Below are positions 1-64,000 of a stretch of DNA of 64,000 bases, piece after piece. The notes beneath the pieces were generated by a model, which was not told where the DNA came from, ran no database searches, and saw nothing but the letters and a program-made list of their open reading frames with translations. How positions within the stretch are numbered: position 1 is the stretch's first letter; every line of letters starts with the position of its first letter. The stretch spans positions 3,162,001-3,226,000 of the forward strand of contig NZ_JACHCG010000001.1 in the NCBI RefSeq assembly GCF_014200595.1. The letters are read 5' to 3'. The DNA comes from Pedobacter cryoconitis. GTDB taxonomy: Bacteria > Bacteroidota > Bacteroidia > Sphingobacteriales > Sphingobacteriaceae. The position numbers and the translations under genes were made by a program.

Positions 1-30
1 AACAATATAGTCAGTCTTAAAAGAGTATTT

Positions 31-876
31 TTAATGACTGACTATTGAATTCCTTGCTTTTCGATATCCGGTCAGACTTATATTCTTATATTTCTTGAAA
101 AATTTATTTAAATGGCTTTCATCAGCAAAACCAAACTCGTTTACAATCTCATTCACCCTCATATCACTGAAATTTAATCGATGTTCTATCAAACGAATTT
201 TATAGTTAGCAATAAATTGCTGAATAGTTTCACCGCACTGATTTTTGAAATAGCTTCCTAAATAAGTAGCTGCTATATCATACTTATCCGCTATAAATGC
301 AGCCTTTAAACTTGGAGGCGAGAAAATATTGGATTGTATATGATTGATAATTTCCAGTATACGCTTATCTGCATTTTCCTTTATACCCTGTGGTTTTATT
401 TTTGATATATTTCTGACGGCAATTACAATTAATGCATTTACATAATGTCCAGCTAAATCTTCATCATAAATATCTTGATGTTTAATAGCGTGCAACAGAC
501 AATCTACTATAGATTTAACCAGAAATTCATCCTCTTTTTGCTTTAGAATACAACCAGATAAATGCGAAGAATAATATAATAAGCACTCGATAGCATTTAT
601 ATTTTTTGACCTGTATTCTTTAACATATTCATTATTGATTCTAATCAGCAGGAATTCTGTAGTGTGAACAATATCAAAGTTATGACAATCGTTAGGTGTC
701 ATTAATAGTAGATTGCCAGCCTTATAGGCTATACAATTGCCATTCACCTGGAGAAATCCTGTTCCGGAAATCACATAAACCATTTGGAAAAAGCTGAATT
801 GTAAATCCCTGGCAGGACATTCGTCCACCTTACGATAAACAATTTCGAAGGATTGATGCATATTCTCCTTTTTCAT
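31..876 (-). CDS. AraC family transcriptional regulator
   Basis: The protein has an N-terminal cupin-like sensor region (around VISGTGFLQVNG and the following TPNDCHNF stretch) and a C-terminal AraC double helix-turn-helix over about the last 100 residues, ending in the typical FGFADESHLNKFFKKY pattern. This is the layout of ligand-responsive AraC activators. The frame stays open upstream to a Met at 900, but a perfect 10-bp inverted repeat (885-911) covers that extension, so I prefer the Met at 876; 861 is also possible. It is divergent from a DHA2-type efflux gene, which is the likely target. The inducer is unknown. The family call is firm and the target is inference. Confidence 0.9.
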   Translation of the reverse strand: MKKENMHQSFEIVYRKVDECPARDLQFSFFQMVYVISGTGFLQVNGNCIAYKAGNLLLMTPNDCHNFDIVHTTEFLLIRINNEYVKEYRSKNINAIECLLYYSSHLSGCILKQKEDEFLVKSIVDCLLHAIKHQDIYDEDLAGHYVNALIVIAVRNISKIKPQGIKENADKRILEIINHIQSNIFSPPSLKAAFIADKYDIAATYLGSYFKNQCGETIQQFIANYKIRLIEHRLNFSDMRVNEIVNEFGFADESHLNKFFKKYKNISLTGYRKARNSIVSH

Positions 877-884
877 ATAGTAAA

Positions 885-911
885 AGTACATTTTTATCAT
901 TAAAATGTACT
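885..911. promoter_or_regulatory. Perfect 10-bp inverted repeat between araC-type gene and efflux gene
   Basis: Positions 885-894 (AGTACATTTT) and 902-911 (AAAATGTACT) are exact reverse complements separated by 7 nt. The repeat lies in the divergent promoter region of the AraC regulator and the MFS pump, so it is a candidate operator for the regulator. AraC proteins often use direct repeats, so an inverted site is not diagnostic. Confidence 0.45.
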
Positions 912-930
912 GATATATACCTGTTTTTCA

Positions 931-947
931 GTTTAGTTTTGCTAAAC
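931..947 (+). promoter_or_regulatory. Hairpin overlapping a TAnnTTTG-like -7 element
   Basis: GTTTAG (931-936) and CTAAAC (942-947) form a 6-bp inverted repeat with a 5-nt loop. TAGTTTTG at 934-941 matches the Bacteroidota -7 consensus TAnnTTTG. No clear TTTG was found at the -33 position, and a start at 951 would leave almost no leader, so the promoter reading is tentative. Confidence 0.3.
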
Positions 948-950
948 AAG

Positions 951-2492
951 ATGAATGTAAAAATGAAAAATCAAAACTATCTGAATAAGAACACCATTGC
1001 GCTAATCGCCATTTGTATGGCTACACTAATGTTTTCATTGGAAATTTCCAGTGTACCAGTTATACTCCCAACCCTTGAAAAGGTGTTAGGCGCCAATCTT
1101 AAGGACATGCAATGGATAATGAATATTTATACAATCGGCTGTACCACGGTACTAATGGCAGCAGGAACACTGGCCGATAAATATGGCCGTAAGCGAATAC
1201 TCCTGATTACCCTGGTTCTGTTTGGTATTGCTTCTTTGGTTTGTGGTTTAGCACAAAGTATACCTTTGCTGATTGTAAGCCGTTTTTTTCAGGGAATAAG
1301 CGGAGGTGCCATGTTAATTTGCCAGATATCTGCGCTTTCGCATCAATTTCAGGAAGGAAAAGAAAGAAGTAAAGCCTTTGGTATATGGGGTATTATCCTT
1401 GGACTTGGATTAGGTTTCGGGCCAATTATAGGTAGTGGTATCGTTGGTTTATTATCCTGGAAATGGGTTTTTCTGATACACACCCCAATTGCTGTTCTTG
1501 CCGCAATTCTTGTTTATGGAAATGTAGAAGAATCTAAAGACCCACAGGCAAAAAGACTCGACATTGCAGGTATGCTTGCTTTATCTTTAGCTGTTTTTGG
1601 CTTAACCTATTTTATCACACAGGGAGGTGATATTGGTTTTACCAGCACCGTAGCGATCTCTATCCTTATTGCCACAGTAATCAGCTTTGTTATTTTTGTA
1701 TGGGTCGAAAAAAGTAATGACTACCCTATGTTCGATTTTTCAGTATTCAGGATACGTAACTTTTCGGGTGCTGTTCTTGGTTCTATCGGTATGAACTTTA
1801 GCTTTTGGCCATTCATCATTTATCTGCCCATTTATTTTCAGGGCTATCTGGGCTATGATGTAATTACGGTTGGTCTTTCTCTCCTGGCTTATACACTTCC
1901 CACTTTACTTGTACCTCCGCTGGCCGAGCGTCTTTCAGTTCGGTATCGCCCAGGTCTTGTTATTCCATTTGGGCTGTTTACGATAGGTTTAGGATTTATT
2001 ATAATGAGATATGGAAGTATGGCCGAAAACCCCGGCTGGCTCACCATGCTTCCTGGATCTGCACTGGCTGGTATCGGACTGGGCTTAACCAATACACCTG
2101 TAACCAATACGACAACGGGTGCAGTTTCGAGTAATAGAGCAGGAATGGCTTCTGGTATAGATATGAGTGCCAGGTTGATTACTTTAGCCATTAATATTGC
2201 ACTTATGGGATTTATCCTGGTAGAAGGGATTCTATCTTATTTGAAACCTGTATTGGCTCATCATTCTTTGAATAGCTTGCAGCTACGTTCTCTGGCTGAA
2301 AAAATAGCTTCCGGGAGTTTCGACACGCTTAAACGTGATTTTCCACAACTAGCTGTCGCAGATCCTTCTGGAACTGTTGTACATGCAGCACTTCTACAGG
2401 GTTTTGACTGGATCATGTTATATGGAGGTATTGGTGTCTGGGCTTTATCCCTGGCAAGTTTGATCACCTTTGGCAGCAAGAAAAGAGTATAA
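951..2492 (+). CDS. MFS transporter, DHA2 (EmrB/QacA) family drug efflux pump
   Basis: This is an inner-membrane proton/drug antiporter of about 513 residues, the size expected for the 14-helix DHA2 subfamily. Motif A is visible as GTLADKYGRKR near residues 75-85, and an antiporter motif C-like segment as GLGLGFGPIIGS. The frame is open from a TTG at 939, but ATG at 951 (or 963) is a better start. It is divergent from an AraC regulator, which suggests inducible export. No membrane-fusion or outer-membrane partner lies next to it, so it may work alone. The substrate cannot be read from the sequence. Confidence 0.9.
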   Translation: MNVKMKNQNYLNKNTIALIAICMATLMFSLEISSVPVILPTLEKVLGANLKDMQWIMNIYTIGCTTVLMAAGTLADKYGRKRILLITLVLFGIASLVCGLAQSIPLLIVSRFFQGISGGAMLICQISALSHQFQEGKERSKAFGIWGIILGLGLGFGPIIGSGIVGLLSWKWVFLIHTPIAVLAAILVYGNVEESKDPQAKRLDIAGMLALSLAVFGLTYFITQGGDIGFTSTVAISILIATVISFVIFVWVEKSNDYPMFDFSVFRIRNFSGAVLGSIGMNFSFWPFIIYLPIYFQGYLGYDVITVGLSLLAYTLPTLLVPPLAERLSVRYRPGLVIPFGLFTIGLGFIIMRYGSMAENPGWLTMLPGSALAGIGLGLTNTPVTNTTTGAVSSNRAGMASGIDMSARLITLAINIALMGFILVEGILSYLKPVLAHHSLNSLQLRSLAEKIASGSFDTLKRDFPQLAVADPSGTVVHAALLQGFDWIMLYGGIGVWALSLASLITFGSKKRV

Positions 2493-2515
2493 ATCTTCTT
2501 TAGACAGCAGGGATT

Positions 2516-2580
2516 GGAAAATAATGATACGTTACCGGATAAAGCAACTGTAGTGTCAGGGGAACGAACCATTATTTTCC
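2516..2580. repeat. Long-spaced inverted repeat between convergent genes
   Basis: An 11-nt sequence at 2516-2526 (GGAAAATAATG) recurs as its reverse complement at 2570-2580. Allowing one bulged base, the match extends to about 16 bp (2511-2526 against 2570-2586). It lies between the convergent stops of the MFS gene and the oxidoreductase gene. The 43-nt spacer is long for a simple terminator, and no clear T-run follows. Confidence 0.35.
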
Positions 2581-2588
2581 GAATCCAT

Positions 2589-3581
2589 TTAATCATTAAC
2601 CATCACAAGCTTTTGACCGCGAGTCCGGTTGGATTCCATCAGTTCATGTGCTTTTACCGCCGTTGCAACACCTAAATTACCAACTACATTTACTTTTGGA
2701 ACAGTTATTTTTCCAGCTTCGATTAACTCCGAAATCGTCTTAAGAACCTTATTATTGTCAATCTCAGCATATACCGCGATATTCAGGATATTAGCTCCTT
2801 TGTCGAATAAAATTTCCCTGGTGGTCTGAGTACCAAAAAAAGTAACATCCACGTAATTGCCGTTTACTTTTAAAACCCGCGCTGTTGTCTCAGAAATTTC
2901 GCCACCAACAAGATCTACAACATGATCAAATTCCATTCCTTGATTAGCTTTTAATATACGCTGTTCAAGATCCGGACTATTGTAGTCTATAATGTTTGTC
3001 TCCAAAATCCCCATCCCCTTCAACATAGCGATACTTTCAGGATTTCCTGCGGTAACTACAATATTGGTTATTTTGTAATGCATCAGGAAAAGGATCAGAA
3101 AGCGGCCCGTCCCTCCTGAAGCTCCATTGATAAAGATATGATCATCCGTTTTATAATTCATCCTGTTGTAACATAACCATGCAGTCATTCCTGATACTGG
3201 TATGGATGCTGCTGTTCCAAAATCAATATTTTTAGGTTTGTGCACTAGCTCGTGGAAAGAAAGTGCTATAAATTCAGCATAACTACCATTCGATCCTTTC
3301 TGTACTGAACAAGCGATAACCTCATCACCAACTTTAAATCCTCTTGTATCCTGCCCTGCCCCGACAACAACTCCTGAGAATTCTACGCCCAATATTGAGC
3401 CTACCATCAGTTCTTTTTCTCTAAGACCTTGCCGCATCTGGTAATCAAGCGGATTAAAAGCCGTAGCCATGATTCTTATCAACACCTCGTCGCTTTTAAT
3501 CATTGGCAGGTCAACTTCTGCAAATTCAAAATTATTTACCGCTCCAAATTCCTTTAGTACTACTGCTTTCATCTTTTTCAT
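2589..3581 (-). CDS. MDR-superfamily NAD(P)H:quinone oxidoreductase / alcohol dehydrogenase-like protein
   Basis: This is a medium-chain dehydrogenase/reductase of about 330 residues, with an N-terminal GroES-like fold beginning MKAVVLKEFG and a nucleotide-binding motif FINGASGGTGRF. The catalytic and structural zinc cysteine clusters of true alcohol dehydrogenases are not seen, so the zinc-free quinone-oxidoreductase branch fits better. It probably reduces reactive quinones or enals with NADPH in the cytoplasm. The open frame runs on to 3659, but the family N-terminus begins at the Met at 3572 or 3581. It is divergent from an HxlR regulator, a family that often controls such detoxification enzymes. 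Confidence 0.87.
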   Translation of the reverse strand: MKKMKAVVLKEFGAVNNFEFAEVDLPMIKSDEVLIRIMATAFNPLDYQMRQGLREKELMVGSILGVEFSGVVVGAGQDTRGFKVGDEVIACSVQKGSNGSYAEFIALSFHELVHKPKNIDFGTAASIPVSGMTAWLCYNRMNYKTDDHIFINGASGGTGRFLILFLMHYKITNIVVTAGNPESIAMLKGMGILETNIIDYNSPDLEQRILKANQGMEFDHVVDLVGGEISETTARVLKVNGNYVDVTFFGTQTTREILFDKGANILNIAVYAEIDNNKVLKTISELIEAGKITVPKVNVVGNLGVATAVKAHELMESNRTRGQKLVMVND

Positions 3582-3675
3582 CTTTGTTATAAGTATTTTT
3601 GTAAAGGTAAATAACCCCCTAAAACGATTGCTATGCTCACTAAATTGGGAGCTACTCACAAAAAAAGAAGTTCAT

Positions 3676-4011
3676 ATGAAAAAAGAGAATTCATCTAATG
3701 CAATAAATAAGGAATTTCTGCACAGGTCATGTAAAGTCAATGAAGCAATGGATTTGATATCAGGAAGATGGAAAGCACTGATCATTATTTTTATAGGAGA
3801 AAAGACAAATCGCTTCAGTTTACTCAAAGCTGTATTAGGCAATATTTCTGACCAGACACTGGGCCGTCAGCTTAAAGAATTAGAGAATGCAAAGTTGATT
3901 ACCAAAACTATAATTCCCGGTGTCCCTGTCAGGGTAGATTACGAGCTTACTGAAAAAGGTAAATTGCTGCTACCTATATTAGATGCGCTGGAAGAATGGA
4001 GCATAACTTAA
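3676..4011 (+). CDS. HxlR family winged-helix transcriptional regulator
   Basis: This 111-residue protein has the HxlR signature: a Cys near the N-terminus (HRSCKVNEAMDLISGRWK), then the winged helix with SDQTLGRQLKELENAKLI and YELTEKGKLLLPIL. Family members such as YodB sense electrophiles or quinones through that N-terminal Cys; here a Cys is present at about residue 16. The ATG at 3676 follows an A/G-rich stretch (AAAAAAGAAG) that could serve as ribosome binding site. The open frame extends upstream to 3469 only because it is antisense to the oxidoreductase. The divergent oxidoreductase is the likely target. Confidence 0.9.
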   Translation: MKKENSSNAINKEFLHRSCKVNEAMDLISGRWKALIIIFIGEKTNRFSLLKAVLGNISDQTLGRQLKELENAKLITKTIIPGVPVRVDYELTEKGKLLLPILDALEEWSIT

Positions 4012-4014
4012 ACA

Positions 4015-4656
4015 CTATATAAACTTCGTAATCCAGTCCCGGAATTCCTGAACACAATAAAAAATCCAGTTGGGAGATAATGTTAATAGTTCTTGCGCAT
4101 CAGTTGTTTCTGCCCAGGCAGCAGAGGCAATTGAAATCCCTGCTTTTTTAGAAGCCAGAATATCACTCGGCGCATCTCCAACATAAATACACTGGCTTTG
4201 GTCAACGTTTAAACGGTTTATTACACGCTTTATACCATTTGATTTGTCAGGGCCTTCAGCTCTGCCAGTTTCCAAGACATTAAAAAAATCGCTAAGGCCA
4301 AATTGTTCAAGCGAAATTTTTGTACTGTGAACACCCTTTCCTGTCACCATTGCCAGATGCACACCGCTATCCTTTAAGAATTGCAGTAATTCCTTTATAC
4401 CCTCGAATGGGTGTGCGCAGCTATGATGTAGAGCTATATAATGTTCAAGATATGATTTTATACCAGCCTCTTCATTTTCAGGAACCAGCTTCCGGATAGT
4501 CCCCTCTTCAGATGGGCCGAAGGTTGCCACAATTTCCTGTTCACTTATTTGTGAACCCAATAGTGGTTCAATACTTTTCTTGAATGCAGCAATACATAAG
4601 GGCAATGTATCCGCAATTGTTCCATCTAAATCAAAGATGATTGTATTAATCTTCAT
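4015..4656 (-). CDS. HAD superfamily hydrolase (phosphoglycolate phosphatase-like)
   Basis: Motif I is FDLDGT with the nucleophile and acid/base aspartates at D9 and D11. A Thr in the MVTGKG segment serves as motif II, and motif IV is YVGDAPSDILASKKAG. The cap is inserted between motifs I and II, as in the Gph/PGMB subfamily. It is a cytoplasmic phosphatase whose small phosphorylated substrate is unknown. It is divergent from a DeoR-type regulator; DeoR sensors often bind sugar phosphates, so a sugar phosphate is a reasonable guess. Its stop lies 4 nt after the stop of the convergent HxlR gene. Confidence 0.88.
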   Translation of the reverse strand: MKINTIIFDLDGTIADTLPLCIAAFKKSIEPLLGSQISEQEIVATFGPSEEGTIRKLVPENEEAGIKSYLEHYIALHHSCAHPFEGIKELLQFLKDSGVHLAMVTGKGVHSTKISLEQFGLSDFFNVLETGRAEGPDKSNGIKRVINRLNVDQSQCIYVGDAPSDILASKKAGISIASAAWAETTDAQELLTLSPNWIFYCVQEFRDWITKFI

Positions 4657-4667
4657 GTTTTTTAAGA

Positions 4668-4718
4668 TTTAATGCAAATTAATACATTTTATTTGCAACT
4701 TTAATGCGAAATTACGCA
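4668..4718. promoter_or_regulatory. Repeats between HAD and DeoR genes, candidate operator
   Basis: The near-identical direct repeats TTTAATGCAAATTA (4668-4681) and TTTAATGCGAAATTA (4700-4714) lie in the divergent promoter region. The second copy continues into an inverted repeat, TGCG (4705-4708) with CGCA (4715-4718). An ATTTGCAA element at 4691-4698 inverts the first copy. This clustering fits binding by the adjacent DeoR regulator but is untested. Confidence 0.4.
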
Positions 4719-4729
4719 AATCAGGGAAT

Positions 4730-5479
4730 ATGACAAAAAGCAGCCGTTATCAATTTATTATAGATAGACTCAGGCAGAAAGATCAGGTCGGATACCAGGA
4801 ATTGAGTGAAATATTGATCGTTTCTGAAGATACAATCAGAAGAGATATCAGTGAACTTGCAGCCGCAGGAATGATCAGTAAAATCAAAGGTGGCGCCAAG
4901 CCGAAAACAATTATACCAGCTACTTATCAAGAACGGGAACTATACGCTAATCCAGACAAGCGGATAATTGCTCAAAAAGCAGCCAAATTATTTAAAGATG
5001 GGCAGGTTGCAGTGTTTGACGGTGGAACTACTCCTTTTCTTATAGCCAGTTTTCTACCCCGCCAGATTAGTTTGACGGTCTTTACACACAGTTATCCAAT
5101 AGCTAATCTGATGTTTGAATTTCCAAATGTTGAACTCATCTTTGCTGGGGGTAAAGCTTCGAAGAAATCAAAAATATCTACAGGATTTGATGTGTTAAAC
5201 AAATACAATTCCGTTCATGCAGATATTGGAATTCTTGGCGTTCATAGCTTGCATATTGAATATGGTATCACTGATCCGATAATGGACGAATTGGAAATAA
5301 AAACAAGGATTAGTAATATGTGCGACCAGTTAATAGCAGTGCCAAGCGCTGAAAAATTAAATACAATATCAACCTTTCATATCTGCAATACAAAATCAAT
5401 AGATCTTTTAATTACTGATCTGGATCCGGAAAACCATTTACTGGTCCCTTATAAAGAACTAGGCTTAAGCATCTTATAA
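4730..5479 (+). CDS. DeoR/GlpR family transcriptional regulator
   Basis: An N-terminal DeoR winged helix occupies about residues 6-58 (YQELSEILIVSEDTIRRDI), followed by the KIKGGAKP linker. The C-terminal sugar-phosphate-sensing DeoRC domain carries VAVFDGGTTPFL, in place of the common DSGTT, and a Rossmann-like core. The length of 249 aa is normal for the family. It is divergent from a HAD phosphatase across a 73-nt region rich in repeats, so autoregulation and control of the phosphatase are likely. The effector is unknown. Confidence 0.9.
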   Translation: MTKSSRYQFIIDRLRQKDQVGYQELSEILIVSEDTIRRDISELAAAGMISKIKGGAKPKTIIPATYQERELYANPDKRIIAQKAAKLFKDGQVAVFDGGTTPFLIASFLPRQISLTVFTHSYPIANLMFEFPNVELIFAGGKASKKSKISTGFDVLNKYNSVHADIGILGVHSLHIEYGITDPIMDELEIKTRISNMCDQLIAVPSAEKLNTISTFHICNTKSIDLLITDLDPENHLLVPYKELGLSIL

Positions 5480-5495
5480 TCTGATAATAAAATAT

Positions 5496-5741
5496 TTAAG
5501 CGAAGGAATCTCCTAAATGAACTTTCAGACTACTATTTTTAGATTTATACCTCGAGATACCAATAGACTCATAACCCTTTTCAGCCAGTTCGAGAGCCTG
5601 CTCTTTGTTTTCAGCGAATACAATTAACCATTTCAGCTCTCCTGCTTTAGTACAGATCCGGTCTACATGGAAATTTTTGGCCTCCATCATATCTGGAGAA
5701 TGCGCCTTACCTTCAGAAAAATACACCTTAAATAGATTCAT
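5496..5741 (-). CDS. Small hypothetical protein (81 aa)
   Basis: I do not recognise a family. The protein has no signal peptide or membrane segment and contains a mixed alpha/beta pattern, with a helical segment ENKEQALELAEKGYESIG near the middle and a basic/polar C-terminus. It is convergent with the DeoR gene, with 16 nt between the stops, and lies upstream of the MocR gene's 3' end. Its codon use looks like its neighbours, and the reading frame is clean from an ATG at 5741, so I consider it a real but uncharacterised gene. Confidence 0.6.
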   Translation of the reverse strand: MNLFKVYFSEGKAHSPDMMEAKNFHVDRICTKAGELKWLIVFAENKEQALELAEKGYESIGISRYKSKNSSLKVHLGDSFA

Positions 5742-5831
5742 AAGCTGGCTGAAGCCTGATTAGACAGCCTCACCGGATATAAACGTATACTAAAATGTTT
5801 TAGATGTCATAAATTTGTCATTTAGAATAAT

Positions 5832-7274
5832 TTACCGATTGAGTAAAGTAGCAATATCAGCCAGATTTTTCAATCCCTGATCAATCTGTCCATTCCACGG
5901 CATTCCATAGTTTAAACGCATGCAGTTAGCAAACTGGTTTTGTAAAGTAAACAATCCTCCCGGCGCGATACTGACCCCTTTTTTGATGGCCAGATCATAT
6001 AATTCAATCGTATTTACTTTCTGGTCAAATTCCACCCACAAAACCATTCCTCCCTGTGGCCTGCTCACTTTAGTTCCTTCGGGAAAATAATCATTGATTG
6101 CGCGTATATATTGCAGGCTATTGGTATGCAGTGTATTTCTTAGCTTACGCAAATGATGTTCATAACGCCCTGTTTCCAGAAAATTTGCAATAACTTCCTG
6201 CGTAATGTTTGTAGAAGCAATCGCATGGAAGAGCTTCATTCTCAGGATTTCCGATTTAAATTTTCCCGGTGATATCCATCCTACCCGGTAACCCGGGGCC
6301 AGTGTTTTTGAAATGGAACTGCACCAGAGTACCAATCCGCTTTCATCATAAGTTTTACAGGTATTAGGGCGGTTAGTTCCAAAATAAATATCGCCATAAA
6401 TATCATCCTCTATTAAAGGCACATTGTGCTTTTGTATGAGTCTTACCACTTCTTTCTTATGCTCATCGGGCATTAAACTACCTAAAGGATTACTGAAGTT
6501 ACTAACCAGCAGACACAAATTAATTTTATTGGCTTCCAGTGCTTTTGTCAATGCCCCGATCTCAATCCCGGTTTGCGGATGTGTAGGCAGTTCCAAAACC
6601 TTCAGACCAAGGCTCCTGGCTAATTGTAAAACTCCAAAATACACTGGACTTTCCACCGCAATAGTATCCCCCGGTTTCCCCAGAGCCATCATTGCATAAG
6701 AAATAGCATTGATACAACCATTAGTCGTAATAATATTCTCAGGACTTAACTCAGGTATTGTGAAAGCATGCCTTGCAATCTGCTTTCTTAATTTTTCATT
6801 TCCCTGAATTTCCCCATAAGCAGTACCGCTCCCCTTTAATTCCCGCATAGCCTGGATCATTCCTTTATTTAGTTTCGCTATAGGCAGCAGTTCATCGGCA
6901 ACCACAGCATGAGCCAGCGTGATATTCATAGGAGTTGCATTATTGTATACTTTTTCCAGCAAGTCTTCAATCTGGATCTGACTGGTTTCAGTGCCAGGTT
7001 CACTGATTTTTGGCAAAGCTGGAATCCGTTTTAGCGATCCGCTTATGTAATATCCGGATTTTGGCCTGGTTTCAATAAGCCCTTTACTTTCAAGCTCGTA
7101 GTACACCTTTATAGCCGTAGTCTGGCTTGTTCCATAGCGTTTGCAAAATTCACGGAGAGAAGGAAGTTTGTCGCCTATGGCCAATACATTATTTTTAATC
7201 TGCTGTTCTAATCCATTGGCTATCCGCTGATACAAATGGTCTTTCTGAGCTAATTTATTTTGCATATTCTTCAA
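5832..7274 (-). CDS. MocR/PdxR-type regulator: GntR winged helix fused to aminotransferase-like domain
   Basis: An N-terminal GntR winged helix (about residues 10-78, with SLREFCKRYGTSQTTAIKVY) is joined by a linker to a fold-type I aminotransferase domain (about 115-478). The PLP-binding lysine is K323 in the SSISKTLAPGYRVGW motif, and the cofactor aspartate is in the EDDIYGD segment. MocR proteins use PLP or an aldimine to control transcription, often of vitamin B6, GABA or amino-acid genes. The neighbour across the divergent promoter is a GNAT/peroxiredoxin pair, so the target is not obvious. A second Met at 7265 is an equally good start. Confidence 0.92.
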   Translation of the reverse strand: MKNMQNKLAQKDHLYQRIANGLEQQIKNNVLAIGDKLPSLREFCKRYGTSQTTAIKVYYELESKGLIETRPKSGYYISGSLKRIPALPKISEPGTETSQIQIEDLLEKVYNNATPMNITLAHAVVADELLPIAKLNKGMIQAMRELKGSGTAYGEIQGNEKLRKQIARHAFTIPELSPENIITTNGCINAISYAMMALGKPGDTIAVESPVYFGVLQLARSLGLKVLELPTHPQTGIEIGALTKALEANKINLCLLVSNFSNPLGSLMPDEHKKEVVRLIQKHNVPLIEDDIYGDIYFGTNRPNTCKTYDESGLVLWCSSISKTLAPGYRVGWISPGKFKSEILRMKLFHAIASTNITQEVIANFLETGRYEHHLRKLRNTLHTNSLQYIRAINDYFPEGTKVSRPQGGMVLWVEFDQKVNTIELYDLAIKKGVSIAPGGLFTLQNQFANCMRLNYGMPWNGQIDQGLKNLADIATLLNR

Positions 7275-7364
7275 CTGCTATGCTCAAATATATCAAAACT
7301 GCATCTGCATTCATAGTGCTATTTACCTTAACTTTGTTTTAATTAATAAAGACAGAAATTTAGT

Positions 7365-7874
7365 ATGGAAATTACACATAGCACCACCAAAGACATTGAC
7401 GCAATCTTCGACCTTTACGATCAGGCAACTGAACATATGAAAAAAGTAGGTCTTCTATTCTGGCAAGGGTTTGAGAGATCGCTTATTCAAAAAGAAATTA
7501 ATGAAAACAGGCATTATAAGATTTTAGTGGATGGACAACTAGCCTGTACTTTTTGCATTACGCTTAGTGATCCGGCCATCTGGAAAGAAAAAGACAAGGA
7601 TCCATCAGTTTATATTCACCGTATCGCTACAAATCCTTTGTTAAGGGGCAATTCATATGTAAAACATATCGTTGCCTGGGCAATTCAATTTGCCAAAGAA
7701 AATCAACGTTCTTTTGTGAGGTTGGATACTGGAAGTGGCAATGACAAATTGAATAACTACTATATCAGCTGTGGCTTCAACTATCTTGGAGTTACCAAAC
7801 TGGATGATGTAAGCAGTTTGCCTGCACATTATAAACATGGTTCTTTCAGTTTGTTTGAAATCCCACTTAACTAA
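7365..7874 (+). CDS. GNAT family N-acetyltransferase
   Basis: This 169-residue acetyltransferase has the GNAT core strands and an acetyl-CoA pyrophosphate loop region at IATNPLLRGNSYVKHIVAWA, followed by LDTGSGNDKLNNYYISCGFNY, the usual motif B with 'NxxxxxxYxxxGF' spacing. The acceptor substrate is unknown. It is divergent from the MocR regulator and is followed after only 5 nt by a peroxiredoxin-like gene, so the two are probably co-transcribed. Confidence 0.85.
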   Translation: MEITHSTTKDIDAIFDLYDQATEHMKKVGLLFWQGFERSLIQKEINENRHYKILVDGQLACTFCITLSDPAIWKEKDKDPSVYIHRIATNPLLRGNSYVKHIVAWAIQFAKENQRSFVRLDTGSGNDKLNNYYISCGFNYLGVTKLDDVSSLPAHYKHGSFSLFEIPLN

Positions 7875-7879
7875 GCAAA

Positions 7880-8437
7880 ATGAGTGAGCAGACGAATTTA
7901 GAAATATTGCCTCCAGGTTTACCTGTTCCTGAGGATGATGGAGCTTGTGATCATTTATCAGGGTTAACTATTCCAGATCTTGCGTTGCATGGTACACATG
8001 GCAAACTAGTTGAACTCTCTGCGATTAAAGGCCGCCTGGTAATTTATTGTTATCCAATGACCGGGCCTGCAGAAGTCCCGCTTCCTGAAGGTTGGGATGC
8101 TATTCCGGGTGCCAGAGGTTGTACACCACAAGCTTGTTCTTTTCGGGACCATTACCAGGAATTGAAGCAATTGAATACACAGGTATACGGAATAAGTACG
8201 CAATCAACTGCGGATCAGCTGGAATCAAAAGAACGGTTACATCTTCCTTTTGATTTGTTAAGTGATGAAAACCTGGAATTTAAGAAGGCTTTAAACCTAC
8301 CGCTTCACGTAGTAGGTGAGCTTAGCTATCTGAAACGGGTTACCCTGATTTTTGAAGATGGGATAATTACTAAATATTTTTATCCTGTTTTTCCTCCCGA
8401 TAAAAATGCAGAGGAAGTACTAGCCTATTTAAGATAA
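7880..8437 (+). CDS. Peroxiredoxin-like (AhpC/TSA, redoxin family) protein
   Basis: The thioredoxin-like fold carries the peroxidatic motif TPQACSFRD with the putative peroxidatic Cys at C86. A second Cys, C81, lies five residues earlier (GARGCTPQAC), which resembles the 1-Cys/atypical BCP group. A late YGISTQSTADQLESKERL segment matches the bacterioferritin-comigratory-protein pattern. It probably reduces peroxides in the cytoplasm using thioredoxin. It is the second gene of a two-gene unit with the GNAT enzyme. The N-terminal 30 residues, with two acidic Cys-containing turns, are longer than in canonical BCP. Confidence 0.85.
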   Translation: MSEQTNLEILPPGLPVPEDDGACDHLSGLTIPDLALHGTHGKLVELSAIKGRLVIYCYPMTGPAEVPLPEGWDAIPGARGCTPQACSFRDHYQELKQLNTQVYGISTQSTADQLESKERLHLPFDLLSDENLEFKKALNLPLHVVGELSYLKRVTLIFEDGIITKYFYPVFPPDKNAEEVLAYLR

Positions 8438-8458
8438 GAGTGGATTAAATCCACTCTT
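8436..8458. terminator. Bidirectional terminator spanning two stop codons
   Basis: A perfect 10-bp stem (8436-8445 with 8449-8458) and a 3-nt loop lie exactly between convergent genes. The left arm begins within the peroxiredoxin stop codon and the right arm ends in the VOC-gene stop codon. A short T-run follows on the plus strand. On the minus strand the region after the stem is less T-rich. Confidence 0.7.
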
Positions 8459-8916
8459 TAAAAACCCGCCTTTTCCAGAAACTCTATAACCTCTCCATTT
8501 GGACTATAAACCAGTGAATTATATACTGTAATAGCCGGATTACCTAAATGAAGTACCATTGGCTCATGACAAGGCGTCGCACCACCTGCAATAGCCATAG
8601 CATAAGCTATCTTTGAATCTTTGACAGTCAGGCAGATATGCAATAAAGCAGTTTGAACGAATTCTTCGTGTGCTTGTTTTTGCCTCCCTTGTGCCGGAAT
8701 ATCAGCCTGGTTATCATATATTTCAAGATAGCTGAAGCCATCTGGTGATTTTAACATCGCAGCCTGTTTAAGTTTAAACTCTGGTAATGACCACATATGA
8801 CTTACAGTATATCCTATTACTGTGGTGTAAAACTGAACTGTCTGTTCAAAATTTTCTGCTCTGATTGCAATATGGTGTAAGCCTGTTATCCCAATATCCT
8901 CTTTTATTGTTGCCAT
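8458..8916 (-). CDS. VOC family protein (glyoxalase/dioxygenase-like)
   Basis: The 152-residue protein begins with the vicinal-oxygen-chelate signature GLHHIAIRAENFEQTVQFYTTV and shows the second beta-alpha-beta-beta-beta module with HICLTVKD and the terminal Glu region GEVIEFLEKAG. The likely metal ligands are the His of HHIA, a second His and the Glu near the C-terminus. The reaction is unknown and could be glyoxalase, isomerase or resistance. It is divergent from an HxlR regulator with a well-formed inverted repeat between them, suggesting response to an electrophile or xenobiotic. Confidence 0.85.
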   Translation of the reverse strand: MATIKEDIGITGLHHIAIRAENFEQTVQFYTTVIGYTVSHMWSLPEFKLKQAAMLKSPDGFSYLEIYDNQADIPAQGRQKQAHEEFVQTALLHICLTVKDSKIAYAMAIAGGATPCHEPMVLHLGNPAITVYNSLVYSPNGEVIEFLEKAGF

Positions 8917-8968
8917 AATTTAAGAATTTATCTTCAAATTTACAGCTGGAAACGTTTATAGTAATGAA

Positions 8969-8984
8969 CTTACAAAATTGTAAG
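8969..8984. promoter_or_regulatory. Candidate HxlR operator
   Basis: CTTACAA (8969-8975) and TTGTAAG (8978-8984) form a perfect 7-bp inverted repeat with a 2-nt centre. It sits in the 91-nt region shared by the VOC gene and the HxlR gene. A compact symmetrical site of this size fits a dimeric winged-helix regulator. Confidence 0.5.
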
Positions 8985-9007
8985 CGATCAGATTTTCAGT
9001 TTATCAG

Positions 9008-9364
9008 ATGAGAAAAACCACTTCAACCAATTATATCAATGCACAAAAACTACATGGTCTATGCGATGCAGCTTATACTTTATCGCAGTTGAGTGGCCGC
9101 TGGAAGCTTACACTATTAGTAAAATTGAAGGAAGGCAATAAAAGATTTTCTGAACTTAAAGGAGAACTTCCTGCCATTACTGAACGTGTACTAGCCTTAC
9201 AATTGAAAGAACTGGAGAAAAGCGGGTTGATTCTTAAACAAGAATCTGCACTGAAAAACAAGCTATACTACTATAAACTATCACCCTTAGGGAAATCAAT
9301 GGATCAGGTAATCCAATCACTTTCAGATTGGGGCAAAATCAATAATTTACAGCCGGAATTGTAA
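9008..9364 (+). CDS. HxlR family winged-helix transcriptional regulator
   Basis: The 118-residue protein carries the HxlR motif set: a Cys near the N-terminus (HGLCDAAYTLSQLSGRWKL), the wing with ITERVLALQLKELEKSGLI, and YKLSPLGKSMDQVIQSL. The conserved Cys is the residue that redox-sensing members use. It is divergent from the VOC gene with a 7-bp inverted repeat between them. Its last 18 nt overlap the 3' end of the convergent DUF5686 gene, so transcription from either side runs through the other's stop. Confidence 0.9.
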   Translation: MRKTTSTNYINAQKLHGLCDAAYTLSQLSGRWKLTLLVKLKEGNKRFSELKGELPAITERVLALQLKELEKSGLILKQESALKNKLYYYKLSPLGKSMDQVIQSLSDWGKINNLQPEL

Positions 9365-11908
9365 GGTTGTTCTGATCGCGAAATTTGAAGGCTCTAATCC
9401 TGGCTCACTTAAATGTTCTTTTTGTGTTAAGCGGTGTAAGAAATCAATACGGATAATCTTAAAGATATTTTCTACACCATAACCAACCTCTACGTAAGGT
9501 ACGTTATTTAAACTCCGGTTCAGATTGGTACGTCCTCTTAAAAAGGCCTCATTGTTTTTGTTGGATAAACTGCCTTGCAGCACATTTAAAACAGCTACAG
9601 TACGTACGTTCAGGGACTTCAGCAGTGGAATACTGTTTGTAATCAGTCCTTCCATATGCTGGGTATAGTTCAGTGAAATAAACCGGTCACTTGTAAATTC
9701 CATAAAGCGCATGGTATTAAAGCTATAACGGTGGTTTTCAAGTAATGGATAAGGGATTGCACTAGGAATATATCCGGCGGTCAGAGAATAATCCCCTATA
9801 CCTAAAATCCCCATACGTGGTCTTTGGCTGATGTTAAAATAGAATTTGTTGTAGTCGAAATCTCCGCATAAAGCTTTAGTTCCCCTGATATATCTAAAGG
9901 TTAATATCGGGTTACTGTTTCCATTTCCAATGATTAATCTTTTATTGATTTTAGAGGATTCCAGCAAACGTCTTCCTGGTGTCCACTGTACTTCTGTTGC
10001 GATTTCAGAAACTTCATACCGGTTATAAGTCCGCTGATCTGCCTGATCGTGGTAATGAAAATTAAATAAAGGATCGAAAGTACGGTGAGCCAAAGTCAGT
10101 TTACCTCTTATGGTTGGTGTAATATCAGTTTGAATATAAGCCTGGCTTATATTTTGGGTAAATGGCCCCCTTCTGATTACTTTGCCATTCCGGATAGAGG
10201 CCATGAATACATTGTTCGCTTTATTGATAAAATTCTCGAATTGATAACCTGTCTGACCAATATCATGCTGGAAGGAAACACCCGCTTGTATCCATGGTTT
10301 GCGAGAGAAAATATAATCCACAGCAGCATTATATTTAATACGTTCATCTCTGAACCCGTAACTTAAAAATCCGCTTAGAATTAATTTATCACTAAAATTA
10401 GTATTGGTAGTCGCCCCTATTCTAAGTACATTTCCTTCCAAATCGTTGTAGCTATAAGTGTAAGGATAAGGGCCAAAACTTATTTTACCGACTTTATAAT
10501 AGCCGTTAATCAGCATTCCTGCAATATCTGCATAAGTTTTTACCAAAGGCAGGTTTTTAACGGTATCTATCATTTTATAGACTGCTTTATCCGCAGCTGT
10601 TAAAGAATCTGCCCGATTTTTCACCCAGTACTGGTCATCTTTCTTATTGACATCTTTACTCATCACCAGGCTTTCTTTAAAATCAGAAACCGGGTAATCT
10701 TTATTGACTTCAATATTTTTATTGGATAAATAGAATTTGGCAATAAAGCCGGATAATTTCTTTTGTGTAGTACCTACGTTAACGACAATACGGGTTTGTC
10801 CTGGCAACCATGCTGTGGTTCCTTCTGCTTTTACCATCGCCTGCTGTATCCTGATCTTATTCAGAAAGTTCAGGTTTGCATCTTTTGAAACCTTACAATC
10901 AATCTGGAATAAAGCATAGCTGTCACGTGTAATCCACATCACCCCATCAAAAGCGAGATCATGTGATCTTTTAGGCTTGAATTCAATTTTATAACACTCT
11001 CTGCCATTTATTTTATCATAAGCATCAATCAGCTCATAATTATAATGCGTTTTCCAGTTATCACTGGTAGGAGAGATAAAGTCTTTGTTTGCGAGTTTTA
11101 AAAAGTTATTGTAAAAGTTGTACTGCAAAAATGTAGAGCCCACTAATTGAGAAATCAGTGTTTCATCTTCTATCCCTACCCCACTCACTTTGGTACGCAG
11201 CACATTTTCGGTTTTTCGCTCCGGGTTAGTGGTATACTTATAATCGGAAACAGTTTCTGACATAAATATGGGTAAAATAGGTGTTCCTTCTTCCCCTGCA
11301 ATCTTTTGCAGATTTTCCATTAAAGGTAAAACCTGTTTGATCACCTTATTCTTCTTCATTTTCTCACTAATATTAGTGACCGATATTTCAATACGGTTAT
11401 AACTTTGATATTGATAACTTTTCAGATATTTCTGATCATTGACAGGTTTATTTTTAACCAGGTTATCCATGATTTCCCAGGCTGGGTTCACATAGCTTTT
11501 AGGACTGATGGTAACCCCATTTAAAATACGTCCATTAACAGCCAGCTGAAAATCAACTATAGTATGCGGAGCTTTAGGTAACAGCTTTTTACCCGGTAAA
11601 TAGCTGACATAGGCAGTATAAATAGAATCATTGGCGATATCATGAGGAACAGCCAGATGATATAAACCATCAAAATCTGAAGCAGTTCCCTTGATTGTTC
11701 CATTTTTAAGCTTTACAAAGATAGTTGCATAAGGAATAGCTTCACCTGTTTGTCCATCAGTTATTTTCCCGGTTATAACCACCGGTTGTTGCGCATATAC
11801 GGTATTTATGCCTAACACACACACCATGAATACAAAAAGTATACTGTATAAATGTTGTTTTTTGCCGGAAGATTGAAATAAAAAGAAGGTGAGTCCTTTA
11901 ACCTGCAT
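9347..11908 (-). CDS. DUF5686 family outer-membrane-type protein with carboxypeptidase-like regulatory domain
   Basis: After an N-terminal signal segment (hydrophobic LYSILFVFMVCVLGI, then an AQQ cleavage region near residue 40), a carboxypeptidase-regulatory-like beta-sandwich covers about residues 43-130 (ITGKITDGQTGEAIPYATIF). The rest matches the long DUF5686 pattern of Bacteroidota, ending in many aromatic-rich beta-strands and a terminal FRL, as in outer-membrane beta-barrels. It probably sits in the outer membrane. No biochemical role is established for the family. It overlaps the HxlR stop by 18 nt tail to tail. It lacks the plug domain needed to call it a TonB-dependent transporter. 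Confidence 0.8.
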   Translation of the reverse strand: MQVKGLTFFLFQSSGKKQHLYSILFVFMVCVLGINTVYAQQPVVITGKITDGQTGEAIPYATIFVKLKNGTIKGTASDFDGLYHLAVPHDIANDSIYTAYVSYLPGKKLLPKAPHTIVDFQLAVNGRILNGVTISPKSYVNPAWEIMDNLVKNKPVNDQKYLKSYQYQSYNRIEISVTNISEKMKKNKVIKQVLPLMENLQKIAGEEGTPILPIFMSETVSDYKYTTNPERKTENVLRTKVSGVGIEDETLISQLVGSTFLQYNFYNNFLKLANKDFISPTSDNWKTHYNYELIDAYDKINGRECYKIEFKPKRSHDLAFDGVMWITRDSYALFQIDCKVSKDANLNFLNKIRIQQAMVKAEGTTAWLPGQTRIVVNVGTTQKKLSGFIAKFYLSNKNIEVNKDYPVSDFKESLVMSKDVNKKDDQYWVKNRADSLTAADKAVYKMIDTVKNLPLVKTYADIAGMLINGYYKVGKISFGPYPYTYSYNDLEGNVLRIGATTNTNFSDKLILSGFLSYGFRDERIKYNAAVDYIFSRKPWIQAGVSFQHDIGQTGYQFENFINKANNVFMASIRNGKVIRRGPFTQNISQAYIQTDITPTIRGKLTLAHRTFDPLFNFHYHDQADQRTYNRYEVSEIATEVQWTPGRRLLESSKINKRLIIGNGNSNPILTFRYIRGTKALCGDFDYNKFYFNISQRPRMGILGIGDYSLTAGYIPSAIPYPLLENHRYSFNTMRFMEFTSDRFISLNYTQHMEGLITNSIPLLKSLNVRTVAVLNVLQGSLSNKNNEAFLRGRTNLNRSLNNVPYVEVGYGVENIFKIIRIDFLHRLTQKEHLSEPGLEPSNFAIRTTLQFRL

Positions 11909-12102
11909 AGTGTGGTAAATTGTTAAAGCTGAGATTTGCGTTCAATTAAAGCGTATTGTAATCACAATGTAAAAACTATTTATGTAATGTCAATGCATAA
12001 AAAAAGAGAATCACAAATGATTAGTTATTTTGAAACAAACCTGTTACAAATATAATGTTTAGGACATCGGTTTAGCATGAAAAGCTATTTGTTAATATAG
12101 AT

Positions 12103-12648
12103 TTAACAAATTTTAACTCTTTCCCAATCAGTTCTGGTAATTACAAACCAGTCATGGTCAATCCCTTTCAAATCAAACGTCTCCAGATAATGCAATCCTA
12201 TTTTTTCCAGCACTCCTCTTGAAGAAGTATTACCCGAATCGGCCATTGCGTAGATTTCATTGAGCTTCAATTCATTAAAACCATAGTCCAGAGATGCCCG
12301 GGCGGCTTCTGTCGCATAACCTTTCCCCCAATGTTTTTGAATAAACCGGTACCCCACTTCATAATAGCTGGTCTTATTATTATAGCTTCCGGTCACATAT
12401 TTTAATCCTGCCCAACCTATAAATTCATTTGAACCCTTTTTGAGTACTGCAAGGCGGCCCGTTCCATGATCAACGTATTGTTTTCTGATAAACTCAATAA
12501 TCTGCTCCGCTTGTTTAATATCAACAAATGGCTCTTCACCTAAATATTGAAAAACTAAAGGGTCAGCGTACAGCTCATACATAGCATTGGTATCAGACCG
12601 TAAAATCTCCCGTAAAATCAACCGCTCTGTTTCAGCTAGTACCTTCAT
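12103..12648 (-). CDS. GNAT family N-acetyltransferase (RimJ/RimL-like)
   Basis: This 181-residue protein starts with the RimJ/RimL pattern ETERLILREILRSDTNAMYEL and has the acetyl-CoA loop HWGKGYATEAARASLDYGF and the late NTSSRGVLEKIGLHY motif. Such enzymes acetylate protein N-termini or small amines; the substrate here is unknown. It lies downstream of the cyanophycinase gene in the same orientation but beyond a strong hairpin, so it is probably a separate unit. Confidence 0.88.
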   Translation of the reverse strand: MKVLAETERLILREILRSDTNAMYELYADPLVFQYLGEEPFVDIKQAEQIIEFIRKQYVDHGTGRLAVLKKGSNEFIGWAGLKYVTGSYNNKTSYYEVGYRFIQKHWGKGYATEAARASLDYGFNELKLNEIYAMADSGNTSSRGVLEKIGLHYLETFDLKGIDHDWFVITRTDWERVKIC

Positions 12649-12683
12649 GCTCCTTTTTTACCCGTAATTTAATAGATATTTTC

Positions 12684-12720
12684 ATAAATACAGCCATTAA
12701 GAAATAATGGCTGTATTTAT
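12684..12720 (-). terminator. Hairpin terminator after the cyanophycinase gene
   Basis: Positions 12684-12699 pair with 12705-12720 in a perfect 16-bp stem with a 5-nt loop. It begins 5 nt beyond the cyanophycinase stop on the minus strand and ends before the GNAT gene. The A/T-rich base of the stem supplies part of the U-tract. It marks the likely 3' end of the sigma/FecR/SusCD/peptidase unit. Confidence 0.65.
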
Positions 12721-12725
12721 ATAAC

Positions 12726-13613
12726 TTACTTCAGTTTAAACTGATCTCCGGCTCCGTAAACACTAAATCGCAGATTTTCAAAAGTAATCAGATGATTTTC
12801 CCGGATCTTTACCTTTTCAGGATCAGCTACGCAGATTACCTGGCTCACCCCGGCTACAGTAATCTTTTTACCTTGCACAATGATGGCTGTTCCTTCGTCA
12901 ATTCCAATACAATCATAGCCCGGATAAGCCGTTAATGCAGATAAAAGACGGTTATAGCGGCTGCGTTTTATAAAATGCTGATCTATAATAACAGAGTCCA
13001 GTAACCCCATTCCACTTTCAAACTCAATGTTATCAGCTCTGAGTTTATTAAAAGTTTCCCTGTAATTGGTATCCAGTAACTGGTTTCCGGTAATCATATG
13101 TTTACTCATTACCGCAGCCCCGGCACTTGTGCCGGCAATAGTCGCCCCGTTTTGATAAGCTTTATGAATCGCGCCATATACCGGAGTATTTAAAACCACT
13201 TTCATGAAGCGGCTTTGATCCCCTCCTGTGATAAAAACAAGTCTTGCTCCTGCCAGAGAATCAAGCCATGACTGATCACGTACTTTCTCTCCGGCAAAGT
13301 TGAAACTGTAAATATTGTTTTTAGCTGCTGCTGACAACTGGTTTTTAATCGCTTCAAATGAAGCTTCCGGCTCAGCTGTAGCCATAGGTAAAACTACGAT
13401 ATAATCGTTAGGTCTGAGATTAGCGGTTTTAATCAGTGTATTGATCAGCTCAGGAGAACGATCACCACCACCGATAATAAACAGACTTCCTTTGGATAGA
13501 ACCGGAATTGCTGGCTTAGTTTTATACTGCGCAAATGATGAATTTACTACAAATAATAAAAACAGAAAAGTTAATGCCTGAATGCGCAGCTGAATTTTAG
13601 AAGTCATCATCAC
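12726..13613 (-). CDS. cphB: Secreted cyanophycinase (peptidase family S51)
   Basis: Cyanophycinase is a serine exopeptidase that cuts cyanophycin to beta-Asp-Arg dipeptides. The catalytic nucleophile motif GTSAGA is present (S163), along with ITGGDQ (129-133), DQHFIKRSRYNRLL (211-224) and GIDEGTA, all diagnostic of cyanophycinase rather than aspartyl dipeptidase PepE. A signal peptide is clear (hydrophobic core ALTFLFLLFVV, then SSFAQ), so the enzyme should act outside the cytoplasm, like the extracellular CphE type. There is 1 nt between its start and the upstream isoaspartyl-peptidase stop, so the two are probably co-translated. The upstream SusCD genes suggest uptake of the released peptides. 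The exact substrate is inference. Confidence 0.9.
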   Translation of the reverse strand: MMMTSKIQLRIQALTFLFLLFVVNSSFAQYKTKPAIPVLSKGSLFIIGGGDRSPELINTLIKTANLRPNDYIVVLPMATAEPEASFEAIKNQLSAAAKNNIYSFNFAGEKVRDQSWLDSLAGARLVFITGGDQSRFMKVVLNTPVYGAIHKAYQNGATIAGTSAGAAVMSKHMITGNQLLDTNYRETFNKLRADNIEFESGMGLLDSVIIDQHFIKRSRYNRLLSALTAYPGYDCIGIDEGTAIIVQGKKITVAGVSQVICVADPEKVKIRENHLITFENLRFSVYGAGDQFKLK

Positions 13614-13614
13614 G

Positions 13615-14643
13615 TTATTTATAAATTAATACCTCAATCTTACCATTTTCAGTAACTGTTCCTCTGTACATCCCTTCAGTATTGAAAGGCATGCTTACAT
13701 TACCTTTTGCATCCAGGGCAATCAGGCCACCATCACCTCCCATTTTACCTACTTTATCCAATGCCGCACGGGAAGCATCAGCTACAGACATATTTTTATA
13801 TTCCATCATGGCCGAAATATCATGAGCAACTACGTTACGGATATAAAATTCGCCCCATCCGGTACATGAAATACCAGCAGTCGCATTATTTGCATAAGTT
13901 CCTGCGCCAATGATCGGAGAATCACCTATGCGGCCATATCTTTTATTAGTCATTCCGCCTGTGGAAGTACCCGCTGCCAGATTTCCATTCTTATCTAAAG
14001 CAACTGCGCCTACAGTACCAAATTTATAATCATGGTTAATGGTTCCTAATTTCATTGATTTTTTATTACCATGGTCTAAAACAGACTTGGTAGAATCTTC
14101 TTTTATCGCTTGTTGTAAGCCATCCCAACGCTCTTTAGTATAAAAATACTTAGGATCGACGATTTCAATTCCAGCTTGTTTAGCAAATAATTCTGCACCG
14201 TGGCCTACCATCATCACATGCTCAGATTTTTCCATTACTGCCCTGGCTGCTGATATAGGGTTTTTAATTGTAGTTACTCCTGCTACCGCTCCTGCCATCA
14301 TCGTTTTTCCATCCATAATTGCAGCATCCATTTCATTTTTACCGTCATGGGTAAATACAGCACCTTTTCCTGCGTTAAATAATGGAGAATCTTCCATGAT
14401 ATGAATGGTCGCTTCTACTGCATCTAAACTGGTCTTTCCTGATTTCAAAACGTCATACCCGGTCTGTAAAGCTTTTGTCAATGCTGCAACGTAAGCCGCT
14501 TCCTTTTCAGGGCTCATATTTTTCCTGGTAATTGTTCCCGCTCCTCCATGGATAACCATTACATATTTTTCTTGTCCGTAAGCCAGGTTAGCTACCAAAC
14601 AGCATAACAGGACAGCTATTATTTTTAAGTTCTTATTCATCAT
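13615..14643 (-). CDS. iaaA: Secreted isoaspartyl peptidase / plant-type L-asparaginase (Ntn hydrolase)
   Basis: The precursor is 342 aa with a signal peptide (IIAVLLCCLVANLAYG). It has HGGAGT near residue 32 and the autocleavage/catalytic Thr at T210 in HDYKFGTVGAVALD. The substrate-binding run GTSTGGMTNKRYGRIGDSP and the GTYA segment follow. These are hallmarks of type III asparaginases that hydrolyse beta-aspartyl dipeptides and L-Asn. A periplasmic location fits the signal. Next to cyanophycinase it would complete cyanophycin breakdown by splitting beta-Asp-Arg to Asp and Arg. It follows SusD by 90 nt with a hairpin between. It could instead repair or scavenge isoaspartyl peptides from protein ageing. 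Confidence 0.9.
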   Translation of the reverse strand: MMNKNLKIIAVLLCCLVANLAYGQEKYVMVIHGGAGTITRKNMSPEKEAAYVAALTKALQTGYDVLKSGKTSLDAVEATIHIMEDSPLFNAGKGAVFTHDGKNEMDAAIMDGKTMMAGAVAGVTTIKNPISAARAVMEKSEHVMMVGHGAELFAKQAGIEIVDPKYFYTKERWDGLQQAIKEDSTKSVLDHGNKKSMKLGTINHDYKFGTVGAVALDKNGNLAAGTSTGGMTNKRYGRIGDSPIIGAGTYANNATAGISCTGWGEFYIRNVVAHDISAMMEYKNMSVADASRAALDKVGKMGGDGGLIALDAKGNVSMPFNTEGMYRGTVTENGKIEVLIYK

Positions 14644-14692
14644 TTTGGTTCTTTTATTTTGGTTGAAGGTGATTTGAAATATAATAACAATT

Positions 14693-14727
14693 TTTGAGTG
14701 GAGAGAATTTACAAGTCTCCACTCAAA
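14693..14727. other. Intra-operon hairpin between SusD and isoaspartyl peptidase genes
   Basis: Positions 14693-14704 pair with 14716-14727 in a perfect 12-bp stem with an 11-nt loop, just after the SusD stop on the minus strand. No T-run follows in that direction, so I read it as an attenuating or mRNA-stabilising hairpin rather than a full terminator. Confidence 0.5.
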
Positions 14728-14733
14728 CGCGTA

Positions 14734-16107
14734 TTAATAGTTGGGATTTTGAACAGTGTTTTTATTAACAGAGATTTCCAATGCAGGCAATGGAAGCGAA
14801 TATTGTGCTTTTGAAGGCAGCAATTTAACAGCTCCAGAGGTATTTATGGCATCTTCTGGTAATCTTTCTACAGGCAAATTTCTGCGTTTCAAGTCAAAAA
14901 ACCGATGACCTTCAAAAGCTAATTCTTTAAAGCGTTCAGTATAAATTGCGAGGATCAGCTCATCTTTACCAGCAAAATTTACTGCGGTGTAGTCTTTTAT
15001 TCTGGCAGCACGCAAAGTATTCAGATCTCCGGTTGCATTACCTGTACTCTCTGCTTCGGCTTCTGCCCTGATTAAATACATTTCGCCTGTGCGGAACATT
15101 TTCAAATCTGCCAGCCCCGGTGAAAGTGCCGTACCCGCATATTTGTTAACCAGGTATTGGGATTTCTTAGCTCCCCTGGTATTATCAAATTTGATATAGG
15201 CCTGATAACGTATATCATTTTCCTGATCAAAAGAATTGATCAATTTAAAAGAAGGTGCATATAAAACTATATTTCCTGTTTGACGATAAAACAGGTCACC
15301 TGTCCTGGTTTCATCAGGCATCCTTTTAAGCTTCCAGATCACCTCGTTGTCGGCAGCATCAGTCCATATGCCAGGAAATTGCTCTGCTGTCGCCAGCGGC
15401 ATTAAATTGATAGCTTCAGTGGAGTAGGCTATTGCTTCTGCCCAGTTTTTCTCATACAATGCCAATCTTGCCTGTATTGCGGAAACACCTATTTTAGTTA
15501 CCCTTGTTTTATCATCAAAAGATAAAGGGATTAATGATTTGGCAGTTACAAGGTCAGCCTTAGCGGCAGCAACCACCACTTCAAAAGGATCTCTTGCGGG
15601 GTAACTGATCACTGAGGTTTTCATATAAGGAACTCCAAGCGCACCATTTTGGTAAGCCGAACCATACATTCTGAGTAATTCGAAATGACAAAATGCTCTT
15701 AAGGCCAGCAATTCTCCACGGTAACGGTCTGCGGTTACTTTATCAGTAATCGTGAGCTTGTCCAGCCCTGCCAATACTCTGTTTATCCTGTCTATAGCTA
15801 CATAATAGTCGTTATAAGAACTAGTAACAGATCCATTATCAGCAGTATAAAGCCATCTGTGGGCATCTGTATTACTTACTGTATTTTCTGCAGGCAGCAT
15901 TACTTCGTCAGAGATAATAGCATTTACGCCTATCAAAGTATAATTCAGCTGTCCATAAACTCCGATCAGCCCTAAATCGACATCATTCAGGTTTCGGTAA
16001 GCTTTCTCTGCATCTATAGTATCTGTAGGTTTTAAATCCAGTTTGGTACAGGAAGAAAAGGCCATAAACAGAGCAAGTATCAAAGTATATTTTAGAGGAT
16101 TAATCAT
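14734..16107 (-). CDS. SusD/RagB family outer-membrane nutrient-binding lipoprotein
   Basis: SusD-type lipoproteins form the lid of SusC transporters and bind the substrate. The start at 16107 gives a short signal peptide ending in a lipobox at FSSC (C20), followed by TKLDLKPTD, as in RagB/SusD. SusD-like helical repeats follow, with ELLRMYG, the TYTERFKELAFEGHRFFDLKR region and a C-terminal NPNY. It starts 10 nt after the SusC stop. The frame extends upstream to 16185, but that part overlaps SusC and gives no signal peptide. Ligand preference is unknown; the two peptidase genes downstream suggest peptides or cyanophycin fragments rather than glycan. Confidence 0.92.
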   Translation of the reverse strand: MINPLKYTLILALFMAFSSCTKLDLKPTDTIDAEKAYRNLNDVDLGLIGVYGQLNYTLIGVNAIISDEVMLPAENTVSNTDAHRWLYTADNGSVTSSYNDYYVAIDRINRVLAGLDKLTITDKVTADRYRGELLALRAFCHFELLRMYGSAYQNGALGVPYMKTSVISYPARDPFEVVVAAAKADLVTAKSLIPLSFDDKTRVTKIGVSAIQARLALYEKNWAEAIAYSTEAINLMPLATAEQFPGIWTDAADNEVIWKLKRMPDETRTGDLFYRQTGNIVLYAPSFKLINSFDQENDIRYQAYIKFDNTRGAKKSQYLVNKYAGTALSPGLADLKMFRTGEMYLIRAEAEAESTGNATGDLNTLRAARIKDYTAVNFAGKDELILAIYTERFKELAFEGHRFFDLKRRNLPVERLPEDAINTSGAVKLLPSKAQYSLPLPALEISVNKNTVQNPNY

Positions 16108-16117
16108 GGCTGTAATT

Positions 16118-19100
16118 TTAGAAGTTAACACTAATTCCTGCGGTATATGTTCTGGCATTCGGATATTGGAAAAGCCCCGAAACACCGTTATTTTCAGGAT
16201 CCAATCCTCTCCATTTAGTCCAGGTGACCAGATTCTGCCCTTGTATAAAAACCTTTAAGTTGCTGAATACCTTTGTTTTTTCCAGCAGCGCTTTAGGCAA
16301 AGTATAACTGATATTTACGTTTCTTAACCTCAAAAATGAAGCATCCTGAATGTCTTTTGAAGTAAAATTTCTAGGGATATCAAAACGCTGTAAGGCTTTC
16401 ACATCACCAGGTTTCATCCAGCGGTCGTCCAGCATCCTGATCGATTGGTTACTGGTTGCATAACGTTGATTTTCATTATAAAAATCTTCATTGTTCCAGC
16501 GGGAAACACCCGATACAAAAGAGAACAGTGCACTTGCAGTAATCCCTTTCCAGCTTAAACTGGTATTAAACCCACCTGTGAATGAAGGATATAAACTCCC
16601 TGATTTCGCTACGCTCTGCGTATTGGAATTATAAGTGGTGGTAATGCTTCCATCCAGGTTATAGTATTGTGCTTCACCAGTCTGTGGATTCACACCTGCC
16701 CATTGCGGCGCATAATAAGATCCATAAGGCAACCCAACTTGTAAGATCCTTGTATCTCCATCAGGGTAAGAATCTGCAACATCAGTTACATGAAGCACCA
16801 CGTTTTTATTGTAACCAGCATTCACCCCAACGGTCCAGGTGAAATCCCTGGTTTTTATAATATCCCCACTCAAATCAAACTCTACCCCTCTGTTTCTCAT
16901 CTTTCCGGTACTCAAACTCAACAGCGGAAAACCAGCGGTTGCTGATGGCGGCTGATCGATGAACATATTATTGGTGATCTTATTATAGTAATCTGCTGAC
17001 AGGCGTAATCTGTGACTTTTGAATAAAGCAAGCTCAAAACCTGTATTGAATTCGTTCACATATTCCCAGTCAAAATTGGGGTTACCGGCAGAAACCGGGC
17101 TGACTCCCGGCTTACCTCCATAAGTTACATTTGCGCCATAAGTTGGCAGGTATAAGAAATCTCCGGCTCCAAAAGGACTTGCTGAGGTACCGTAACTGAC
17201 CCTGAAGCTCAACTCTGAAATGAGTGTACTATTTTTCAGGAAATCTTCATTTTTAGCATTCCAGTTTGCGCCCACCGAGTAAAAGCCATGCCATTTATTT
17301 TGAGGGGCAACTTTCGTAGATCCATCATAACGGTAACTTCCGGTCAGGGTGTACTTACTATCATAGGTATATCTGGCCACACTCATGAAAGAGGCTAATG
17401 CGCTGCTGGTTTTTGAACCACCTACATTAGGCAGATAATCAACACTGTTTGTAATTCCAGCTGGCGTTTCTGGTAAACGGCCGTCTAATCCAAAGCCAGT
17501 GAAGCCAAAAGAGTTATAATTATTATAAACATATTCGTAAAAAGCAGAGGCTTCAAAGTCATGTTTTTCATTGAACGTTTTAGCGTAAGTCAAACCGGTA
17601 GTCGAAATAATATTGAAATTTCTTCTCGTTCCTTCATCAAAACGGCCCTTTCCACCCAGCGTATTGGTATTATTGGTAGATCCATAATACGAATCCGGAT
17701 TGATATAAGCCTGGTCAGTTGAATTTCTATAATCTATACCAGCCCTGGTTGTAATTTTTAGTTCTGGCAGAATTTGATAAGCTAAAGCCACACCAATGAT
17801 AGATTTTAACTGGTCAGTTTTGCTGGACGAGTTAAATAAACGTTCTAATGCCTGGCTCCCTTCCCGCTGATCCGCAATAAAATATTGATCCTGGTTACCC
17901 GGATGAATCAGGGTACCATCAGGTGCATAAGGATTTTCATAAGGAAGTGCATAATAAACGGCAGACATGGCTGTTCCACCTCTGCTACTTCCCTCTCCTT
18001 CGGTAAAACTCTGATTAGAATAACCAATATTCAGGTTCACATTTCCCGAAAACTTGTCCGATTTAAAATCAAGATTACTTTTCAGCGCATATCTTTCCAA
18101 CCCTGTACGTTTAGCAACCCCATCCTGTTTGTAATAATTCAACGAGTTATAAAAACGTACATTCTCATTACCGCCACTCACGCTAACTTGTTGTTCCTGG
18201 AATTTGCTTTGCTGATAGAATTCATCTCTCCAGTCAATATTGATTTTTCTGATACTATCTAAAATATGGTCTGCACTTTGTCTGAAAGCCTGCGTTCCGG
18301 AGATATAGTCAGGGTTTTTAGGAGAGTAAGTCCACCCTGGGCCAAGATCTCTTCCGAAATCAAGTCCTACACCTTCTTCAAATGACAAGCGCTGCGCAGT
18401 ATTCATCATGGTAAATTTAGGATCAGTCAATTTAGAAAAACCGTATTGAGAGGTATACTGTACCTGTATTTTACCTGCTTTTCCTTTTTTAGTTGTAATC
18501 ACAATAACCCCATTAGATCCTCTTGATCCATAGAGTGCTTTGGCGGAGGCATCTTTTAATACAGTTACATTCTCAATATCGGCCGAATTGATAGTTTGAA
18601 AGAAACTGGCTTCAATCGGTGTTCCATCCATAATATATAATGGTGCAGAAGATCCGTTCACACTACCGACTCCGCGGATCACCACCGCAGCACTTTGCCC
18701 TGGTTGTCCTGAGCTGGAAATAACGCTCATTCCTGCTACCCTGCCCTGTAAAATCTGGTCAAAGGTCAGTCCTGCCACATCGTTAATTTTCTCCGCGGTG
18801 ACCAGAGTTGCCGCACTCGCTGATTGTGTACGTTTGTAGTTTGTATAACCTGTAACTACTACTTCCTGTAAGTTCCGGTTATCGCTTTTTAAGATTACAT
18901 TGATAGTATTTCCACTGGCCGAAAGCGTTTGTTTGATATAACCTACATATGAAAATTCAAGAGTTGCAGTTGCATCAGGCACACGGATTGCATAATTCCC
19001 CTTGGCATCTGTTGTTGTCGCTACTGTAGACCCGGTCAATTTAACCGATACGCCAGGTAGTGGTAACCCCGCTTCATCTGCTACACGACCAGAAATCAGC

Positions 19101-19483
19101 AAATCGTTTTGTGTTTTCACCGCCGGATAAATAACGACAAGATTGTTTTCTTTGAGTACGTAGGTGAGCCTGGTTTCCTTTAAAATAGATTTCATCGCTT
19201 CATCAAGTGAGACCATATGAAGGTTTAATGAAGCCTTTTCTTCTTTTGATAAAGTTTGATCGCTATATACGAACCGGTAGTCTGTTTGCTGCTCGATAGC
19301 TTTCAATAGATTTCTAATACTGATATGATCAGCACTAATGGTTATTTTCTGCTGTGCAAAACTTGTGGCCGAAACCTGCATGCACATCAGCAGTAAAATG
19401 AAGCCCGTAAGTTTTGTAAGCAGCAACATCCTGCTGCTGGTCAAAGACTTACCAGCTCTTTCTAAGAGTAAGGTTTTTCTCAT
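16118..19483 (-). CDS. SusC/RagA family TonB-linked outer-membrane transporter with STN domain
   Basis: The protein has a signal segment (residues about 21-44), an STN domain (46-118, ADHISIRNLLKAIEQQTDYRF) and a carboxypeptidase-like beta-sandwich (about 128-200). A SusC signature, NLQEVVVTGY, precedes the plug (about 205-330) and a large beta-barrel ends in VNF. The STN domain indicates signalling to the FecR-type anti-sigma factor encoded just upstream, so the transporter likely reports its own substrate to the sigma factor. It starts 66 nt after the FecR stop. It is the import partner of the SusD and peptidase genes downstream. Confidence 0.94.
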   Translation of the reverse strand: MRKTLLLERAGKSLTSSRMLLLTKLTGFILLLMCMQVSATSFAQQKITISADHISIRNLLKAIEQQTDYRFVYSDQTLSKEEKASLNLHMVSLDEAMKSILKETRLTYVLKENNLVVIYPAVKTQNDLLISGRVADEAGLPLPGVSVKLTGSTVATTTDAKGNYAIRVPDATATLEFSYVGYIKQTLSASGNTINVILKSDNRNLQEVVVTGYTNYKRTQSASAATLVTAEKINDVAGLTFDQILQGRVAGMSVISSSGQPGQSAAVVIRGVGSVNGSSAPLYIMDGTPIEASFFQTINSADIENVTVLKDASAKALYGSRGSNGVIVITTKKGKAGKIQVQYTSQYGFSKLTDPKFTMMNTAQRLSFEEGVGLDFGRDLGPGWTYSPKNPDYISGTQAFRQSADHILDSIRKINIDWRDEFYQQSKFQEQQVSVSGGNENVRFYNSLNYYKQDGVAKRTGLERYALKSNLDFKSDKFSGNVNLNIGYSNQSFTEGEGSSRGGTAMSAVYYALPYENPYAPDGTLIHPGNQDQYFIADQREGSQALERLFNSSSKTDQLKSIIGVALAYQILPELKITTRAGIDYRNSTDQAYINPDSYYGSTNNTNTLGGKGRFDEGTRRNFNIISTTGLTYAKTFNEKHDFEASAFYEYVYNNYNSFGFTGFGLDGRLPETPAGITNSVDYLPNVGGSKTSSALASFMSVARYTYDSKYTLTGSYRYDGSTKVAPQNKWHGFYSVGANWNAKNEDFLKNSTLISELSFRVSYGTSASPFGAGDFLYLPTYGANVTYGGKPGVSPVSAGNPNFDWEYVNEFNTGFELALFKSHRLRLSADYYNKITNNMFIDQPPSATAGFPLLSLSTGKMRNRGVEFDLSGDIIKTRDFTWTVGVNAGYNKNVVLHVTDVADSYPDGDTRILQVGLPYGSYYAPQWAGVNPQTGEAQYYNLDGSITTTYNSNTQSVAKSGSLYPSFTGGFNTSLSWKGITASALFSFVSGVSRWNNEDFYNENQRYATSNQSIRMLDDRWMKPGDVKALQRFDIPRNFTSKDIQDASFLRLRNVNISYTLPKALLEKTKVFSNLKVFIQGQNLVTWTKWRGLDPENNGVSGLFQYPNARTYTAGISVNF

Positions 19484-19549
19484 ATTGGTTAGTTTAAGGT
19501 GTTTGATATAATTGTATAGGTGGTCAGGCTTTTGTTGGTGGTTCTGGTT

Positions 19550-20650
19550 CTATTTACTCAGGACAATCCTGTTTTGTTCCGCTTTAAATTCAAATGGATA
19601 AGCAGTTTGCAATGCTTCAAGAGTTTTTATAATACTCTCATTTTCAAACGTTCCGGAGTAACGGTAAGTTTTAACTTCCGGATCAGCGATATAAATTTCG
19701 ATGCCATACCAGCTTTGTAATTTTTCTGCAATTACAGTGAGTGGTTCGTTTTCGATCAGCATCGGGTGATGAATCCATTGGGTTTCTTCAGATTTATTGG
19801 TCTGCGCATTACGGTTAAGAGCAGAAATCCTGAATATATTTTTAAGGCTTTCATCTTTACCGGCAGGTGCACTATGAAATGATAGTTTTTCATCAGGCTT
19901 CAGCAAGACCCGGTATCCAGGATATTTTTTTGATTCTACTTGTACACTGCCATGAATCAAAGAGGTTTCGATCAAACCTGAATGTGGATAGGCTTTGACA
20001 TTAAAACTCGTTCCCAATACTTTGATGTCATTAAAGGGAGTGTGTACAACAAAGGGATGTTTTGCATCATGTTTGACTTCAAAAAAGGCTTCTCCTGTAA
20101 GCCAAAGTTCCCGACTGGCTGGATTAAAGTTTTTAGCCAGTTTGATTTCACTGTTTTGATGAAGCGTAATTACCGTTCCATCAGGCAGGATTACCGTTTT
20201 TCTGGGGATTTGACCGGAAGAAAAAACAGATGCAGCTAATGGGTGTTCAACCTGAATATTTTTTGAAGATGAATAGTTTTGCTGAATAAAATAAAGAGAA
20301 ACGAGGATGATGACAGCGGCGGCGGCAAAGCTGATGTATTTATAAAAACCATGAGGTGTTATTGAAATCGACTTTTCATCCGGGACAGTGCTCAATAATT
20401 GCGCTAATGTTTCCTGCTGTTTGAATCCACTTTTCAATGCTTTGACTTGTTCCAGCCTGCTGCCTTGCTTAATCGTCAGAATATTAACCAGTTTTTTCGC
20501 CTGTTCTACATCGAATGCTCTTTCCGGTATACTATTTATCCATTCTTCCCATAAAACATGATTTTCCAGACTTATCCCAAGACAATAATGCTGAAAAGAT
20601 TCATTACAAACCAATTCTTCTACTAAAAAGTCATTATCTGGAAGCTTCAT
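19550..20650 (-). CDS. FecR family anti-sigma factor
   Basis: The N-terminal cytoplasmic region (about 1-100) would bind the ECF sigma factor. A single transmembrane helix follows at about 105-123 (YISFAAAAVIILVSLYFI), then a periplasmic FecR domain (about 135-250) and a C-terminal DUF4974 domain (about 295-366) that would dock the STN domain of SusC. The layout is typical of Bacteroidota sigma/anti-sigma loci. The gene lies between the sigma factor and SusC in one orientation. It conveys substrate occupancy of SusC across the periplasm to the sigma factor. Confidence 0.92.
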   Translation of the reverse strand: MKLPDNDFLVEELVCNESFQHYCLGISLENHVLWEEWINSIPERAFDVEQAKKLVNILTIKQGSRLEQVKALKSGFKQQETLAQLLSTVPDEKSISITPHGFYKYISFAAAAVIILVSLYFIQQNYSSSKNIQVEHPLAASVFSSGQIPRKTVILPDGTVITLHQNSEIKLAKNFNPASRELWLTGEAFFEVKHDAKHPFVVHTPFNDIKVLGTSFNVKAYPHSGLIETSLIHGSVQVESKKYPGYRVLLKPDEKLSFHSAPAGKDESLKNIFRISALNRNAQTNKSEETQWIHHPMLIENEPLTVIAEKLQSWYGIEIYIADPEVKTYRYSGTFENESIIKTLEALQTAYPFEFKAEQNRIVLSK

Positions 20651-20735
20651 ATGTCCGTTTTATCTTATAGACGGAGAAATGACCTGGTTTTCCTAAGAGA
20701 AATACATATTTATTTTCAAAAAGACTCAGCTATAT

Positions 20736-21287
20736 TTATTTAAGGATCTTCCTCAGTATTTTTATCGCATCGTAAACAGTATTGTAAGCAGTTTTTATGG
20801 TTTGAGAAGTCCGCTCTGCAATTTGTTCATAGCTTAATCCTTCGAAAAATTTAAGCTGGATTAACTCTGATTGTCTGGGTGTAAGTTGTGAAATGGCAAC
20901 TCTTAATTTATTTTTGAGTTCTTCATCCTGTTGTACGCCAATCATAATCTCTTCGTAGGATAATTCGTTCATGGCTTCCCCTTTTCCCATTTTATTAACC
21001 GCGATATTTGTACGGTCAATATAAGCCAGCTGATCCAGCATACATCTCCTGAGAGAAGTCATTAGATAAGATTTAACGTTTTCAACCGGATTAAGCCGGG
21101 TTCTTTTATCCCATAGATTTAAAAATACCTGATTAACGCAATCTTTGACTAACTCATCATCAGGATTAATCTTTAAGCCAAAGCGGATGAGATGGAAATA
21201 TAAATTATTATATAGCCCAAACAATGCGTTCTTGTCGCCAAGCAGCATCTGTTCCCAATAATTCTTATCCTCTTCTGTGGGTAGCAT
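20736..21287 (-). CDS. ECF RNA polymerase sigma factor (sigma-70 family)
   Basis: This 183-residue ECF sigma factor has region 2 with DCVNQVFLNLWDKR and region 4 with LTPRQSELIQLKFFEGLSYEQIAERTSQTIKTAYN, a helix-turn-helix for the -35 element. I chose the Met at 21287 (MLPTEEDKNYWE); the frame extends to 21347 with a poor N-terminus. It is followed by FecR, SusC, SusD and two peptidase genes in the same direction, so it probably controls that unit. Its promoter consensus cannot be read from a single locus. Confidence 0.92.
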   Translation of the reverse strand: MLPTEEDKNYWEQMLLGDKNALFGLYNNLYFHLIRFGLKINPDDELVKDCVNQVFLNLWDKRTRLNPVENVKSYLMTSLRRCMLDQLAYIDRTNIAVNKMGKGEAMNELSYEEIMIGVQQDEELKNKLRVAISQLTPRQSELIQLKFFEGLSYEQIAERTSQTIKTAYNTVYDAIKILRKILK

Positions 21288-21419
21288 AAATCGAACTGAA
21301 TATATGCATTTAAGGCAAGATATATTTATACGGTTTGAATTTCGCAATTAATGGGTTGAATTGTGCAAACTTCTGCCTTGGTATCCGGAGTACATTTGTC
21401 TTACAAAAAGACACAAATT

Positions 21420-22262
21420 ATGGAAAATCAAAAAGTATGGTTCGTGACCGGGGCTTCCAAAGGGTTAGGGCTTACCTTAATTAAACAATTACTAGCTCAG
21501 GGAAACCTGGTCGCTGCAACTTCCAGAAGTATCGAAGAATTAAATGCAGGTGTGGGCGCTACGGCAGCTGAAAATTATCTGCCATTAAGCGTTGACCTCA
21601 GAGATGAGGAAAGTGTTGGACAGGCGGTTGAAAAAACAATCAGTCAGTTTGGCCGTATTGATTTTGTAGTAAACAATGCAGGATATGGACTAACAGGTAG
21701 CCTGGAAGAATTAAGTGACCAGGAAGCAAGAGGGAATTTTGACATCAATGTATTTGGTTCGTTAAATGTAATCCGTAAAGTAATGCCGCATTTACGCGCA
21801 CAACAATCGGGGCATGTTTTTAATATCTCTTCGATTGGTGGCTTTACAGGTTATTTTCCCGGATTCGGAATTTACTGTGCTACAAAATTTGCGGTACAGG
21901 GTTTCACAGAAGCATTGGCAGCAGAGGTTAAATCTTTCGGGATTTATGCAACGATCGTTTCTCCTGGATATTTCCGCACTAACTTCCTTTCTACGGGTTC
22001 TTTAAATGTACCTAAGCACCAAATTGAGGCTTACAAAGAAGTCCGTGAAAGTCAGGATCAGCACCAGCACCTGATTGATGGCAACCAGGCAGGAGATCCT
22101 GAAAAAGCAGCCGCAGCAATTATTAAAGTAGCAACTGAAGAAAATCCCCCGCTGCATTTATTTTTAGGACAGGACGCTTATGATCTGGCTTATGCAAAAA
22201 TGGATGCTGTAAAAGAAGATCTTGAAAATCTAAAGGAGATGATTACTTCAACTGGCTTCTAA
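21420..22262 (+). CDS. SDR family oxidoreductase
   Basis: This classical short-chain dehydrogenase of 280 aa has the cofactor motif TGASKGLG (residues 10-17), NNAG, and the active-site triad with Ser in NISSIGG and Y152/K156 in YCATK. It probably acts in the cytoplasm on an unknown carbonyl or alcohol, using NADP(H) given the Ser-Arg after strand 2. The ATG at 21420 fits the family N-terminus (ENQKVWFVTGAS); an upstream ATG at 21363 would add an unlikely tail. It is divergent from the ECF sigma gene but unrelated to it in function as far as I can see. Confidence 0.92.
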   Translation: MENQKVWFVTGASKGLGLTLIKQLLAQGNLVAATSRSIEELNAGVGATAAENYLPLSVDLRDEESVGQAVEKTISQFGRIDFVVNNAGYGLTGSLEELSDQEARGNFDINVFGSLNVIRKVMPHLRAQQSGHVFNISSIGGFTGYFPGFGIYCATKFAVQGFTEALAAEVKSFGIYATIVSPGYFRTNFLSTGSLNVPKHQIEAYKEVRESQDQHQHLIDGNQAGDPEKAAAAIIKVATEENPPLHLFLGQDAYDLAYAKMDAVKEDLENLKEMITSTGF

Positions 22263-22322
22263 TGGCTTCCGGTATAAATCTGGCCCTCCCGTCCATTCCA
22301 GCTGTTTGGCGGGAGTATCAGT

Positions 22323-23396
22323 TTACTTCATTCTTTCATCCAGGCGATCTAATCTGAATTTCACAATCAGGAAATTTAAAAGTGGCTCAGTAACCGTTGT
22401 TCGCACTTTTTCTATCAACGTGCCACCTAAAAACAATAACACGGCAATTAAAAACAGCGTAACATACACACTCCCAAAGGCATAAGTTGTCGCAATTCTG
22501 TTCAGATTATCGGTCAGAAAATCGGCCGATCTGGGATGTTCATGAATCAGATAAATGGCTAATACCGAAGACGAGAAGAAAGAAATCCAGGTATAAGATA
22601 TTTTAAGGTTCTTAAATAGAAAGAAGAAAGAAATGGCAGAGATTAATACCAGCGGATTATTATAGAAAAATGCACGCCATGCCATACCTATACTCAGGTA
22701 TTTCATACTAGTAAAAAACATTCCAAAGATCAGTAGTGAGCAGATCACATAAGCACTAAAGTAAAAGAGTTTCCCCTTTTTGAAGTCTATATATAAGCTG
22801 AAAGCCTGTCCGTAAAAGTAAATGCAGATAAAGCTGAATAAAGAATATCCATTCAACACACCTAATGAATCAGGATTAAGTATATAACCAACAATAAAGT
22901 TAGTGAGTGTTAGTACACCTAAAATATATAGAAACTGGAATTTAGACAGGTGTTTAACGGCCAGATTAAGAAAAGGGCTTAACAGGTACAGGAAAAAATA
23001 TGTCGTAATAAACCACCATTGACCATTGGGCACAGATAGCAGGCCATTCAGTATAGTATCAAAAGACAGACTTTCGCCGTTAATCAGCCCGAATACAATA
23101 TCAATTCCAATGCTATAAGTGACGGCTTGTATAAACAGGCTCAGAATTGTCTTTACCCTGAATTTTATTCCGTAATAACCAGAGATAAATATAAAGCAGT
23201 TGACTGTCATAATCAGAAAACTATCAATAAATAACCCCTGTAAGGCGTCGTGATCAATATGTGTGCTTTCTGAGGTATATAAAAGATGGAGACCTCTCCC
23301 ACGCATCAAAAAGTGATGACAAACGATCATAATCATCAGGACTATCCTCAACAATTCGACATTGAGTTCTCTGGGTTGCTTCACCTTGGTATTCAT
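22323..23396 (-). CDS. Acyltransferase 3 family membrane protein
   Basis: This 357-residue polytopic protein opens with the acyltransferase-3 pattern ELNVELLRIVLMIMIVCHHF, in which the His pair is the presumed catalytic site. About ten hydrophobic helices follow, including SIGIDIVFGLI, WWFITTYFFLYLLSPF and ISFFSSSVLAIYLIHEHPR. Such proteins O-acylate extracellular polysaccharides or lipids. No sugar-polymer genes lie next to it, so the acceptor is unknown. The Met at 23396 fits the conserved start better than 23429. Confidence 0.85.
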   Translation of the reverse strand: MNTKVKQPRELNVELLRIVLMIMIVCHHFLMRGRGLHLLYTSESTHIDHDALQGLFIDSFLIMTVNCFIFISGYYGIKFRVKTILSLFIQAVTYSIGIDIVFGLINGESLSFDTILNGLLSVPNGQWWFITTYFFLYLLSPFLNLAVKHLSKFQFLYILGVLTLTNFIVGYILNPDSLGVLNGYSLFSFICIYFYGQAFSLYIDFKKGKLFYFSAYVICSLLIFGMFFTSMKYLSIGMAWRAFFYNNPLVLISAISFFFLFKNLKISYTWISFFSSSVLAIYLIHEHPRSADFLTDNLNRIATTYAFGSVYVTLFLIAVLLFLGGTLIEKVRTTVTEPLLNFLIVKFRLDRLDERMK

Positions 23397-23501
23397 TGCT
23401 GGCCCGCCATTATTTAGCGGCGAACTCAAAGGTATTGTTTTTAAAGAAGTTCTGATCTTAAAGAAGCTCTGGTGTGCTATATATCAGAGCTTCTTCAGGA
23501 G

Positions 23502-24371
23502 TTATTGGGGTAAACCGGCCAAGAAATTCAAGATATCCTGACTGATTTCCTTCACGTGAGTTTCTAATGCGAAATGTCCTGTTTTATAAAATTTCACTAT
23601 TGCATCTGGATTATCTTTTTTACAGGCTTCTGCCCCGGCCGGTAAAAAATATGGATCTTCACTTCCCCAAACAACCAGCAATTGTGGTTTATAAGCTCTG
23701 AAGTAAGACTGAAACTTTGGATAAAGCGCAACATTAGTCCGGTAATCTTTCAATAGGTCAAGCTGTATTTCTACATTACCCGGGCGGTCAAGAAAATGCT
23801 GGTCTAAAGTATAAGTTTCGGGCGCGATCAATGCAGGATCGCTTGCGCCTTCAAAGTATTGAAATTTAGTAGATTTCAAACTCACAAACTCCTTCAGGTC
23901 ATTCCGGTTTTCAGGAGATGGATCCTGCCAGTATTTTTGAATAGGATTCCAGCCTTTACTCAATCCCTGCTCATAAGCATTTCCGTTTTGAGAAATAATA
24001 CCGGTAATTTTTTCGGGGTTAGCAAGCATCAGCCTGAAGCCCACAGGAGCTCCGTAATCAAACACATAAATGGCAAAACGTTTCAAAGCAAGTTCATCAA
24101 TCAATAACTGCATAGTTTTGGCCAGGTTATCAAAGGTATAATCAAACTGATCGTTAGCCGGTGCATCAGAGTATCCAAAACCAGGTAAATCTGGTGCGAT
24201 TACATGGTATTTTTTACTGAGTTCAGGTATCAGGTTTCTGAACATAAAGGATGAGGTTGGATAGCCATGCAGGAGTAAGACTACAGGGGCGTCTTCTGGC
24301 CCGGCTTCACGGTAAAATATATTTAATCCGTTGACTTTGATGTTGTGGTAATGAACTGCTTCTGTTTTCAT
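23502..24371 (-). CDS. Alpha/beta hydrolase with Asp nucleophile (haloalkane dehalogenase / epoxide hydrolase-like)
   Basis: The alpha/beta-hydrolase core has the oxyanion motif HGYPTS (35-40), a nucleophile elbow with Asp at D105 (YVFDYGAPVG) rather than Ser, and the catalytic His near H266 in KTGHFALETH. An Asp nucleophile is the signature of haloalkane dehalogenases and soluble epoxide hydrolases. It is cytoplasmic, with no signal. It is divergent from a LysR regulator with a LysR-like site between them, so a small xenobiotic or metabolite may be sensed. The precise substrate is not readable. Confidence 0.87.
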   Translation of the reverse strand: MKTEAVHYHNIKVNGLNIFYREAGPEDAPVVLLLHGYPTSSFMFRNLIPELSKKYHVIAPDLPGFGYSDAPANDQFDYTFDNLAKTMQLLIDELALKRFAIYVFDYGAPVGFRLMLANPEKITGIISQNGNAYEQGLSKGWNPIQKYWQDPSPENRNDLKEFVSLKSTKFQYFEGASDPALIAPETYTLDQHFLDRPGNVEIQLDLLKDYRTNVALYPKFQSYFRAYKPQLLVVWGSEDPYFLPAGAEACKKDNPDAIVKFYKTGHFALETHVKEISQDILNFLAGLPQ

Positions 24372-24407
24372 CTATATGATTTTATAATTCAAAAGTAATT
24401 CATACAT

Positions 24408-24428
24408 TTAATCTTTAAAAACGATTAA
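24408..24428. promoter_or_regulatory. Candidate LysR-type binding site
   Basis: TTAATC (24408-24413) and GATTAA (24423-24428) are perfect inverted arms separated by 9 nt, giving the ATC-N9-GAT form of the T-N11-A LysR box. It lies in the shared promoter region of the hydrolase and the LysR gene. Confidence 0.5.
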
Positions 24429-24462
24429 TAGAGATACAAACAATCATAATTAATGATTTAAT

Positions 24463-25326
24463 ATGAATACTAATGATTTTAAAATATTCGAAGCTGTAGC
24501 AGCAAATGGGAGTTTTACCAGGGCTGCCGAAGCGATGTTTACCGTCCAGTCAAATGTGACAGCGAGAATTAAAATTTTAGAAGACGAATTTGCTGTTTCA
24601 CTCTTTACAAGAACTTCAAGAAAGGTTGAATTGACTGCTGCGGGTGAAACACTGATTCATTATTTTAAACAGGTCGGGCAATTAATAGAAGAAGCGAAAA
24701 GAGAATTAGCTCAAAGTAATCAATTAATTGGTCAGCTTAGAATTGGCTGTATCGAAACCACGATGGCTTTGAAAGCACCTGATATTATCAATAAATTCAG
24801 CGAAATGTATCCCGAGATTGAACTTGAATTTAAAGCTGATATGTCTTCAAATCTGATCAATGAAGTACTCAACTACAAATTGGACGCCGCTTTTGTAGCT
24901 GCACCAGTTTCAGTACCAGAATTGGCACAGCAAACAATTAAAGAAGAACAATTAGTGATGGTAACTTCCACTCAGTATAAAAAGATTGAGGAGCTTATTC
25001 AGGATAAGCAAGTAAAAATAGTTGTATTCGATCAGGGTTGCAATTATAGGGCAAGACTGGAATCATGGCTCAGCTTTAAAGGGATCGTTAATTATAAACG
25101 TATCGTAGTTAATTCTTTGGAAGGTATCATAAACTTTGTAGAAGCTGACCTGGCCATCACTATATTACCTGCTGAGTTAATTGAACAGTATTATCAAAAT
25201 AGAAAGTTAAAGACCTTTTCTATTGGAAAGGAACTTGGAACATCTACAACTATTCTTGTATATAGAAAAACAAGGGTAAATGATAAGTTATTAGAGGCTT
25301 TTCTGGAAATGTATTCAAAATTATAA
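24463..25326 (+). CDS. LysR family transcriptional regulator
   Basis: The N-terminal winged helix (residues about 1-60, FKIFEAVAANGSFTRAAEAMFTVQSNVTARIKILE) and the two-lobed substrate-binding domain (about 87-287) are typical, and the 287-aa length is normal. The divergent alpha/beta-hydrolase gene is the likely target. A decayed phosphotransferase gene begins right after its stop, so the LysR unit itself is probably monocistronic. The co-inducer is unknown. Confidence 0.93.
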   Translation: MNTNDFKIFEAVAANGSFTRAAEAMFTVQSNVTARIKILEDEFAVSLFTRTSRKVELTAAGETLIHYFKQVGQLIEEAKRELAQSNQLIGQLRIGCIETTMALKAPDIINKFSEMYPEIELEFKADMSSNLINEVLNYKLDAAFVAAPVSVPELAQQTIKEEQLVMVTSTQYKKIEELIQDKQVKIVVFDQGCNYRARLESWLSFKGIVNYKRIVVNSLEGIINFVEADLAITILPAELIEQYYQNRKLKTFSIGKELGTSTTILVYRKTRVNDKLLEAFLEMYSKL

Positions 25327-25331
25327 ACTAT

Positions 25332-26094
25332 CATATACATATAGAAATTGAGGAAGCAGCAATATTCTTGTCCGGCAAATTTGAGAATGTAACTCACCTT
25401 CAGCGTCTGGCTGAAGGCTGGTGGGCTCAGGCATTTTCATTTAATTGTGAAAAAGGAGAACTTGTATTACGCTTAGGTGCACATCCCCAGGATTTTCTAA
25501 AAGATAAGTTTGCCTTTGAAAAATTCAACAGGACTGCTATTCCGATAGCCCGGATTTTGGAAACAGGCCCGTTTAATAAGAATTTCCACTATTGTCTCTC
25601 TATCTTTTGTGCAGGTTTAACTGCGGATAAAATGCTGGCCAACGCAACTCATGAAACCGCATTAACCATTGTTCCGTCTATTCTTCAGCCGCTTTACCAT
25701 ATTCATCAACTGGATACTTCACAGTTTAATGGTTGGGGACTAACTGATGGTAATGGAAACGGAGGTTGGCCATCATGGCCTGACTACCTTTCTTCCCTGT
25801 TTAATCAGAAATATCGGGCTAGCTGGCAGGAGCTCGGCCGTACATCGTGGCTTGATTCTGTTTTATTCGACAGATTGCACTGAACCCTGGAATGCAGAAA
25901 CAACTGCTTTTTCTTATCTATCATTCTGGAAAAAAGAAAAAGAAGCTCAGCAAATAGAAATTATCAATTTCCAGCAGCGACTTGAATGTTATCACATTCA
26001 CTATACACTTTTTCATCTTCATATTCATACTGCGCGCCAGGAAGAAAAGGAATATCATCATATAGCCCGGTGGGCTGAAAAAAACTTAATATAA
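25332..26094 (+). pseudogene. Decayed aminoglycoside/choline phosphotransferase-like (APH family) gene
   Basis: Frame 25332-25883 encodes an APH-like N-lobe: an HIEIEEAAIFLSGKF start region, LAEGWWAQAFSF, LVLRLG and VPSILQPLYHIHQLDTSQFNG. It then ends abruptly after FDRLH. The C-terminal part (AFSYLSFWKKEKE, INFQQRLECYHIHY) continues in the +1 frame to 26094. The catalytic HGDxxxxN loop and the metal-binding IDW segment, expected between these pieces, are missing, so about 45-50 codons seem deleted together with a frameshift. The conserved N-terminus also lacks an ATG: the in-frame codons upstream are ATA, and the first usable start is TTG at 25368. I read this as an inactivated gene; the deletion size is inference from the family pattern. 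Confidence 0.75.
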
Positions 26095-26180
26095 GTTGAA
26101 AGCTTGTTTGATATGAATTATACTCAATTATTTTTATTTTACATTTGCCCCGAAGATCGGATATAGAAGATCAGGCATAA

Positions 26181-27224
26181 ATGAGTAAGTACAGAATTTC
26201 ACTAATTATAGTTATAATTGTTGCAGCAGTTGCAGGTATTTTATACCTGCTGTATTCAACGAAAAAAGAAACAGTTCAAGCCTCAACGACTTTACAGTCC
26301 AATAATAGCGACTTCAAAAAAGACACTGTTAAATCAATAGAACATGCTGCTGAACAAACAACTTCTATTAGTTTAAAAATCAGCTCGTTTCAGAGTTACC
26401 CATCTATAGCTGCAATGAATGAGGTAGAAAAAACAATCCGCCAGCAGCTTCCTTTATTAAATATAACGCAACGCTATTTGTTACTGGAGCAATGGGAAAA
26501 GGCTTTGACTCCAATGGTTAATCGTTTAGCTCCGGAGCAGCAACAAATCTTAGCAATTTATAAAAGCTTCACAAACACTAGTTATTTAGCAGGTGAAAGT
26601 TCAGGAGCTTACAGTAAAAGAATAAATACGGCATTGCCAGCTAAACTAAATCCTGCACAAAAAATATTGTTTCAACAACTCACAGCCCGCCAGATCGAAA
26701 TTACCGAGGCTGAAGAACAAGAGCCCGCGTTTGAACTTAAACCTGCTTACTGGAAAAATTTGTTTGCATCCCGGTTAACGGCGGGTGATCAATATTATTG
26801 GAACCAGCAAACGATTGAAAATAATGCCGCAATTGATTATGATGCAGGACTCGCAGTTGATCGCGTGACGCTTGGAGAGTGGGCTTTTTCGTGGGAATCT
26901 TATTTGAAGAAATATCCTGAAGGCCATTACCGGAAAGAGGCAGAAGAAAAATACCGGAACTATATGAGCTATCTTTTAGTTGGTTTGGAAAATACACCTA
27001 CTTTAAATTCAGAAACCTACAAAATTGAACCAGATGTAATTACAGATTTTGAATCTATAATTAAACGTCATCCTAACAGCACAGTCGCGAATTCAATTAT
27101 CTTGTTCAGGAGAACAATACAAGATGCAGAGGGAAAAATTAACATTGCTCCAAAGCTCTATGAACTGGCAAACACGCTCACCAGCGAAGCTCCATTTATC
27201 AAAAAAATAAGCGTTAAACCTTAA
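26181..27224 (+). CDS. Hypothetical protein with N-terminal membrane anchor
   Basis: Residues 4-25 form one strong hydrophobic helix (ISLIIVIIVAAVAGILYLLY), followed by a Ser/Thr/Lys-rich linker and a long soluble helical region outside the membrane. Segments such as EWAFSWESYLKKYPEGHYRKEAEEKY and FESIIKRHPNSTVANS resemble tetratricopeptide spacing but are too degenerate to call. I do not recognise a family. It follows the APH pseudogene and is convergent with the acyl-CoA synthetase gene. An imperfect palindrome covers its stop. Confidence 0.65.
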   Translation: MSKYRISLIIVIIVAAVAGILYLLYSTKKETVQASTTLQSNNSDFKKDTVKSIEHAAEQTTSISLKISSFQSYPSIAAMNEVEKTIRQQLPLLNITQRYLLLEQWEKALTPMVNRLAPEQQQILAIYKSFTNTSYLAGESSGAYSKRINTALPAKLNPAQKILFQQLTARQIEITEAEEQEPAFELKPAYWKNLFASRLTAGDQYYWNQQTIENNAAIDYDAGLAVDRVTLGEWAFSWESYLKKYPEGHYRKEAEEKYRNYMSYLLVGLENTPTLNSETYKIEPDVITDFESIIKRHPNSTVANSIILFRRTIQDAEGKINIAPKLYELANTLTSEAPFIKKISVKP

Positions 27225-27239
27225 TTAAGGCCTAACGCT
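27210..27239. terminator. Imperfect palindrome over the stop codon of the anchored protein
   Basis: AGCGTTA (27210-27216) pairs with TAACGCT (27233-27239), and the centre is the perfect palindrome CCTTAATTAAGG (27219-27230), with a 2-nt mismatch between the two blocks. The TAA stop at 27222-27224 lies inside it. The 3' flank is A/T-rich but has no clear T-run, so termination is probable rather than certain. Confidence 0.4.
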
Positions 27240-27302
27240 ATACAAATATTCTTGTTCTGTGACCAAACCATTAGCCTTACGTTCAGCTTCTAAGGATCTT
27301 AA

Positions 27303-28922
27303 CTATATCCTTCTGATCTTCCCACTAATTGTTTTGGGTAATTCAGTGACAAATTCAATGATGCGCGGCATCTTGTAAGGAGAAAGCCTTTTCCTGGAAT
27401 AAGAAAACAATTCATCTGCCAGCGCTTTAGCGGGTTTATAATTTGCATTTAAAATCACAAATGCCTTAACCTCTAACCCTTTAAGTACATGAGGGCTACC
27501 CACTACAGCAGATTCCATGACAGCCTCATGTTCCAGCAATACACTTTCTACTTCGAAAGGCCCGATCCGATAGTCTGAAGACTTGATCACATCATCGTCC
27601 CTTCCTACAAACCAGATATATCCCTGTTCATCCTGATAAGCTTTATCACCTGTGTAATACAATCCATGTTTAAATACTTCGTTTTTCTTTTCCGGATCAT
27701 TGAAGTAAGTATCGAATATACCATTTGGTCTTCCTGTATCCATTCTGACACAGATACTTCCTTCCTCCCCCAAAGGCAGCTCCGATCCCCGGTCATCAGC
27801 AATTACAACTTCATAGAGAAAAGTTGGTTTTCCCATAGAGCCTGATTTTACCGGATAACCGGGCAGATTAGCGACCATACAAGTGCTTTCAGTTTGTCCA
27901 AAACCATCCCGCAACAATATACCCGTACCATTTTTCCAGGTTTCAATAACTTCTGGATTTAAAGGTTCTCCTGCTGCTACACATTCCCTTAAACTGAAAT
28001 GGTAACTCTTCAGGTCTTCCTGAATAAGCATACGCAAAACCGTAGGCGGTGCACAGAAAGTTGTGATTTTATATTTTTCCATCAGGCTTAGTGTTTCTCT
28101 GGCATTGAAACGTCCGGTTTGATGGAAAGCGAAAATACAAGCCCCTATATTCCAGGGGGCAAAAAAACTGCTCCAGGCAAATTTTGCCCAGCCTGGCTGT
28201 GATATATTATAATGGATATCTTCTGGCTGCAAACCAATCCAGGAACTGGTGGTCAGATGGCCAAAAGGATAACTGAGATGTGTATGTATAACCACTTTGG
28301 GCATGCCTGTAGTACCAGAAGTAAAGAACAAGAATAAGGGATCATCAGCTTTAGTTGTTGCGCCAGCCGCTTCCTTGTTTTCCTGCTGTAAATCTTGCAG
28401 GTTATACCAGCCCTCTCTCCTTCCATCGGCAATAATTTTCACCACGATCTTTTTTCCGGAAAGTTGCTCTGCTTCTTCTATTTTAGCGGCATTCTCTGTG
28501 TCTGCAATAACTACCTGGGGCATTAACTTTTCGAATCGGTAACTCATATCTGCAACCCCCAGAATATTGGCCGCCGGGATCATCCGGAAACCTCCCTTAA
28601 TGGTAGCCAGTATACTTAACCACGTTATTGGCTGCAAAGATAGTTGTGTTAAGATGATATTATTTTGCTGTATTCCCTTTTTTCTGAGAAAGTTAAGCAG
28701 CTGGTTAGCTTGACTGCTGATTTGTAAAAAACTAAAATCATGAACACTATTTCCGTCTGTCCACAGCAGTGCAGTTGCAGCAGGCCGTTCTTTAACATGA
28801 ATTCCTTCAAAAATATCCGTAGCCCAGTTAAAGAATTCCGGCTTGTGCAGCGCTATATTTTTCAGTGCTCCGAATTGTTTGTCTGCTATAAGCTGGCGTA
28901 CTTCTCTAAATGTTCTTTCCAT
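27303..28922 (-). CDS. AMP-dependent acyl-CoA synthetase (medium-chain acyl-CoA ligase-like)
   Basis: This ANL-superfamily enzyme has the P-loop TSGTTGMPK (201-209), the core GFGQTEST, the hinge region YTGDKAYQDEQGYIWFVGRDDD and the C-terminal adenylation lysine in SGKIRRI (K535). It activates a carboxylic acid to acyl-AMP, then to acyl-CoA. The overall pattern, including YNISQPGWAKFAWSSFFAPW, resembles the ACSM/acetyl-CoA-synthetase-like branch, so a medium-chain or aryl acid is plausible. It lies 63 nt downstream of the beta-lactamase gene in the same orientation, with no obvious functional tie. Confidence 0.9.
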   Translation of the reverse strand: MERTFREVRQLIADKQFGALKNIALHKPEFFNWATDIFEGIHVKERPAATALLWTDGNSVHDFSFLQISSQANQLLNFLRKKGIQQNNIILTQLSLQPITWLSILATIKGGFRMIPAANILGVADMSYRFEKLMPQVVIADTENAAKIEEAEQLSGKKIVVKIIADGRREGWYNLQDLQQENKEAAGATTKADDPLFLFFTSGTTGMPKVVIHTHLSYPFGHLTTSSWIGLQPEDIHYNISQPGWAKFAWSSFFAPWNIGACIFAFHQTGRFNARETLSLMEKYKITTFCAPPTVLRMLIQEDLKSYHFSLRECVAAGEPLNPEVIETWKNGTGILLRDGFGQTESTCMVANLPGYPVKSGSMGKPTFLYEVVIADDRGSELPLGEEGSICVRMDTGRPNGIFDTYFNDPEKKNEVFKHGLYYTGDKAYQDEQGYIWFVGRDDDVIKSSDYRIGPFEVESVLLEHEAVMESAVVGSPHVLKGLEVKAFVILNANYKPAKALADELFSYSRKRLSPYKMPRIIEFVTELPKTISGKIRRI

Positions 28923-28985
28923 ATTCTGAATTTAATAAAGCACGGTGAACCTAAAACTAAAAAAATACTTTATAACTAACTAAAA

Positions 28986-29897
28986 TTAAAGTTTTTCTGC
29001 GGTCAGGTAATCCCAGCTGGCCTTAGTCAGTTCAGCAATGGTTAAATCAGTTGCTTTTTCATCTTCTTTAGTCATCGACACAAACACAGCAACGGCAAAA
29101 TGTTTCCCATTTGGCAGTGTAACAATACCTATATCATTTGTAGCTGCTGTTAAACCAGCTGCATTTGCACCGGAGTTCCCTGTTTTATGTGCAACCGAAG
29201 TACCAGCAGGTAGTAAACCTTTGAGCTTATTGGCACCGGTCACTGTTTCAGTCATTACTTTCCATAAAAAATCATACGAAGTTTTAGAAAGAACCTTTTG
29301 GCTATAAAACAGCTTTAACAAGTCTGTAGCCGCAACAGGGGTTGTCCAATTAGTGAATTGTACATTTTCATCCTGGTGCATTTGCTCTTCCGTAGCTACT
29401 ATAGCCACTTGTTTAATACCCAGACTATGAATATACTGATTAACTTTTGACGGCCCGCCCATTAACCTGAACAGGATATCACAGCCATTGTTATCGCTTT
29501 GTGAAACGGTATAACTTAAAATCTCTGACAAAGCTATTTCAACTTCTCCATTTGTATATTTATCTCTCAACGGACTCCAGGTATTTGGCAGCAGATCACT
29601 CTTTTTAACCAGGATCTTTTGATCCAGCTTTAGTTTACCTTTATCTACCTGGTTTAAAATTGCTAAAGCAAGATGGAATTTGTAAACGCTTTGCATCGGC
29701 AGGTGTTTTGTTCCATTCACTGTGATTGTATCTCCATTCTGTAAATCTGTTAATGAAAATCCAATAGTTGCAGCATGTGAACTTACAATAGCCTGAAGCT
29801 TTTTTCGCAGCTCATTTTTTTGCGCGAACCCATTTACTGAAATAGTCAGTAAAAGTCCGGCAATAATCATTTTTTTTAATGTAATAAATCCTTTCAT
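28986..29897 (-). CDS. bla: Class A beta-lactamase (subclass A2-like)
   Basis: The protein has a signal peptide (MIIAGLLLTISVNGFAQ) and all class A active-site motifs: S70-V-Y-K73 (in MQSVYKFHLA), S134-D-N136, a glutamate at about E170 in the ATEEQMHQDEN omega-loop region, and K238-T-G. The EEQMHxD...NW omega-loop pattern is that of subclass A2 (PER/CfxA/CblA-like) rather than TEM/SHV. It would hydrolyse beta-lactams in the periplasm. No mobile element flanks it, and its base composition is like its neighbours', so it looks chromosomal and resident. The spectrum cannot be predicted. Confidence 0.93.
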   Translation of the reverse strand: MKGFITLKKMIIAGLLLTISVNGFAQKNELRKKLQAIVSSHAATIGFSLTDLQNGDTITVNGTKHLPMQSVYKFHLALAILNQVDKGKLKLDQKILVKKSDLLPNTWSPLRDKYTNGEVEIALSEILSYTVSQSDNNGCDILFRLMGGPSKVNQYIHSLGIKQVAIVATEEQMHQDENVQFTNWTTPVAATDLLKLFYSQKVLSKTSYDFLWKVMTETVTGANKLKGLLPAGTSVAHKTGNSGANAAGLTAATNDIGIVTLPNGKHFAVAVFVSMTKEDEKATDLTIAELTKASWDYLTAEKL

Positions 29898-30224
29898 ATG
29901 ACAAAATAACGCATAATTTGACTTTAGTGTATGTCGTCTTTTGACAAAATTTATTTATAAAATCCACCAGGTAACTTTTATTTATATTCCTGGCTCAGGC
30001 TAACTTCCTCAGTATAAAATGTCTGAAAATTAAAAAAAATACTAAGTCACCACTTTTGAATAAAATATCCACTATATTGCCTTTTAGGAAACATCATTAA
30101 CTACATCCAATGAAAATTATTTTACTCAAAGCTAATTTAACGCAGGTTTTCCCCCACCTGACCTACATTATGTTCCAGGCTGATGATTACTGAAAACTAA
30201 GAATGGATTATTCATATCCCGGCA
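29898..30224. other. Intergenic region between beta-lactamase and TetR genes
   Basis: This 327-nt A/T-rich stretch holds the divergent promoters of the beta-lactamase (-) and the TetR gene (+). A 27-codon open frame (30110-30193) begins MKIILLKANLT and ends in TGA. It has no convincing ribosome binding site and may be chance. No hairpin, repeat or RNA gene was recognised. Confidence 0.4.
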
Positions 30225-30878
30225 ATGGAAAGTAAAGACAACGTCAAACATAGAAATAAAGAACAGACCAAAAGAAAACTTCTTCAGGCCGTAGGTGAAA
30301 TTATTATAGAAAAGGGATACTCAGGTTTAGGAGTAAATAAAATCGCCAATAAAGCAGGCGTAGACAAAAAACTCATTTATCGTTATTTCGGAGATGGTAA
30401 CACGTTGGTAGAAACCTATATCCTGGAAAAAGATTACTGGCTTGGTTTTGCAGATAAATTACAGGAATTCAATGCGATCAAATCCCCCGGTCAGGCAAAA
30501 GAAATTATATCAGCCATGCTGGAACGTCAATTTATCTTCTTATACGAAGAAGAGGCCATGCAACATATGGTTCTGGAAGAATTGACTTCCAAAAGTCCCT
30601 TAATGGCTAGTATATGTAATATCAGAGGAAATATAGGCGCAAGCTTACTTAAACATACAGACCCTTATTTTAAAGATTCTGAAGTGAATTTCAGGGCAGT
30701 CAGCGCGTTACTGGTATCGGGCATTTATTACCTTGTTTTACAAGCTAAAATTAATGGCGGAACCATATGTGGAATTGACGTTAATAGTCCCGAAGGAAGA
30801 GAAGAAGTCATAAAAACTATCCGACATATTATTGAATGGGCTTATGAGGCTCCGAAAAAACAAACTAAAGAAAACTAA
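30225..30878 (+). CDS. TetR family transcriptional regulator
   Basis: The N-terminal TetR helix-turn-helix is at about residues 12-60 (RKLLQAVGEIIIEKGYSGLGVNKIANKAG, then DKKLIYRYFGDGNTLVE), followed by a helical ligand-binding domain to 217 aa. It is followed in the same direction by an unknown 279-residue gene (32 nt away) and then an MFS transporter. TetR proteins often repress neighbouring efflux genes, so the three may form a unit. The ligand is unknown. Confidence 0.92.
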   Translation: MESKDNVKHRNKEQTKRKLLQAVGEIIIEKGYSGLGVNKIANKAGVDKKLIYRYFGDGNTLVETYILEKDYWLGFADKLQEFNAIKSPGQAKEIISAMLERQFIFLYEEEAMQHMVLEELTSKSPLMASICNIRGNIGASLLKHTDPYFKDSEVNFRAVSALLVSGIYYLVLQAKINGGTICGIDVNSPEGREEVIKTIRHIIEWAYEAPKKQTKEN

Positions 30879-30910
30879 TACACAATTTTTCAATAAACGC
30901 CAGAAATACC

Positions 30911-31750
30911 ATGAAATATGAACTACAGGAATTCAAGTCGCTGGTTGACACCTTACACGAAAGTGAAGGGCTTGAAGCCTGGATGACTGAACAGCGTAAT
31001 CCTATTGAAAATATAGCCATAGAGGCTATACGTATTTGCCAGATATTTAAGGACGTTAGTCTGCAAAATGATGCAGTTCTGTTTACTAAATATTTCCATC
31101 AGCATCAGCATGAATTGGTTACCATGGCCGAACGGGTCTATACTTTCTTAAATGTTCAGGAGCTGGAAGACAACGAGGATAATGATGGGGAACTTACCTT
31201 GCAACGCCTTTATAATGCGCTGGTAAGCATCCTGCAATTTATGCAGACGCAACTGAAAAATTTCTTTAAAACTGATGGAAAAGTTCCTTATAGTTTTATT
31301 GAGCAGCATCAGTACCAGGAAGAAAGGAACCACCATTTCATAGAAAAAACACTACTCGAAAGAAGTATCAATAAAACTATTGTTACCCATTTGCTAACCG
31401 TTCTGAGGTTTGAGGATCAGCAGCCCAATGAAGAAATATCTTTTGCAGTTTATACCTACGTTTTAAAAGTACAAAAGGAATTGCTGATCTATTTACAGGG
31501 ACAGGATGATGAAACCAATAATTACAGAATTCTTAAACTGCTTACTACGTTAAACTTAAACAGCATAGGAATTTATGAGCACTTTCATGGAGTAATCAAT
31601 GACAATCAACTACCACATTTTAAAATTCCTGGTTTTCAAAAACCAACCGATCCGATTAAGATGTCTTTATTATTGTTCATCATCACCGAAATTAATTCTT
31701 TGCACGCCTTAAAATTAATTGCAAAAGAGTTGTACCCTTTAACTAACTAA
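30911..31750 (+). CDS. Hypothetical helical cytoplasmic protein (279 aa)
   Basis: I do not recognise a family. The protein lacks a signal peptide and membrane helix and is predicted by eye to be largely alpha-helical and acidic, with an EDNEDNDGE run near residue 90. A C-terminal hydrophobic helix stretch is visible (KMSLLLFIITEINSLHALKLIA). It lies 32 nt after the TetR gene and 79 nt before the MFS gene on the same strand, which suggests co-expression. Its clean frame and matching codon use support a real gene. Confidence 0.65.
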   Translation: MKYELQEFKSLVDTLHESEGLEAWMTEQRNPIENIAIEAIRICQIFKDVSLQNDAVLFTKYFHQHQHELVTMAERVYTFLNVQELEDNEDNDGELTLQRLYNALVSILQFMQTQLKNFFKTDGKVPYSFIEQHQYQEERNHHFIEKTLLERSINKTIVTHLLTVLRFEDQQPNEEISFAVYTYVLKVQKELLIYLQGQDDETNNYRILKLLTTLNLNSIGIYEHFHGVINDNQLPHFKIPGFQKPTDPIKMSLLLFIITEINSLHALKLIAKELYPLTN

Positions 31751-31829
31751 AAAAACTTAAAATATCCTCAGTAAGCATTATATTTTCATATTCTTTACCA
31801 CATTATGCATAATTTAAGTTAATTACATA

Positions 31830-32981
31830 ATGTCGCAAACGAAAACAAAGCCTTCCTCTACCCTTATTAGGGCACGCAGATCCACCATGCTTATTTTTTT
31901 AGTGTGTGGATTGGGAGTGGCCAGCTGGGCACCCATCGTTCCCTATGCAAAAGAGCGCCTTGGGTTTAATGATGCAAACTTAGGCTTGTTACTTCTTTTA
32001 ATGGGTGCCGGCGCTTTGATCATGATGCCAATTACCGGAATTCTGATCCGAAAAAATGGCAGCAAGAAAATTACTTTAAGTGCCATTATAATCTTATCTA
32101 TTGTACTTCCTTTGCTTTTGCTCATGGATACGCCATTAACAATGGGGCTTACCTTATTTACTTTTGGCGCCGCTATAGGAACGATTGATGTAGCCATGAA
32201 TGCTCAGGCCATCAATATAGAACGGTATTATTCACAACATATCATGTCTTCCTTTCATGGATTGTTTAGCCTTGGTGGAATCCTTGGACCACTGTTTATG
32301 GGTGGAATGATCAAATCCGGATTACAACCTGTTATTGCTATAGGAACTATTTCGGTCGTCTTGCTGCTGATTGTATTCAGCCAGTATAAATCATTGTTAT
32401 CATCAGCTCATGAATCAAAAGATACAGAGCAAACAAAATTCTCCTGGCCGGGGCGCGCAGTAATTTTCCTGGGCCTGATGTGCTTTATTGTCTTTTTGGC
32501 CGAAGGGTCAATTCTGGATTGGAGCGCCGTATTCTTAAAAGATATCAAGAATTTTGATGAAGCTATTGCCGGGGCAGGTTATGCTGCATTTTCAATTGCC
32601 ATGACAGCCATGCGCTTATTGGGTGATAAATTTGTAGATAAAGTAAGTCCGCAAAAGATAGTCTTGTTTGGAGCGGCGATTTCATCGGCAGGATATCTTG
32701 TTGCAGTATTCAGTCCATGGGGATGGCTTTCTTTGGCGGGTTTTGTATTGGTGGGCCTGGGGGCTGCTAACATCGTTCCTGTTCTATTTAGCGCAGCTGG
32801 TAAAATAAAAGGTGTTCCAGCTTCGGTAGCTTTACCTATAGTAACCACGATAGGTTATACTGGTTCACTGGCAGGCCCGGCAGGAATTGGTTTCATTGCT
32901 TATTCCAGTTCTCTTTCGGTTGCATTCTGCGTTATTGCATTACTGCTGCTGGTCGTGAGTATTTCTTACCGTCAGCAATAG
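31830..32981 (+). CDS. MFS transporter (FucP/YbjJ-like, 12 helices)
   Basis: This 383-residue inner-membrane permease has an N-terminal half with LGLLLLLMGAGALIMMPITGILI and the motif A-like loop RKNGSKK. In the middle is the GTIDVAMNAQAINIERYY...SSFHGLFSLGGILGP segment typical of the FucP/YbjJ group. The C-terminal half has a repeated AAISSAGYLVAVFSPWGW core. The substrate may be a sugar or another small metabolite. It is the last gene of a rightward TetR-unknown-MFS series. Confidence 0.88.
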   Translation: MSQTKTKPSSTLIRARRSTMLIFLVCGLGVASWAPIVPYAKERLGFNDANLGLLLLLMGAGALIMMPITGILIRKNGSKKITLSAIIILSIVLPLLLLMDTPLTMGLTLFTFGAAIGTIDVAMNAQAINIERYYSQHIMSSFHGLFSLGGILGPLFMGGMIKSGLQPVIAIGTISVVLLLIVFSQYKSLLSSAHESKDTEQTKFSWPGRAVIFLGLMCFIVFLAEGSILDWSAVFLKDIKNFDEAIAGAGYAAFSIAMTAMRLLGDKFVDKVSPQKIVLFGAAISSAGYLVAVFSPWGWLSLAGFVLVGLGAANIVPVLFSAAGKIKGVPASVALPIVTTIGYTGSLAGPAGIGFIAYSSSLSVAFCVIALLLLVVSISYRQQ

Positions 32982-33051
32982 ATATATGTAAAATTCTTAT
33001 GAAAATTCTTATCTTGATAAGGTATAATTCATGGAAACACAGGAACTGATT

Positions 33052-33621
33052 ATGAAAAAGTATTTATTGATATTTATTTCAATAACAGGGCTCTTTGCCT
33101 GTGTTAATATTGATCACCGAAGAGCTTTGTTTGATGCACAACTGGATGTTTTTAAGAAAAACGATAGCTATCATGAGGTACAGACATCCGCGAATAAAAG
33201 CCTGAAGAAATGGGTTGCTGAAGATCTCAGAGATATTCAGGTGCTCAAAAAATGCAATTGGAAATTAGATGATGCTGTATTTTTTAATAGTAAAAAAGAC
33301 AGATGTTATTTACTATTGCTCATTCAGGACAAGGATACGCTGGCCAAACAGGATTATGTTTACGTAATGTATGGTGCATTAGAAAATGAAAAATGGGATA
33401 TCTATTTCACCGGCCTTTCCACAATGATATTTTCCAGAGATAAGTATAGCAAAGATGAGCATGAGCCCATATCTATGGCAGCGCTTTCGCTGTTAAGCAG
33501 AGAAGAGGTGCTTCATGATTATTATAAAGCAAACAGGCGTATTAACGATGAATATGTAAACAAGGCCTACACACAGGAATTAAAAAAGAAGCAGGAAACC
33601 TTTCTTAAGAAAAAACATTAG
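33052..33621 (+). CDS. Hypothetical lipoprotein
   Basis: The start at 33052 gives KKYLLIFISITGLFAC, a type II signal peptide with lipobox LFAC (Cys at about residue 17). The frame extends upstream to 33031, which would spoil the signal. The mature part is a mixed alpha/beta domain with no family I recognise; a Lys-rich C-terminus (ELKKKQETFLKKKH) ends it. It is probably anchored to the outer or inner membrane facing the periplasm. It lies between the MFS gene and an M48 protease gene. Confidence 0.65.
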   Translation: MKKYLLIFISITGLFACVNIDHRRALFDAQLDVFKKNDSYHEVQTSANKSLKKWVAEDLRDIQVLKKCNWKLDDAVFFNSKKDRCYLLLLIQDKDTLAKQDYVYVMYGALENEKWDIYFTGLSTMIFSRDKYSKDEHEPISMAALSLLSREEVLHDYYKANRRINDEYVNKAYTQELKKKQETFLKKKH

Positions 33622-33719
33622 CGCCATTAATTTAAAAGAATAATTTATTATTTTAAGAGCAAACAATTCTTGCTGATTATTTGTTGATCGATACATAACA
33701 AATAACTAAATAATAAAAA

Positions 33720-34511
33720 ATGAACAAAACTATCTTACCTCTCGCAATGCTGGGATTAACGCTTTCTTTTGGGATACATTCCGCCTCAGCACAAATTAAG
33801 CTAAACAGTAAAGGTCTTGGCGCATTACAAAAGGGCGCAAAAGCAGTAACCTTCTCAGATGCCGATGCTGCAAAACTTGCCAGTGAAGCCGTAACCTGGA
33901 TGGATGAGCACAATACTGTTGCCGCTGCTAAAGATCCTTATACGATCAGGTTGAATAAGATCTTTTCAAAACATGAAAACGAAGGCGGACTTAAGCTAAA
34001 CTATAAAGTATATAAAGTGAAAGACATCAATGCTTTCGCCTGCGCGGATGGTAGTGTACGCGTATTTTCTTCTTTAATGGATATCATGAGCGATGATGAG
34101 TTATTAGGGATTATCGGTCACGAAATTGGACATGTTGCCAATAAAGATACCAGGGATGCAGTGAGAAGTGCTTATAAAAGAGAAGCAATATCCGATGCAG
34201 CTTCTTCTCAATCGGGCGTAGTGAATTCACTTTCACAAAGTCAGCTGGGAAGTTTTGCCAATGCACTTTTAGATAGTAAATACAACCGTAAACAAGAAAG
34301 TGAAGCTGATGACTATTCTTATGAGTTTATGAAAAAACATAATTATAAGGTAACTGCTTTAGCAAGTGCATTCCAGAAATTCGCTGATATGGAAAAATCA
34401 TCTGGTGCTGAAAAAAGTAAAACAGAAAAGATGTTAAGTTCACATCCTGATAGCGGTTCACGCGCAGCAAAAATCTTAGAAAAAGCTAAAAAAGACGGCT
34501 TGTCAAAATAA
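33720..34511 (+). CDS. M48 family zinc metalloprotease, secreted
   Basis: A signal peptide (AMLGLTLSFGIHSASAQ) precedes the catalytic domain. The zinc-binding motif is H134-E135-I-G-H138 in IIGHEIGHVANKD, with the third ligand Glu at about E193 in ESEADDYS. M48 proteases of this periplasmic type (LoiP/YggG-like) degrade or process misfolded envelope proteins. A rightward hairpin terminator follows the stop, so the gene is probably a single unit or the last of one. Confidence 0.9.
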   Translation: MNKTILPLAMLGLTLSFGIHSASAQIKLNSKGLGALQKGAKAVTFSDADAAKLASEAVTWMDEHNTVAAAKDPYTIRLNKIFSKHENEGGLKLNYKVYKVKDINAFACADGSVRVFSSLMDIMSDDELLGIIGHEIGHVANKDTRDAVRSAYKREAISDAASSQSGVVNSLSQSQLGSFANALLDSKYNRKQESEADDYSYEFMKKHNYKVTALASAFQKFADMEKSSGAEKSKTEKMLSSHPDSGSRAAKILEKAKKDGLSK

Positions 34512-34541
34512 GCTGTTTACTTTTTAAAACAAGTTGTTATT

Positions 34542-34570
34542 AAAATGCCGGGGCCGAAACCCGGCATTTT
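34542..34570. terminator. Bidirectional intrinsic terminator
   Basis: Positions 34542-34552 pair with 34560-34570 in a perfect 11-bp stem (core ATGCCGGG/CCCGGCAT) with a 7-nt loop. A T-run follows on the plus strand, and the leading A-run gives a T-run on the minus strand. It separates the convergent M48 and EamA genes, its last base abutting the EamA stop codon. Confidence 0.85.
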
Positions 34571-35440
34571 TCATGTATTTTCTTGTACAACAGCCTTTTT
34601 AGTCGTCAATGTCGCTCCTGCACTGGCAATAATTACACAGCCAACTGCGAGCCACTGATTAAACGTCAAAAATTCATGTAACAGAATCAGTCCATTCAAA
34701 GCAGCTACGGCTGGCTCCAGGCTCATTAAGATACTGAATGTACGCGCAGGCATTTGCCGCAGCGCATTAATTTCGAGTGTAAATGGTATTGCACTGGACA
34801 AAAGTGCCAATGCACCTCCCATTAAAAGAAGAGTTGGCGTTAAATGGGTCAATCCCCCACTTCCAATTCCAAATGGCGCAACAACTATGGTAGCAAATAA
34901 CATTCCTACAGTAACTGCATCTCCCCCATTCATAATCTTCGAGATTTTCCCGCCCATTACAATATAACCTGCCCAGAAGCCTCCCGCAGTCAATGCCAAT
35001 AAAACACCAATGAGATCGATCCCTTTACCAGTCCAGGGCGCAATAAGTGCAATTCCTATTCCAGCCAGCAAAATCCATAAATAGTCAGTTATCCGTTTAG
35101 ATCCAAATATAGCCACGATTAAAGGGCCCACGAATTCAAGGGTAACACCTAAACCAAGTGGTATCCGTTCAATTGCCATATAAAAAATCATGTTCATTAA
35201 TCCAAGGGATATCCCATAAGGAATAACTGCTTTCCATTGCTTAGCGGTAAGCTTTGTTAGGTTTGTCCGGTTAACGGCCATCAGGATAACGGCCGAAAGA
35301 CCGATCCGGATCAGGGCTGTACTTTGCGCACCTAAAACAGGAAACAGACCTTTAGCAATTGCAGCTCCGCACTGTACACTGATAATTGATAAAAGAACGG
35401 CAGGAATTGGTGGTAAGGTAAAAGATTTATTATTATTCAT
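34571..35440 (-). CDS. EamA family exporter, RhtA-like
   Basis: This is a ten-helix drug/metabolite transporter of about 289 residues. The C-terminal EamA repeat carries SSAIPFTLEINALRQMPAR followed by TFSILMSLEPAVAALNG, which closely resembles the RhtA threonine/homoserine exporter pattern. It is likely an inner-membrane exporter of small amino acids or related metabolites. The Met at 35440 gives a proper N-terminus; the frame extends to 35569 only through a 67-nt palindrome. The gene lies downstream of the metal-efflux operon in the same orientation but is probably separate from it. Confidence 0.87.
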   Translation of the reverse strand: MNNNKSFTLPPIPAVLLSIISVQCGAAIAKGLFPVLGAQSTALIRIGLSAVILMAVNRTNLTKLTAKQWKAVIPYGISLGLMNMIFYMAIERIPLGLGVTLEFVGPLIVAIFGSKRITDYLWILLAGIGIALIAPWTGKGIDLIGVLLALTAGGFWAGYIVMGGKISKIMNGGDAVTVGMLFATIVVAPFGIGSGGLTHLTPTLLLMGGALALLSSAIPFTLEINALRQMPARTFSILMSLEPAVAALNGLILLHEFLTFNQWLAVGCVIIASAGATLTTKKAVVQENT

Positions 35441-35502
35441 TTGCACCGCAAATTTAGCTATTATTTTCCTCAATAATAACGGGGGCACTTTAACAAGTAT
35501 AA

Positions 35503-35569
35503 GTGGTCGGTGTTGAGAAGGGGTTGAATAGGCCAATGGCCTATTCAACCCCTTCTCAACACCGACCAC
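35503..35569. repeat. 67-nt perfect palindrome with 33-bp arms
   Basis: Positions 35503-35535 are the exact reverse complement of 35537-35569 around a single central base at 35536. It lies between the RND-pump stop and the EamA start, both on the minus strand. No long T-run follows on either strand. It may act as a transcription barrier or be a dispersed palindromic repeat; a copy elsewhere cannot be tested here. It matches no coding sequence I recognise. Confidence 0.85.
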
Positions 35570-35603
35570 AATAGGAGCAAGAACACAGGTTCTTTAATCA
35601 GTG

Positions 35604-38600
35604 CTATTCTGCAATAGCAGTATAAGGTTTATCTTGTTTCATTACCTTTTTACGGTAAGCCCAATAAAATACAATCGGGAATATAAACAGGTTGAATAAA
35701 GTATCAGAAATCAATCCACCGATCACTACTGTAGCCAGTGGTTTAGAAGTTTCAGAACCAATACCCGTAGACATTGCCGCTGGCAATAATCCAATAGCTG
35801 CCATCATCGCAGTCATTACCACAGGGCGGATACGGGATTCTACACCAATTCTAAGCGCATCAATAAACGTCCATTCCGGATGACTATGGCGCATTTCTTT
35901 GATATTTGATTTGAATTTGGTAATCAGTATGACCCCATTCTGCACACAGATACCAAATAAAGCTATAAAGCCGATCCCTGAAGAAATACTAAAGTTTATC
36001 CCCGTCAGCAGCAGTGCAAATATCCCACCCACAATGGCAAACGGTACATTATTTAACACAAGTAATGAATCTTTGATCGTTCCGAATAAAATAAACAGCA
36101 CGAAGAAAATCAACAGGATACTAATCGGTACAACCTGTGTTAAACGCTGCGTCGCTCTTTGCTGATTCTCAAAATCACCTGCCCATTCCATATGGTAACC
36201 TTTCGGCAATTTAACCTGGGCATTCACTTTATCCTGAGCCTCTTTAATCGTGCTGCCCATATCACGGCCACGGACAGAAAATTTGATTGCCCCATATCTT
36301 TTGTGCTTATCACGGTAAATCAAACTCGGGCCAACCAGTTTTCTGATATTAGCAATTTCCCGAAGCGGGACTTTATTCCCTGAAAGTGTTGGTACACGCA
36401 AATCACCGATCGCATTCGCATTGTTCCTGAAGTTTTCAGGATAACGGATCCGCAAATCAAACTTACGCTCTCCCTCATAAATCTGTGTAGCCGCTTTCCC
36501 GCCAATAGCTGTTTCAATAACTGCACCAGCATCTGCGGTAGTTACCCCATAAAGAGCCATTTTTTCCTGATCCAGATCAATCCGCAATTCAGGTTGTCCG
36601 AGGTTCCGCATAATACCAAGATCTTCCACTCCCTTAATCTCTTTCATGATCTTGAAAATCTTCTCTTCTTTCTCTTCAACAAATTTGAGATCATCGCCAA
36701 ATAACTTCACAACGATAGATCCCTTTACACCAGATACAGCTTCCTCTACGTTATCAGAAATTGGCTGAGAAAAATTGAGGTCAATCCCCGGAAAGAATTT
36801 CAGTTTTTCCTGCATCCGCTGGATCAATTCAGGTTTACTCTCTTTACTTTTCCACTGATCTTGTGGGTAAAGATCCACATGAAACTCCAGATTGTAGAAT
36901 CCTGTGGCATCAGTTCCGTCATCGGGACGGCCTGTTTGAGAAATAACCTGTTTAACTTCAGGAAAGCTTCTGAAGGTTCTGCGCATATCATTGGCCAGTT
37001 TTACAGATTCTCCAAGCGAAGTGCTCAAAGGTCCGGTTGCCCTGACATAAATAGTTCCCTCATTAAGTTGCGGTAAAAACTCTGTCCCTAAAAACTTAAA
37101 GCAGAAAAGACTGACCGCCAGGATGATAATAGCTATTGGAAAAGCAATTTTCCTACCTTTGAAACAAATATTGAAAAGCCGCATGGAATTGCGCGTGATC
37201 CACTCCACAAAGAAATTATGCTTTTCACGAACATTCTTTTTCAATAGCACACTGGCCATGACTGGTACTAAAGTAAAAGTCAGGATTAGTGCACCTAATA
37301 AAGCAAAACCTAACGTCCAGGCTAATGGAGAAAACATTTTACCTTCTACCTTTTCAAAGCTAAAGATTGGCAGCAAGCCAATAATGATGATCAGTTTCGC
37401 GAAGAATATACCTTTACCATTAATCAGACATGCTTCTTTGATCATTCCCAGTTTACTGAGTTTGTTGAATTTCTCCATCCCCTCCTTCTTCGCCCGATGA
37501 TCCAGTACCACAAAGATACCTTCCATCATCACGACCGCCCCATCTATGATAATACCAAAGTCAATCGCCCCCATCGAGAGTAAATTGGCAGACATGCCTT
37601 TAAATTTCAGACAAATAAATGCAAAGAGTAAAGCCAGCGGGATCACAATAGCCACAATAATTGTGGTCCGCCAATCGGCCATAAACAAGAATACGATGAC
37701 AGTCACAAAAATGATCCCTTCGGCCATGTTATGCAGCACCGTGTGGGTTGCAAAATCTACCAGATCTTCCCGGTCATAAAAAGCATTGATCTTAACGTCA
37801 TCCGGCAATATACTATTGTTCAGTTCATCAACTTTGGCTTTAAGGCTTTGAATCACATCATTCGTATTTCCACCTTTCAGCATCACCACAATTCCCTCCA
37901 CTACATCAGGGTCACCATCACGGCCAACCTGTCCAAGAGGCGGCAAACTTGATTCTGTAACCTCCCCAATATTTTTTACGAAGATGGGCGTCCCTTTTAC
38001 ATTATCAACAATGATGTTTTTAATCTCATTGATATTATTCAGCAGACCAATTCCCCGCACGACATAAGCCTGTCCGCTTTGCTCAATCACATCACCGCCT
38101 ACATTAATATTACTTTTAGAAACCGCATCATAAACTTCCAGCGGCGTAACGCCATACTGCACAGCCTTTTCAGGATCAATCGTAATCTGATAAGCTTTAG
38201 TCGGGCCACCGAAACTATTTACATCTGCTACACCAGGCACAGAACGTATTTCACGCTCCACTACCCATTCTTCTAAAGTTTTAAGTTCCTTAACAGACTT
38301 CTTGCTGCTGGTTAAGGTATACCTGAAAATCTCACCAGTTGGCCCATAAGGTGGTGAAATCTCAGGCTTGGTTCCTTCTGGCAAATCGGCGTCGCCCAAA
38401 TGATTGTTCAATTGTAAACGCGCGTAGTCATACTCGACATTGTCCTCAAAAGTTACTTTGACTACCGAAAGCCCAAATAAAGAGGAAGACCGGATCGATG
38501 TTTTTTTCTGCGCCGGATTCATTGCTATTTCAAGCGGCCGGGTCACAAATTTCTCCACTTCCTCCGCACTGCGGCCAGGCCACTGTGTGATGATAGTCAG

Positions 38601-38747
38601 TGAAGTATTGGTTACATCCGGGAATGCATCTATCGCGATGCTTTTAAAACTGAAGTATCCTCCCACCAGGAGCAGGAACGTCATGAAAAATATAAAGAAC
38701 TTGTTCTTAAGAGAAAAAGCCAGTACTGATTTAATTACTTTATTCAT
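35604..38747 (-). CDS. czcA: CzcA-type heavy-metal efflux RND transporter
   Basis: This 1047-residue inner-membrane RND pump of the heavy-metal (HME) branch drives export by proton antiport. The fourth-helix motif is D396-F-G-I-I-I-D402-G-A-V-V-M-M-E409, the Asp/Asp/Glu set of divalent-cation pumps (CzcA/NccA), not the Ala-Ile-Gly form of copper/silver CusA. The next residue is Gly where the family usually has Asn, a small departure. Large periplasmic loops follow helices 1 and 7 as expected. It works with the adaptor and outer-membrane genes upstream. The metal (Zn, Co, Cd or Ni) cannot be fixed from sequence. Confidence 0.92.
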   Translation of the reverse strand: MNKVIKSVLAFSLKNKFFIFFMTFLLLVGGYFSFKSIAIDAFPDVTNTSLTIITQWPGRSAEEVEKFVTRPLEIAMNPAQKKTSIRSSSLFGLSVVKVTFEDNVEYDYARLQLNNHLGDADLPEGTKPEISPPYGPTGEIFRYTLTSSKKSVKELKTLEEWVVEREIRSVPGVADVNSFGGPTKAYQITIDPEKAVQYGVTPLEVYDAVSKSNINVGGDVIEQSGQAYVVRGIGLLNNINEIKNIIVDNVKGTPIFVKNIGEVTESSLPPLGQVGRDGDPDVVEGIVVMLKGGNTNDVIQSLKAKVDELNNSILPDDVKINAFYDREDLVDFATHTVLHNMAEGIIFVTVIVFLFMADWRTTIIVAIVIPLALLFAFICLKFKGMSANLLSMGAIDFGIIIDGAVVMMEGIFVVLDHRAKKEGMEKFNKLSKLGMIKEACLINGKGIFFAKLIIIIGLLPIFSFEKVEGKMFSPLAWTLGFALLGALILTFTLVPVMASVLLKKNVREKHNFFVEWITRNSMRLFNICFKGRKIAFPIAIIILAVSLFCFKFLGTEFLPQLNEGTIYVRATGPLSTSLGESVKLANDMRRTFRSFPEVKQVISQTGRPDDGTDATGFYNLEFHVDLYPQDQWKSKESKPELIQRMQEKLKFFPGIDLNFSQPISDNVEEAVSGVKGSIVVKLFGDDLKFVEEKEEKIFKIMKEIKGVEDLGIMRNLGQPELRIDLDQEKMALYGVTTADAGAVIETAIGGKAATQIYEGERKFDLRIRYPENFRNNANAIGDLRVPTLSGNKVPLREIANIRKLVGPSLIYRDKHKRYGAIKFSVRGRDMGSTIKEAQDKVNAQVKLPKGYHMEWAGDFENQQRATQRLTQVVPISILLIFFVLFILFGTIKDSLLVLNNVPFAIVGGIFALLLTGINFSISSGIGFIALFGICVQNGVILITKFKSNIKEMRHSHPEWTFIDALRIGVESRIRPVVMTAMMAAIGLLPAAMSTGIGSETSKPLATVVIGGLISDTLFNLFIFPIVFYWAYRKKVMKQDKPYTAIAE

Positions 38748-38779
38748 TGCTTGAATTTAAACGGGTTAAGCGGATCATG

Positions 38780-39874
38780 TTATTTCAGAGATTCGTACAG
38801 GAACAACTGTCTTGACGCTATAATCTGATCACCGGGTTTTAAACCTGAGCTGATATAAGCACGGTCTTCCACACGTTTGGAAACAGTAATTGGCTGTATA
38901 CGTACCTGCGATTTACCATCTTTGACCACCACATAATTCTTGTCATTATCCAGCACAATTGAACGGGTATTGATCATAGGCAGGTTCTCTCCCGATTTTG
39001 CCTGTACCACTACATTAGCAAACATTTGCGGTTTCAGCAAATTCCCCGGGTTACTGATTTTTACACGGGCACGCATTAATTTATTATCCTTGTCAATCAT
39101 ATTGTACACTTTATCTATTTTCCCGGTGAAAATTTTTCCCGGATAAGCCAGCGTAGTAATTTGAACCGGATATCCCGTTTGTACACTTGTGATATCGGAT
39201 TCGTAAATATTGACAATGATATAAACTGAAGAAAGATCAGCAATGGTAAACAGGTTCTCTGTATTGTCAGCTCTTACCTGCATATTGCTGGTGATGTTTT
39301 TTTCGACGATATATCCGCTGATCGGCGCTTTAATCAGGTAACCACGCTTGTCACTTTTATTGATTGACATCACAGAATGCGCCCGGCTATTTTCTGCCGA
39401 CGCCTTTTGGTAGTCTGATTTTGCCTGTTCCAGATCCTTGCCCGAAGCCAGTCCGCTCTGATATAAGTCTTTTGTGGCTTCCAGTGTTCTTTTGGTATCC
39501 CTTAAATCTGCTTCTGCACTAATCAGGTCTTTAGAGTAACCAGCAACTTCCACACTGTGCATGCTGGCCAGAGTTTGCCCTTTGCTCACGACATCTCCAA
39601 GCAGCACATTTACATTTTCAGTGATCCCGCTCACCATAGGATAAATTTTAGCGACCTTATTTTCATCAGGCTCTATCGTTCCGGTCAGTGTGATCTGAGA
39701 AACTGCACTGGCCTGCTGAACAGTATCCACTAACAGACTGCCCAATAAACTATCTGTGACCTTAAATTTATTATCCTCAGGTTTTGAGGCTGCATCGTGA
39801 CGTGTGCAAGACGAGAATAATAAAGTGGCAGTACCAAATGCAGCTGCCAGCGTAAATATTTTGTAAGTATGCAT
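38780..39874 (-). CDS. Efflux RND periplasmic adaptor (membrane fusion protein, CzcB-like)
   Basis: A lipoprotein-like N-terminus (LLFSSCTRHD, Cys at about residue 23) precedes a CusB/CzcB-type adaptor. It has a lipoyl-like hybrid motif around VNVLLGDVVSKGQTLA, a coiled-coil hairpin (SAEADLRDTKRTLEATKDLYQSG), and beta-barrel and membrane-proximal parts to 364 aa. It joins the inner RND pump to the outer-membrane channel. It lies 32 nt upstream of the RND gene and 9 nt downstream of the OMF gene, so it belongs to one operon. No extra N-terminal His-rich metal-binding stretch is present. Confidence 0.92.
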   Translation of the reverse strand: MHTYKIFTLAAAFGTATLLFSSCTRHDAASKPEDNKFKVTDSLLGSLLVDTVQQASAVSQITLTGTIEPDENKVAKIYPMVSGITENVNVLLGDVVSKGQTLASMHSVEVAGYSKDLISAEADLRDTKRTLEATKDLYQSGLASGKDLEQAKSDYQKASAENSRAHSVMSINKSDKRGYLIKAPISGYIVEKNITSNMQVRADNTENLFTIADLSSVYIIVNIYESDITSVQTGYPVQITTLAYPGKIFTGKIDKVYNMIDKDNKLMRARVKISNPGNLLKPQMFANVVVQAKSGENLPMINTRSIVLDNDKNYVVVKDGKSQVRIQPITVSKRVEDRAYISSGLKPGDQIIASRQLFLYESLK

Positions 39875-39883
39875 ATAAAGAGG

Positions 39884-41194
39884 TTATTGCTGATTAAAGA
39901 ATGGAGTACCCGTAACGAAATTCAACTGTTCTAAAGAGCTGATTCTGTTTAGCTGCAAATTGTTCAGCTGAATCGCATTGGTTTTATAGGAATCATAGAA
40001 ATCAAGGAATTCAAGCAGGCTGATGTTATGTTTCTCATAGCTCTTATAAACCTCTTCGATCAGATGGGTAAAGTCTGCTTTAAACTTAGGATCAAAGCTG
40101 TTATAAAGCCTCTCCAGCCTATCCGCAGCCTGATAACTATTATCCAGATCACTTTGCAGCTGATCTTCCTGTTGTGCCAATGCATTTTTGCTGACATCAA
40201 TCGCAACCTTTGCCTGTCTGATATTTCCCTGGTTCCGGTTAAAAAGAGGAAGCGGTATACTTATTCCAAGACCAGTATAATTAGGCGTATAGCCTGCAAA
40301 ACGGTCATAAGTAACCGACATGGTCACATCTGGTATAGCCATTGACTTTTGCAGTCTGAGGTTAAGGTTACTGGATTCAATTACAGAATGTGATAGTTTT
40401 AAATCATATCTGTTGGTATAAGCAGAATCAAGCATTTTTTTATAAGAAACCTGCTGCAACAAATCTTTACCATCCAGGTTGAATTCAAGCTGAGGTACGA
40501 TATGTACATTAGCATTGGTACGGGTTAGCAATTTAAATTCGCTTTGCACATCATCGATACCATCTTTCAGGTCATTTAATTCTGATTGAAGCGTATACAG
40601 TTGAGATTGAATCCTTAACACTTCTTTCAGTGCAATATTCTCTTTAGCATATTGCTGTTTGAATCCAACCAGTGTTTTAGATAAAGAGCTGATCTCTTTG
40701 GCATATACTTTTGCAGATTGCTCTTGATAGTAGATTTTATAAAAATCTGTTCTCAAAGTATATTTAAGGGTACGCAAAAGATCAAAAAGCTGAAATTCTG
40801 CCTGTTGCACGCCCATTTTGGCCAGCCGGATATTCTTATTCCGTTTACCAGCTGTTTGAAAAAGCTGTGAAATACTTGCAGCACGCTGCCCGGTCTGTTT
40901 ACTGACATCCAATATCCTCTTGTTTGTGGAATTGTATAATATGTTCTCATAGGATACTTCCGGGTTATCAAACAAACGGGCGGTAATCACTTGTGCCCTG
41001 GCGTCGTCAATATTATATTGACCAGCTATTAAACTCAGGTTATTTTTAAGAAACAGGTCCTCTGCCTGTTTGATCGTGATGTTCAATGAATCACGCGTAT
41101 CATTTTTGCCATCATCCCTTGCAATTACTGAATCAATTCCGGTAAAACCACAGAGATTTACCAGCAATACAGGGAGCACAAATTTCAATTGCAT
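39884..41194 (-). CDS. TolC-like outer-membrane efflux protein (CzcC-like)
   Basis: A signal peptide precedes two outer-membrane-efflux-protein repeats with long heptad-like helices, for example SSLSKTLVGFKQQYAKENIALKEVLRIQS, and the ISIPLPLFNRNQGNIRQAK motif typical of CusC/CzcC family channels. It forms the outer-membrane duct of the metal efflux complex. It is the first gene of the OMF-adaptor-pump operon, preceded by a TAnnTTTG-like promoter element and a direct-repeat box. Confidence 0.9.
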   Translation of the reverse strand: MQLKFVLPVLLVNLCGFTGIDSVIARDDGKNDTRDSLNITIKQAEDLFLKNNLSLIAGQYNIDDARAQVITARLFDNPEVSYENILYNSTNKRILDVSKQTGQRAASISQLFQTAGKRNKNIRLAKMGVQQAEFQLFDLLRTLKYTLRTDFYKIYYQEQSAKVYAKEISSLSKTLVGFKQQYAKENIALKEVLRIQSQLYTLQSELNDLKDGIDDVQSEFKLLTRTNANVHIVPQLEFNLDGKDLLQQVSYKKMLDSAYTNRYDLKLSHSVIESSNLNLRLQKSMAIPDVTMSVTYDRFAGYTPNYTGLGISIPLPLFNRNQGNIRQAKVAIDVSKNALAQQEDQLQSDLDNSYQAADRLERLYNSFDPKFKADFTHLIEEVYKSYEKHNISLLEFLDFYDSYKTNAIQLNNLQLNRISSLEQLNFVTGTPFFNQQ

Positions 41195-41213
41195 AGCTTT
41201 ATTATTTTAATAA

Positions 41214-41221
41214 CAAAGCTA
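41214..41221 (-). promoter_or_regulatory. Candidate -7 promoter element of the metal-efflux operon
   Basis: Read on the minus strand, TAGCTTTG matches the Bacteroidota TAnnTTTG -7 consensus. It lies 20 nt upstream of the OMF start at 41194, giving a transcription start near 41207. No TTTG at -33 is obvious, consistent with activator dependence. Confidence 0.45.
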
Positions 41222-41263
41222 TAGTATAGGTATTAGGGACTACTTAAGGGCAGATTATACGGG

Positions 41264-41282
41264 CATTAGAAGTTCATTAGAA
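41264..41282 (-). promoter_or_regulatory. 11-bp-spaced direct repeat, candidate response-regulator box
   Basis: TTCTAATG occurs twice on the minus strand (41282-41275 and 41271-41264), with an 11-bp period. Tandem repeats of one helical turn are the usual site for OmpR-family regulators. The box lies about 43 bp upstream of the -7 element, a position suited to activation. The cognate regulator is probably the adjacent OmpR-family protein. Confidence 0.55.
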
Positions 41283-41296
41283 AGCTTTAATGTGGT

Positions 41297-42652
41297 TTAA
41301 TTTATAGGCAGGTAGACATAAAAAGTGGTACCCTGGCCTAATACTGATTCCACCTGAATAGCACCATTGTGCTGCTTCACAATATTATTGGTTAAAGAAA
41401 GACCAATGCCGTAACCTGAAAAATTCAAAGCATTGGCGGAACGGTAAAATGGCTGAAATATCTTTTTAATATCAGCAGGGCTAATACCAATGCCGACATC
41501 TTTAATGGCGATGATCATTTGCTGGTTCTTATAACCTACAGTACATAAGACTTCCTGACCTACAGAGAATTTAACCGCATTCTTAAGGATATTATTAATG
41601 GCAATAAATAACAACTGCCTGTTTCCCTGTAAAGTTCTTTTAGACTGATCGGTTGGTAAATCATAAACAATTTTAATAGGATCAGTATTGGTCTTAAAGG
41701 CTAATTCATCTGCAATTTCCCAGATCAGTTCGTCTATCCTTATACTTTGAAAGTCTTTGTTATCCAAATTGGTTTGCATCAGCTCCATTAAACTATTAAT
41801 GATATAGTTTAACCTTTCCACACTACCTACAATCTCCTGTAAAGCATGTTTATACTCTTCAGGACTGCGCTCTTTCATTAAAGTGATTTCGGCCTCTCCC
41901 AAGATAGAAGTGATCGGTGTCCGCAATTCATGAGAAGCATTCGCAACAAATGATTTCTGACTTTCAAAAGATTGTTCCAGATGTTCCAGCAACTGATTAA
42001 TAGCTGAAGATAAATTATCTGTTTCATCAGTTTTCGCCTGATTAACACTTAACCTGTGGTGTAAGCTGGATGCTCTGATTCTTTTCAGGTTATCTGTAAT
42101 GGAAACGATAGGCTGCAAAGAAATCCGCGCAAAAATACGCCCGATGAAAAAAGTAATAAACAGGGAACTGATAAAAAATGCAGTCATGATCAGCCTGAGC
42201 TGCTCCATATCATGCAAGCCCCTGTCATCGACCGCAGAAACCACTACGATAAAATTACCTGAGTTATCCGGATAGTAAATACCGGTAATCTGGGTTTCCC
42301 CCTGCCGCAAATGAATAGATTTCTTTTTAACGATCTGTGCCAGAAACTCATGTTTCCAGCTAATAGAATCCTCCCTGGTGAATTTAGAATTAAACTTATC
42401 GTCATAAACCCGGATAGATTCGTGGGTGAGCGACTGAGGGAATTTTTTGGCGACCTGTCTGAATATATCTTTTGATAAGTTATCTTCTGCAAGGTAAAAC
42501 TGCGCAACTGTTACAGCCCTTTCATCGAGCTTATTCATAAAAGATTTTAAGCGATTATGTTCTACCAGTAAATAAATACCTGTTAAGACCACCAAAAGTA
42601 AAATGGCGAACATAAAGGTAAATTGCAGCGATAGTCTGTTTTTAACTTTCAT
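41297..42652 (-). CDS. Sensor histidine kinase (CusS/CzcS-like)
   Basis: The protein has a transmembrane helix at about 10-30, a periplasmic sensor loop of about 120 residues, and a second helix at about 153-172. A HAMP linker, a HisKA domain with phospho-acceptor H241 (NASHELRTP) and a HATPase domain with NAILKNAVKFS-like N box and GIGLSLT follow. The sensor loop holds several His residues that could bind metal. It lies 19 nt after the response regulator and upstream of the efflux genes, so it probably senses periplasmic metal and activates them. Confidence 0.92.
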   Translation of the reverse strand: MKVKNRLSLQFTFMFAILLLVVLTGIYLLVEHNRLKSFMNKLDERAVTVAQFYLAEDNLSKDIFRQVAKKFPQSLTHESIRVYDDKFNSKFTREDSISWKHEFLAQIVKKKSIHLRQGETQITGIYYPDNSGNFIVVVSAVDDRGLHDMEQLRLIMTAFFISSLFITFFIGRIFARISLQPIVSITDNLKRIRASSLHHRLSVNQAKTDETDNLSSAINQLLEHLEQSFESQKSFVANASHELRTPITSILGEAEITLMKERSPEEYKHALQEIVGSVERLNYIINSLMELMQTNLDNKDFQSIRIDELIWEIADELAFKTNTDPIKIVYDLPTDQSKRTLQGNRQLLFIAINNILKNAVKFSVGQEVLCTVGYKNQQMIIAIKDVGIGISPADIKKIFQPFYRSANALNFSGYGIGLSLTNNIVKQHNGAIQVESVLGQGTTFYVYLPIN

Positions 42653-42671
42653 CGGGACGGCTTTTGCTTCA

Positions 42672-43346
42672 TCAATTATCCTTAATCACGTAACCCATTC
42701 CAATCACTGTATGGATCAGTTGCTGATCAAAACCTTTATCAATTTTAGCACGCAGGTAATTAATGTATACGTCAATCAGGTTGGTCCCTCTATTAAATGA
42801 GATTCCCCAAACCGCTTCAGCAATATAAACTCTGGACAATACGCGTTCTTTATTCGCCATCAGCACTTCCAGCAGGGTAAATTCCTTAGCGGATAAAATG
42901 ATATTTTTGCCATTACGGGTGACCGTCTTTTTATAACAATCCATTTCCAGGTTATGAATCCTGAAAATAGTCCCTGGTAAAACCTGGTCACGGCGTCTGC
43001 CTAAAGCTTTGATCCGGGCCAGCAATTCTGCAAAGTGAAAGGGTTTAGTTAAATAATCATCGGCGCCGTTCTCCAGCCCCTGTACTTTATCACTTACTGT
43101 ATTTAAAGCAGAAAGCATTAGAATAGGAACTTCTTTCTTTAATTGCCTGATTTGCTTACAAACTTCCATCCCATTCAGGTATGGAAGGATAACATCCAAT
43201 ATAATCAGCTCATAATCATTCTCCAGAGCCATTTTACAACCCATATTCCCATCATAAGCAACGGTTACGGTATTCAATTGTTCCTCCAGCCCTTTTTTAA
43301 TAAATGCAGCAACCTTGGGCTCGTCTTCAATCATTAAAATATTCAT
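42672..43346 (-). CDS. OmpR/PhoB family response regulator (CusR/CzcR-like)
   Basis: The receiver domain (1-120) has the phospho-acceptor D51 in LIILDVILP and the conserved Lys in LTKPFHFAEL. The C-terminal winged helix (about 130-224) has the OmpR pattern LEVLMANKERVLSRVYIAEAVWG. It is 19 nt upstream of its histidine kinase. An 11-bp-spaced direct repeat before the OMF gene is its likely target. No metal-binding cysteine is visible, so sensing is left to the kinase. Confidence 0.94.
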   Translation of the reverse strand: MNILMIEDEPKVAAFIKKGLEEQLNTVTVAYDGNMGCKMALENDYELIILDVILPYLNGMEVCKQIRQLKKEVPILMLSALNTVSDKVQGLENGADDYLTKPFHFAELLARIKALGRRRDQVLPGTIFRIHNLEMDCYKKTVTRNGKNIILSAKEFTLLEVLMANKERVLSRVYIAEAVWGISFNRGTNLIDVYINYLRAKIDKGFDQQLIHTVIGMGYVIKDN

Positions 43347-43540
43347 TTTTCCTTCTAATTATGAGTGCATATTGATTGCCTCAAAGATACCCCTAACGAA
43401 TAGCATTTTGACCTACATTAAAGGATTTTAATGTTGATTATCAATTTATTAGCTAAAATAAGGGTTAAGAATTGAATAGCTCTGAGAATGAAGCTTCTGG
43501 AGATTAAAACAACATTAAAACAGAGATCTGAAAATAGATT

Positions 43541-43563
43541 GGCTCCTGAAAAAATCAGAAGCC
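43541..43563 (-). terminator. Hairpin after the ClC gene
   Basis: Positions 43541-43549 pair with 43555-43563 with one C/A mismatch, giving a 9-bp stem and a 5-nt loop. It begins 10 nt beyond the ClC stop on the minus strand. No strong T-run follows, so termination is moderate. Confidence 0.4.
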
Positions 43564-43572
43564 ACTGTTAAT

Positions 43573-45363
43573 TTACTCCATATAATCAGCCTGGCGGCTC
43601 AATAAAGCACGATATTTATTGAACACCGCTGTTTTGGAAACAAAGCCTATATATTCTTCCTGTTCATTTAAAACAGGTAACAACCATGCATTCTCTTTTT
43701 CCATCTTTTTCAGTACTATTTTCATAGAATCTGTGATGAATACAATAGAAGGGGCTGTCTGCATTAAATCATGTACAGTTAAGTCCGGATTAGCCGGATT
43801 GTTAATTGCTTTTTTCAATACATCCTCCACATAAATCAACCCTTTGAAAGATTTGTCTTCTGCAATGACCGGGAATATATTTCGTTTAGACTGTAGGATT
43901 TCCGGCAGTTTTTCCGCAATAGTTTCTTCCTCATTCAGTACCAGGTAATCTTTTTCTACCAGGTATTTTAACTTCATCATATGCAGTACGGTCGTGTCTT
44001 TGTCTTCATGAGACATCAGCTCACCACTTTCAGCAAGAGGTTTAGTATAGATAGAGTATTTATTTGTACTCCTGTTAATCAGGTAAGAAATAGCTGAGGT
44101 AATCATTAAAGGTACCATCAGTACATATCCGCCAGTAATTTCTGCGATCAGGAATATTCCGGTAAGCGGTGCGTGCATAATTGCACTGAGTGAAGCTGCC
44201 ATCCCTGCAACAATAAAATTAGAAACATTCACATGGGCAATTCCTAAAGTATTAATCGTAAAAGCAAGCAGGAAACCAATTAATCCACCCATAATTAAAC
44301 TGGGTGCGAAAATACCTCCGTTACCACCAGCACCAAGCGTAACCAATGTGGCCGCCGATTTTGCAAATACGGTAATCGCTGTAAATAAAATAACAACGGT
44401 AGGGATATTGCTATAAGCAGAAAAAATACTGTTTGTAATTACAGCGGTGTAATTTCCGCCTAAAAGATTTTTAATCGTTACATATCCCTCGCCATACAGC
44501 GTAGGAAACAGAAAAACCATTGCCCCCAGTACAATACCACCAACAACAACCTTTTGATAAGGATGTTTGATCTTATAGAACAGACCTTTGATAAAGTAAT
44601 TGGCTTTGGTAAAATACATCGAAAACAGGCCAATCAGCACAGCCAGTACAACATACCAGGCCAGCGAATTGAATTTCCATCCTTCGGTAACCAAAAAGAA
44701 CAATTGTTCATTGTAAAAGAAACGTGCCACCACCGCAGCCGTAGCAGAAGAAAGTAACAGCGGTATAAATGCCGGAATAGTAAATTCAGGTAACAGGATT
44801 TCAATTGCAAACACAATTCCTGCAATAGGGCTGTTGAATGCGCCTGCAATACCTGCGGCAGCACCACAAGCCAGCAGCATAGTAGTTTCGCGGTAAGAAA
44901 GCCCTAAAAAGCGGCCTACAACAGACCCTATACCTCCTCCGCTGGTTACAATTGGTGCTTCCAGCCCGGTTGATCCACCAAAGCCGACTGTTAAAGCCGC
45001 AGTGATAATCTGTGAATAGATATTATGGGGTTCTACCCTGCTTGATTTTTTAGAGATCGTATACAATAAAGGTGTTAAACCGGTTTCGAATTTCCCTTTC
45101 CGGATAAAACGCCTTACATACATGACAGAAAGCAGTATCCCTATAAATGGAAACACCAGGAACAGATAATACTTATATTGCCAGTGAAAACCGTCCTGTA
45201 AAAAGTCTTCAATGTGATGGGTAATCGTTTTTAGCAGTGCCGCAGCAAGTCCGGCCAGAACGCCAACTATCATGGCCGCTATAACGAGGAAATTTCTATT
45301 AGAGATTTTTGTCCTTCGGTATTGATTTACAGCGTCAAGATAGTTGACCAGTCTTACGTACAT
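43573..45363 (-). CDS. ClC family chloride channel / H+ antiporter with C-terminal CBS domains
   Basis: The ClC fold has about 10-12 hydrophobic segments over residues 25-450. The gating Glu is E135 in STGLEAPIVTSGG, a variant of the usual G(K/R)EGP motif. The chloride-binding GGIFAPSLIMGG segment is present, and two CBS domains occupy about 460-590. The helix D selectivity motif GSGIP is not obvious; a TGLTPLL segment near 95-100 may replace it. Whether it acts as channel or exchanger cannot be decided. It is transcribed away from the response regulator and 11 nt after the pseudouridine synthase stop. Confidence 0.88.
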   Translation of the reverse strand: MYVRLVNYLDAVNQYRRTKISNRNFLVIAAMIVGVLAGLAAALLKTITHHIEDFLQDGFHWQYKYYLFLVFPFIGILLSVMYVRRFIRKGKFETGLTPLLYTISKKSSRVEPHNIYSQIITAALTVGFGGSTGLEAPIVTSGGGIGSVVGRFLGLSYRETTMLLACGAAAGIAGAFNSPIAGIVFAIEILLPEFTIPAFIPLLLSSATAAVVARFFYNEQLFFLVTEGWKFNSLAWYVVLAVLIGLFSMYFTKANYFIKGLFYKIKHPYQKVVVGGIVLGAMVFLFPTLYGEGYVTIKNLLGGNYTAVITNSIFSAYSNIPTVVILFTAITVFAKSAATLVTLGAGGNGGIFAPSLIMGGLIGFLLAFTINTLGIAHVNVSNFIVAGMAASLSAIMHAPLTGIFLIAEITGGYVLMVPLMITSAISYLINRSTNKYSIYTKPLAESGELMSHEDKDTTVLHMMKLKYLVEKDYLVLNEEETIAEKLPEILQSKRNIFPVIAEDKSFKGLIYVEDVLKKAINNPANPDLTVHDLMQTAPSIVFITDSMKIVLKKMEKENAWLLPVLNEQEEYIGFVSKTAVFNKYRALLSRQADYME

Positions 45364-45374
45364 TTCTTATGGGT

Positions 45375-46097
45375 TTAGCAATCGAATTTATCTAACAATT
45401 TAATCAGTGTAGCAAAGTCTTTTGGGTATGGTGCATCAATTTCGATGTCTTCCCCATCCAGGCCTTTAAAGATGACATGTTTGGCATGTAATGCGAAACG
45501 CTTCATAATCGGAAGCTCTTCATCATCTTTTGCAATCCGGTAACCTTTTTTGATACTGGATAAAAATACAGGTTTACCTTTATATAAGGTATCTCCGCAA
45601 ATTGCGGCACGCTGCGTAGCCAGGTGAATCCTGATCTGGTGCATACGGCCTGTAATCGGCTTACATTCCACTAAAGTATAATGTCTGTAAAATTTAATAG
45701 AATTAAAAATGGTTTCAGCACGTTTACCTTCCTTACGGTCAATCGTAACGCTCCTGTTTCCATCATTTAAGATAGGCAGGTCAATGAAAAGCTCTTTAAA
45801 CGTAAACAACCCGTCAACAACGGCATGATACGTCTTCTGGACTTTACGTTTCTCGAACTGCATCGAGACTGAACGATAGGCTTCCGGATTTTTAGCAATG
45901 ATAATTGCACCTGATGTTTCTTTGTCTAAGCGGTGACAAACCTGTGCATCAGCTGAATACTGTTTTGCAAGGCGAAGTATATTAACTTCGCCGGAGCCGC
46001 CACGCTCGTCTAATGAGGCAACAAATGGCGGCTTATTTACAACGATATGGTTATCGTCTTCGAATAGAATGAGGTCTTTAAATGAAGGATATTTCAA
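45375..46097 (-). CDS. RluA family pseudouridine synthase
   Basis: The catalytic motif HRLDKETSG is present, with the catalytic Asp at D58, and a late RMHQIRIHLATQRAAICGD motif typical of RluA. The enzyme isomerises uridines in rRNA or tRNA. At 240 aa it has no S4 domain, as in RluA/TruC rather than RluC/D, so the target site is unclear. The ClC gene begins 11 nt after its stop, suggesting a shared transcript. Confidence 0.92.
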   Translation of the reverse strand: MKYPSFKDLILFEDDNHIVVNKPPFVASLDERGGSGEVNILRLAKQYSADAQVCHRLDKETSGAIIIAKNPEAYRSVSMQFEKRKVQKTYHAVVDGLFTFKELFIDLPILNDGNRSVTIDRKEGKRAETIFNSIKFYRHYTLVECKPITGRMHQIRIHLATQRAAICGDTLYKGKPVFLSSIKKGYRIAKDDEELPIMKRFALHAKHVIFKGLDGEDIEIDAPYPKDFATLIKLLDKFDC

Positions 46098-46168
46098 TGG
46101 TGTGGATTTATAAAACAGTACAAAAGTACAATTTCATCCTTTACCATTTGAAATAAGAATGTAAATGA

Positions 46169-46858
46169 TTAAGAAAGTTCGAATTTATACCCTACTCCTT
46201 TGACAGTTGCCACGTAAGTTTCGCCTAATTTCTCTCTCAATTTACGGATATGCACATCTATAGTCCGGTTGGTAACGACCACAGAATCTTCCCAGATATT
46301 TTTAAGGATAGACTCTCTTGTATATACCTTGCCAGGTTTAGAAGCCAGCAGATACAGCAATTCAAATTCTTTCTTTGCCAATACTACTTTCTGTCCGCTC
46401 TGATAAACAAGATAAGCTTCTCTGTCGATTACTAAATCTCCAATTTCAACTTTGTTCTCAGAAATCTCATCATTGCTTACGTTTCTTCTCAATATCGCAT
46501 TGATACGGCTTACTAAAGCACGTGGCTTAATTGGTTTAGCGATATAATCATCTGCTCCAACATTAAAACCAGCAATTTCTGAATACTCTTCACTTCTTGC
46601 GGTCAGAAAAACCATGAAAGTATTTTTGAACTCAGGAATAGCACGCATCAGACGGCAGGCTTCAATCCCATCCATCTTAGGCATCATGATATCCAGAATG
46701 ATCAGATCAGGGTGTACTTTTTTAGCAACTGCAATCCCATCCTGTCCGTTGCTGGCCAGGTAAACCTGATAACCTTCTTTTTTAAGGTTATATTCAACTA
46801 ACTCTAAGATATCAGGTTCATCATCAACTATCAGTATCTTTTGTTTTACGGCGCTCAT
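46169..46858 (-). CDS. PhoB/OmpR-like response regulator, orphan
   Basis: The receiver has the phospho-acceptor D56 in LIILDIMMPKMDG and the conserved Lys in IAKPIKPRALVSR. The winged helix (about 135-229) has FELLYLLASKPGKVYTRESILKNIWED. No histidine kinase gene adjoins it, so its partner is elsewhere. It is a separate gene from the metal regulator. The sequence resembles Bacteroidota PhoB-type regulators. Confidence 0.93.
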   Translation of the reverse strand: MSAVKQKILIVDDEPDILELVEYNLKKEGYQVYLASNGQDGIAVAKKVHPDLIILDIMMPKMDGIEACRLMRAIPEFKNTFMVFLTARSEEYSEIAGFNVGADDYIAKPIKPRALVSRINAILRRNVSNDEISENKVEIGDLVIDREAYLVYQSGQKVVLAKKEFELLYLLASKPGKVYTRESILKNIWEDSVVVTNRTIDVHIRKLREKLGETYVATVKGVGYKFELS

Positions 46859-46963
46859 GTCTTTAAATATTTGTTACGAAATTAAGTAATCATTTGCATA
46901 ACCAGGTTAAAGGTAAGTTAACAAATTGTTAATGACACCTGATAGTTTAACATTGAATTAGGG

Positions 46964-48070
46964 TTAACGTAAAGTCTTTTCTAAAAACTTATCCAGTTCT
47001 TCAGCTCTCAGATTTTTAGCAATAATTTTACCAGCTGGATCCAGGATGAATGAGCTTGGAATAGCTTCAACCTGGTACATTCTTACCGTAGGGCTTTCAA
47101 AATCTTTTAGTTCACTGGCATGTGTCCATGTTAATCCGTCTGCAATTACCGCTTGTTTCCATGCTACAGGATCTTTATCTAAAGATACACCCAGGATAGT
47201 GAATTTTCTGTCTTTATATTTATTATAAACCTTCACTACGTTTGGATTCTCCTGCCTGCAAGGCTGGCACCAAGAAGCCCAGAAATCAAGCAATACATAT
47301 TTCCCTCTTAAATCTGATAGTTTAACCGTTTTTCCATCAATAGTATTCATCGTAAAATCCGGAGCAAGCTGTCCGATTTGTACAGATTTCAGTTTAGCCA
47401 TTCTAACTAAGAAATCAGTTACAGCTTCATTTTTATTGAAGTTACTCTTGATTTTTTCTGAATATGCAATCATTTCTTTCTCATAATCACTTGGATTTAA
47501 AGAGTTGATTGCATAGAATCCAGCCAGAGAAGTCGTATTGTCCATGGCAAATTTCAAAATATAGTTTACCAGGCCTTCATTTTCTTTAATCAGTGCAGGT
47601 CTCATCTGGTTCGCAATGGCATCTCTGTTATGCGGCTGATTCGCTACATTTTCTTCAAATTGTGCCTGTAGGGCTGCAAGCTTTGCCACATATTGATTTT
47701 TATTCTTATTCAGCTCTTCCAGTTTATCAGCTTCTGCTGCTCCTGACAGTTTATACGCAAGGTTTTTATCTTCAAGATCTGCCTCTAAATTGATGACATC
47801 TCCATTTTTAGCAATCAGCATATATTCGCTGTTATCAATCTTTACTCTGAAAAAATCAACTTCAGGTGTACTTCTGCTAAACTTAAATTCTCCTTTATTT
47901 GATAACACTGTGGAGTCGAGTGGAGTCTCACTTGCTTTATTAATTCCGTATAAATAAACTTTTGCTTGTGGTTTAGCATGTTCAAATTTCCCGCTGATCT
48001 CAAATTTGCTTTTGTCATTACAAGCGACAAATGCAATACATACGATTAATAGGGTGGCTATTCTGTTCAT
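46964..48070 (-). CDS. TlpA-like thiol-disulfide oxidoreductase lipoprotein (DUF4369 + thioredoxin)
   Basis: A lipoprotein signal (lipobox FVAC, C17) is followed by a DUF4369 domain (about 22-120), a helical linker and a TlpA/ResA-type thioredoxin domain (about 230-368) with the active site WASWCQPC (C268 and C271). It probably reduces or exchanges disulfides in the periplasm, for example in cytochrome c maturation or general redox repair. It lies 25 nt after gatB on the same strand. Bacteroidota encode many such paralogues, so the exact role is unclear. Confidence 0.93.
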   Translation of the reverse strand: MNRIATLLIVCIAFVACNDKSKFEISGKFEHAKPQAKVYLYGINKASETPLDSTVLSNKGEFKFSRSTPEVDFFRVKIDNSEYMLIAKNGDVINLEADLEDKNLAYKLSGAAEADKLEELNKNKNQYVAKLAALQAQFEENVANQPHNRDAIANQMRPALIKENEGLVNYILKFAMDNTTSLAGFYAINSLNPSDYEKEMIAYSEKIKSNFNKNEAVTDFLVRMAKLKSVQIGQLAPDFTMNTIDGKTVKLSDLRGKYVLLDFWASWCQPCRQENPNVVKVYNKYKDRKFTILGVSLDKDPVAWKQAVIADGLTWTHASELKDFESPTVRMYQVEAIPSSFILDPAGKIIAKNLRAEELDKFLEKTLR

Positions 48071-48095
48071 ATTTATATACTATATAGATTAATCC

Positions 48096-49559
48096 TTATT
48101 TTAATTTTTCCAATAACAGTTCATTAATTTTTGCGGGGTCTGCTTTCCCTTTTGCCATTTTCATAACTTCTCCGACAAATAAACCTAAAACTCCTTTTTT
48201 ACCGGTTTTATAAGCCGCAACCTGTGGCTTGAATTTTTCCAGCACCTGATCTACAAAACCAGCCAGCTCGCCATTGTTTTCTACAATCAGCAGGTTAAGT
48301 TTTAAAGCGAGTGCCGCAACATCAACATCCTTAGCCGACTGAATAGCCGGTAATAATTGTTGTAAAGCAATTTGCTGCGTGATTTTCTTTTCTTCCACCA
48401 GGTTAACGACCGCAGCAAGCTGTGTAGGGCTTACTTTAAAAGTAGTAATAGTCAGGCCCTGTTCATTTAGTAAAGCTCTGATCGGGCCGGTTAACCAGTT
48501 AATCAGGTTTTTAGGGTTCTTTACTAAAGTTAAAGCAGCATTCAGATAGTCCAGCAATTCTTTATCCTCTGTGAATATCAAAGCCTCAGAATTATTCAGG
48601 CCGAAATCTGCCATCAGCTTTGCTGTAATTTCACGGGGCAATGCAGGCATTCCTGCTTTCAAAGCATCCAGCCATTCATCTGAGATCACGATAGGCGGCA
48701 GGTCCGGATCAGGGAAATAACGATAATCGTTCGCCATTTCTTTAGTCCGCATCGGCGCTGTAGTTCCATGATCAGCGTCAAATGTTAAAGTACTTTGAAC
48801 AATTGAACCTCCGCTGCTAATCACTTCGATCTGGCGGTTAAATTCAAATTCCATCGCTCTGCGTACATTACGGATAGAGTTCAGGTTTTTTACCTCGCAA
48901 CGTGTACCAAATTCTTCTGTTCCATTTTCACGGATCGATATGTTGGCATCACAGCGGAAACTTCCTTCTTCCATATTTCCATCCCCTACGTCCAGATGCC
49001 TGACCAGCTTTCTCATTTCGGTTAGCAATACAGAAGCTTCTTCGGCAGAGCGGATATCAGGTTCAGTTACAATTTCGATCAAAGGCACTCCTGCCCTGTT
49101 CAGATCTACAAAAGAATAGTGATCATCCTGGTCATGCATACTTTTACCTGCATCTTCTTCCATATGGATACGGTTGATTCCGATACGTTTTTCTGTACCA
49201 TCACTTAAAACCAGGTCGATATATCCATTCTGGCAAATCGGTTTGTTATCCTGAGTGATCTGGTAACCTTTAGGCAGATCGGCATAGAAGTAATTTTTAC
49301 GGTCAAAATAGTTGGTTTGATTGATCGTACAGTTAAGGGCCAGCCCCATTCTGATCGCTTTTCCAACTACTTCTTTATTCATTTTTGGCAATGCACCAGG
49401 CAAAGCCAATGAAACCGGAGAGATATGCGCATTCGGTTTTGCACCAAAAGCTGCGCTGTCTGAAGAAAATATTTTCGATTTTGTATTTAACTGAACGTGA
49501 ATCTCTAAGCCTGATACCAATTCAAATGCTGTGGGAGGAATAGCAGTTTTCGTACTCAT
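48096..49559 (-). CDS. gatB: Aspartyl/glutamyl-tRNA amidotransferase subunit B
   Basis: GatB carries the kinase/transamidation role of the GatCAB complex, converting Glu-tRNA(Gln) or Asp-tRNA(Asn) to the amide form. The N-terminus has SGLEIHVQLNTKSKIF, the core has KNYFYADLPKGYQITQ, and a GatB tail helical domain ends at residue 487 (KGVLGLFVGEVMKMAKGKADP). The length is normal. gatA and gatC are not in the window. It is followed by the TlpA-like lipoprotein gene. Confidence 0.97.
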   Translation of the reverse strand: MSTKTAIPPTAFELVSGLEIHVQLNTKSKIFSSDSAAFGAKPNAHISPVSLALPGALPKMNKEVVGKAIRMGLALNCTINQTNYFDRKNYFYADLPKGYQITQDNKPICQNGYIDLVLSDGTEKRIGINRIHMEEDAGKSMHDQDDHYSFVDLNRAGVPLIEIVTEPDIRSAEEASVLLTEMRKLVRHLDVGDGNMEEGSFRCDANISIRENGTEEFGTRCEVKNLNSIRNVRRAMEFEFNRQIEVISSGGSIVQSTLTFDADHGTTAPMRTKEMANDYRYFPDPDLPPIVISDEWLDALKAGMPALPREITAKLMADFGLNNSEALIFTEDKELLDYLNAALTLVKNPKNLINWLTGPIRALLNEQGLTITTFKVSPTQLAAVVNLVEEKKITQQIALQQLLPAIQSAKDVDVAALALKLNLLIVENNGELAGFVDQVLEKFKPQVAAYKTGKKGVLGLFVGEVMKMAKGKADPAKINELLLEKLK

Positions 49560-49702
49560 TTAAGGGCAATAAATTAAACTAATGTCGTGAATTACTGTCT
49601 CACAAATATAACCAAATAAGTTTATGACCATGGGTTTAAGACGCATTTATAATCATGGCATAAACTTTGACAATTTACATACACACACAAATTTGAAACG
49701 TT

Positions 49703-50305
49703 ATGAAAAAATTACTTTTAATTGCTGCTATTGGAATCGCTTCCCTTGCAGCTGCACCAGCGGCGAAAGCCCAGGTGAGTTTAAGTATAAATATTGGGTC
49801 ACAGCCCCAATGGGGCCCTAGAGGATATAATCACGTTGATTATTATTATTTACCTGATGTAGATAGTTATTACTATGTACCGACACGCCAGTTTGTTTAT
49901 TTAAGTGGAAACAGATGGATCCATGCCCGTTCTCTTCCTTCAAGATACCGGGGTTATGATTTGTATGGCGGCAGAAAGGTAGTGATTAACAACTATGCTA
50001 ATCCATGGACAAGACACAATTATTACAGAACGCAATATGTAAGCAATAACTATTATAGCAGACCATCGCGGGTTGTAGTCAGAAATAATTACCGTAACGA
50101 TAGAAGAGATTACAATAGAGGAAATGGTAACGGCTGGGGAAGAGGTCATGACAGAGGAAATGGCTGGGGAAGAGGAAATGACAGAGGAAATGGCTGGGGA
50201 AGAGGAAATGGCGGACATGACAACGGCAACAGAGGTAACCATGGTGGAGACAGAGGTAATCATGGTGGCGACCATGGTGGACATGGAAGAGGTGGCCGTA
50301 ACTAA
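49703..50305 (+). CDS. Secreted Gly/Asn/Arg-rich repeat protein
   Basis: A signal peptide (KKLLLIAAIGIASLAAAPAAKA) precedes a Tyr-rich region (about 30-125: many YY, RY and NNY runs). A C-terminal low-complexity tail follows with RGNGWGRGNDRGNGWGRGN repeats and a GGDRGNHGG run. The tail is encoded by 30-bp tandem repeats. The protein is cationic and probably exported. I do not recognise a domain; similar Gly-rich proteins in Bacteroidota lack a known function. It is divergent from gatB and followed by a strong terminator. Confidence 0.75.
   Translation: MKKLLLIAAIGIASLAAAPAAKAQVSLSINIGSQPQWGPRGYNHVDYYYLPDVDSYYYVPTRQFVYLSGNRWIHARSLPSRYRGYDLYGGRKVVINNYANPWTRHNYYRTQYVSNNYYSRPSRVVVRNNYRNDRRDYNRGNGNGWGRGHDRGNGWGRGNDRGNGWGRGNGGHDNGNRGNHGGDRGNHGGDHGGHGRGGRN
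50151..50210 (+). repeat. Tandem 30-bp repeat inside the Gly/Asn-rich gene
   Basis: Two identical 30-nt units lie at 50151-50180 and 50181-50210, preceded by a diverged copy (50113-50150). Each encodes DRGNGWGRGN-type residues. Being a multiple of 3, copy-number change keeps the frame, so length variation between strains is likely. Confidence 0.85.
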
Positions 50306-50347
50306 TAGATATTACCAATAAATTACTGATATTATTAATTCTTATTG

Positions 50348-50386
50348 TAAAGTATCACGACCTTTGGGTTGTGATACTTTATTTTT
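50348..50386 (+). terminator. Intrinsic terminator after the Gly-rich gene
   Basis: Positions 50348-50362 pair with 50367-50381 in a 15-bp stem (one G-U pair) with a 4-nt loop, followed by a T-run (50382-50386). It separates the Gly-rich gene from the Fur-family gene. Confidence 0.85.
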
Positions 50387-50420
50387 ATAAGCTATTTACT
50401 ATTTTATATTAACCTGATTA

Positions 50421-50840
50421 ATGATGATTGAGAACATAGAAGCAATGCTGACCCGGAAAAACATTAACCCTACTGCCATGCGGCTACTGGTACTGGATTT
50501 CCTGTTAAAGCAGTCTTCAGCAATCAGTCTGACCGATCTGGAAAAAGGATTAGATCCTTCAGACCGCATAACTTTGTACCGTGCACTTAAGAAGTTTGAA
50601 GAAAAAGGGCTGGTACATAGTATTGACGATGGTTCTGGCGCGACTAAATATGCACTTTGTGAAAATGATTGCGAAGCCGGGCATCACCACGATCTGCATG
50701 TTCACTTTTTCTGTAATACCTGCCGGGAAACTTCTTGTTTGCCAAAACACCATATCCCGCAAATTGCCTTACCTGATGGCTTTAAATCTGAAGAAGTTAA
50801 CCTGATCGTTAAAGGCGTTTGTAATAAATGTGTCCAATAG
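50421..50840 (+). CDS. Fur family transcriptional regulator (Zur-like)
   Basis: The 139-residue protein has a winged-helix N-terminus (LTRKNINPTAMRLLVLDFLLKQSSAISLTDLEK) and a C-terminal dimer/metal domain with HHHDLHVHFFCNTCRET. Two cysteine pairs (CNTC and the C-terminal CNKC) form the structural zinc site. It lies 97 nt upstream of a zinc/cadmium-type P-ATPase gene on the same strand. In many Bacteroidota a Fur-like gene pairs with such an exporter, so zinc- or other metal-responsive control is likely. Fur, Zur and PerR cannot be separated by eye. Confidence 0.9.
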   Translation: MMIENIEAMLTRKNINPTAMRLLVLDFLLKQSSAISLTDLEKGLDPSDRITLYRALKKFEEKGLVHSIDDGSGATKYALCENDCEAGHHHDLHVHFFCNTCRETSCLPKHHIPQIALPDGFKSEEVNLIVKGVCNKCVQ

Positions 50841-50843
50841 TTT

Positions 50844-50856
50844 GCAATACCATTGC
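50844..50856. promoter_or_regulatory. Short inverted repeat upstream of the P-ATPase gene
   Basis: GCAAT (50844-50848) and ATTGC (50852-50856) form a 5-bp inverted repeat with a 3-nt centre, immediately after the Fur-family stop. It could be part of a regulator operator, but it is short and may be chance. Confidence 0.25.
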
Positions 50857-50937
50857 GCTATAGTTTAAAGTACCTTTGTTTTAGAGAATCAAAAAAAAGC
50901 TTTAGCTTAATCAATCTCTTTGACTTAAGATACTATT

Positions 50938-52971
50938 ATGGCCACTAAAAATATAGATACCTGCTGTGATACAGCTACCATTGCAGAGAAAAAACCTGCC
51001 GCAGCACACAAGCCACATACGCATGATAGTCATAGTCATGGCGATCATAACCATAGTCATGATGACCACAGCCACGATGACCACGACCATGACCATGATC
51101 ACGGCGATGGTGAAAGTTCAGGCTGGAAAGGCCAGATTCCTTTATTAACTTCATTAGCGATACTTGCAGTTATGTTAACGCTGGAATATGGTTTTAAATT
51201 CATACCGGCAAAACCGGTTTCCCTGCTGATTTTTGGGGCCGCTTTCCTGCTGGCAGGATATAACGTATTGAAGTTAGCTTTCAGAAAAGCAATGAGACTG
51301 GATTTCTTCAATGAATTTTTCCTGATGAGCGTGGCCACAATTGGTGCATTCTCTATCGGATCTTACAGTGAAGGCGTCGCAGTAATGGTATTTTATTCCA
51401 TCGGAGAATGGTTCCAGGATGTAGCCGTCTCTAATGCAAAACGCAGTATTAAAGCATTATTGGATATTCGTCCGGATACAGTAGATGTAATCAGGGATGG
51501 AAAAATCACCACTATTAAACCTGCTGATGTTGAAATTGGTGAACTTATTCAGGTTAAAGCCGGAGAAAAAGTAGCCTTGGATGGCGAACTGGTTTCTGAT
51601 AAAGGAACCTTCAATACCTCTGCGATGACTGGAGAGAGTAAACCAGATTCCAAAGCAAAAGGTGACAGCGTACTAGCTGGAATGATTAACCTGAACACGG
51701 TAATTGAGGTTAAAGTATTGTCTTTATTCAAAGATAGCAAGCTGAACAGGATTCTTGAAATGGTGCAGGATGCAACAGCAAGAAAGTCTAAAACCCAGTT
51801 GTTCATTTCCAGGTTTGCAAAAGTTTACACCCCTATTGTGTTCGCTTTAGCGGTACTGGTTGTAGCCCTGCCCTATCTGTTTGTAACCAACTATGTTTTT
51901 GCAGAGTGGTTATATCGCGGACTTGTTTTCTTAGTCATTAGCTGTCCTTGTGCTTTAGTTGTTTCCATTCCACTGGGGTATTTTGGCGGTATAGGCCTGG
52001 CTTCTAAAAATGGTATTCTGTTCAAAGGATCAAACTTCCTGGATGTGATGACTACGATTAATACCGTAGTGATGGATAAAACCGGAACATTGACTAAAGG
52101 CGTTTTCAAAGTACAGCGTGTAGTTGCTGTGAATGGTGATGAAAAAGAATTATTGCGTTTAACTGCTGCTATTGAAAGCAAGTCTACTCACCCTATTGCT
52201 ACTGCGGTGACTTTACATGCAGGTGATGTTTTACACAGCACAAAGATTGGTGAAGTAGAAGAAGTACCAGGAAAAGGGCTTAAAGGCCTGATTGACGGCA
52301 AACAGGTACTGGCTGGAAATATCAGGTTGCTGGATCAGTTTAACATTACTTATGCTGAGGAGGTAGCTAAAGAAGAAGACACTGTAGTTGTAGTTGCGAT
52401 AGACGGCGTTTATGCTGGATTTATTACGATTGCCGATGAGCTGAAAGAAGACGCAGTACAAGCCGTAAAGGAAATGCATGAAATGAAAATCCAGACCGTA
52501 ATGCTAAGTGGCGACAAACAGGCTGTGGTTGATAAAATAGGTAGATTACTAGGGATAGATCGTGCTTTTGGGGATCTTTTACCAGAAAACAAAGTTGAAA
52601 GAGTAGAAGAGCTGAAGCAGCAAGGCAAACATATCGCTTTTGTTGGAGACGGAATTAATGATGCTCCAGTTGTGGCATTGGCTGATGCAGGGATTGCTAT
52701 GGGCGGATTGGGAAGCGATGCGACTATTGAAACTGCGGATATTGTGATCCAGAACGATATGCCTTCAAAAATTGTCACAGCGATTAAAATCGGAAGACTG
52801 ACTAAAAACATAGTATGGCAGAATATTGCACTGGCGATGGGCGTGAAAGTAATTGTACTGATTTTGGGAGCCGGTGGCGTTGCAACTTTATGGGAAGCTG
52901 TAATTGCAGATGTAGGTGTTGCCCTGCTGGCAATTTTAAATGCGGTCAGGATTCAAAAAATGAAGCTTTAA
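50938..52971 (+). CDS. Heavy-metal translocating P1B-type ATPase (Zn/Cd/Pb-type, His-rich N-terminus)
   Basis: The 677-residue pump has TGES (231-234), the transmembrane metal site CPC (336-338, SCPCALVVS), the phosphorylation site DKTGTLT (D380), an HP motif in SKSTHPIATA, and GDGINDAP. CPC with these helices marks a Zn/Cd/Pb- or Cu-type P1B ATPase. The N-terminus lacks the usual GMTCxxC metal-binding domain and instead has a His/Asp-rich stretch at about 25-57, which favours zinc over copper. It exports cytoplasmic metal across the inner membrane. A Fur-like gene lies directly upstream. Confidence 0.92.
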   Translation: MATKNIDTCCDTATIAEKKPAAAHKPHTHDSHSHGDHNHSHDDHSHDDHDHDHDHGDGESSGWKGQIPLLTSLAILAVMLTLEYGFKFIPAKPVSLLIFGAAFLLAGYNVLKLAFRKAMRLDFFNEFFLMSVATIGAFSIGSYSEGVAVMVFYSIGEWFQDVAVSNAKRSIKALLDIRPDTVDVIRDGKITTIKPADVEIGELIQVKAGEKVALDGELVSDKGTFNTSAMTGESKPDSKAKGDSVLAGMINLNTVIEVKVLSLFKDSKLNRILEMVQDATARKSKTQLFISRFAKVYTPIVFALAVLVVALPYLFVTNYVFAEWLYRGLVFLVISCPCALVVSIPLGYFGGIGLASKNGILFKGSNFLDVMTTINTVVMDKTGTLTKGVFKVQRVVAVNGDEKELLRLTAAIESKSTHPIATAVTLHAGDVLHSTKIGEVEEVPGKGLKGLIDGKQVLAGNIRLLDQFNITYAEEVAKEEDTVVVVAIDGVYAGFITIADELKEDAVQAVKEMHEMKIQTVMLSGDKQAVVDKIGRLLGIDRAFGDLLPENKVERVEELKQQGKHIAFVGDGINDAPVVALADAGIAMGGLGSDATIETADIVIQNDMPSKIVTAIKIGRLTKNIVWQNIALAMGVKVIVLILGAGGVATLWEAVIADVGVALLAILNAVRIQKMKL

Positions 52972-52993
52972 TTTAATTATCTTCATCCCTGAA

Positions 52994-53875
52994 ATGAGAA
53001 GATTACAGGGAATAAAAAACAGCTGGAAATTAAGCCTGATTATCATCAGCTTAATTTCCTGTGCTCATCCGAAAGACAACGTTTATCAGGCAGAATTATT
53101 TACGGAAAAGACAACGCTGAATACACCTGCAAAAAGTACAGGGCAGCTCTTTAAAAGACTCACATTAACCAGTAAAAAGGAAGAATTGATAGGTGGTATA
53201 TTTGGGCGAAAGGGACATATGTCCTGGAATATCATCAATTACAGAGATACAACGATCCGCTTTAATCCTAACCTGAAAAATCTGGTTGAGGATTATCAGT
53301 CAGATGAAATACCCTTATTTGATTTTTATACGATCTATTATCTGAATCCACAAAAAACCGCATTCCTTGCAGATATGCCGGGGCCTTCCAATATCAGCAG
53401 CCGCGTTTTTGTATTTTGTGCGCAACCAAACGGCTTAAAAATCTACCGGGTTGAGCGTCCTGCTAAGGAACAGATTTCTTCAGGAGATGAAAGTATTTAC
53501 ATGGGCATTTCTAAAATAGGTGGTAATCTGCTGTTGGTCAACAATGATTATCTTTTCAATCAGCGATCGGCAAAGGCATACCTGATTCCAAGACCAGATC
53601 CTAAAGAGAGAATGCAAGCAGACTTTACTATCCTCTCGCCAGATGGGAAAACTGTAGTTTTTAGTGCAAAAGGCAGTTCCACGGATCAGTTCGATTATAT
53701 CTATCAATTCCATTATCCAAGTGGCAAGTTTGAAACAGACAGTATTCCTGCCGGTCAATATCAAAGTCCATTACTGGACAAGAAAAAAAAGTGGCCGGAA
53801 ACTCATTATGACTGGAGCAAAGATGCAAATGGAAGAATGTTTCTAAAACCTAAAGCGGCTTTTAGCTTAAAATAA
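52994..53875 (+). CDS. Hypothetical lipoprotein (293 aa), possibly beta-propeller-like
   Basis: The signal region SWKLSLIIISLISC with lipobox LISC (Cys about residue 23) suggests lipid anchoring. The mature part is beta-rich, with DGKTVVFSAKGSSTDQFDYIYQF resembling one blade of a WD40/TolB-like propeller, but the repeats are too weak for a call. It begins 22 nt after the P-ATPase stop, so it may be transcribed with it. No metal-binding cluster was seen. Function unknown. Confidence 0.65.
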   Translation: MRRLQGIKNSWKLSLIIISLISCAHPKDNVYQAELFTEKTTLNTPAKSTGQLFKRLTLTSKKEELIGGIFGRKGHMSWNIINYRDTTIRFNPNLKNLVEDYQSDEIPLFDFYTIYYLNPQKTAFLADMPGPSNISSRVFVFCAQPNGLKIYRVERPAKEQISSGDESIYMGISKIGGNLLLVNNDYLFNQRSAKAYLIPRPDPKERMQADFTILSPDGKTVVFSAKGSSTDQFDYIYQFHYPSGKFETDSIPAGQYQSPLLDKKKKWPETHYDWSKDANGRMFLKPKAAFSLK

Positions 53876-53916
53876 TGCGATAGAAAACACTTCTTTAGTT
53901 TACTTGTTTAGCTATT

Positions 53917-54510
53917 ATGGAACAGCTGCAACCTGAAACTAAACAAATCAACTTACTCTGGGAAGGGCATAAGTATAAATCAGTAGAGAATTGTGTGGTG
54001 ACCATCCAGGAGAAAGGAACTGAAATCACCGCTGTGGTTATTGGTGATTCCGGTGAAAAACCTTTTCGCCTTGACTACACTATCAGAACTAATCAAAAAT
54101 GGGAAACAGTATTTTTTGATATTAAAAGCCAGTTTAATGATCAGAAAGTAGAGTTAAGCTTTGAAAGTGACGGAAAAGGGAACTGGACAGATCATGGGAA
54201 ACCACTGGATGAATTTAAAGGCTGTATTGACATTGACATTTCCCTAACTCCTTTCACCAATACCCTGCCTATCAGAAGACTGGGCTCAAAACTGAAAACA
54301 GAACATGAGATTAAGGTGATTTACTTCGATATTTTAAATCAGCTGGTCAGATCAAACTTACAGGCCTATACCGCCCTGACAGATTTCTGTTATCAGTACC
54401 GGAATATTGACAACGGTTATGAAGCTTTGCTGACCGTGGATGAACAAGGGCTTGTTGTGGTTTATCCGACCAGGTTCAAAAGAGGCACACATGTAGAAAG
54501 TAATTACTAG
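53917..54510 (+). CDS. Putative glycolipid-binding family protein (PF06475-like)
   Basis: The 197-residue protein shows the family-specific run IDIDISLTPFTNTLPIRRLG (about residues 107-126), followed by the Tyr/Gln segment and LTVDEQGLVVVYPTRFKRG near the end. I match this to the putative glycolipid-binding family by memory of the conserved TNTLPIRRL core. It has no signal peptide and is probably cytoplasmic. The family's activity is not well established. A strong bidirectional terminator follows it. Confidence 0.75.
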   Translation: MEQLQPETKQINLLWEGHKYKSVENCVVTIQEKGTEITAVVIGDSGEKPFRLDYTIRTNQKWETVFFDIKSQFNDQKVELSFESDGKGNWTDHGKPLDEFKGCIDIDISLTPFTNTLPIRRLGSKLKTEHEIKVIYFDILNQLVRSNLQAYTALTDFCYQYRNIDNGYEALLTVDEQGLVVVYPTRFKRGTHVESNY

Positions 54511-54517
54511 CTATACA

Positions 54518-54557
54518 AAAAACGGGCTGTCTCTAAAGAAAGAGACAGCCCGTTTTT
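54518..54557. terminator. Bidirectional intrinsic terminator
   Basis: Positions 54518-54534 pair with 54541-54557 in a perfect 17-bp stem with a 6-nt loop. A-runs on the left and T-runs on the right allow termination in both directions. It separates the PF06475-like gene from the convergent alaS. Confidence 0.9.
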
Positions 54558-54577
54558 ATATGGAATGAGTTGTTTGA

Positions 54578-57277
54578 TTATTGAATTAACGTTGCCGCTT
54601 TTTCCAGAACTTTAGCTAATCCATCTTTATTTTTTCCTCCCGCAGTAGCGTAGAAAGGCTGGCCTCCTCCGCCCCCCTGAATATCTTTGGCTAATTCTCT
54701 AACCATATTCGAGGCATTGAGTTTCTTATCAGCTACCAGATTATCAGACAACATCACACTGATTCCAGGCTTGTCGTCAATCAATGTAGTAAAAACAAGG
54801 TATAAATTATCTACGATATCTTTGATTGAAAATGCAAGGTTTTTCACTGCATCTGCATTGGGAAGATCCACATGAACGGCTATCATATTGATGCCATTGA
54901 TCGTTTTCATATGGTGAACGATTTCATGTTTAAGATTTCCTGAACGCTCTAGAACTGCTTTTTCTGCTTCTTTTTTAAGCTTGTTATTTTCTTCAATCAA
55001 GGCGGTAACCGCAGCCGTCAGGTCTTTATTTCCTTTAAGCAGTGTTTTTAACTCACTGATTTCTTTATCCTGGTTGATGATAAACTCTTCTGCGCGATCA
55101 GCTGTAATCGCTTCGATACGTCTTACACCCGCAGCTACAGCACTCTCAGAAATAATTTTGAAGTAACCGATCTGACCAGTAGACTGAACATGTGTACCAC
55201 CACATAATTCTTTCGAATAGTTATCATCGAAAGTAATGATACGAACAAAGTCGCCGTACTTTTCGCCGAACAAAGCAGTCACTCCACTGGACAATGCTTC
55301 TTCATAAGGAACAAGTCTTTGCTCTTTTAAAGCAATGTTATCTCTTACTCTTTTATTGACGATGTGTTCGATCGCCGCTAATTCATCTTCAGTGATCTTC
55401 GTGAAATGAGAAAAGTCGAAGCGAAGGTAATCTGCATTTACCAAAGATCCCTTTTGATTCACATGGTCCCCCAGGACGTTCTTTAATGCTGCATGCAGTA
55501 AATGTGTCGCCGAGTGATTGTTATTCGTTTGTACGCGTTTATCTTCATCTACAACAGCCCAGAACTGACCATCTATGTCTTCAGGTAAAGAATCTGCGAA
55601 ATGCACGATCACACCATTCTCTTTTTTAGTATCTGTAATTTCAACCGAGAACATTCTGCTATGATCTTCCAGACGGCCGGTATCACCGACCTGACCACCG
55701 CTTTCCCCATAGAAAGGAGTTTTCTGCAATACAATCTGATACTGCTCTTTTCCTTTGGCAGTTACTTGTCTGTATTTTAATATTTTGGTTTCAATCTCCA
55801 GGAAGTCATAACCCACAAATTCAGTTTCAGGATCATCATGAACAGTAATCCAGTCGCCTGTATCGATTGCCGTAGCAGCTCTTGATCTGGCTTTTTGTTT
55901 TTGAAGGCTCTTCTGATATTCCTCCATGTCCACAGTCCATCTTTTCTCCCTTGCCATCAGTTCGGTCAGGTCAATCGGGAACCCGTAGGTATCCTGCAAT
56001 TCAAAAGCAAAATCACCCGAAATCACCATCTGGTCTTTCAATATGCTGTAAACCCATGGATCTTCAAAAGACTTCTCCAGATCAATTGCATTTTCAGACA
56101 TCAGAAAATCCGCTTGTTTAGCGGTGTAATTTTCAAAACGCTGAATACCTGTTGCCAGTGTTCTTAAGAAAGAAACTTCTTCTTCCAACACTACTTTCTG
56201 AACGAAATCCTGTTGTAAAACCAGTTCTTCAAAAACGCCTTTGAACTGTTCTGCAAGAACAGGCACCAATTGGTTTAAGAAAGGTTCTTTTAAATCAAGG
56301 AAAGTATAAGCGTAACGTACAGCTCTTCTTAAAATCCTGCGGATCACATACCCGGCTTTGTTATTTGCCGGCAACTGTCCGTCTGCAATTACAAATGAAA
56401 TTGCACGGATATGATCGGCCATAACGCGCATTGCAATATCTGTTTTTTCATCAGCGCCATAAGCGATACCCGCTTTTTTTGCGATGAACTGGATCAGTGG
56501 CTGAAATACATCAGTATCATAGTTTGAAGCCTTATTCTGTAATACACGAACCAGACGTTCAAAGCCCATTCCAGTATCAACATGTTGTGCAGGTAAAGGT
56601 TGTAATGAACCATCTTTCAATCTGTTGAACTGCATGAATACATTATTCCAGATTTCTATCACCTGCGGATGATCGGCATTCACCAATTCTTTTCCGCTTG
56701 TTGCTGCGCGTTCATGATCAGGACGGCAATCCACGTGAATTTCCGAACACGGACCACATGGCCCCATGTCTCCCATTTCCCAGAAATTGTCTTTTTTATT
56801 TCCTAAAACAATGCGGTCTTCGGGAACATATTGCTTCCACAATTCGAAAGCTTCCGTATCTCTTGGAAGACCTTCTTTTTCGTCTCCTTCAAAAATGGAG
56901 ACATACAATTTATCTTTCGGGATACCATAAACTTCTGTCAATAATTCCCAGCTCCAGGCAATAGCTTCTTTCTTGAAGTAGTCGCCGAAACTCCAGTTGC
57001 CCAACATCTCAAACATAGTGTGGTGATAGGTATCTATACCCACTTCTTCAAGATCATTGTGTTTACCGGAAACCCGTAAACAACGTTGTGTATCGGTTAC
57101 CCTTGGATACCTGGCGGGTGCTTCTCCCAAAAAGATATCTTTAAACTGATTCATACCTGCATTGGTAAACATCAGTGTCGGATCATTTTTTACAACGATA
57201 GGTGCCGATGAAACGATATGGTGTTGTTTCGATTCAAAAAAAGCTAAATATGCGTGTCTGATTTCTTTTGCTGTCAT
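54578..57277 (-). CDS. alaS: Alanyl-tRNA synthetase
   Basis: The 899-residue protein is of normal AlaRS length. It starts with the class II catalytic core (TAKEIRHAYLAFFESKQHHIV, TNAGMNQFKDIFLG), followed by the tRNA-recognition region and the editing domain with HSATHLLH and the CGGTHV zinc motif, and then a C-terminal DHHA1-type domain ending in GGGGGQPFYATAGGK. It charges tRNA(Ala) and edits Ser/Gly mischarging. The gene is divergent from a MerR regulator. Confidence 0.98.
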   Translation of the reverse strand: MTAKEIRHAYLAFFESKQHHIVSSAPIVVKNDPTLMFTNAGMNQFKDIFLGEAPARYPRVTDTQRCLRVSGKHNDLEEVGIDTYHHTMFEMLGNWSFGDYFKKEAIAWSWELLTEVYGIPKDKLYVSIFEGDEKEGLPRDTEAFELWKQYVPEDRIVLGNKKDNFWEMGDMGPCGPCSEIHVDCRPDHERAATSGKELVNADHPQVIEIWNNVFMQFNRLKDGSLQPLPAQHVDTGMGFERLVRVLQNKASNYDTDVFQPLIQFIAKKAGIAYGADEKTDIAMRVMADHIRAISFVIADGQLPANNKAGYVIRRILRRAVRYAYTFLDLKEPFLNQLVPVLAEQFKGVFEELVLQQDFVQKVVLEEEVSFLRTLATGIQRFENYTAKQADFLMSENAIDLEKSFEDPWVYSILKDQMVISGDFAFELQDTYGFPIDLTELMAREKRWTVDMEEYQKSLQKQKARSRAATAIDTGDWITVHDDPETEFVGYDFLEIETKILKYRQVTAKGKEQYQIVLQKTPFYGESGGQVGDTGRLEDHSRMFSVEITDTKKENGVIVHFADSLPEDIDGQFWAVVDEDKRVQTNNNHSATHLLHAALKNVLGDHVNQKGSLVNADYLRFDFSHFTKITEDELAAIEHIVNKRVRDNIALKEQRLVPYEEALSSGVTALFGEKYGDFVRIITFDDNYSKELCGGTHVQSTGQIGYFKIISESAVAAGVRRIEAITADRAEEFIINQDKEISELKTLLKGNKDLTAAVTALIEENNKLKKEAEKAVLERSGNLKHEIVHHMKTINGINMIAVHVDLPNADAVKNLAFSIKDIVDNLYLVFTTLIDDKPGISVMLSDNLVADKKLNASNMVRELAKDIQGGGGGQPFYATAGGKNKDGLAKVLEKAATLIQ

Positions 57278-57393
57278 TCTTAGTAGAAATTATCCAACAA
57301 AATTAAAATTTTATTGCGGTATTCTACTAAAATCCCTTTACATTTGAATGCTTTATATAAAAGCTATAAACCACTAAATATCAACACAGAAGT

Positions 57394-57729
57394 ATGCCTT
57401 ACAAGGAACGGGAAATTAATAAAATGTATTATACGATGGGTGAGGTGACGGAAATGTTCAATGTAAACGCCTCACAGATCCGCTTTTACGAGAAGGAATT
57501 TGACGTTCTCCAGCCTAAGAAAAACAAGAAAGGGAACCGTCTTTTTACTCCGGAAGATATTGAAAATTTAAAGATCATTTTTCACCTGGTGGATGATAAG
57601 GGCTTTACACTTAAAGGTGCAAAAGATCATTTAAAGAATAACAGTGCAGACGTTAAAGAAAACCAGAAGATCATTGCATCGCTGGAAAAACTAAAAGATT
57701 TCTTATTAAAGTTAAACGACGAAATTTAA
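57394..57729 (+). CDS. MerR family transcriptional regulator
   Basis: The 111-residue protein has the MerR helix-turn-helix and wing (YYTMGEVTEMFNVNASQIRFYEKEF, then NRLFTPEDIENLKIIFHLV), with a short helical C-terminus. It has no cysteine cluster for metal sensing. Many Bacteroidota have such short MerR-like proteins near alaS; the target is unknown. It is divergent from alaS across about 116 nt, and an internal Met at 57424 is an alternative start. Confidence 0.9.
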   Translation: MPYKEREINKMYYTMGEVTEMFNVNASQIRFYEKEFDVLQPKKNKKGNRLFTPEDIENLKIIFHLVDDKGFTLKGAKDHLKNNSADVKENQKIIASLEKLKDFLLKLNDEI

Positions 57730-57777
57730 TTAATAAATTAACTTAGTTAACTAAATCAGCAGTACTTTGGGTTCATT

Positions 57778-59862
57778 ATGCCAAAGTCAGCTATCTCTTC
57801 CATCCAGTGTCCCGGGTTGCAAAGTATCAGAATAACTTTGCCGGGATACGGAATCTTACTCTCTATAGTCCTTTTCTGCCCTTGCAACACTGCATTTGCA
57901 CAGGAAGAGGTACAAATCAAAGAAATAACCGCAACGCTTTCCGCTAATTTTACAGCCGAAGATCTTGCTGAGCTGACTGAACAGCTATCTTTTTATCTGA
58001 AATATCCGCTGGATCTCAACAGGACCAGTCCTGAGCAGCTCAAAGAGCTATTTTTTCTTTCGCCACTACAAATCAGCAACTTTTTCACCCATATCCGGCT
58101 CAGCGGAAAACTAAAGGATGTTTTAGAACTTCAGGCTATAGCCGGTTTTGATGTCACTACAATTAACAGGCTGCTCCCGTTTATTAAAGTGAAAGAAGAA
58201 CTGCCGCTGGATTTCAGTAAAGCAGGCAAAGGGGTCAATGAGCTTACCCTGAGATATGGACAATTGCTGGAAAAACAGAAAGGGTATAATGACCTTCCGG
58301 GCAGCAGATATCTGGGCACTCCGGAAAAATTATTGCTCCAGTACAGATACCGTCTGCATGATCAGGCTGCACTTTCCATCGTCGCCAAAAAGGATGCCGG
58401 GGAAAGCTTTTTCAGTGGTAACAGCAAAAGTGGTTTTGACTTTATTTCCGGAAGCCTTGCCCTGTATAATTCCGGCAGATTTAAAAAAATAGTTGCGGGA
58501 GATTACAGCCTGCAATTTGGCCAGGGTTTAAGCCTCTGGTCTGGTTCATCTTTTGGAAAAGGGGATGATGTAGCAGGCATTGCCAAAAAGGATACCGGGC
58601 TTAAGCCTTATACTTCTGCCAATGAATATTCATTTTTCAGAGGTACAGGGGCAACCTATAGTTTACTAAAAAGCATTGACTTAACAGGTTTTATATCACT
58701 TAGAAACTTAGATGCAAGCTTAACAAAATCTGCTGAAGGAATTCAGCAGTTATCAGCAATCAGTACCAGTGGCCTGCACCGTACAGCTGCCGAAAACGAA
58801 CATAAAGGAAAGCTGGGCTTATTACTTTATGGGGCGGCCATAACCTATAACAAAAACAGTTTAGACCTGGGGATTACAGCACATCATTCCAGTTATCAGC
58901 ACGAATTTATTACGGGTACCCAGCGCTACAAACAATACAATTTCAGTGGCCGGGAACTCACGAATCTCGGGCTTCATTACAATTATACCTTCAGGAATAT
59001 TTATTTTTTTGGTGAGGCGGCTCATAGTATTCCCGGTGGTACCGCAGTACTCACCGGGACTATGGCCAGCTTGTCTCCCCGAATCTCTGCGATAGTCCTT
59101 TTCCGTAATTATGAGAAAGAACATATTAGCTTTTACAACAAGGCAGCAGGAGAAGGAAGTACTGCTGCCAACGAAAAAGGAGTTTATACTGGTTTACATA
59201 TCAATGTGACCAAAAAGTGGACTTTATCTGCTTACGTTGATGTTTTTTGGTTTCCATGGGCAAAGTACAGGGTTGATGAAGCTTCTTCAGGATATGAGCT
59301 AACCGGAAGAATTACCTATAAGCCGGATAAAAAGTTTAAAGCCTTGCTGAGTTATCAAACCAAACATAGCCAGCAGAACGAAGGTTCAGGTAAACCTGTG
59401 AACCCAATAGCTGACCTCAGGAAGGATAATTGCAGACTGGAGAGCAATCTTACACTCAACAGGAAGATAACGCTGCAAAACCGCTTTGAAGTGACCCGTT
59501 ATCAAAAAGGAATTGCCACTGCTGAATACGGATATCTATTTTATCAGGACGTAGCCTGGCATCCTATGTCTTCCAGGATTTCAGCGAACCTCAGGCTGGC
59601 TTTTTTTCATACCACATCTTACAACAGCAGGATTTATGCTTATGAAGATGATGTACTGCACGGTACAGGTTCAGGTATTTACAGCGGCGAAGGAATCAGA
59701 TCCTATTTTAACCTGAGTTATAATTTATCCAGGCAGCTCAGGGTCTGGGGCAGGTATGCAGTGTATGTGTATCCGGGAATGGAAAAAACAGGGTCCGGAC
59801 TGGAGGAAATCAATGGCAATAAAAAGTCAGAAATCAAACTTCAACTACGCTATCAGTTCTAA
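57778..59862 (+). CDS. Helix-hairpin-helix (ComEA-like) protein with C-terminal beta-barrel
   Basis: A signal peptide (GILLSIVLFCPCNTAFAQ) is followed by two helix-hairpin-helix-like modules at about residues 60-140 (YPLDLNRTSPEQLKELFFLS, LELQAIAGFDVTTINRLLP), the DNA-binding unit of ComEA. The remaining 540 residues are beta-rich with alternating aromatic strands and a terminal QF, as in an outer-membrane barrel. It would sit in the outer membrane with the HhH region in the periplasm. Its TAA at 59860-59862 abuts the ATG of comEC. A role in DNA binding or uptake is inference; the domain mix and gene order are visible. Confidence 0.75.
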   Translation: MPKSAISSIQCPGLQSIRITLPGYGILLSIVLFCPCNTAFAQEEVQIKEITATLSANFTAEDLAELTEQLSFYLKYPLDLNRTSPEQLKELFFLSPLQISNFFTHIRLSGKLKDVLELQAIAGFDVTTINRLLPFIKVKEELPLDFSKAGKGVNELTLRYGQLLEKQKGYNDLPGSRYLGTPEKLLLQYRYRLHDQAALSIVAKKDAGESFFSGNSKSGFDFISGSLALYNSGRFKKIVAGDYSLQFGQGLSLWSGSSFGKGDDVAGIAKKDTGLKPYTSANEYSFFRGTGATYSLLKSIDLTGFISLRNLDASLTKSAEGIQQLSAISTSGLHRTAAENEHKGKLGLLLYGAAITYNKNSLDLGITAHHSSYQHEFITGTQRYKQYNFSGRELTNLGLHYNYTFRNIYFFGEAAHSIPGGTAVLTGTMASLSPRISAIVLFRNYEKEHISFYNKAAGEGSTAANEKGVYTGLHINVTKKWTLSAYVDVFWFPWAKYRVDEASSGYELTGRITYKPDKKFKALLSYQTKHSQQNEGSGKPVNPIADLRKDNCRLESNLTLNRKITLQNRFEVTRYQKGIATAEYGYLFYQDVAWHPMSSRISANLRLAFFHTTSYNSRIYAYEDDVLHGTGSGIYSGEGIRSYFNLSYNLSRQLRVWGRYAVYVYPGMEKTGSGLEEINGNKKSEIKLQLRYQF

Positions 59863-61935
59863 ATGCGCATACGGCAAACCATAAGTATTTTCGGCAGAAT
59901 TCTGCTTCCATTCTGCATAGGATTATGGGTTCTGCATGCAGCAGATAATACCAAATTAAATTTGCCCGTCCTTATATTTTCAATTTTCTTATTTATTTTA
60001 TTATTAATAATCAGATTTTTATACAGATTACTTAAAGTTTACCATTACAAATCACTTTTAGCATTGCTGATTAATCTGTTCTTTTTCAGCTTAGGATTGC
60101 TTTGGTATTCTAAAGCAAATCTGCCCGGAAATCTGAACAGCTTTTCCTACAATCAGGCAGATTTCCTGAAGATCTCCATAGCCGGTGAGCCGCAGCAGCA
60201 TGGTTCAGTCTTAAGATTTAAAGCAAAGGTTCTGGCGGGCTATACTGGTCATCAAAAACAGGAGACATCGGGCTATTTACTGGTTGCCCTGCCTTCAGAT
60301 TCAGCGCACCCGGTTGCGCTTCATTACGGAGAAAATTACTTTATTCCGGCGCATTATAAAGTAGTAGCTGCTCCCTATAACCCTGCTGAGTTTGATTTTA
60401 AATTCTGGCTGGCCATGCAAAATATCCACCATCAGATCTTCCTTCAGCCAGGGGAATTGATTGCTGTTAAAGCGCAAACAGGAATGCCGCTGATCAGCTT
60501 TGCGCTGGCCCTTCGTAAAAGCCAGGTGGCTATCTACAGGAAGTTACTTAAAGACGATAATGCTTTTGCAGTTGCCTCTACCCTGATCCTTGGTTACCGG
60601 TCAGATTTAAGTGCTGAAACCTTAGCGGCCTATTCAAAAACAGGAACTATTCATGCACTCTCAGTTTCAGGGATGCATGTAGGGATTATTTACCTGGTGC
60701 TCAACTGGGCGCTGGGCTGGATGGACAGGAAAATCTGGCTAAAATGGAGCAAAGTACTGCTCTTGTTACTACTGATATGGGGTTACGCGGTATTAACCGG
60801 CTGCTCTGCTTCGGTGCTGCGTTCAGCAATTATGCTGAGTATATTCATCTTTGCCAAGGCCGTTCACAACCAGGCAAACAGCTACCAGGTATTATATTTT
60901 TCGGCTTTTTGCCTGTTGCTGTATAATCCATTTTTCTTTTGGGATGTGGGTTTTCAACTCTCCTACCTGGCTGTGCTGGGATTAATTTATTTACAGCCAA
61001 AGCTGGAACAGCTCATCCATTTCAAATCGTTCTGGTTAAGAAAGCTCTGGAGCCTGATCAGCCTTTCAGTTGCCGCACAGCTTTTCACTTTCCCGCTGAG
61101 CAGTTATTATTTTCATCAGTTCCCGGTATATTTCATTTTGAGTAACCTGTTTATCGTACTTCCAGTCACACTTTTGATGTATATAGGTATTCTGCTCTTA
61201 TTGTTCCGTTTATACTGGATCGCCCCATTGTTTGAGTGGCTTATTATTTTCATGAACCGCGGATTGGAAAAAATTGCAGCTCTCCCCTACTCCAGCATCA
61301 ATATGATCTGGTTTACAAAAACTGAACTCGTTTTACTTTGCCTGTTTTTACTCCTGCTCTGTATTGCGCTGCAACAAAAGAACAAATACTATTTCGCACT
61401 TTCGCTTTTGGCCTCGGGCTGTTTTCAAGTAATGCTGGTCAAAGATGAACTCAATGCTGCAAGACAACAAAAGGTCATTCCTTTTACCTTAAACAGAAAT
61501 TATGCTGTTGCTTTTATCAGTTCAACCCGGGCCATTCTGGTCACTGATTTACAACCGGCAGATCAAGCGTTTAAATTCCATATACAGCCCGCACTGGATC
61601 AATTGAAAGTCCGGGAAATCACCTGTATGAAATGGGAAGGAACCTGTAATACCAAAAATTTTGAATTCAGGGAACATCAGCTCATTTTCAGGGATTTCAG
61701 GATACTGTTACTGGATAGCACTTTCAACAACCGGACAATTAAAGGAAACCCTGTTTTTGATGTCATCTGGATACATGGGGAACCCAAATTAAAAATTGAG
61801 GAGCTAAGAAGGGCTATAGCTTTCCATAAAATATGGATAGATGCAACCAATAGTAATCAGACCATTCGGCGCTATCAGCCGGATACTATAAACTTTAGTA
61901 AATCAATACTGTTTTTAAAACCTGGTTTCCGCTAA
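59863..61935 (+). CDS. comEC: ComEC/Rec2 family DNA uptake channel, lacking an active nuclease-domain motif
   Basis: The 690-residue protein has N-terminal hydrophobic helices, a soluble OB-like region (about 90-200) and the Competence transmembrane core (about 215-500), with KTGTIHALSVSGMHVGIIYLVL and GFQLSYLAVLGLIYLQP. The C-terminal part (about 545-690) lacks the HxHxDH metallo-beta-lactamase motif seen in Bacillus ComEC, so the nuclease part is degenerate or absent. It moves single-stranded DNA across the inner membrane in competent cells. There is no gap to the upstream HhH-barrel gene. Its last 4 nt overlap a convergent small gene. Confidence 0.9.
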   Translation: MRIRQTISIFGRILLPFCIGLWVLHAADNTKLNLPVLIFSIFLFILLLIIRFLYRLLKVYHYKSLLALLINLFFFSLGLLWYSKANLPGNLNSFSYNQADFLKISIAGEPQQHGSVLRFKAKVLAGYTGHQKQETSGYLLVALPSDSAHPVALHYGENYFIPAHYKVVAAPYNPAEFDFKFWLAMQNIHHQIFLQPGELIAVKAQTGMPLISFALALRKSQVAIYRKLLKDDNAFAVASTLILGYRSDLSAETLAAYSKTGTIHALSVSGMHVGIIYLVLNWALGWMDRKIWLKWSKVLLLLLLIWGYAVLTGCSASVLRSAIMLSIFIFAKAVHNQANSYQVLYFSAFCLLLYNPFFFWDVGFQLSYLAVLGLIYLQPKLEQLIHFKSFWLRKLWSLISLSVAAQLFTFPLSSYYFHQFPVYFILSNLFIVLPVTLLMYIGILLLLFRLYWIAPLFEWLIIFMNRGLEKIAALPYSSINMIWFTKTELVLLCLFLLLLCIALQQKNKYYFALSLLASGCFQVMLVKDELNAARQQKVIPFTLNRNYAVAFISSTRAILVTDLQPADQAFKFHIQPALDQLKVREITCMKWEGTCNTKNFEFREHQLIFRDFRILLLDSTFNNRTIKGNPVFDVIWIHGEPKLKIEELRRAIAFHKIWIDATNSNQTIRRYQPDTINFSKSILFLKPGFR

Positions 61936-62144
61936 CCTACAGGATTCATAATTTTAAACTGCTCGATCCAGCCCTGTTCAAAATTACTATCCTGATATTT
62001 AGCTCCAAATTCTTCTGGCGTATACCATATTGCGGTATCCGGTTCATAAATCCAGCAATTTTGACGCAAGGCTTCCTTAATGAGTACAATTACGTCGATA
62101 AAGTGCCCTTGTTGCTGTTGTTCATTAGCAAATGAATCCATCAT
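61932..62144 (-). CDS. Small hypothetical protein (70 aa)
   Basis: The 70-residue product begins MMDSFANEQQQQGHFIDVIV and has no signal peptide, membrane segment or motif I recognise. It overlaps the comEC stop by 4 nt tail to tail and lies 6 nt after the next small gene on the same strand, so the two are probably one transcript. Its predicted alpha/beta mix and the aromatic-rich C-terminus (AIWYTPEEFGAKYQD) look like a real small protein. Confidence 0.55.
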   Translation of the reverse strand: MMDSFANEQQQQGHFIDVIVLIKEALRQNCWIYEPDTAIWYTPEEFGAKYQDSNFEQGWIEQFKIMNPVG

Positions 62145-62150
62145 AGTTTT

Positions 62151-62489
62151 TTAGGTCATCCTGGTGGTACTCACAAAGTAATCCTTTGCTATAGTACCAA
62201 ACAGGATAAATACAAATCTGAATTTATATGATTTAACACCAAACTGGATTAAAAACTGAACCAGATAAGGTTCTATTGTCTGTAAAAACACATTACAATA
62301 ATCACCAGGCTGGCTGACGATTTGTTTCGCCCTGTATCCCTCACTCAATTTGTTCAGATTAACTTTTACAGAGCTATCTTCATCGACATCAAAGAAATTG
62401 CCCGCCGTAACCGACCAGCTTGAAGACTGACTATTTTGTACCCATTGATTCAGGTGGTTGTTCAATTGTTTATTAAATTCTTTTTCCAT
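62151..62489 (-). CDS. Small hypothetical protein (112 aa)
   Basis: The protein has a polar, helical N-terminal half (EKEFNKQLNNHLNQWVQN) and a hydrophobic C-terminal segment (about residues 78-98, PYLVQFLIQFGVKSYKFRFVFILFG). That segment is too mixed for a clear transmembrane helix. No family is recognised. The following 70-aa gene starts 6 nt after it, so they probably share a transcript pointed towards comEC. Confidence 0.55.
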   Translation of the reverse strand: MEKEFNKQLNNHLNQWVQNSQSSSWSVTAGNFFDVDEDSSVKVNLNKLSEGYRAKQIVSQPGDYCNVFLQTIEPYLVQFLIQFGVKSYKFRFVFILFGTIAKDYFVSTTRMT

Positions 62490-62659
62490 AGCACAACAAA
62501 ATTATGCTAATATTTTTAGTAAAACAAATAGAATTGAAATTTTTTTTAGTAAATAACAGGAAGCTGGTGTATTTATCAGTAGCTGAAATATAACGGTTCT
62601 TTGCATTATTTTTTATTTACTTTTGACTAAAATAAGCCTCATATTCTATAATAGTATAC

Positions 62660-63439
62660 ATGACTTCACCCCTGGTATTATATACGGTAAATGATCGTAT
62701 TGCTACGATTTCACTGAACCGCCCCGATAAACGCAATGCTTTTAGTCCGGAACTGGTCAGTTCCCTAACGGAAACTTTGTTAAAGGCGTCTGATGATGAA
62801 GAAGTAAAAGTGATCATTTTAAAGGCCATTGGCCCTGTTTTCAGTGCTGGTGCTGACCTTGCTTACCTACAGCAATTACAAAACAACACTCATGAAGAGA
62901 ACGTTCAGGATAGCCAAAATCTGAAGACACTATTTACAACGATCTATTATTTACCCAAAGTGGTTATTGCGCAGGTTGAAGGACATGCTATTGCTGGCGG
63001 ATGTGGACTGGCAACGGTCTGTGACGTCATTTTCGCTGTTCCCGAGGCTGGTTTTGGCTATACAGAAGTAAAATTAGGCTTTGTTCCCGCAATTGTTTCG
63101 TGTTTTCTGATGCGTAAAACCAGTGAAACAATTGCCAAAAAGATACTGCTGACAGGCGATTTATTCTCCGCAGAACAAGCACTGGCCTATAATTTGATTA
63201 CTTATGTAACAAATAAGGATGAAATTAGTCAGAAGGTACAGGATTTTGCGCAAAAGCTTTGCAATGAAGCCTCCGGAAACGCCCTGATGGTAACTAAACA
63301 ACTCATTGGTCAGACAACTAATCCTGAACTGGAAAAGGCCCTGAATTTAGCAGTACAAATTAATGCCAGAGTCAGAGAGAGTGAAGACTTTAAAAAAGGA
63401 ATTGCTTCTTTTCTCAGCAAAGAAAAAATTAAATGGTAA
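62660..63439 (+). CDS. Enoyl-CoA hydratase/isomerase family protein
   Basis: This crotonase-fold protein of 259 aa has RPDKRNAFSPELVSSL, the oxyanion-hole segment FSAGADLAYL and the second oxyanion region AIAGGCGLATVCDV. A catalytic Glu lies in YTEVKLGFVP. The length is typical. It hydrates or isomerises an acyl-CoA, possibly in branched-chain amino acid or fatty acid breakdown; the pattern resembles the methylglutaconyl-CoA hydratase-like group. The partial gene at the window end follows it by 20 nt. Confidence 0.92.
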   Translation: MTSPLVLYTVNDRIATISLNRPDKRNAFSPELVSSLTETLLKASDDEEVKVIILKAIGPVFSAGADLAYLQQLQNNTHEENVQDSQNLKTLFTTIYYLPKVVIAQVEGHAIAGGCGLATVCDVIFAVPEAGFGYTEVKLGFVPAIVSCFLMRKTSETIAKKILLTGDLFSAEQALAYNLITYVTNKDEISQKVQDFAQKLCNEASGNALMVTKQLIGQTTNPELEKALNLAVQINARVRESEDFKKGIASFLSKEKIKW

Positions 63440-63459
63440 ACTATTAAAAACTAATAAAT

Positions 63460-64000
63460 ATGTTAAAGTCGATTAAAACAAGTGTACTAGCTGTCATATT
63501 AATCAGCACGGCTGTGATTGCACATGCACAGAAAAAAGTAAATGAAGGTACACTTACCTATGGTCTTACTTACGAGCTGACCGCAGAACAGCAGTCTATG
63601 GCTTCACAGCTACCTAAAGAGACTAAATTAAAATTCAACGGAAATCTGTTAAAAATAGAAATGCAGCAAGGACCTGCAAAAATTACAATTATCTCGGACG
63701 GAATTCAGAAAAACGGATTGGTATTGGTTGACGTTCCACCTATCCAAAAACAATATGCAGTAAAAACTACCAAAGAAGAAAGTGAGCAGACTATGGGTAA
63801 ACCTCCTGTTTTAAGTGATTTCAAAGCTACTGGTGAGAAATTAAAAATAGGAAACTATAACACAGAGAAATATACTTATAAAGACGATAAAGGTACTGCT
63901 TATGAACTTTGGGCAACAAATGATATTCAATTGCCAGAAGGAATCATTGGCGAAGAATTCAAAGCTTTAAAAGCTACACCTATCAAATTTACACGTGTAC
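63460..64000 (+). CDS. Secreted hypothetical protein, partial (runs off window end)
   Basis: From the ATG at 63460 the frame encodes a signal peptide (SVLAVILISTAVIAHAQ) and a beta-rich mature domain with EGTLTYGLTYELTAEQQSM, TKLKFNGNLLKIEMQQGPA and KYTYKDDKGTAYELWATNDI. This resembles DUF4412/GLPGLI-like envelope proteins of Bacteroidota, but I cannot confirm the family. At least 180 codons are present without a stop. It lies 20 nt after the enoyl-CoA hydratase gene. Confidence 0.7.
   Translation, partial: MLKSIKTSVLAVILISTAVIAHAQKKVNEGTLTYGLTYELTAEQQSMASQLPKETKLKFNGNLLKIEMQQGPAKITIISDGIQKNGLVLVDVPPIQKQYAVKTTKEESEQTMGKPPVLSDFKATGEKLKIGNYNTEKYTYKDDKGTAYELWATNDIQLPEGIIGEEFKALKATPIKFTRV

Follow-up and report, generated by a model that had tools for sequence, protein, structure and literature searches.

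An STN/FecR/ECF-linked SusCD operon with a predicted exported cyanophycinase and an IaaA-type isoaspartyl peptidase in Pedobacter cryoconitis

Organization of the operon

Positions 12686-21287 on the minus strand of a 64-kb stretch of DNA from the soil bacterium Pedobacter cryoconitis (the window, meaning the whole stretch analysed) hold a six-gene unit with a hairpin at its 3' end (Table 1). The genes encode, in order, an ECF sigma factor, a FecR protein, a SusC with an STN domain, a SusD lipoprotein, an isoaspartyl peptidase of the IaaA type and an S51 cyanophycinase, the last two predicted to be exported. All six genes named in a preliminary description of this DNA are present in one direction, with their families assigned by Pfam and NCBIfam profiles, whereas its term "fused" does not apply, as the locus is an operon and not a fusion. 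Cyanophycinase, isoaspartyl dipeptidase and transporter in one cluster is the combination that defines a cyanophycin utilization locus (PMC10206079).

The hairpin following the last gene, where the preliminary description placed a terminator, is strong. However, it has no T tract and is absent from a consensus terminator scan, which listed neither of the two hairpins in Table 1 and returned 6 terminator-like sites against 8.6 expected by chance; the hairpin is a likely, not a certain, terminator. The second hairpin, in the gap that follows susD, had been missed and is possibly an attenuator or an RNA-stability element. Its reading as a conserved element was rejected, since it is kept only in the three nearest of five aligned relatives and is absent in the other two.

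Table 1. Features of the P. cryoconitis operon (positions in the window)
Feature	Position	Strand	Evidence
ECF (FecI-type) sigma factor, 183 aa	20736..21287	-	Pfam Sigma70_r2, r4_2; NCBIfam sigma70-ECF 74.5 bits, cut-off 42.9
FecR-type anti-sigma factor, 366 aa	19550..20650	-	Pfam FecR and FecR_C above cut-off
SusC/RagA TonB-dependent transporter, N-terminal STN signalling domain, 1121 aa	16118..19483	-	TIGR04056 728 bits; STN 33.9 bits
SusD/RagB-type lipoprotein, 457 aa	14734..16107	-	Pfam SusD_RagB and SusD-like_3 above cut-off
12-bp hairpin, gap between susD and isoaspartyl peptidase gene	14693..14727	-	z = -4.3 vs 200 shuffles
Predicted exported IaaA-type isoaspartyl peptidase, 342 aa, nucleophile Thr210	13615..14643	-	Asparaginase_2 405 bits
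Predicted exported S51 cyanophycinase (S51a), at most 295 aa, nucleophile Ser163	12726..13613	-	TIGR02069 153 bits
Hairpin 3' of last gene, 14-bp stem	12686..12718		z = -6.2 vs 200 shuffles

The two hydrolases

S51a scores 153.2 bits on the cyanophycinase equivalog TIGR02069, above the curated cut-off of 126.6, and 79.8 bits on Pfam Peptidase_S51 (MEROPS S51). ATG codons are found at 13610 and 13607, and a 40-aa extension with a hydrophobic stretch lies ahead of the domain. Ser163, pointed out earlier in the motif GTSAGA, corresponds to Ser132 of Synechocystis CphB, and in the alignment to 3EN0 the six pocket residues Gln101, Asp172, Gln173, Arg178, Arg180 and Arg183 are all matched as well. 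The same seven residues are given as pocket and catalytic residues of CphB in the available part of PMC3235067. The S51a motifs GGDQ, GTSAG and DQHFxxRxRxxR fit the CphB pocket and are retained by the orthologues in the family (79/80, 80/80 and, as DQH[F/Y]xxRxRxxR, 80/80, respectively); the more remotely related S51 structures 6NQC and 7C9B lack CphB-type motifs. The closest folds to the AF2 model of S51a (pLDDT 88) are CphB structures. It should be mentioned that 7UQV, the S51 structure nearest to S51a in both sequence and fold, is titled pseudo-CphB and has the same motifs, so that their presence may be no proof of cyanophycin cleavage. S51a is a predicted exported cyanophycinase, which would release beta-Asp-Arg from cyanophycin. 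Its reading as the alpha-aspartyl dipeptidase PepE was rejected (41 bits, cut-off 156; the dipeptidase 7C9B is without the motif). Immunity of the microcin-C type, described for S51 in the accessible part of PMC9239234, was considered and tentatively set aside; S51a bears the cyanophycinase motif.

The isoaspartyl peptidase carries a 26-aa hydrophobic extension ahead of its domain. It belongs to PF01112 and matches 2ZAK, which we take to be the E. coli enzyme, at 330 bits. In alignments with solved relatives, Thr210, the residue singled out in the preliminary description, falls at the start of the beta chain, and the TSTGG motif that goes with the threonine nucleophile of this Ntn hydrolase type is present in 70/70 orthologues. 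The score on the beta-aspartyl-peptidase equivalog NF007589 is 364 bits against a cut-off of 567, which places the protein among PF01112 members of the IaaA type, outside the strict equivalog. A glycosylasparaginase was rejected, as scores to glycosylasparaginases reach at most 125 bits against the 330 bits to 2ZAK. The part of PMC10206079 available to us describes the IaaA and IadA enzymes encoded in cyanophycin clusters as promiscuous.

Secretion of both hydrolases, as proposed earlier, is suggested by export-type N-termini with a hydrophobic stretch ahead of the domain. Such a stretch is found in 73/73 S51a and 56/56 IaaA proteins placeable by the pattern, which could not place another 7 S51a and 14 IaaA, and in 0/21 inner cyanophycinases and 0/20 inner IaaA-like proteins (see below). 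A laxer export measure gave 79/80 S51a and 70/70 IaaA but also passes some inner cyanophycinases, and the lipobox pattern used in the comparison is a loose one.

The SusCD importer and its control

SusC exceeds the cut-offs of TIGR04056 (368 bits) and STN (28.4 bits), and the neighbouring SusD scores 78 bits on SusD_RagB (cut-off 23). The susD ATG lies 10 bases past the SusC stop, and a lipobox-like FSSC was read by eye. Among solved structures, RagA matches SusC best, though distantly, with 377 bits over 1121 aa. Within the family, SusC belongs to a subfamily scoring at least 1231 bits, the next best score being 871. Scoring, here as elsewhere in the per-genome surveys, covered the best first-pass candidates only. 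The subfamily is present in 69 of 399 sampled family genomes, and in 69/69 an S51a gene lies within 4.65 kb; among the 399, no member was found without the cyanophycinase. This SusC is a dedicated subfamily tied to the exported cyanophycinase.

S51a at 38% identity or more to P0001 was counted in 89 of the 399 genomes, leaving out G148 and G367 (fragments only) but retaining G398 and G190, whose genes are split or broken. G000 apart, 88 genomes remained; loci of at most 20 kb were retrieved for 80 of them, the exceptions being G143, G041, G251, G058, G046, G398, G040 and G190. The preliminary description held that its reading would be refuted if most relatives kept the peptidases but lacked SusCD. 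This is not the case in the family, where this SusC accompanies the exported cyanophycinase in 69/89 genomes and is missing in 20/89. The association is weaker more widely, with SusC and SusD near S51a in 12/40 phylum loci (28/40 without the pair; these are the best-scoring loci outside the family, not a random draw) and in 48/80 named loci, which were the top-scoring 80 among 557 confirmed loci, include several short contigs and partly overlap the other locus sets. The 20/89 genomes and 28/40 loci imply that the enzymes can function without this importer as well.

A receptor with an STN domain, together with FecR and an ECF sigma factor, makes up the gene set of FecI/FecR trans-envelope signalling. 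Across 65 loci, STN and FecR plus ECF are both present in 49, both absent in 14 and mixed in none, which amounts to 63/63 decidable loci, the other 2 being interrupted by an end. Rechecking with tblastn gave no STN match in the 15 STN-less loci and detected STN in two controls. The joint presence or absence points to substrate sensing through SusC, as had been proposed.

A second S51 protein (S51b), mostly a lipoprotein, is encoded in 38/80 related loci and is absent from the P. cryoconitis locus. The same motifs are present in 38/38, all 38 loci have SusCD, and none was found in 15 family loci without SusCD. Among S51b-like proteins of the phylum loci, only 9/18 have the full arginine motif. 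Other neighbours, of types suited to the products of breakdown, comprise a DctA-like symporter in 19/80 family loci (one of them a fragment), a YfcC-like transporter near 17/40 phylum loci and ornithine aminotransferase near 21/80 named and 5/40 phylum loci. These carrier and rocD neighbours may be there by descent rather than function; none of DctA-like or YfcC-like carriers or rocD adjoins the operon in the window.

Cyanophycin synthetase elsewhere in the genome

As stated in the preliminary description, no cyanophycin synthetase is encoded in the 64-kb window. A genome search found one cphA, on another contig, with its own cytosolic cphB cyanophycinase and an IaaA-like gene. By its genes, the genome encodes an inside storage set and a putative outside uptake set. 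Of the earlier proposal that cyanophycin is taken up from other bacteria, the uptake part is favoured by the comparative evidence. The source part is not supported in that form: the strain's own genome encodes cphA, and the polymer may come from other organisms, dead kin or both. In 20 cphA clusters sampled from the 55 genomes in which cphA and S51a occur together, a short IaaA-like gene adjoins cphB in 19/20, and as a control no SusC or SusD match was found in 20 kb of 20/20. The IaaA-like gene bears on the missing isoaspartyl dipeptidase of Bacteroidota with cphA, named as a gap in the available part of PMC10206079. In the 399 genomes, 55 have both cphA and S51a, 34 S51a only, 147 cphA only and 163 neither (Fisher p 0.02); as the genomes are related, no conclusion is drawn. 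Furthermore, 26/69 SusC-bearing genomes are without detected cphA, and 159/202 cphA-bearing genomes are without this SusC, so cphA and SusC travel separately.

Proposed function

The operon is, with good confidence, a dedicated, self-sensing uptake and degradation system for cyanophycin, an aspartate-arginine polymer that serves as a nitrogen store, or for its oligomers. The uptake reading of the preliminary description, for cyanophycin or beta-aspartyl peptides, is favoured by the dedicated SusC, the pocket residues and the linkage of STN with FecR/ECF. We infer the substrate, the direction of transport, the periplasmic site of cleavage and the induction of the operon as follows. SusD, as a surface lipoprotein, and SusC, as a TonB-dependent pore, would capture the polymer or soluble chains and pass them to the periplasm, where S51a would trim off beta-Asp-Arg dipeptides and IaaA would split these into aspartate and arginine, which could cross the inner membrane via general amino-acid carriers. 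Loaded SusC would signal through STN to FecR, releasing the ECF sigma factor and raising operon expression. The separate cphA-cphB-iaaA cluster would make and degrade the cell's own cyanophycin. Two points count against this reading: intact cyanophycin would probably be too big, or too poorly soluble, to pass a SusCD pore, and the P. cryoconitis locus is without a second S51 that could cut cyanophycin at the surface.

The same mechanism could serve mainly to recapture polymer from lysed siblings rather than from cyanobacteria or prey. The strain's own cphA, cytosolic cphB and IaaA-like gene, together with cphA in 43/69 SusC-bearing genomes, lend this source some plausibility; it is nevertheless rather doubtful in view of the separate distribution of cphA and SusC described above.

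Broader scavenging is an unlikely alternative, in which SusCD would, like RagAB, import assorted oligopeptides, or else beta-aspartyl (isoaspartyl) peptides derived from damaged protein, with the hydrolases part of a general peptide diet. IaaA enzymes take many beta-aspartyl dipeptides, according to the accessible part of PMC10206079. SusC has RagA as its closest solved relative, and exported S51a, mostly with IaaA, occurs without SusCD in 20/89 family genomes. Against this, no genome was found in which this SusC lacks the cyanophycinase (69/69), all 80 S51a and 38 second S51 proteins keep the arginine motif, and a Pfam search detected no general peptidase family among the operon's six genes. 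Import of N-glycopeptides, with the Asparaginase_2 enzyme as a glycosylasparaginase, is highly improbable: SusCD units with ECF/FecR usually serve glycans and Asparaginase_2 includes glycosylasparaginases, but the enzyme scores far closer to 2ZAK, TSTGG is invariant, and the Pfam search found no glycosidase in the six genes.

Returning to dedicated cyanophycin uptake, we lean slightly towards a wider proposal, that some Bacteroidota run two cyanophycin economies, an inner storage set (cphA, cphB, iaaA) and an outer set of this SusC subfamily for sensing, import and digestion. The ancestral outer set would have included a SusG-like surface lipoprotein cyanophycinase, later lost here, and cyanophycin would be a shared nitrogen currency in soil, not only a cyanobacterial store. 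The operon offers a testable case of a SusCD importer with a built-in sensor for a branched non-ribosomal poly-amino acid instead of a glycan, and suggests that common Bacteroidota of soil and fresh water feed on cyanophycin.

Comparison with known systems

RagAB of Porphyromonas gingivalis is a SusC/SusD-type peptide importer (available part of PMC9723704). The operon's importer is of the same type, with RagA as its best, though distant, solved relative. We know of no cyanophycinase linked to RagAB. CphE of Pseudomonas is likewise an exported S51 cyanophycinase with the same pocket residues, except for a Thr where S51a has Gln173, and the available part of PMC3235067 mentions no SusCD for it. 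In Citromicrobium sp. JLT1363, a TonB-dependent transporter gene lies near a cyanophycinase gene, with cyanophycin as proposed substrate; SusD, isoaspartyl peptidase and sigma/anti-sigma factors are not mentioned in the accessible part of PMC3400609.

The nearest precedent is the cyanophycin utilization locus of Salinivirga cyanobacteriivorans L21-Spi-D4 (Ben Hania et al. 2017, doi 10.1111/1462-2920.13639, cited in PMC10206079), which, from the part of PMC10206079 available, likewise has genes for cyanophycinases and an isoaspartyl dipeptidase together with a transporter for cyanophycin scavenging. L21-Spi-D4 has IadA, whereas the P. cryoconitis operon has IaaA, STN/FecR/ECF control and, elsewhere in its genome, cphA. 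A locus from a Salinivirgaceae MAG (L261) has S51a beside SusCD, with a SusC of 336 bits against at least 1231 in the operon's subfamily. The L21-Spi-D4 transport complex is reportedly homologous to those of polysaccharide utilization loci. No title or abstract among the matches listed in the open-licence literature describes a SusCD-cyanophycinase operon in Sphingobacteriaceae. Cyanophycin utilization loci are already on record (Ben Hania et al. 2017), and the STN/FecR/ECF-controlled SusCD-S51-IaaA operon is a variant of that kind.

Operon layout and enzyme identity

The six genes that the preliminary description had placed in one direction are borne out, and they read as one unit on the minus strand. 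The SusD start ATG lies 10 bases beyond the SusC stop, and the genes of the two hydrolases, an Asparaginase_2 enzyme (IaaA) and an S51 peptidase (S51a), directly abut. STN, Plug, FecR, SusD_RagB, Asparaginase_2, Peptidase_S51 and TIGR02069 cyanophycinase domains were all matched above curated cut-offs. Both hydrolases have a hydrophobic stretch ahead of the domain, and no lipobox was found in either by our reading of the sequence. Among named organisms, the closest relative of S51a (89%) comes from Pedobacter cryoconitis, which places the host in Pedobacter. As for the terminator described earlier after the last gene, a 14-bp hairpin (z = -6.2) is indeed located 3' of the whole unit, although it has no T tract and is missing from the consensus terminator scan. 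A strong 12-bp hairpin (z = -4.3) lies in the gap between susD and the hydrolase genes; of five relatives, only the nearest three share it, and it may adjust enzyme expression relative to that of the transporter. This second hairpin likewise has no T tract and is not listed in the scan, so for both sites co-transcription and termination are inferred.

Coordinates of the operon and related features
Feature	Position	Strand
Whole unit, in the order ECF sigma factor, FecR, SusC, SusD, Asparaginase_2 enzyme, S51 peptidase	12686-21287	minus
S51a, exported S51 peptidase	12726..13613	minus
IaaA, exported Asparaginase_2 enzyme	13615..14643	minus
Hairpin separating susD from the hydrolase genes	14693-14727	
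Inner trio of cphA, divergent cytosolic cphB and short (280 aa) IaaA-like gene	L011:7401-12262 (contig C5)	
Third Asparaginase_2 gene of the same genome (locus L015)	G000:C1:2277510-2278349	
Second S51 gene of a relative (example)	L053:7373-8443	

In the alignment of S51a to the Synechocystis cyanophycinase 3EN0, Ser163 falls on Ser132, and Gln101, Asp172, Gln173, Arg178, Arg180 and Arg183, named as the cyanophycin pocket residues in PMC3235067, are all kept. The 80 family (Sphingobacteriaceae) orthologues retain GGDQ (79/80), GTSAG (80/80) and DQH[F/Y]xxRxRxxR (80/80); of 40 S51a-like proteins from elsewhere in the phylum, 38 have GGDQ and all have the arginine motif. The motifs are missing from 6NQC and 7C9B, which are S51 structures at a greater distance. 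The AlphaFold2 model of S51a (mean pLDDT 88) is nearest in fold to structures of CphB (E 1e-22 to 1e-20), followed by 6NQC (E 4e-16) and then by structures of dipeptidase E (E 1e-12 to 1e-8); it is cautioned that the best match, 7UQV, is titled pseudo-CphB, and it carries the same motifs. By its sequence, the Asparaginase_2 enzyme is of the IaaA type, with 330 bits to 2ZAK versus at most 125 to glycosylasparaginases. Its score is under the strict beta-aspartyl-peptidase equivalog cut-off.

Linkage of SusCD to the exported cyanophycinase

At E 0.001, S51a (P0001) has matches in 253 of 399 sampled family genomes. Split by identity, these are exported orthologues at 38% or above, found in 89 genomes, and weaker matches at about 29-37% among the matches listed. 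A SusC search of the same 399 genomes at E 1e-250 returned 74, of which 69 hold a SusC scoring at least 1231 bits; below these, the top score is 871 bits. S51a lies within 4.65 kb of that SusC in 69/69 genomes, and thus this SusC reaches such a score in none of the 310 genomes lacking S51a. In the reverse direction, 20 of the 89 S51a genomes are without the SusC. Fifteen of these 20 were searched singly: SusC was absent at E 1e-200 in 14, and the 851-bit type alone was present in the other.

Among the 80 fetched family loci, SusC and SusD are both at the site in 65, 64 of them on the same strand; S51a is inverted in L074. When ten loci were read gene by gene, the SusCD-less ones were found to have the hydrolase genes amid apparent housekeeping genes. 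In L073, L079, L087 and others, SusCD is missing and S51a, with or without an exported IaaA, sits near a DctA-like symporter, again amid apparent housekeeping genes. The named loci (best 80 of 557 confirmed) comprise 28 with orthologous SusCD, from Pedobacter, Sphingobacterium, Hymenobacter, Flavisolibacter, Chitinophagaceae MAGs and others, 20 with other SusCD within 10.5 kb and 32 with neither. SusC and SusD are both present in 12 of the 40 best-scoring phylum loci, 2 of these being in the window's subfamily.

L143, L156 and similar phylum loci represent a second way in which a locus for an exported cyanophycinase is built. Here some 10 kb separate the exported S51 from a 680-aa S51 protein, and the genes in between include a TonB-receptor-like one of a different type (tested in L143); by our reading, an RpiR-like regulator is present as well.

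STN together with upstream FecR/ECF genes was found in 49 of the 65 SusC-bearing loci, neither in 14 and a mixture in none; the remaining 2 end at a contig or locus edge and are outside this tally. The lack of mixed loci is as predicted by a working FecI/FecR-type relay. A six-frame recheck detected STN in both positive controls and in none of the 15 STN-less loci, all of which are from one genus. These loci show that transporter and enzymes can be retained where the sensor is missing.

A second S51 gene in relatives

A second S51 gene is located between susD and iaaA or S51a in 38 of the 80 family loci. The catalytic and pocket motifs are present in all 38 proteins, and a lipobox-like motif, by a loose pattern, in 36. 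All 38 loci have SusCD, and none of the 15 SusCD-less loci has the gene. The one protein tested scores 69 bits, below the TIGR02069 cut-off. In the window, this site is a gap of just 90 bases that holds the hairpin, and a TIGR02069 search of the genome gave two hits, neither of this kind. We suggest that the second S51 would be a surface enzyme comparable to SusG, presumably lost in this lineage.

An inner cyanophycin set in the same genome

No cyanophycin synthetase is in the window, as described earlier; the genome search then called for found cphA on contig C5 (1250 bits, cut-off 850), with two neighbours, a short IaaA-like gene and a second cyanophycinase gene (214 bits). The short gene adjoins cphB in 19 of the 20 cphA clusters that were fetched across the family, and the 20 kb of sequence holds no SusC or SusD match in any of the 20. 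By the same before-domain test, an export signal was found in 0/21 inner cyanophycinases and 0/20 inner IaaA-like proteins of the fetched clusters. The genome therefore has two versions of the pathway, an internal one and an exported one served by a dedicated importer. In place of the DQHF of the exported cyanophycinase, the inner enzyme has DTHF. The isoaspartyl dipeptidase of Bacteroidota is called undiscovered in a passage of PMC10206079, and the short inner gene is a candidate for it. A third Asparaginase_2 gene (244 bits) adjoins neither set.

Proposed pathway and comparison with known systems

Given the gene linkage, substrate would most likely be captured by SusD and imported by SusC, either as long insoluble cyanophycin or as soluble pieces only. 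As family and residues suggest, S51a would act as an exo-enzyme in the periplasm to release beta-Asp-Arg, which IaaA would split to Asp and Arg for uptake via inner-membrane carriers. Domain co-occurrence points to substrate sensing by STN, FecR and the sigma factor.

In related loci, genes for carriers or enzymes that would probably handle the products are often close to the exported S51 gene; none was seen beside the window's operon. A DctA/GltP-like symporter is near the exported S51 gene in 19/80 family loci (one a fragment; the one tested scores best as DctA). The phylum loci include a YfcC-like transporter in 17/40 (the two tested score below the cut-off for YfcC), a pair of arginine-deiminase-like and CtlX genes in 2/40 and ornithine aminotransferase in 5/40; the last is also in 21 of the best 80 named loci, nearly all Flavobacterium.

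PMC10206079 (2023) credits Ben Hania et al. 2017 with a cyanophycin utilization locus that includes a transporter, calls clusters of cyanophycinase and isoaspartyl dipeptidase probable scavenging clusters, and includes a Pedobacter mendelii protein among the dipeptidase queries, so such a gene was already known in the genus Pedobacter. The 2017 abstract reportedly describes its transport complex as being homologous to that of polysaccharide utilization loci. In Citromicrobium, a TonB receptor adjoins cyanophycinase, according to PMC3400609. As far as the literature searches show, what is new is the dedicated SusC subfamily with its STN/FecR/ECF control, the second S51 of relatives, and the coexistence of the SusC-linked set with a separate inner cphA set.
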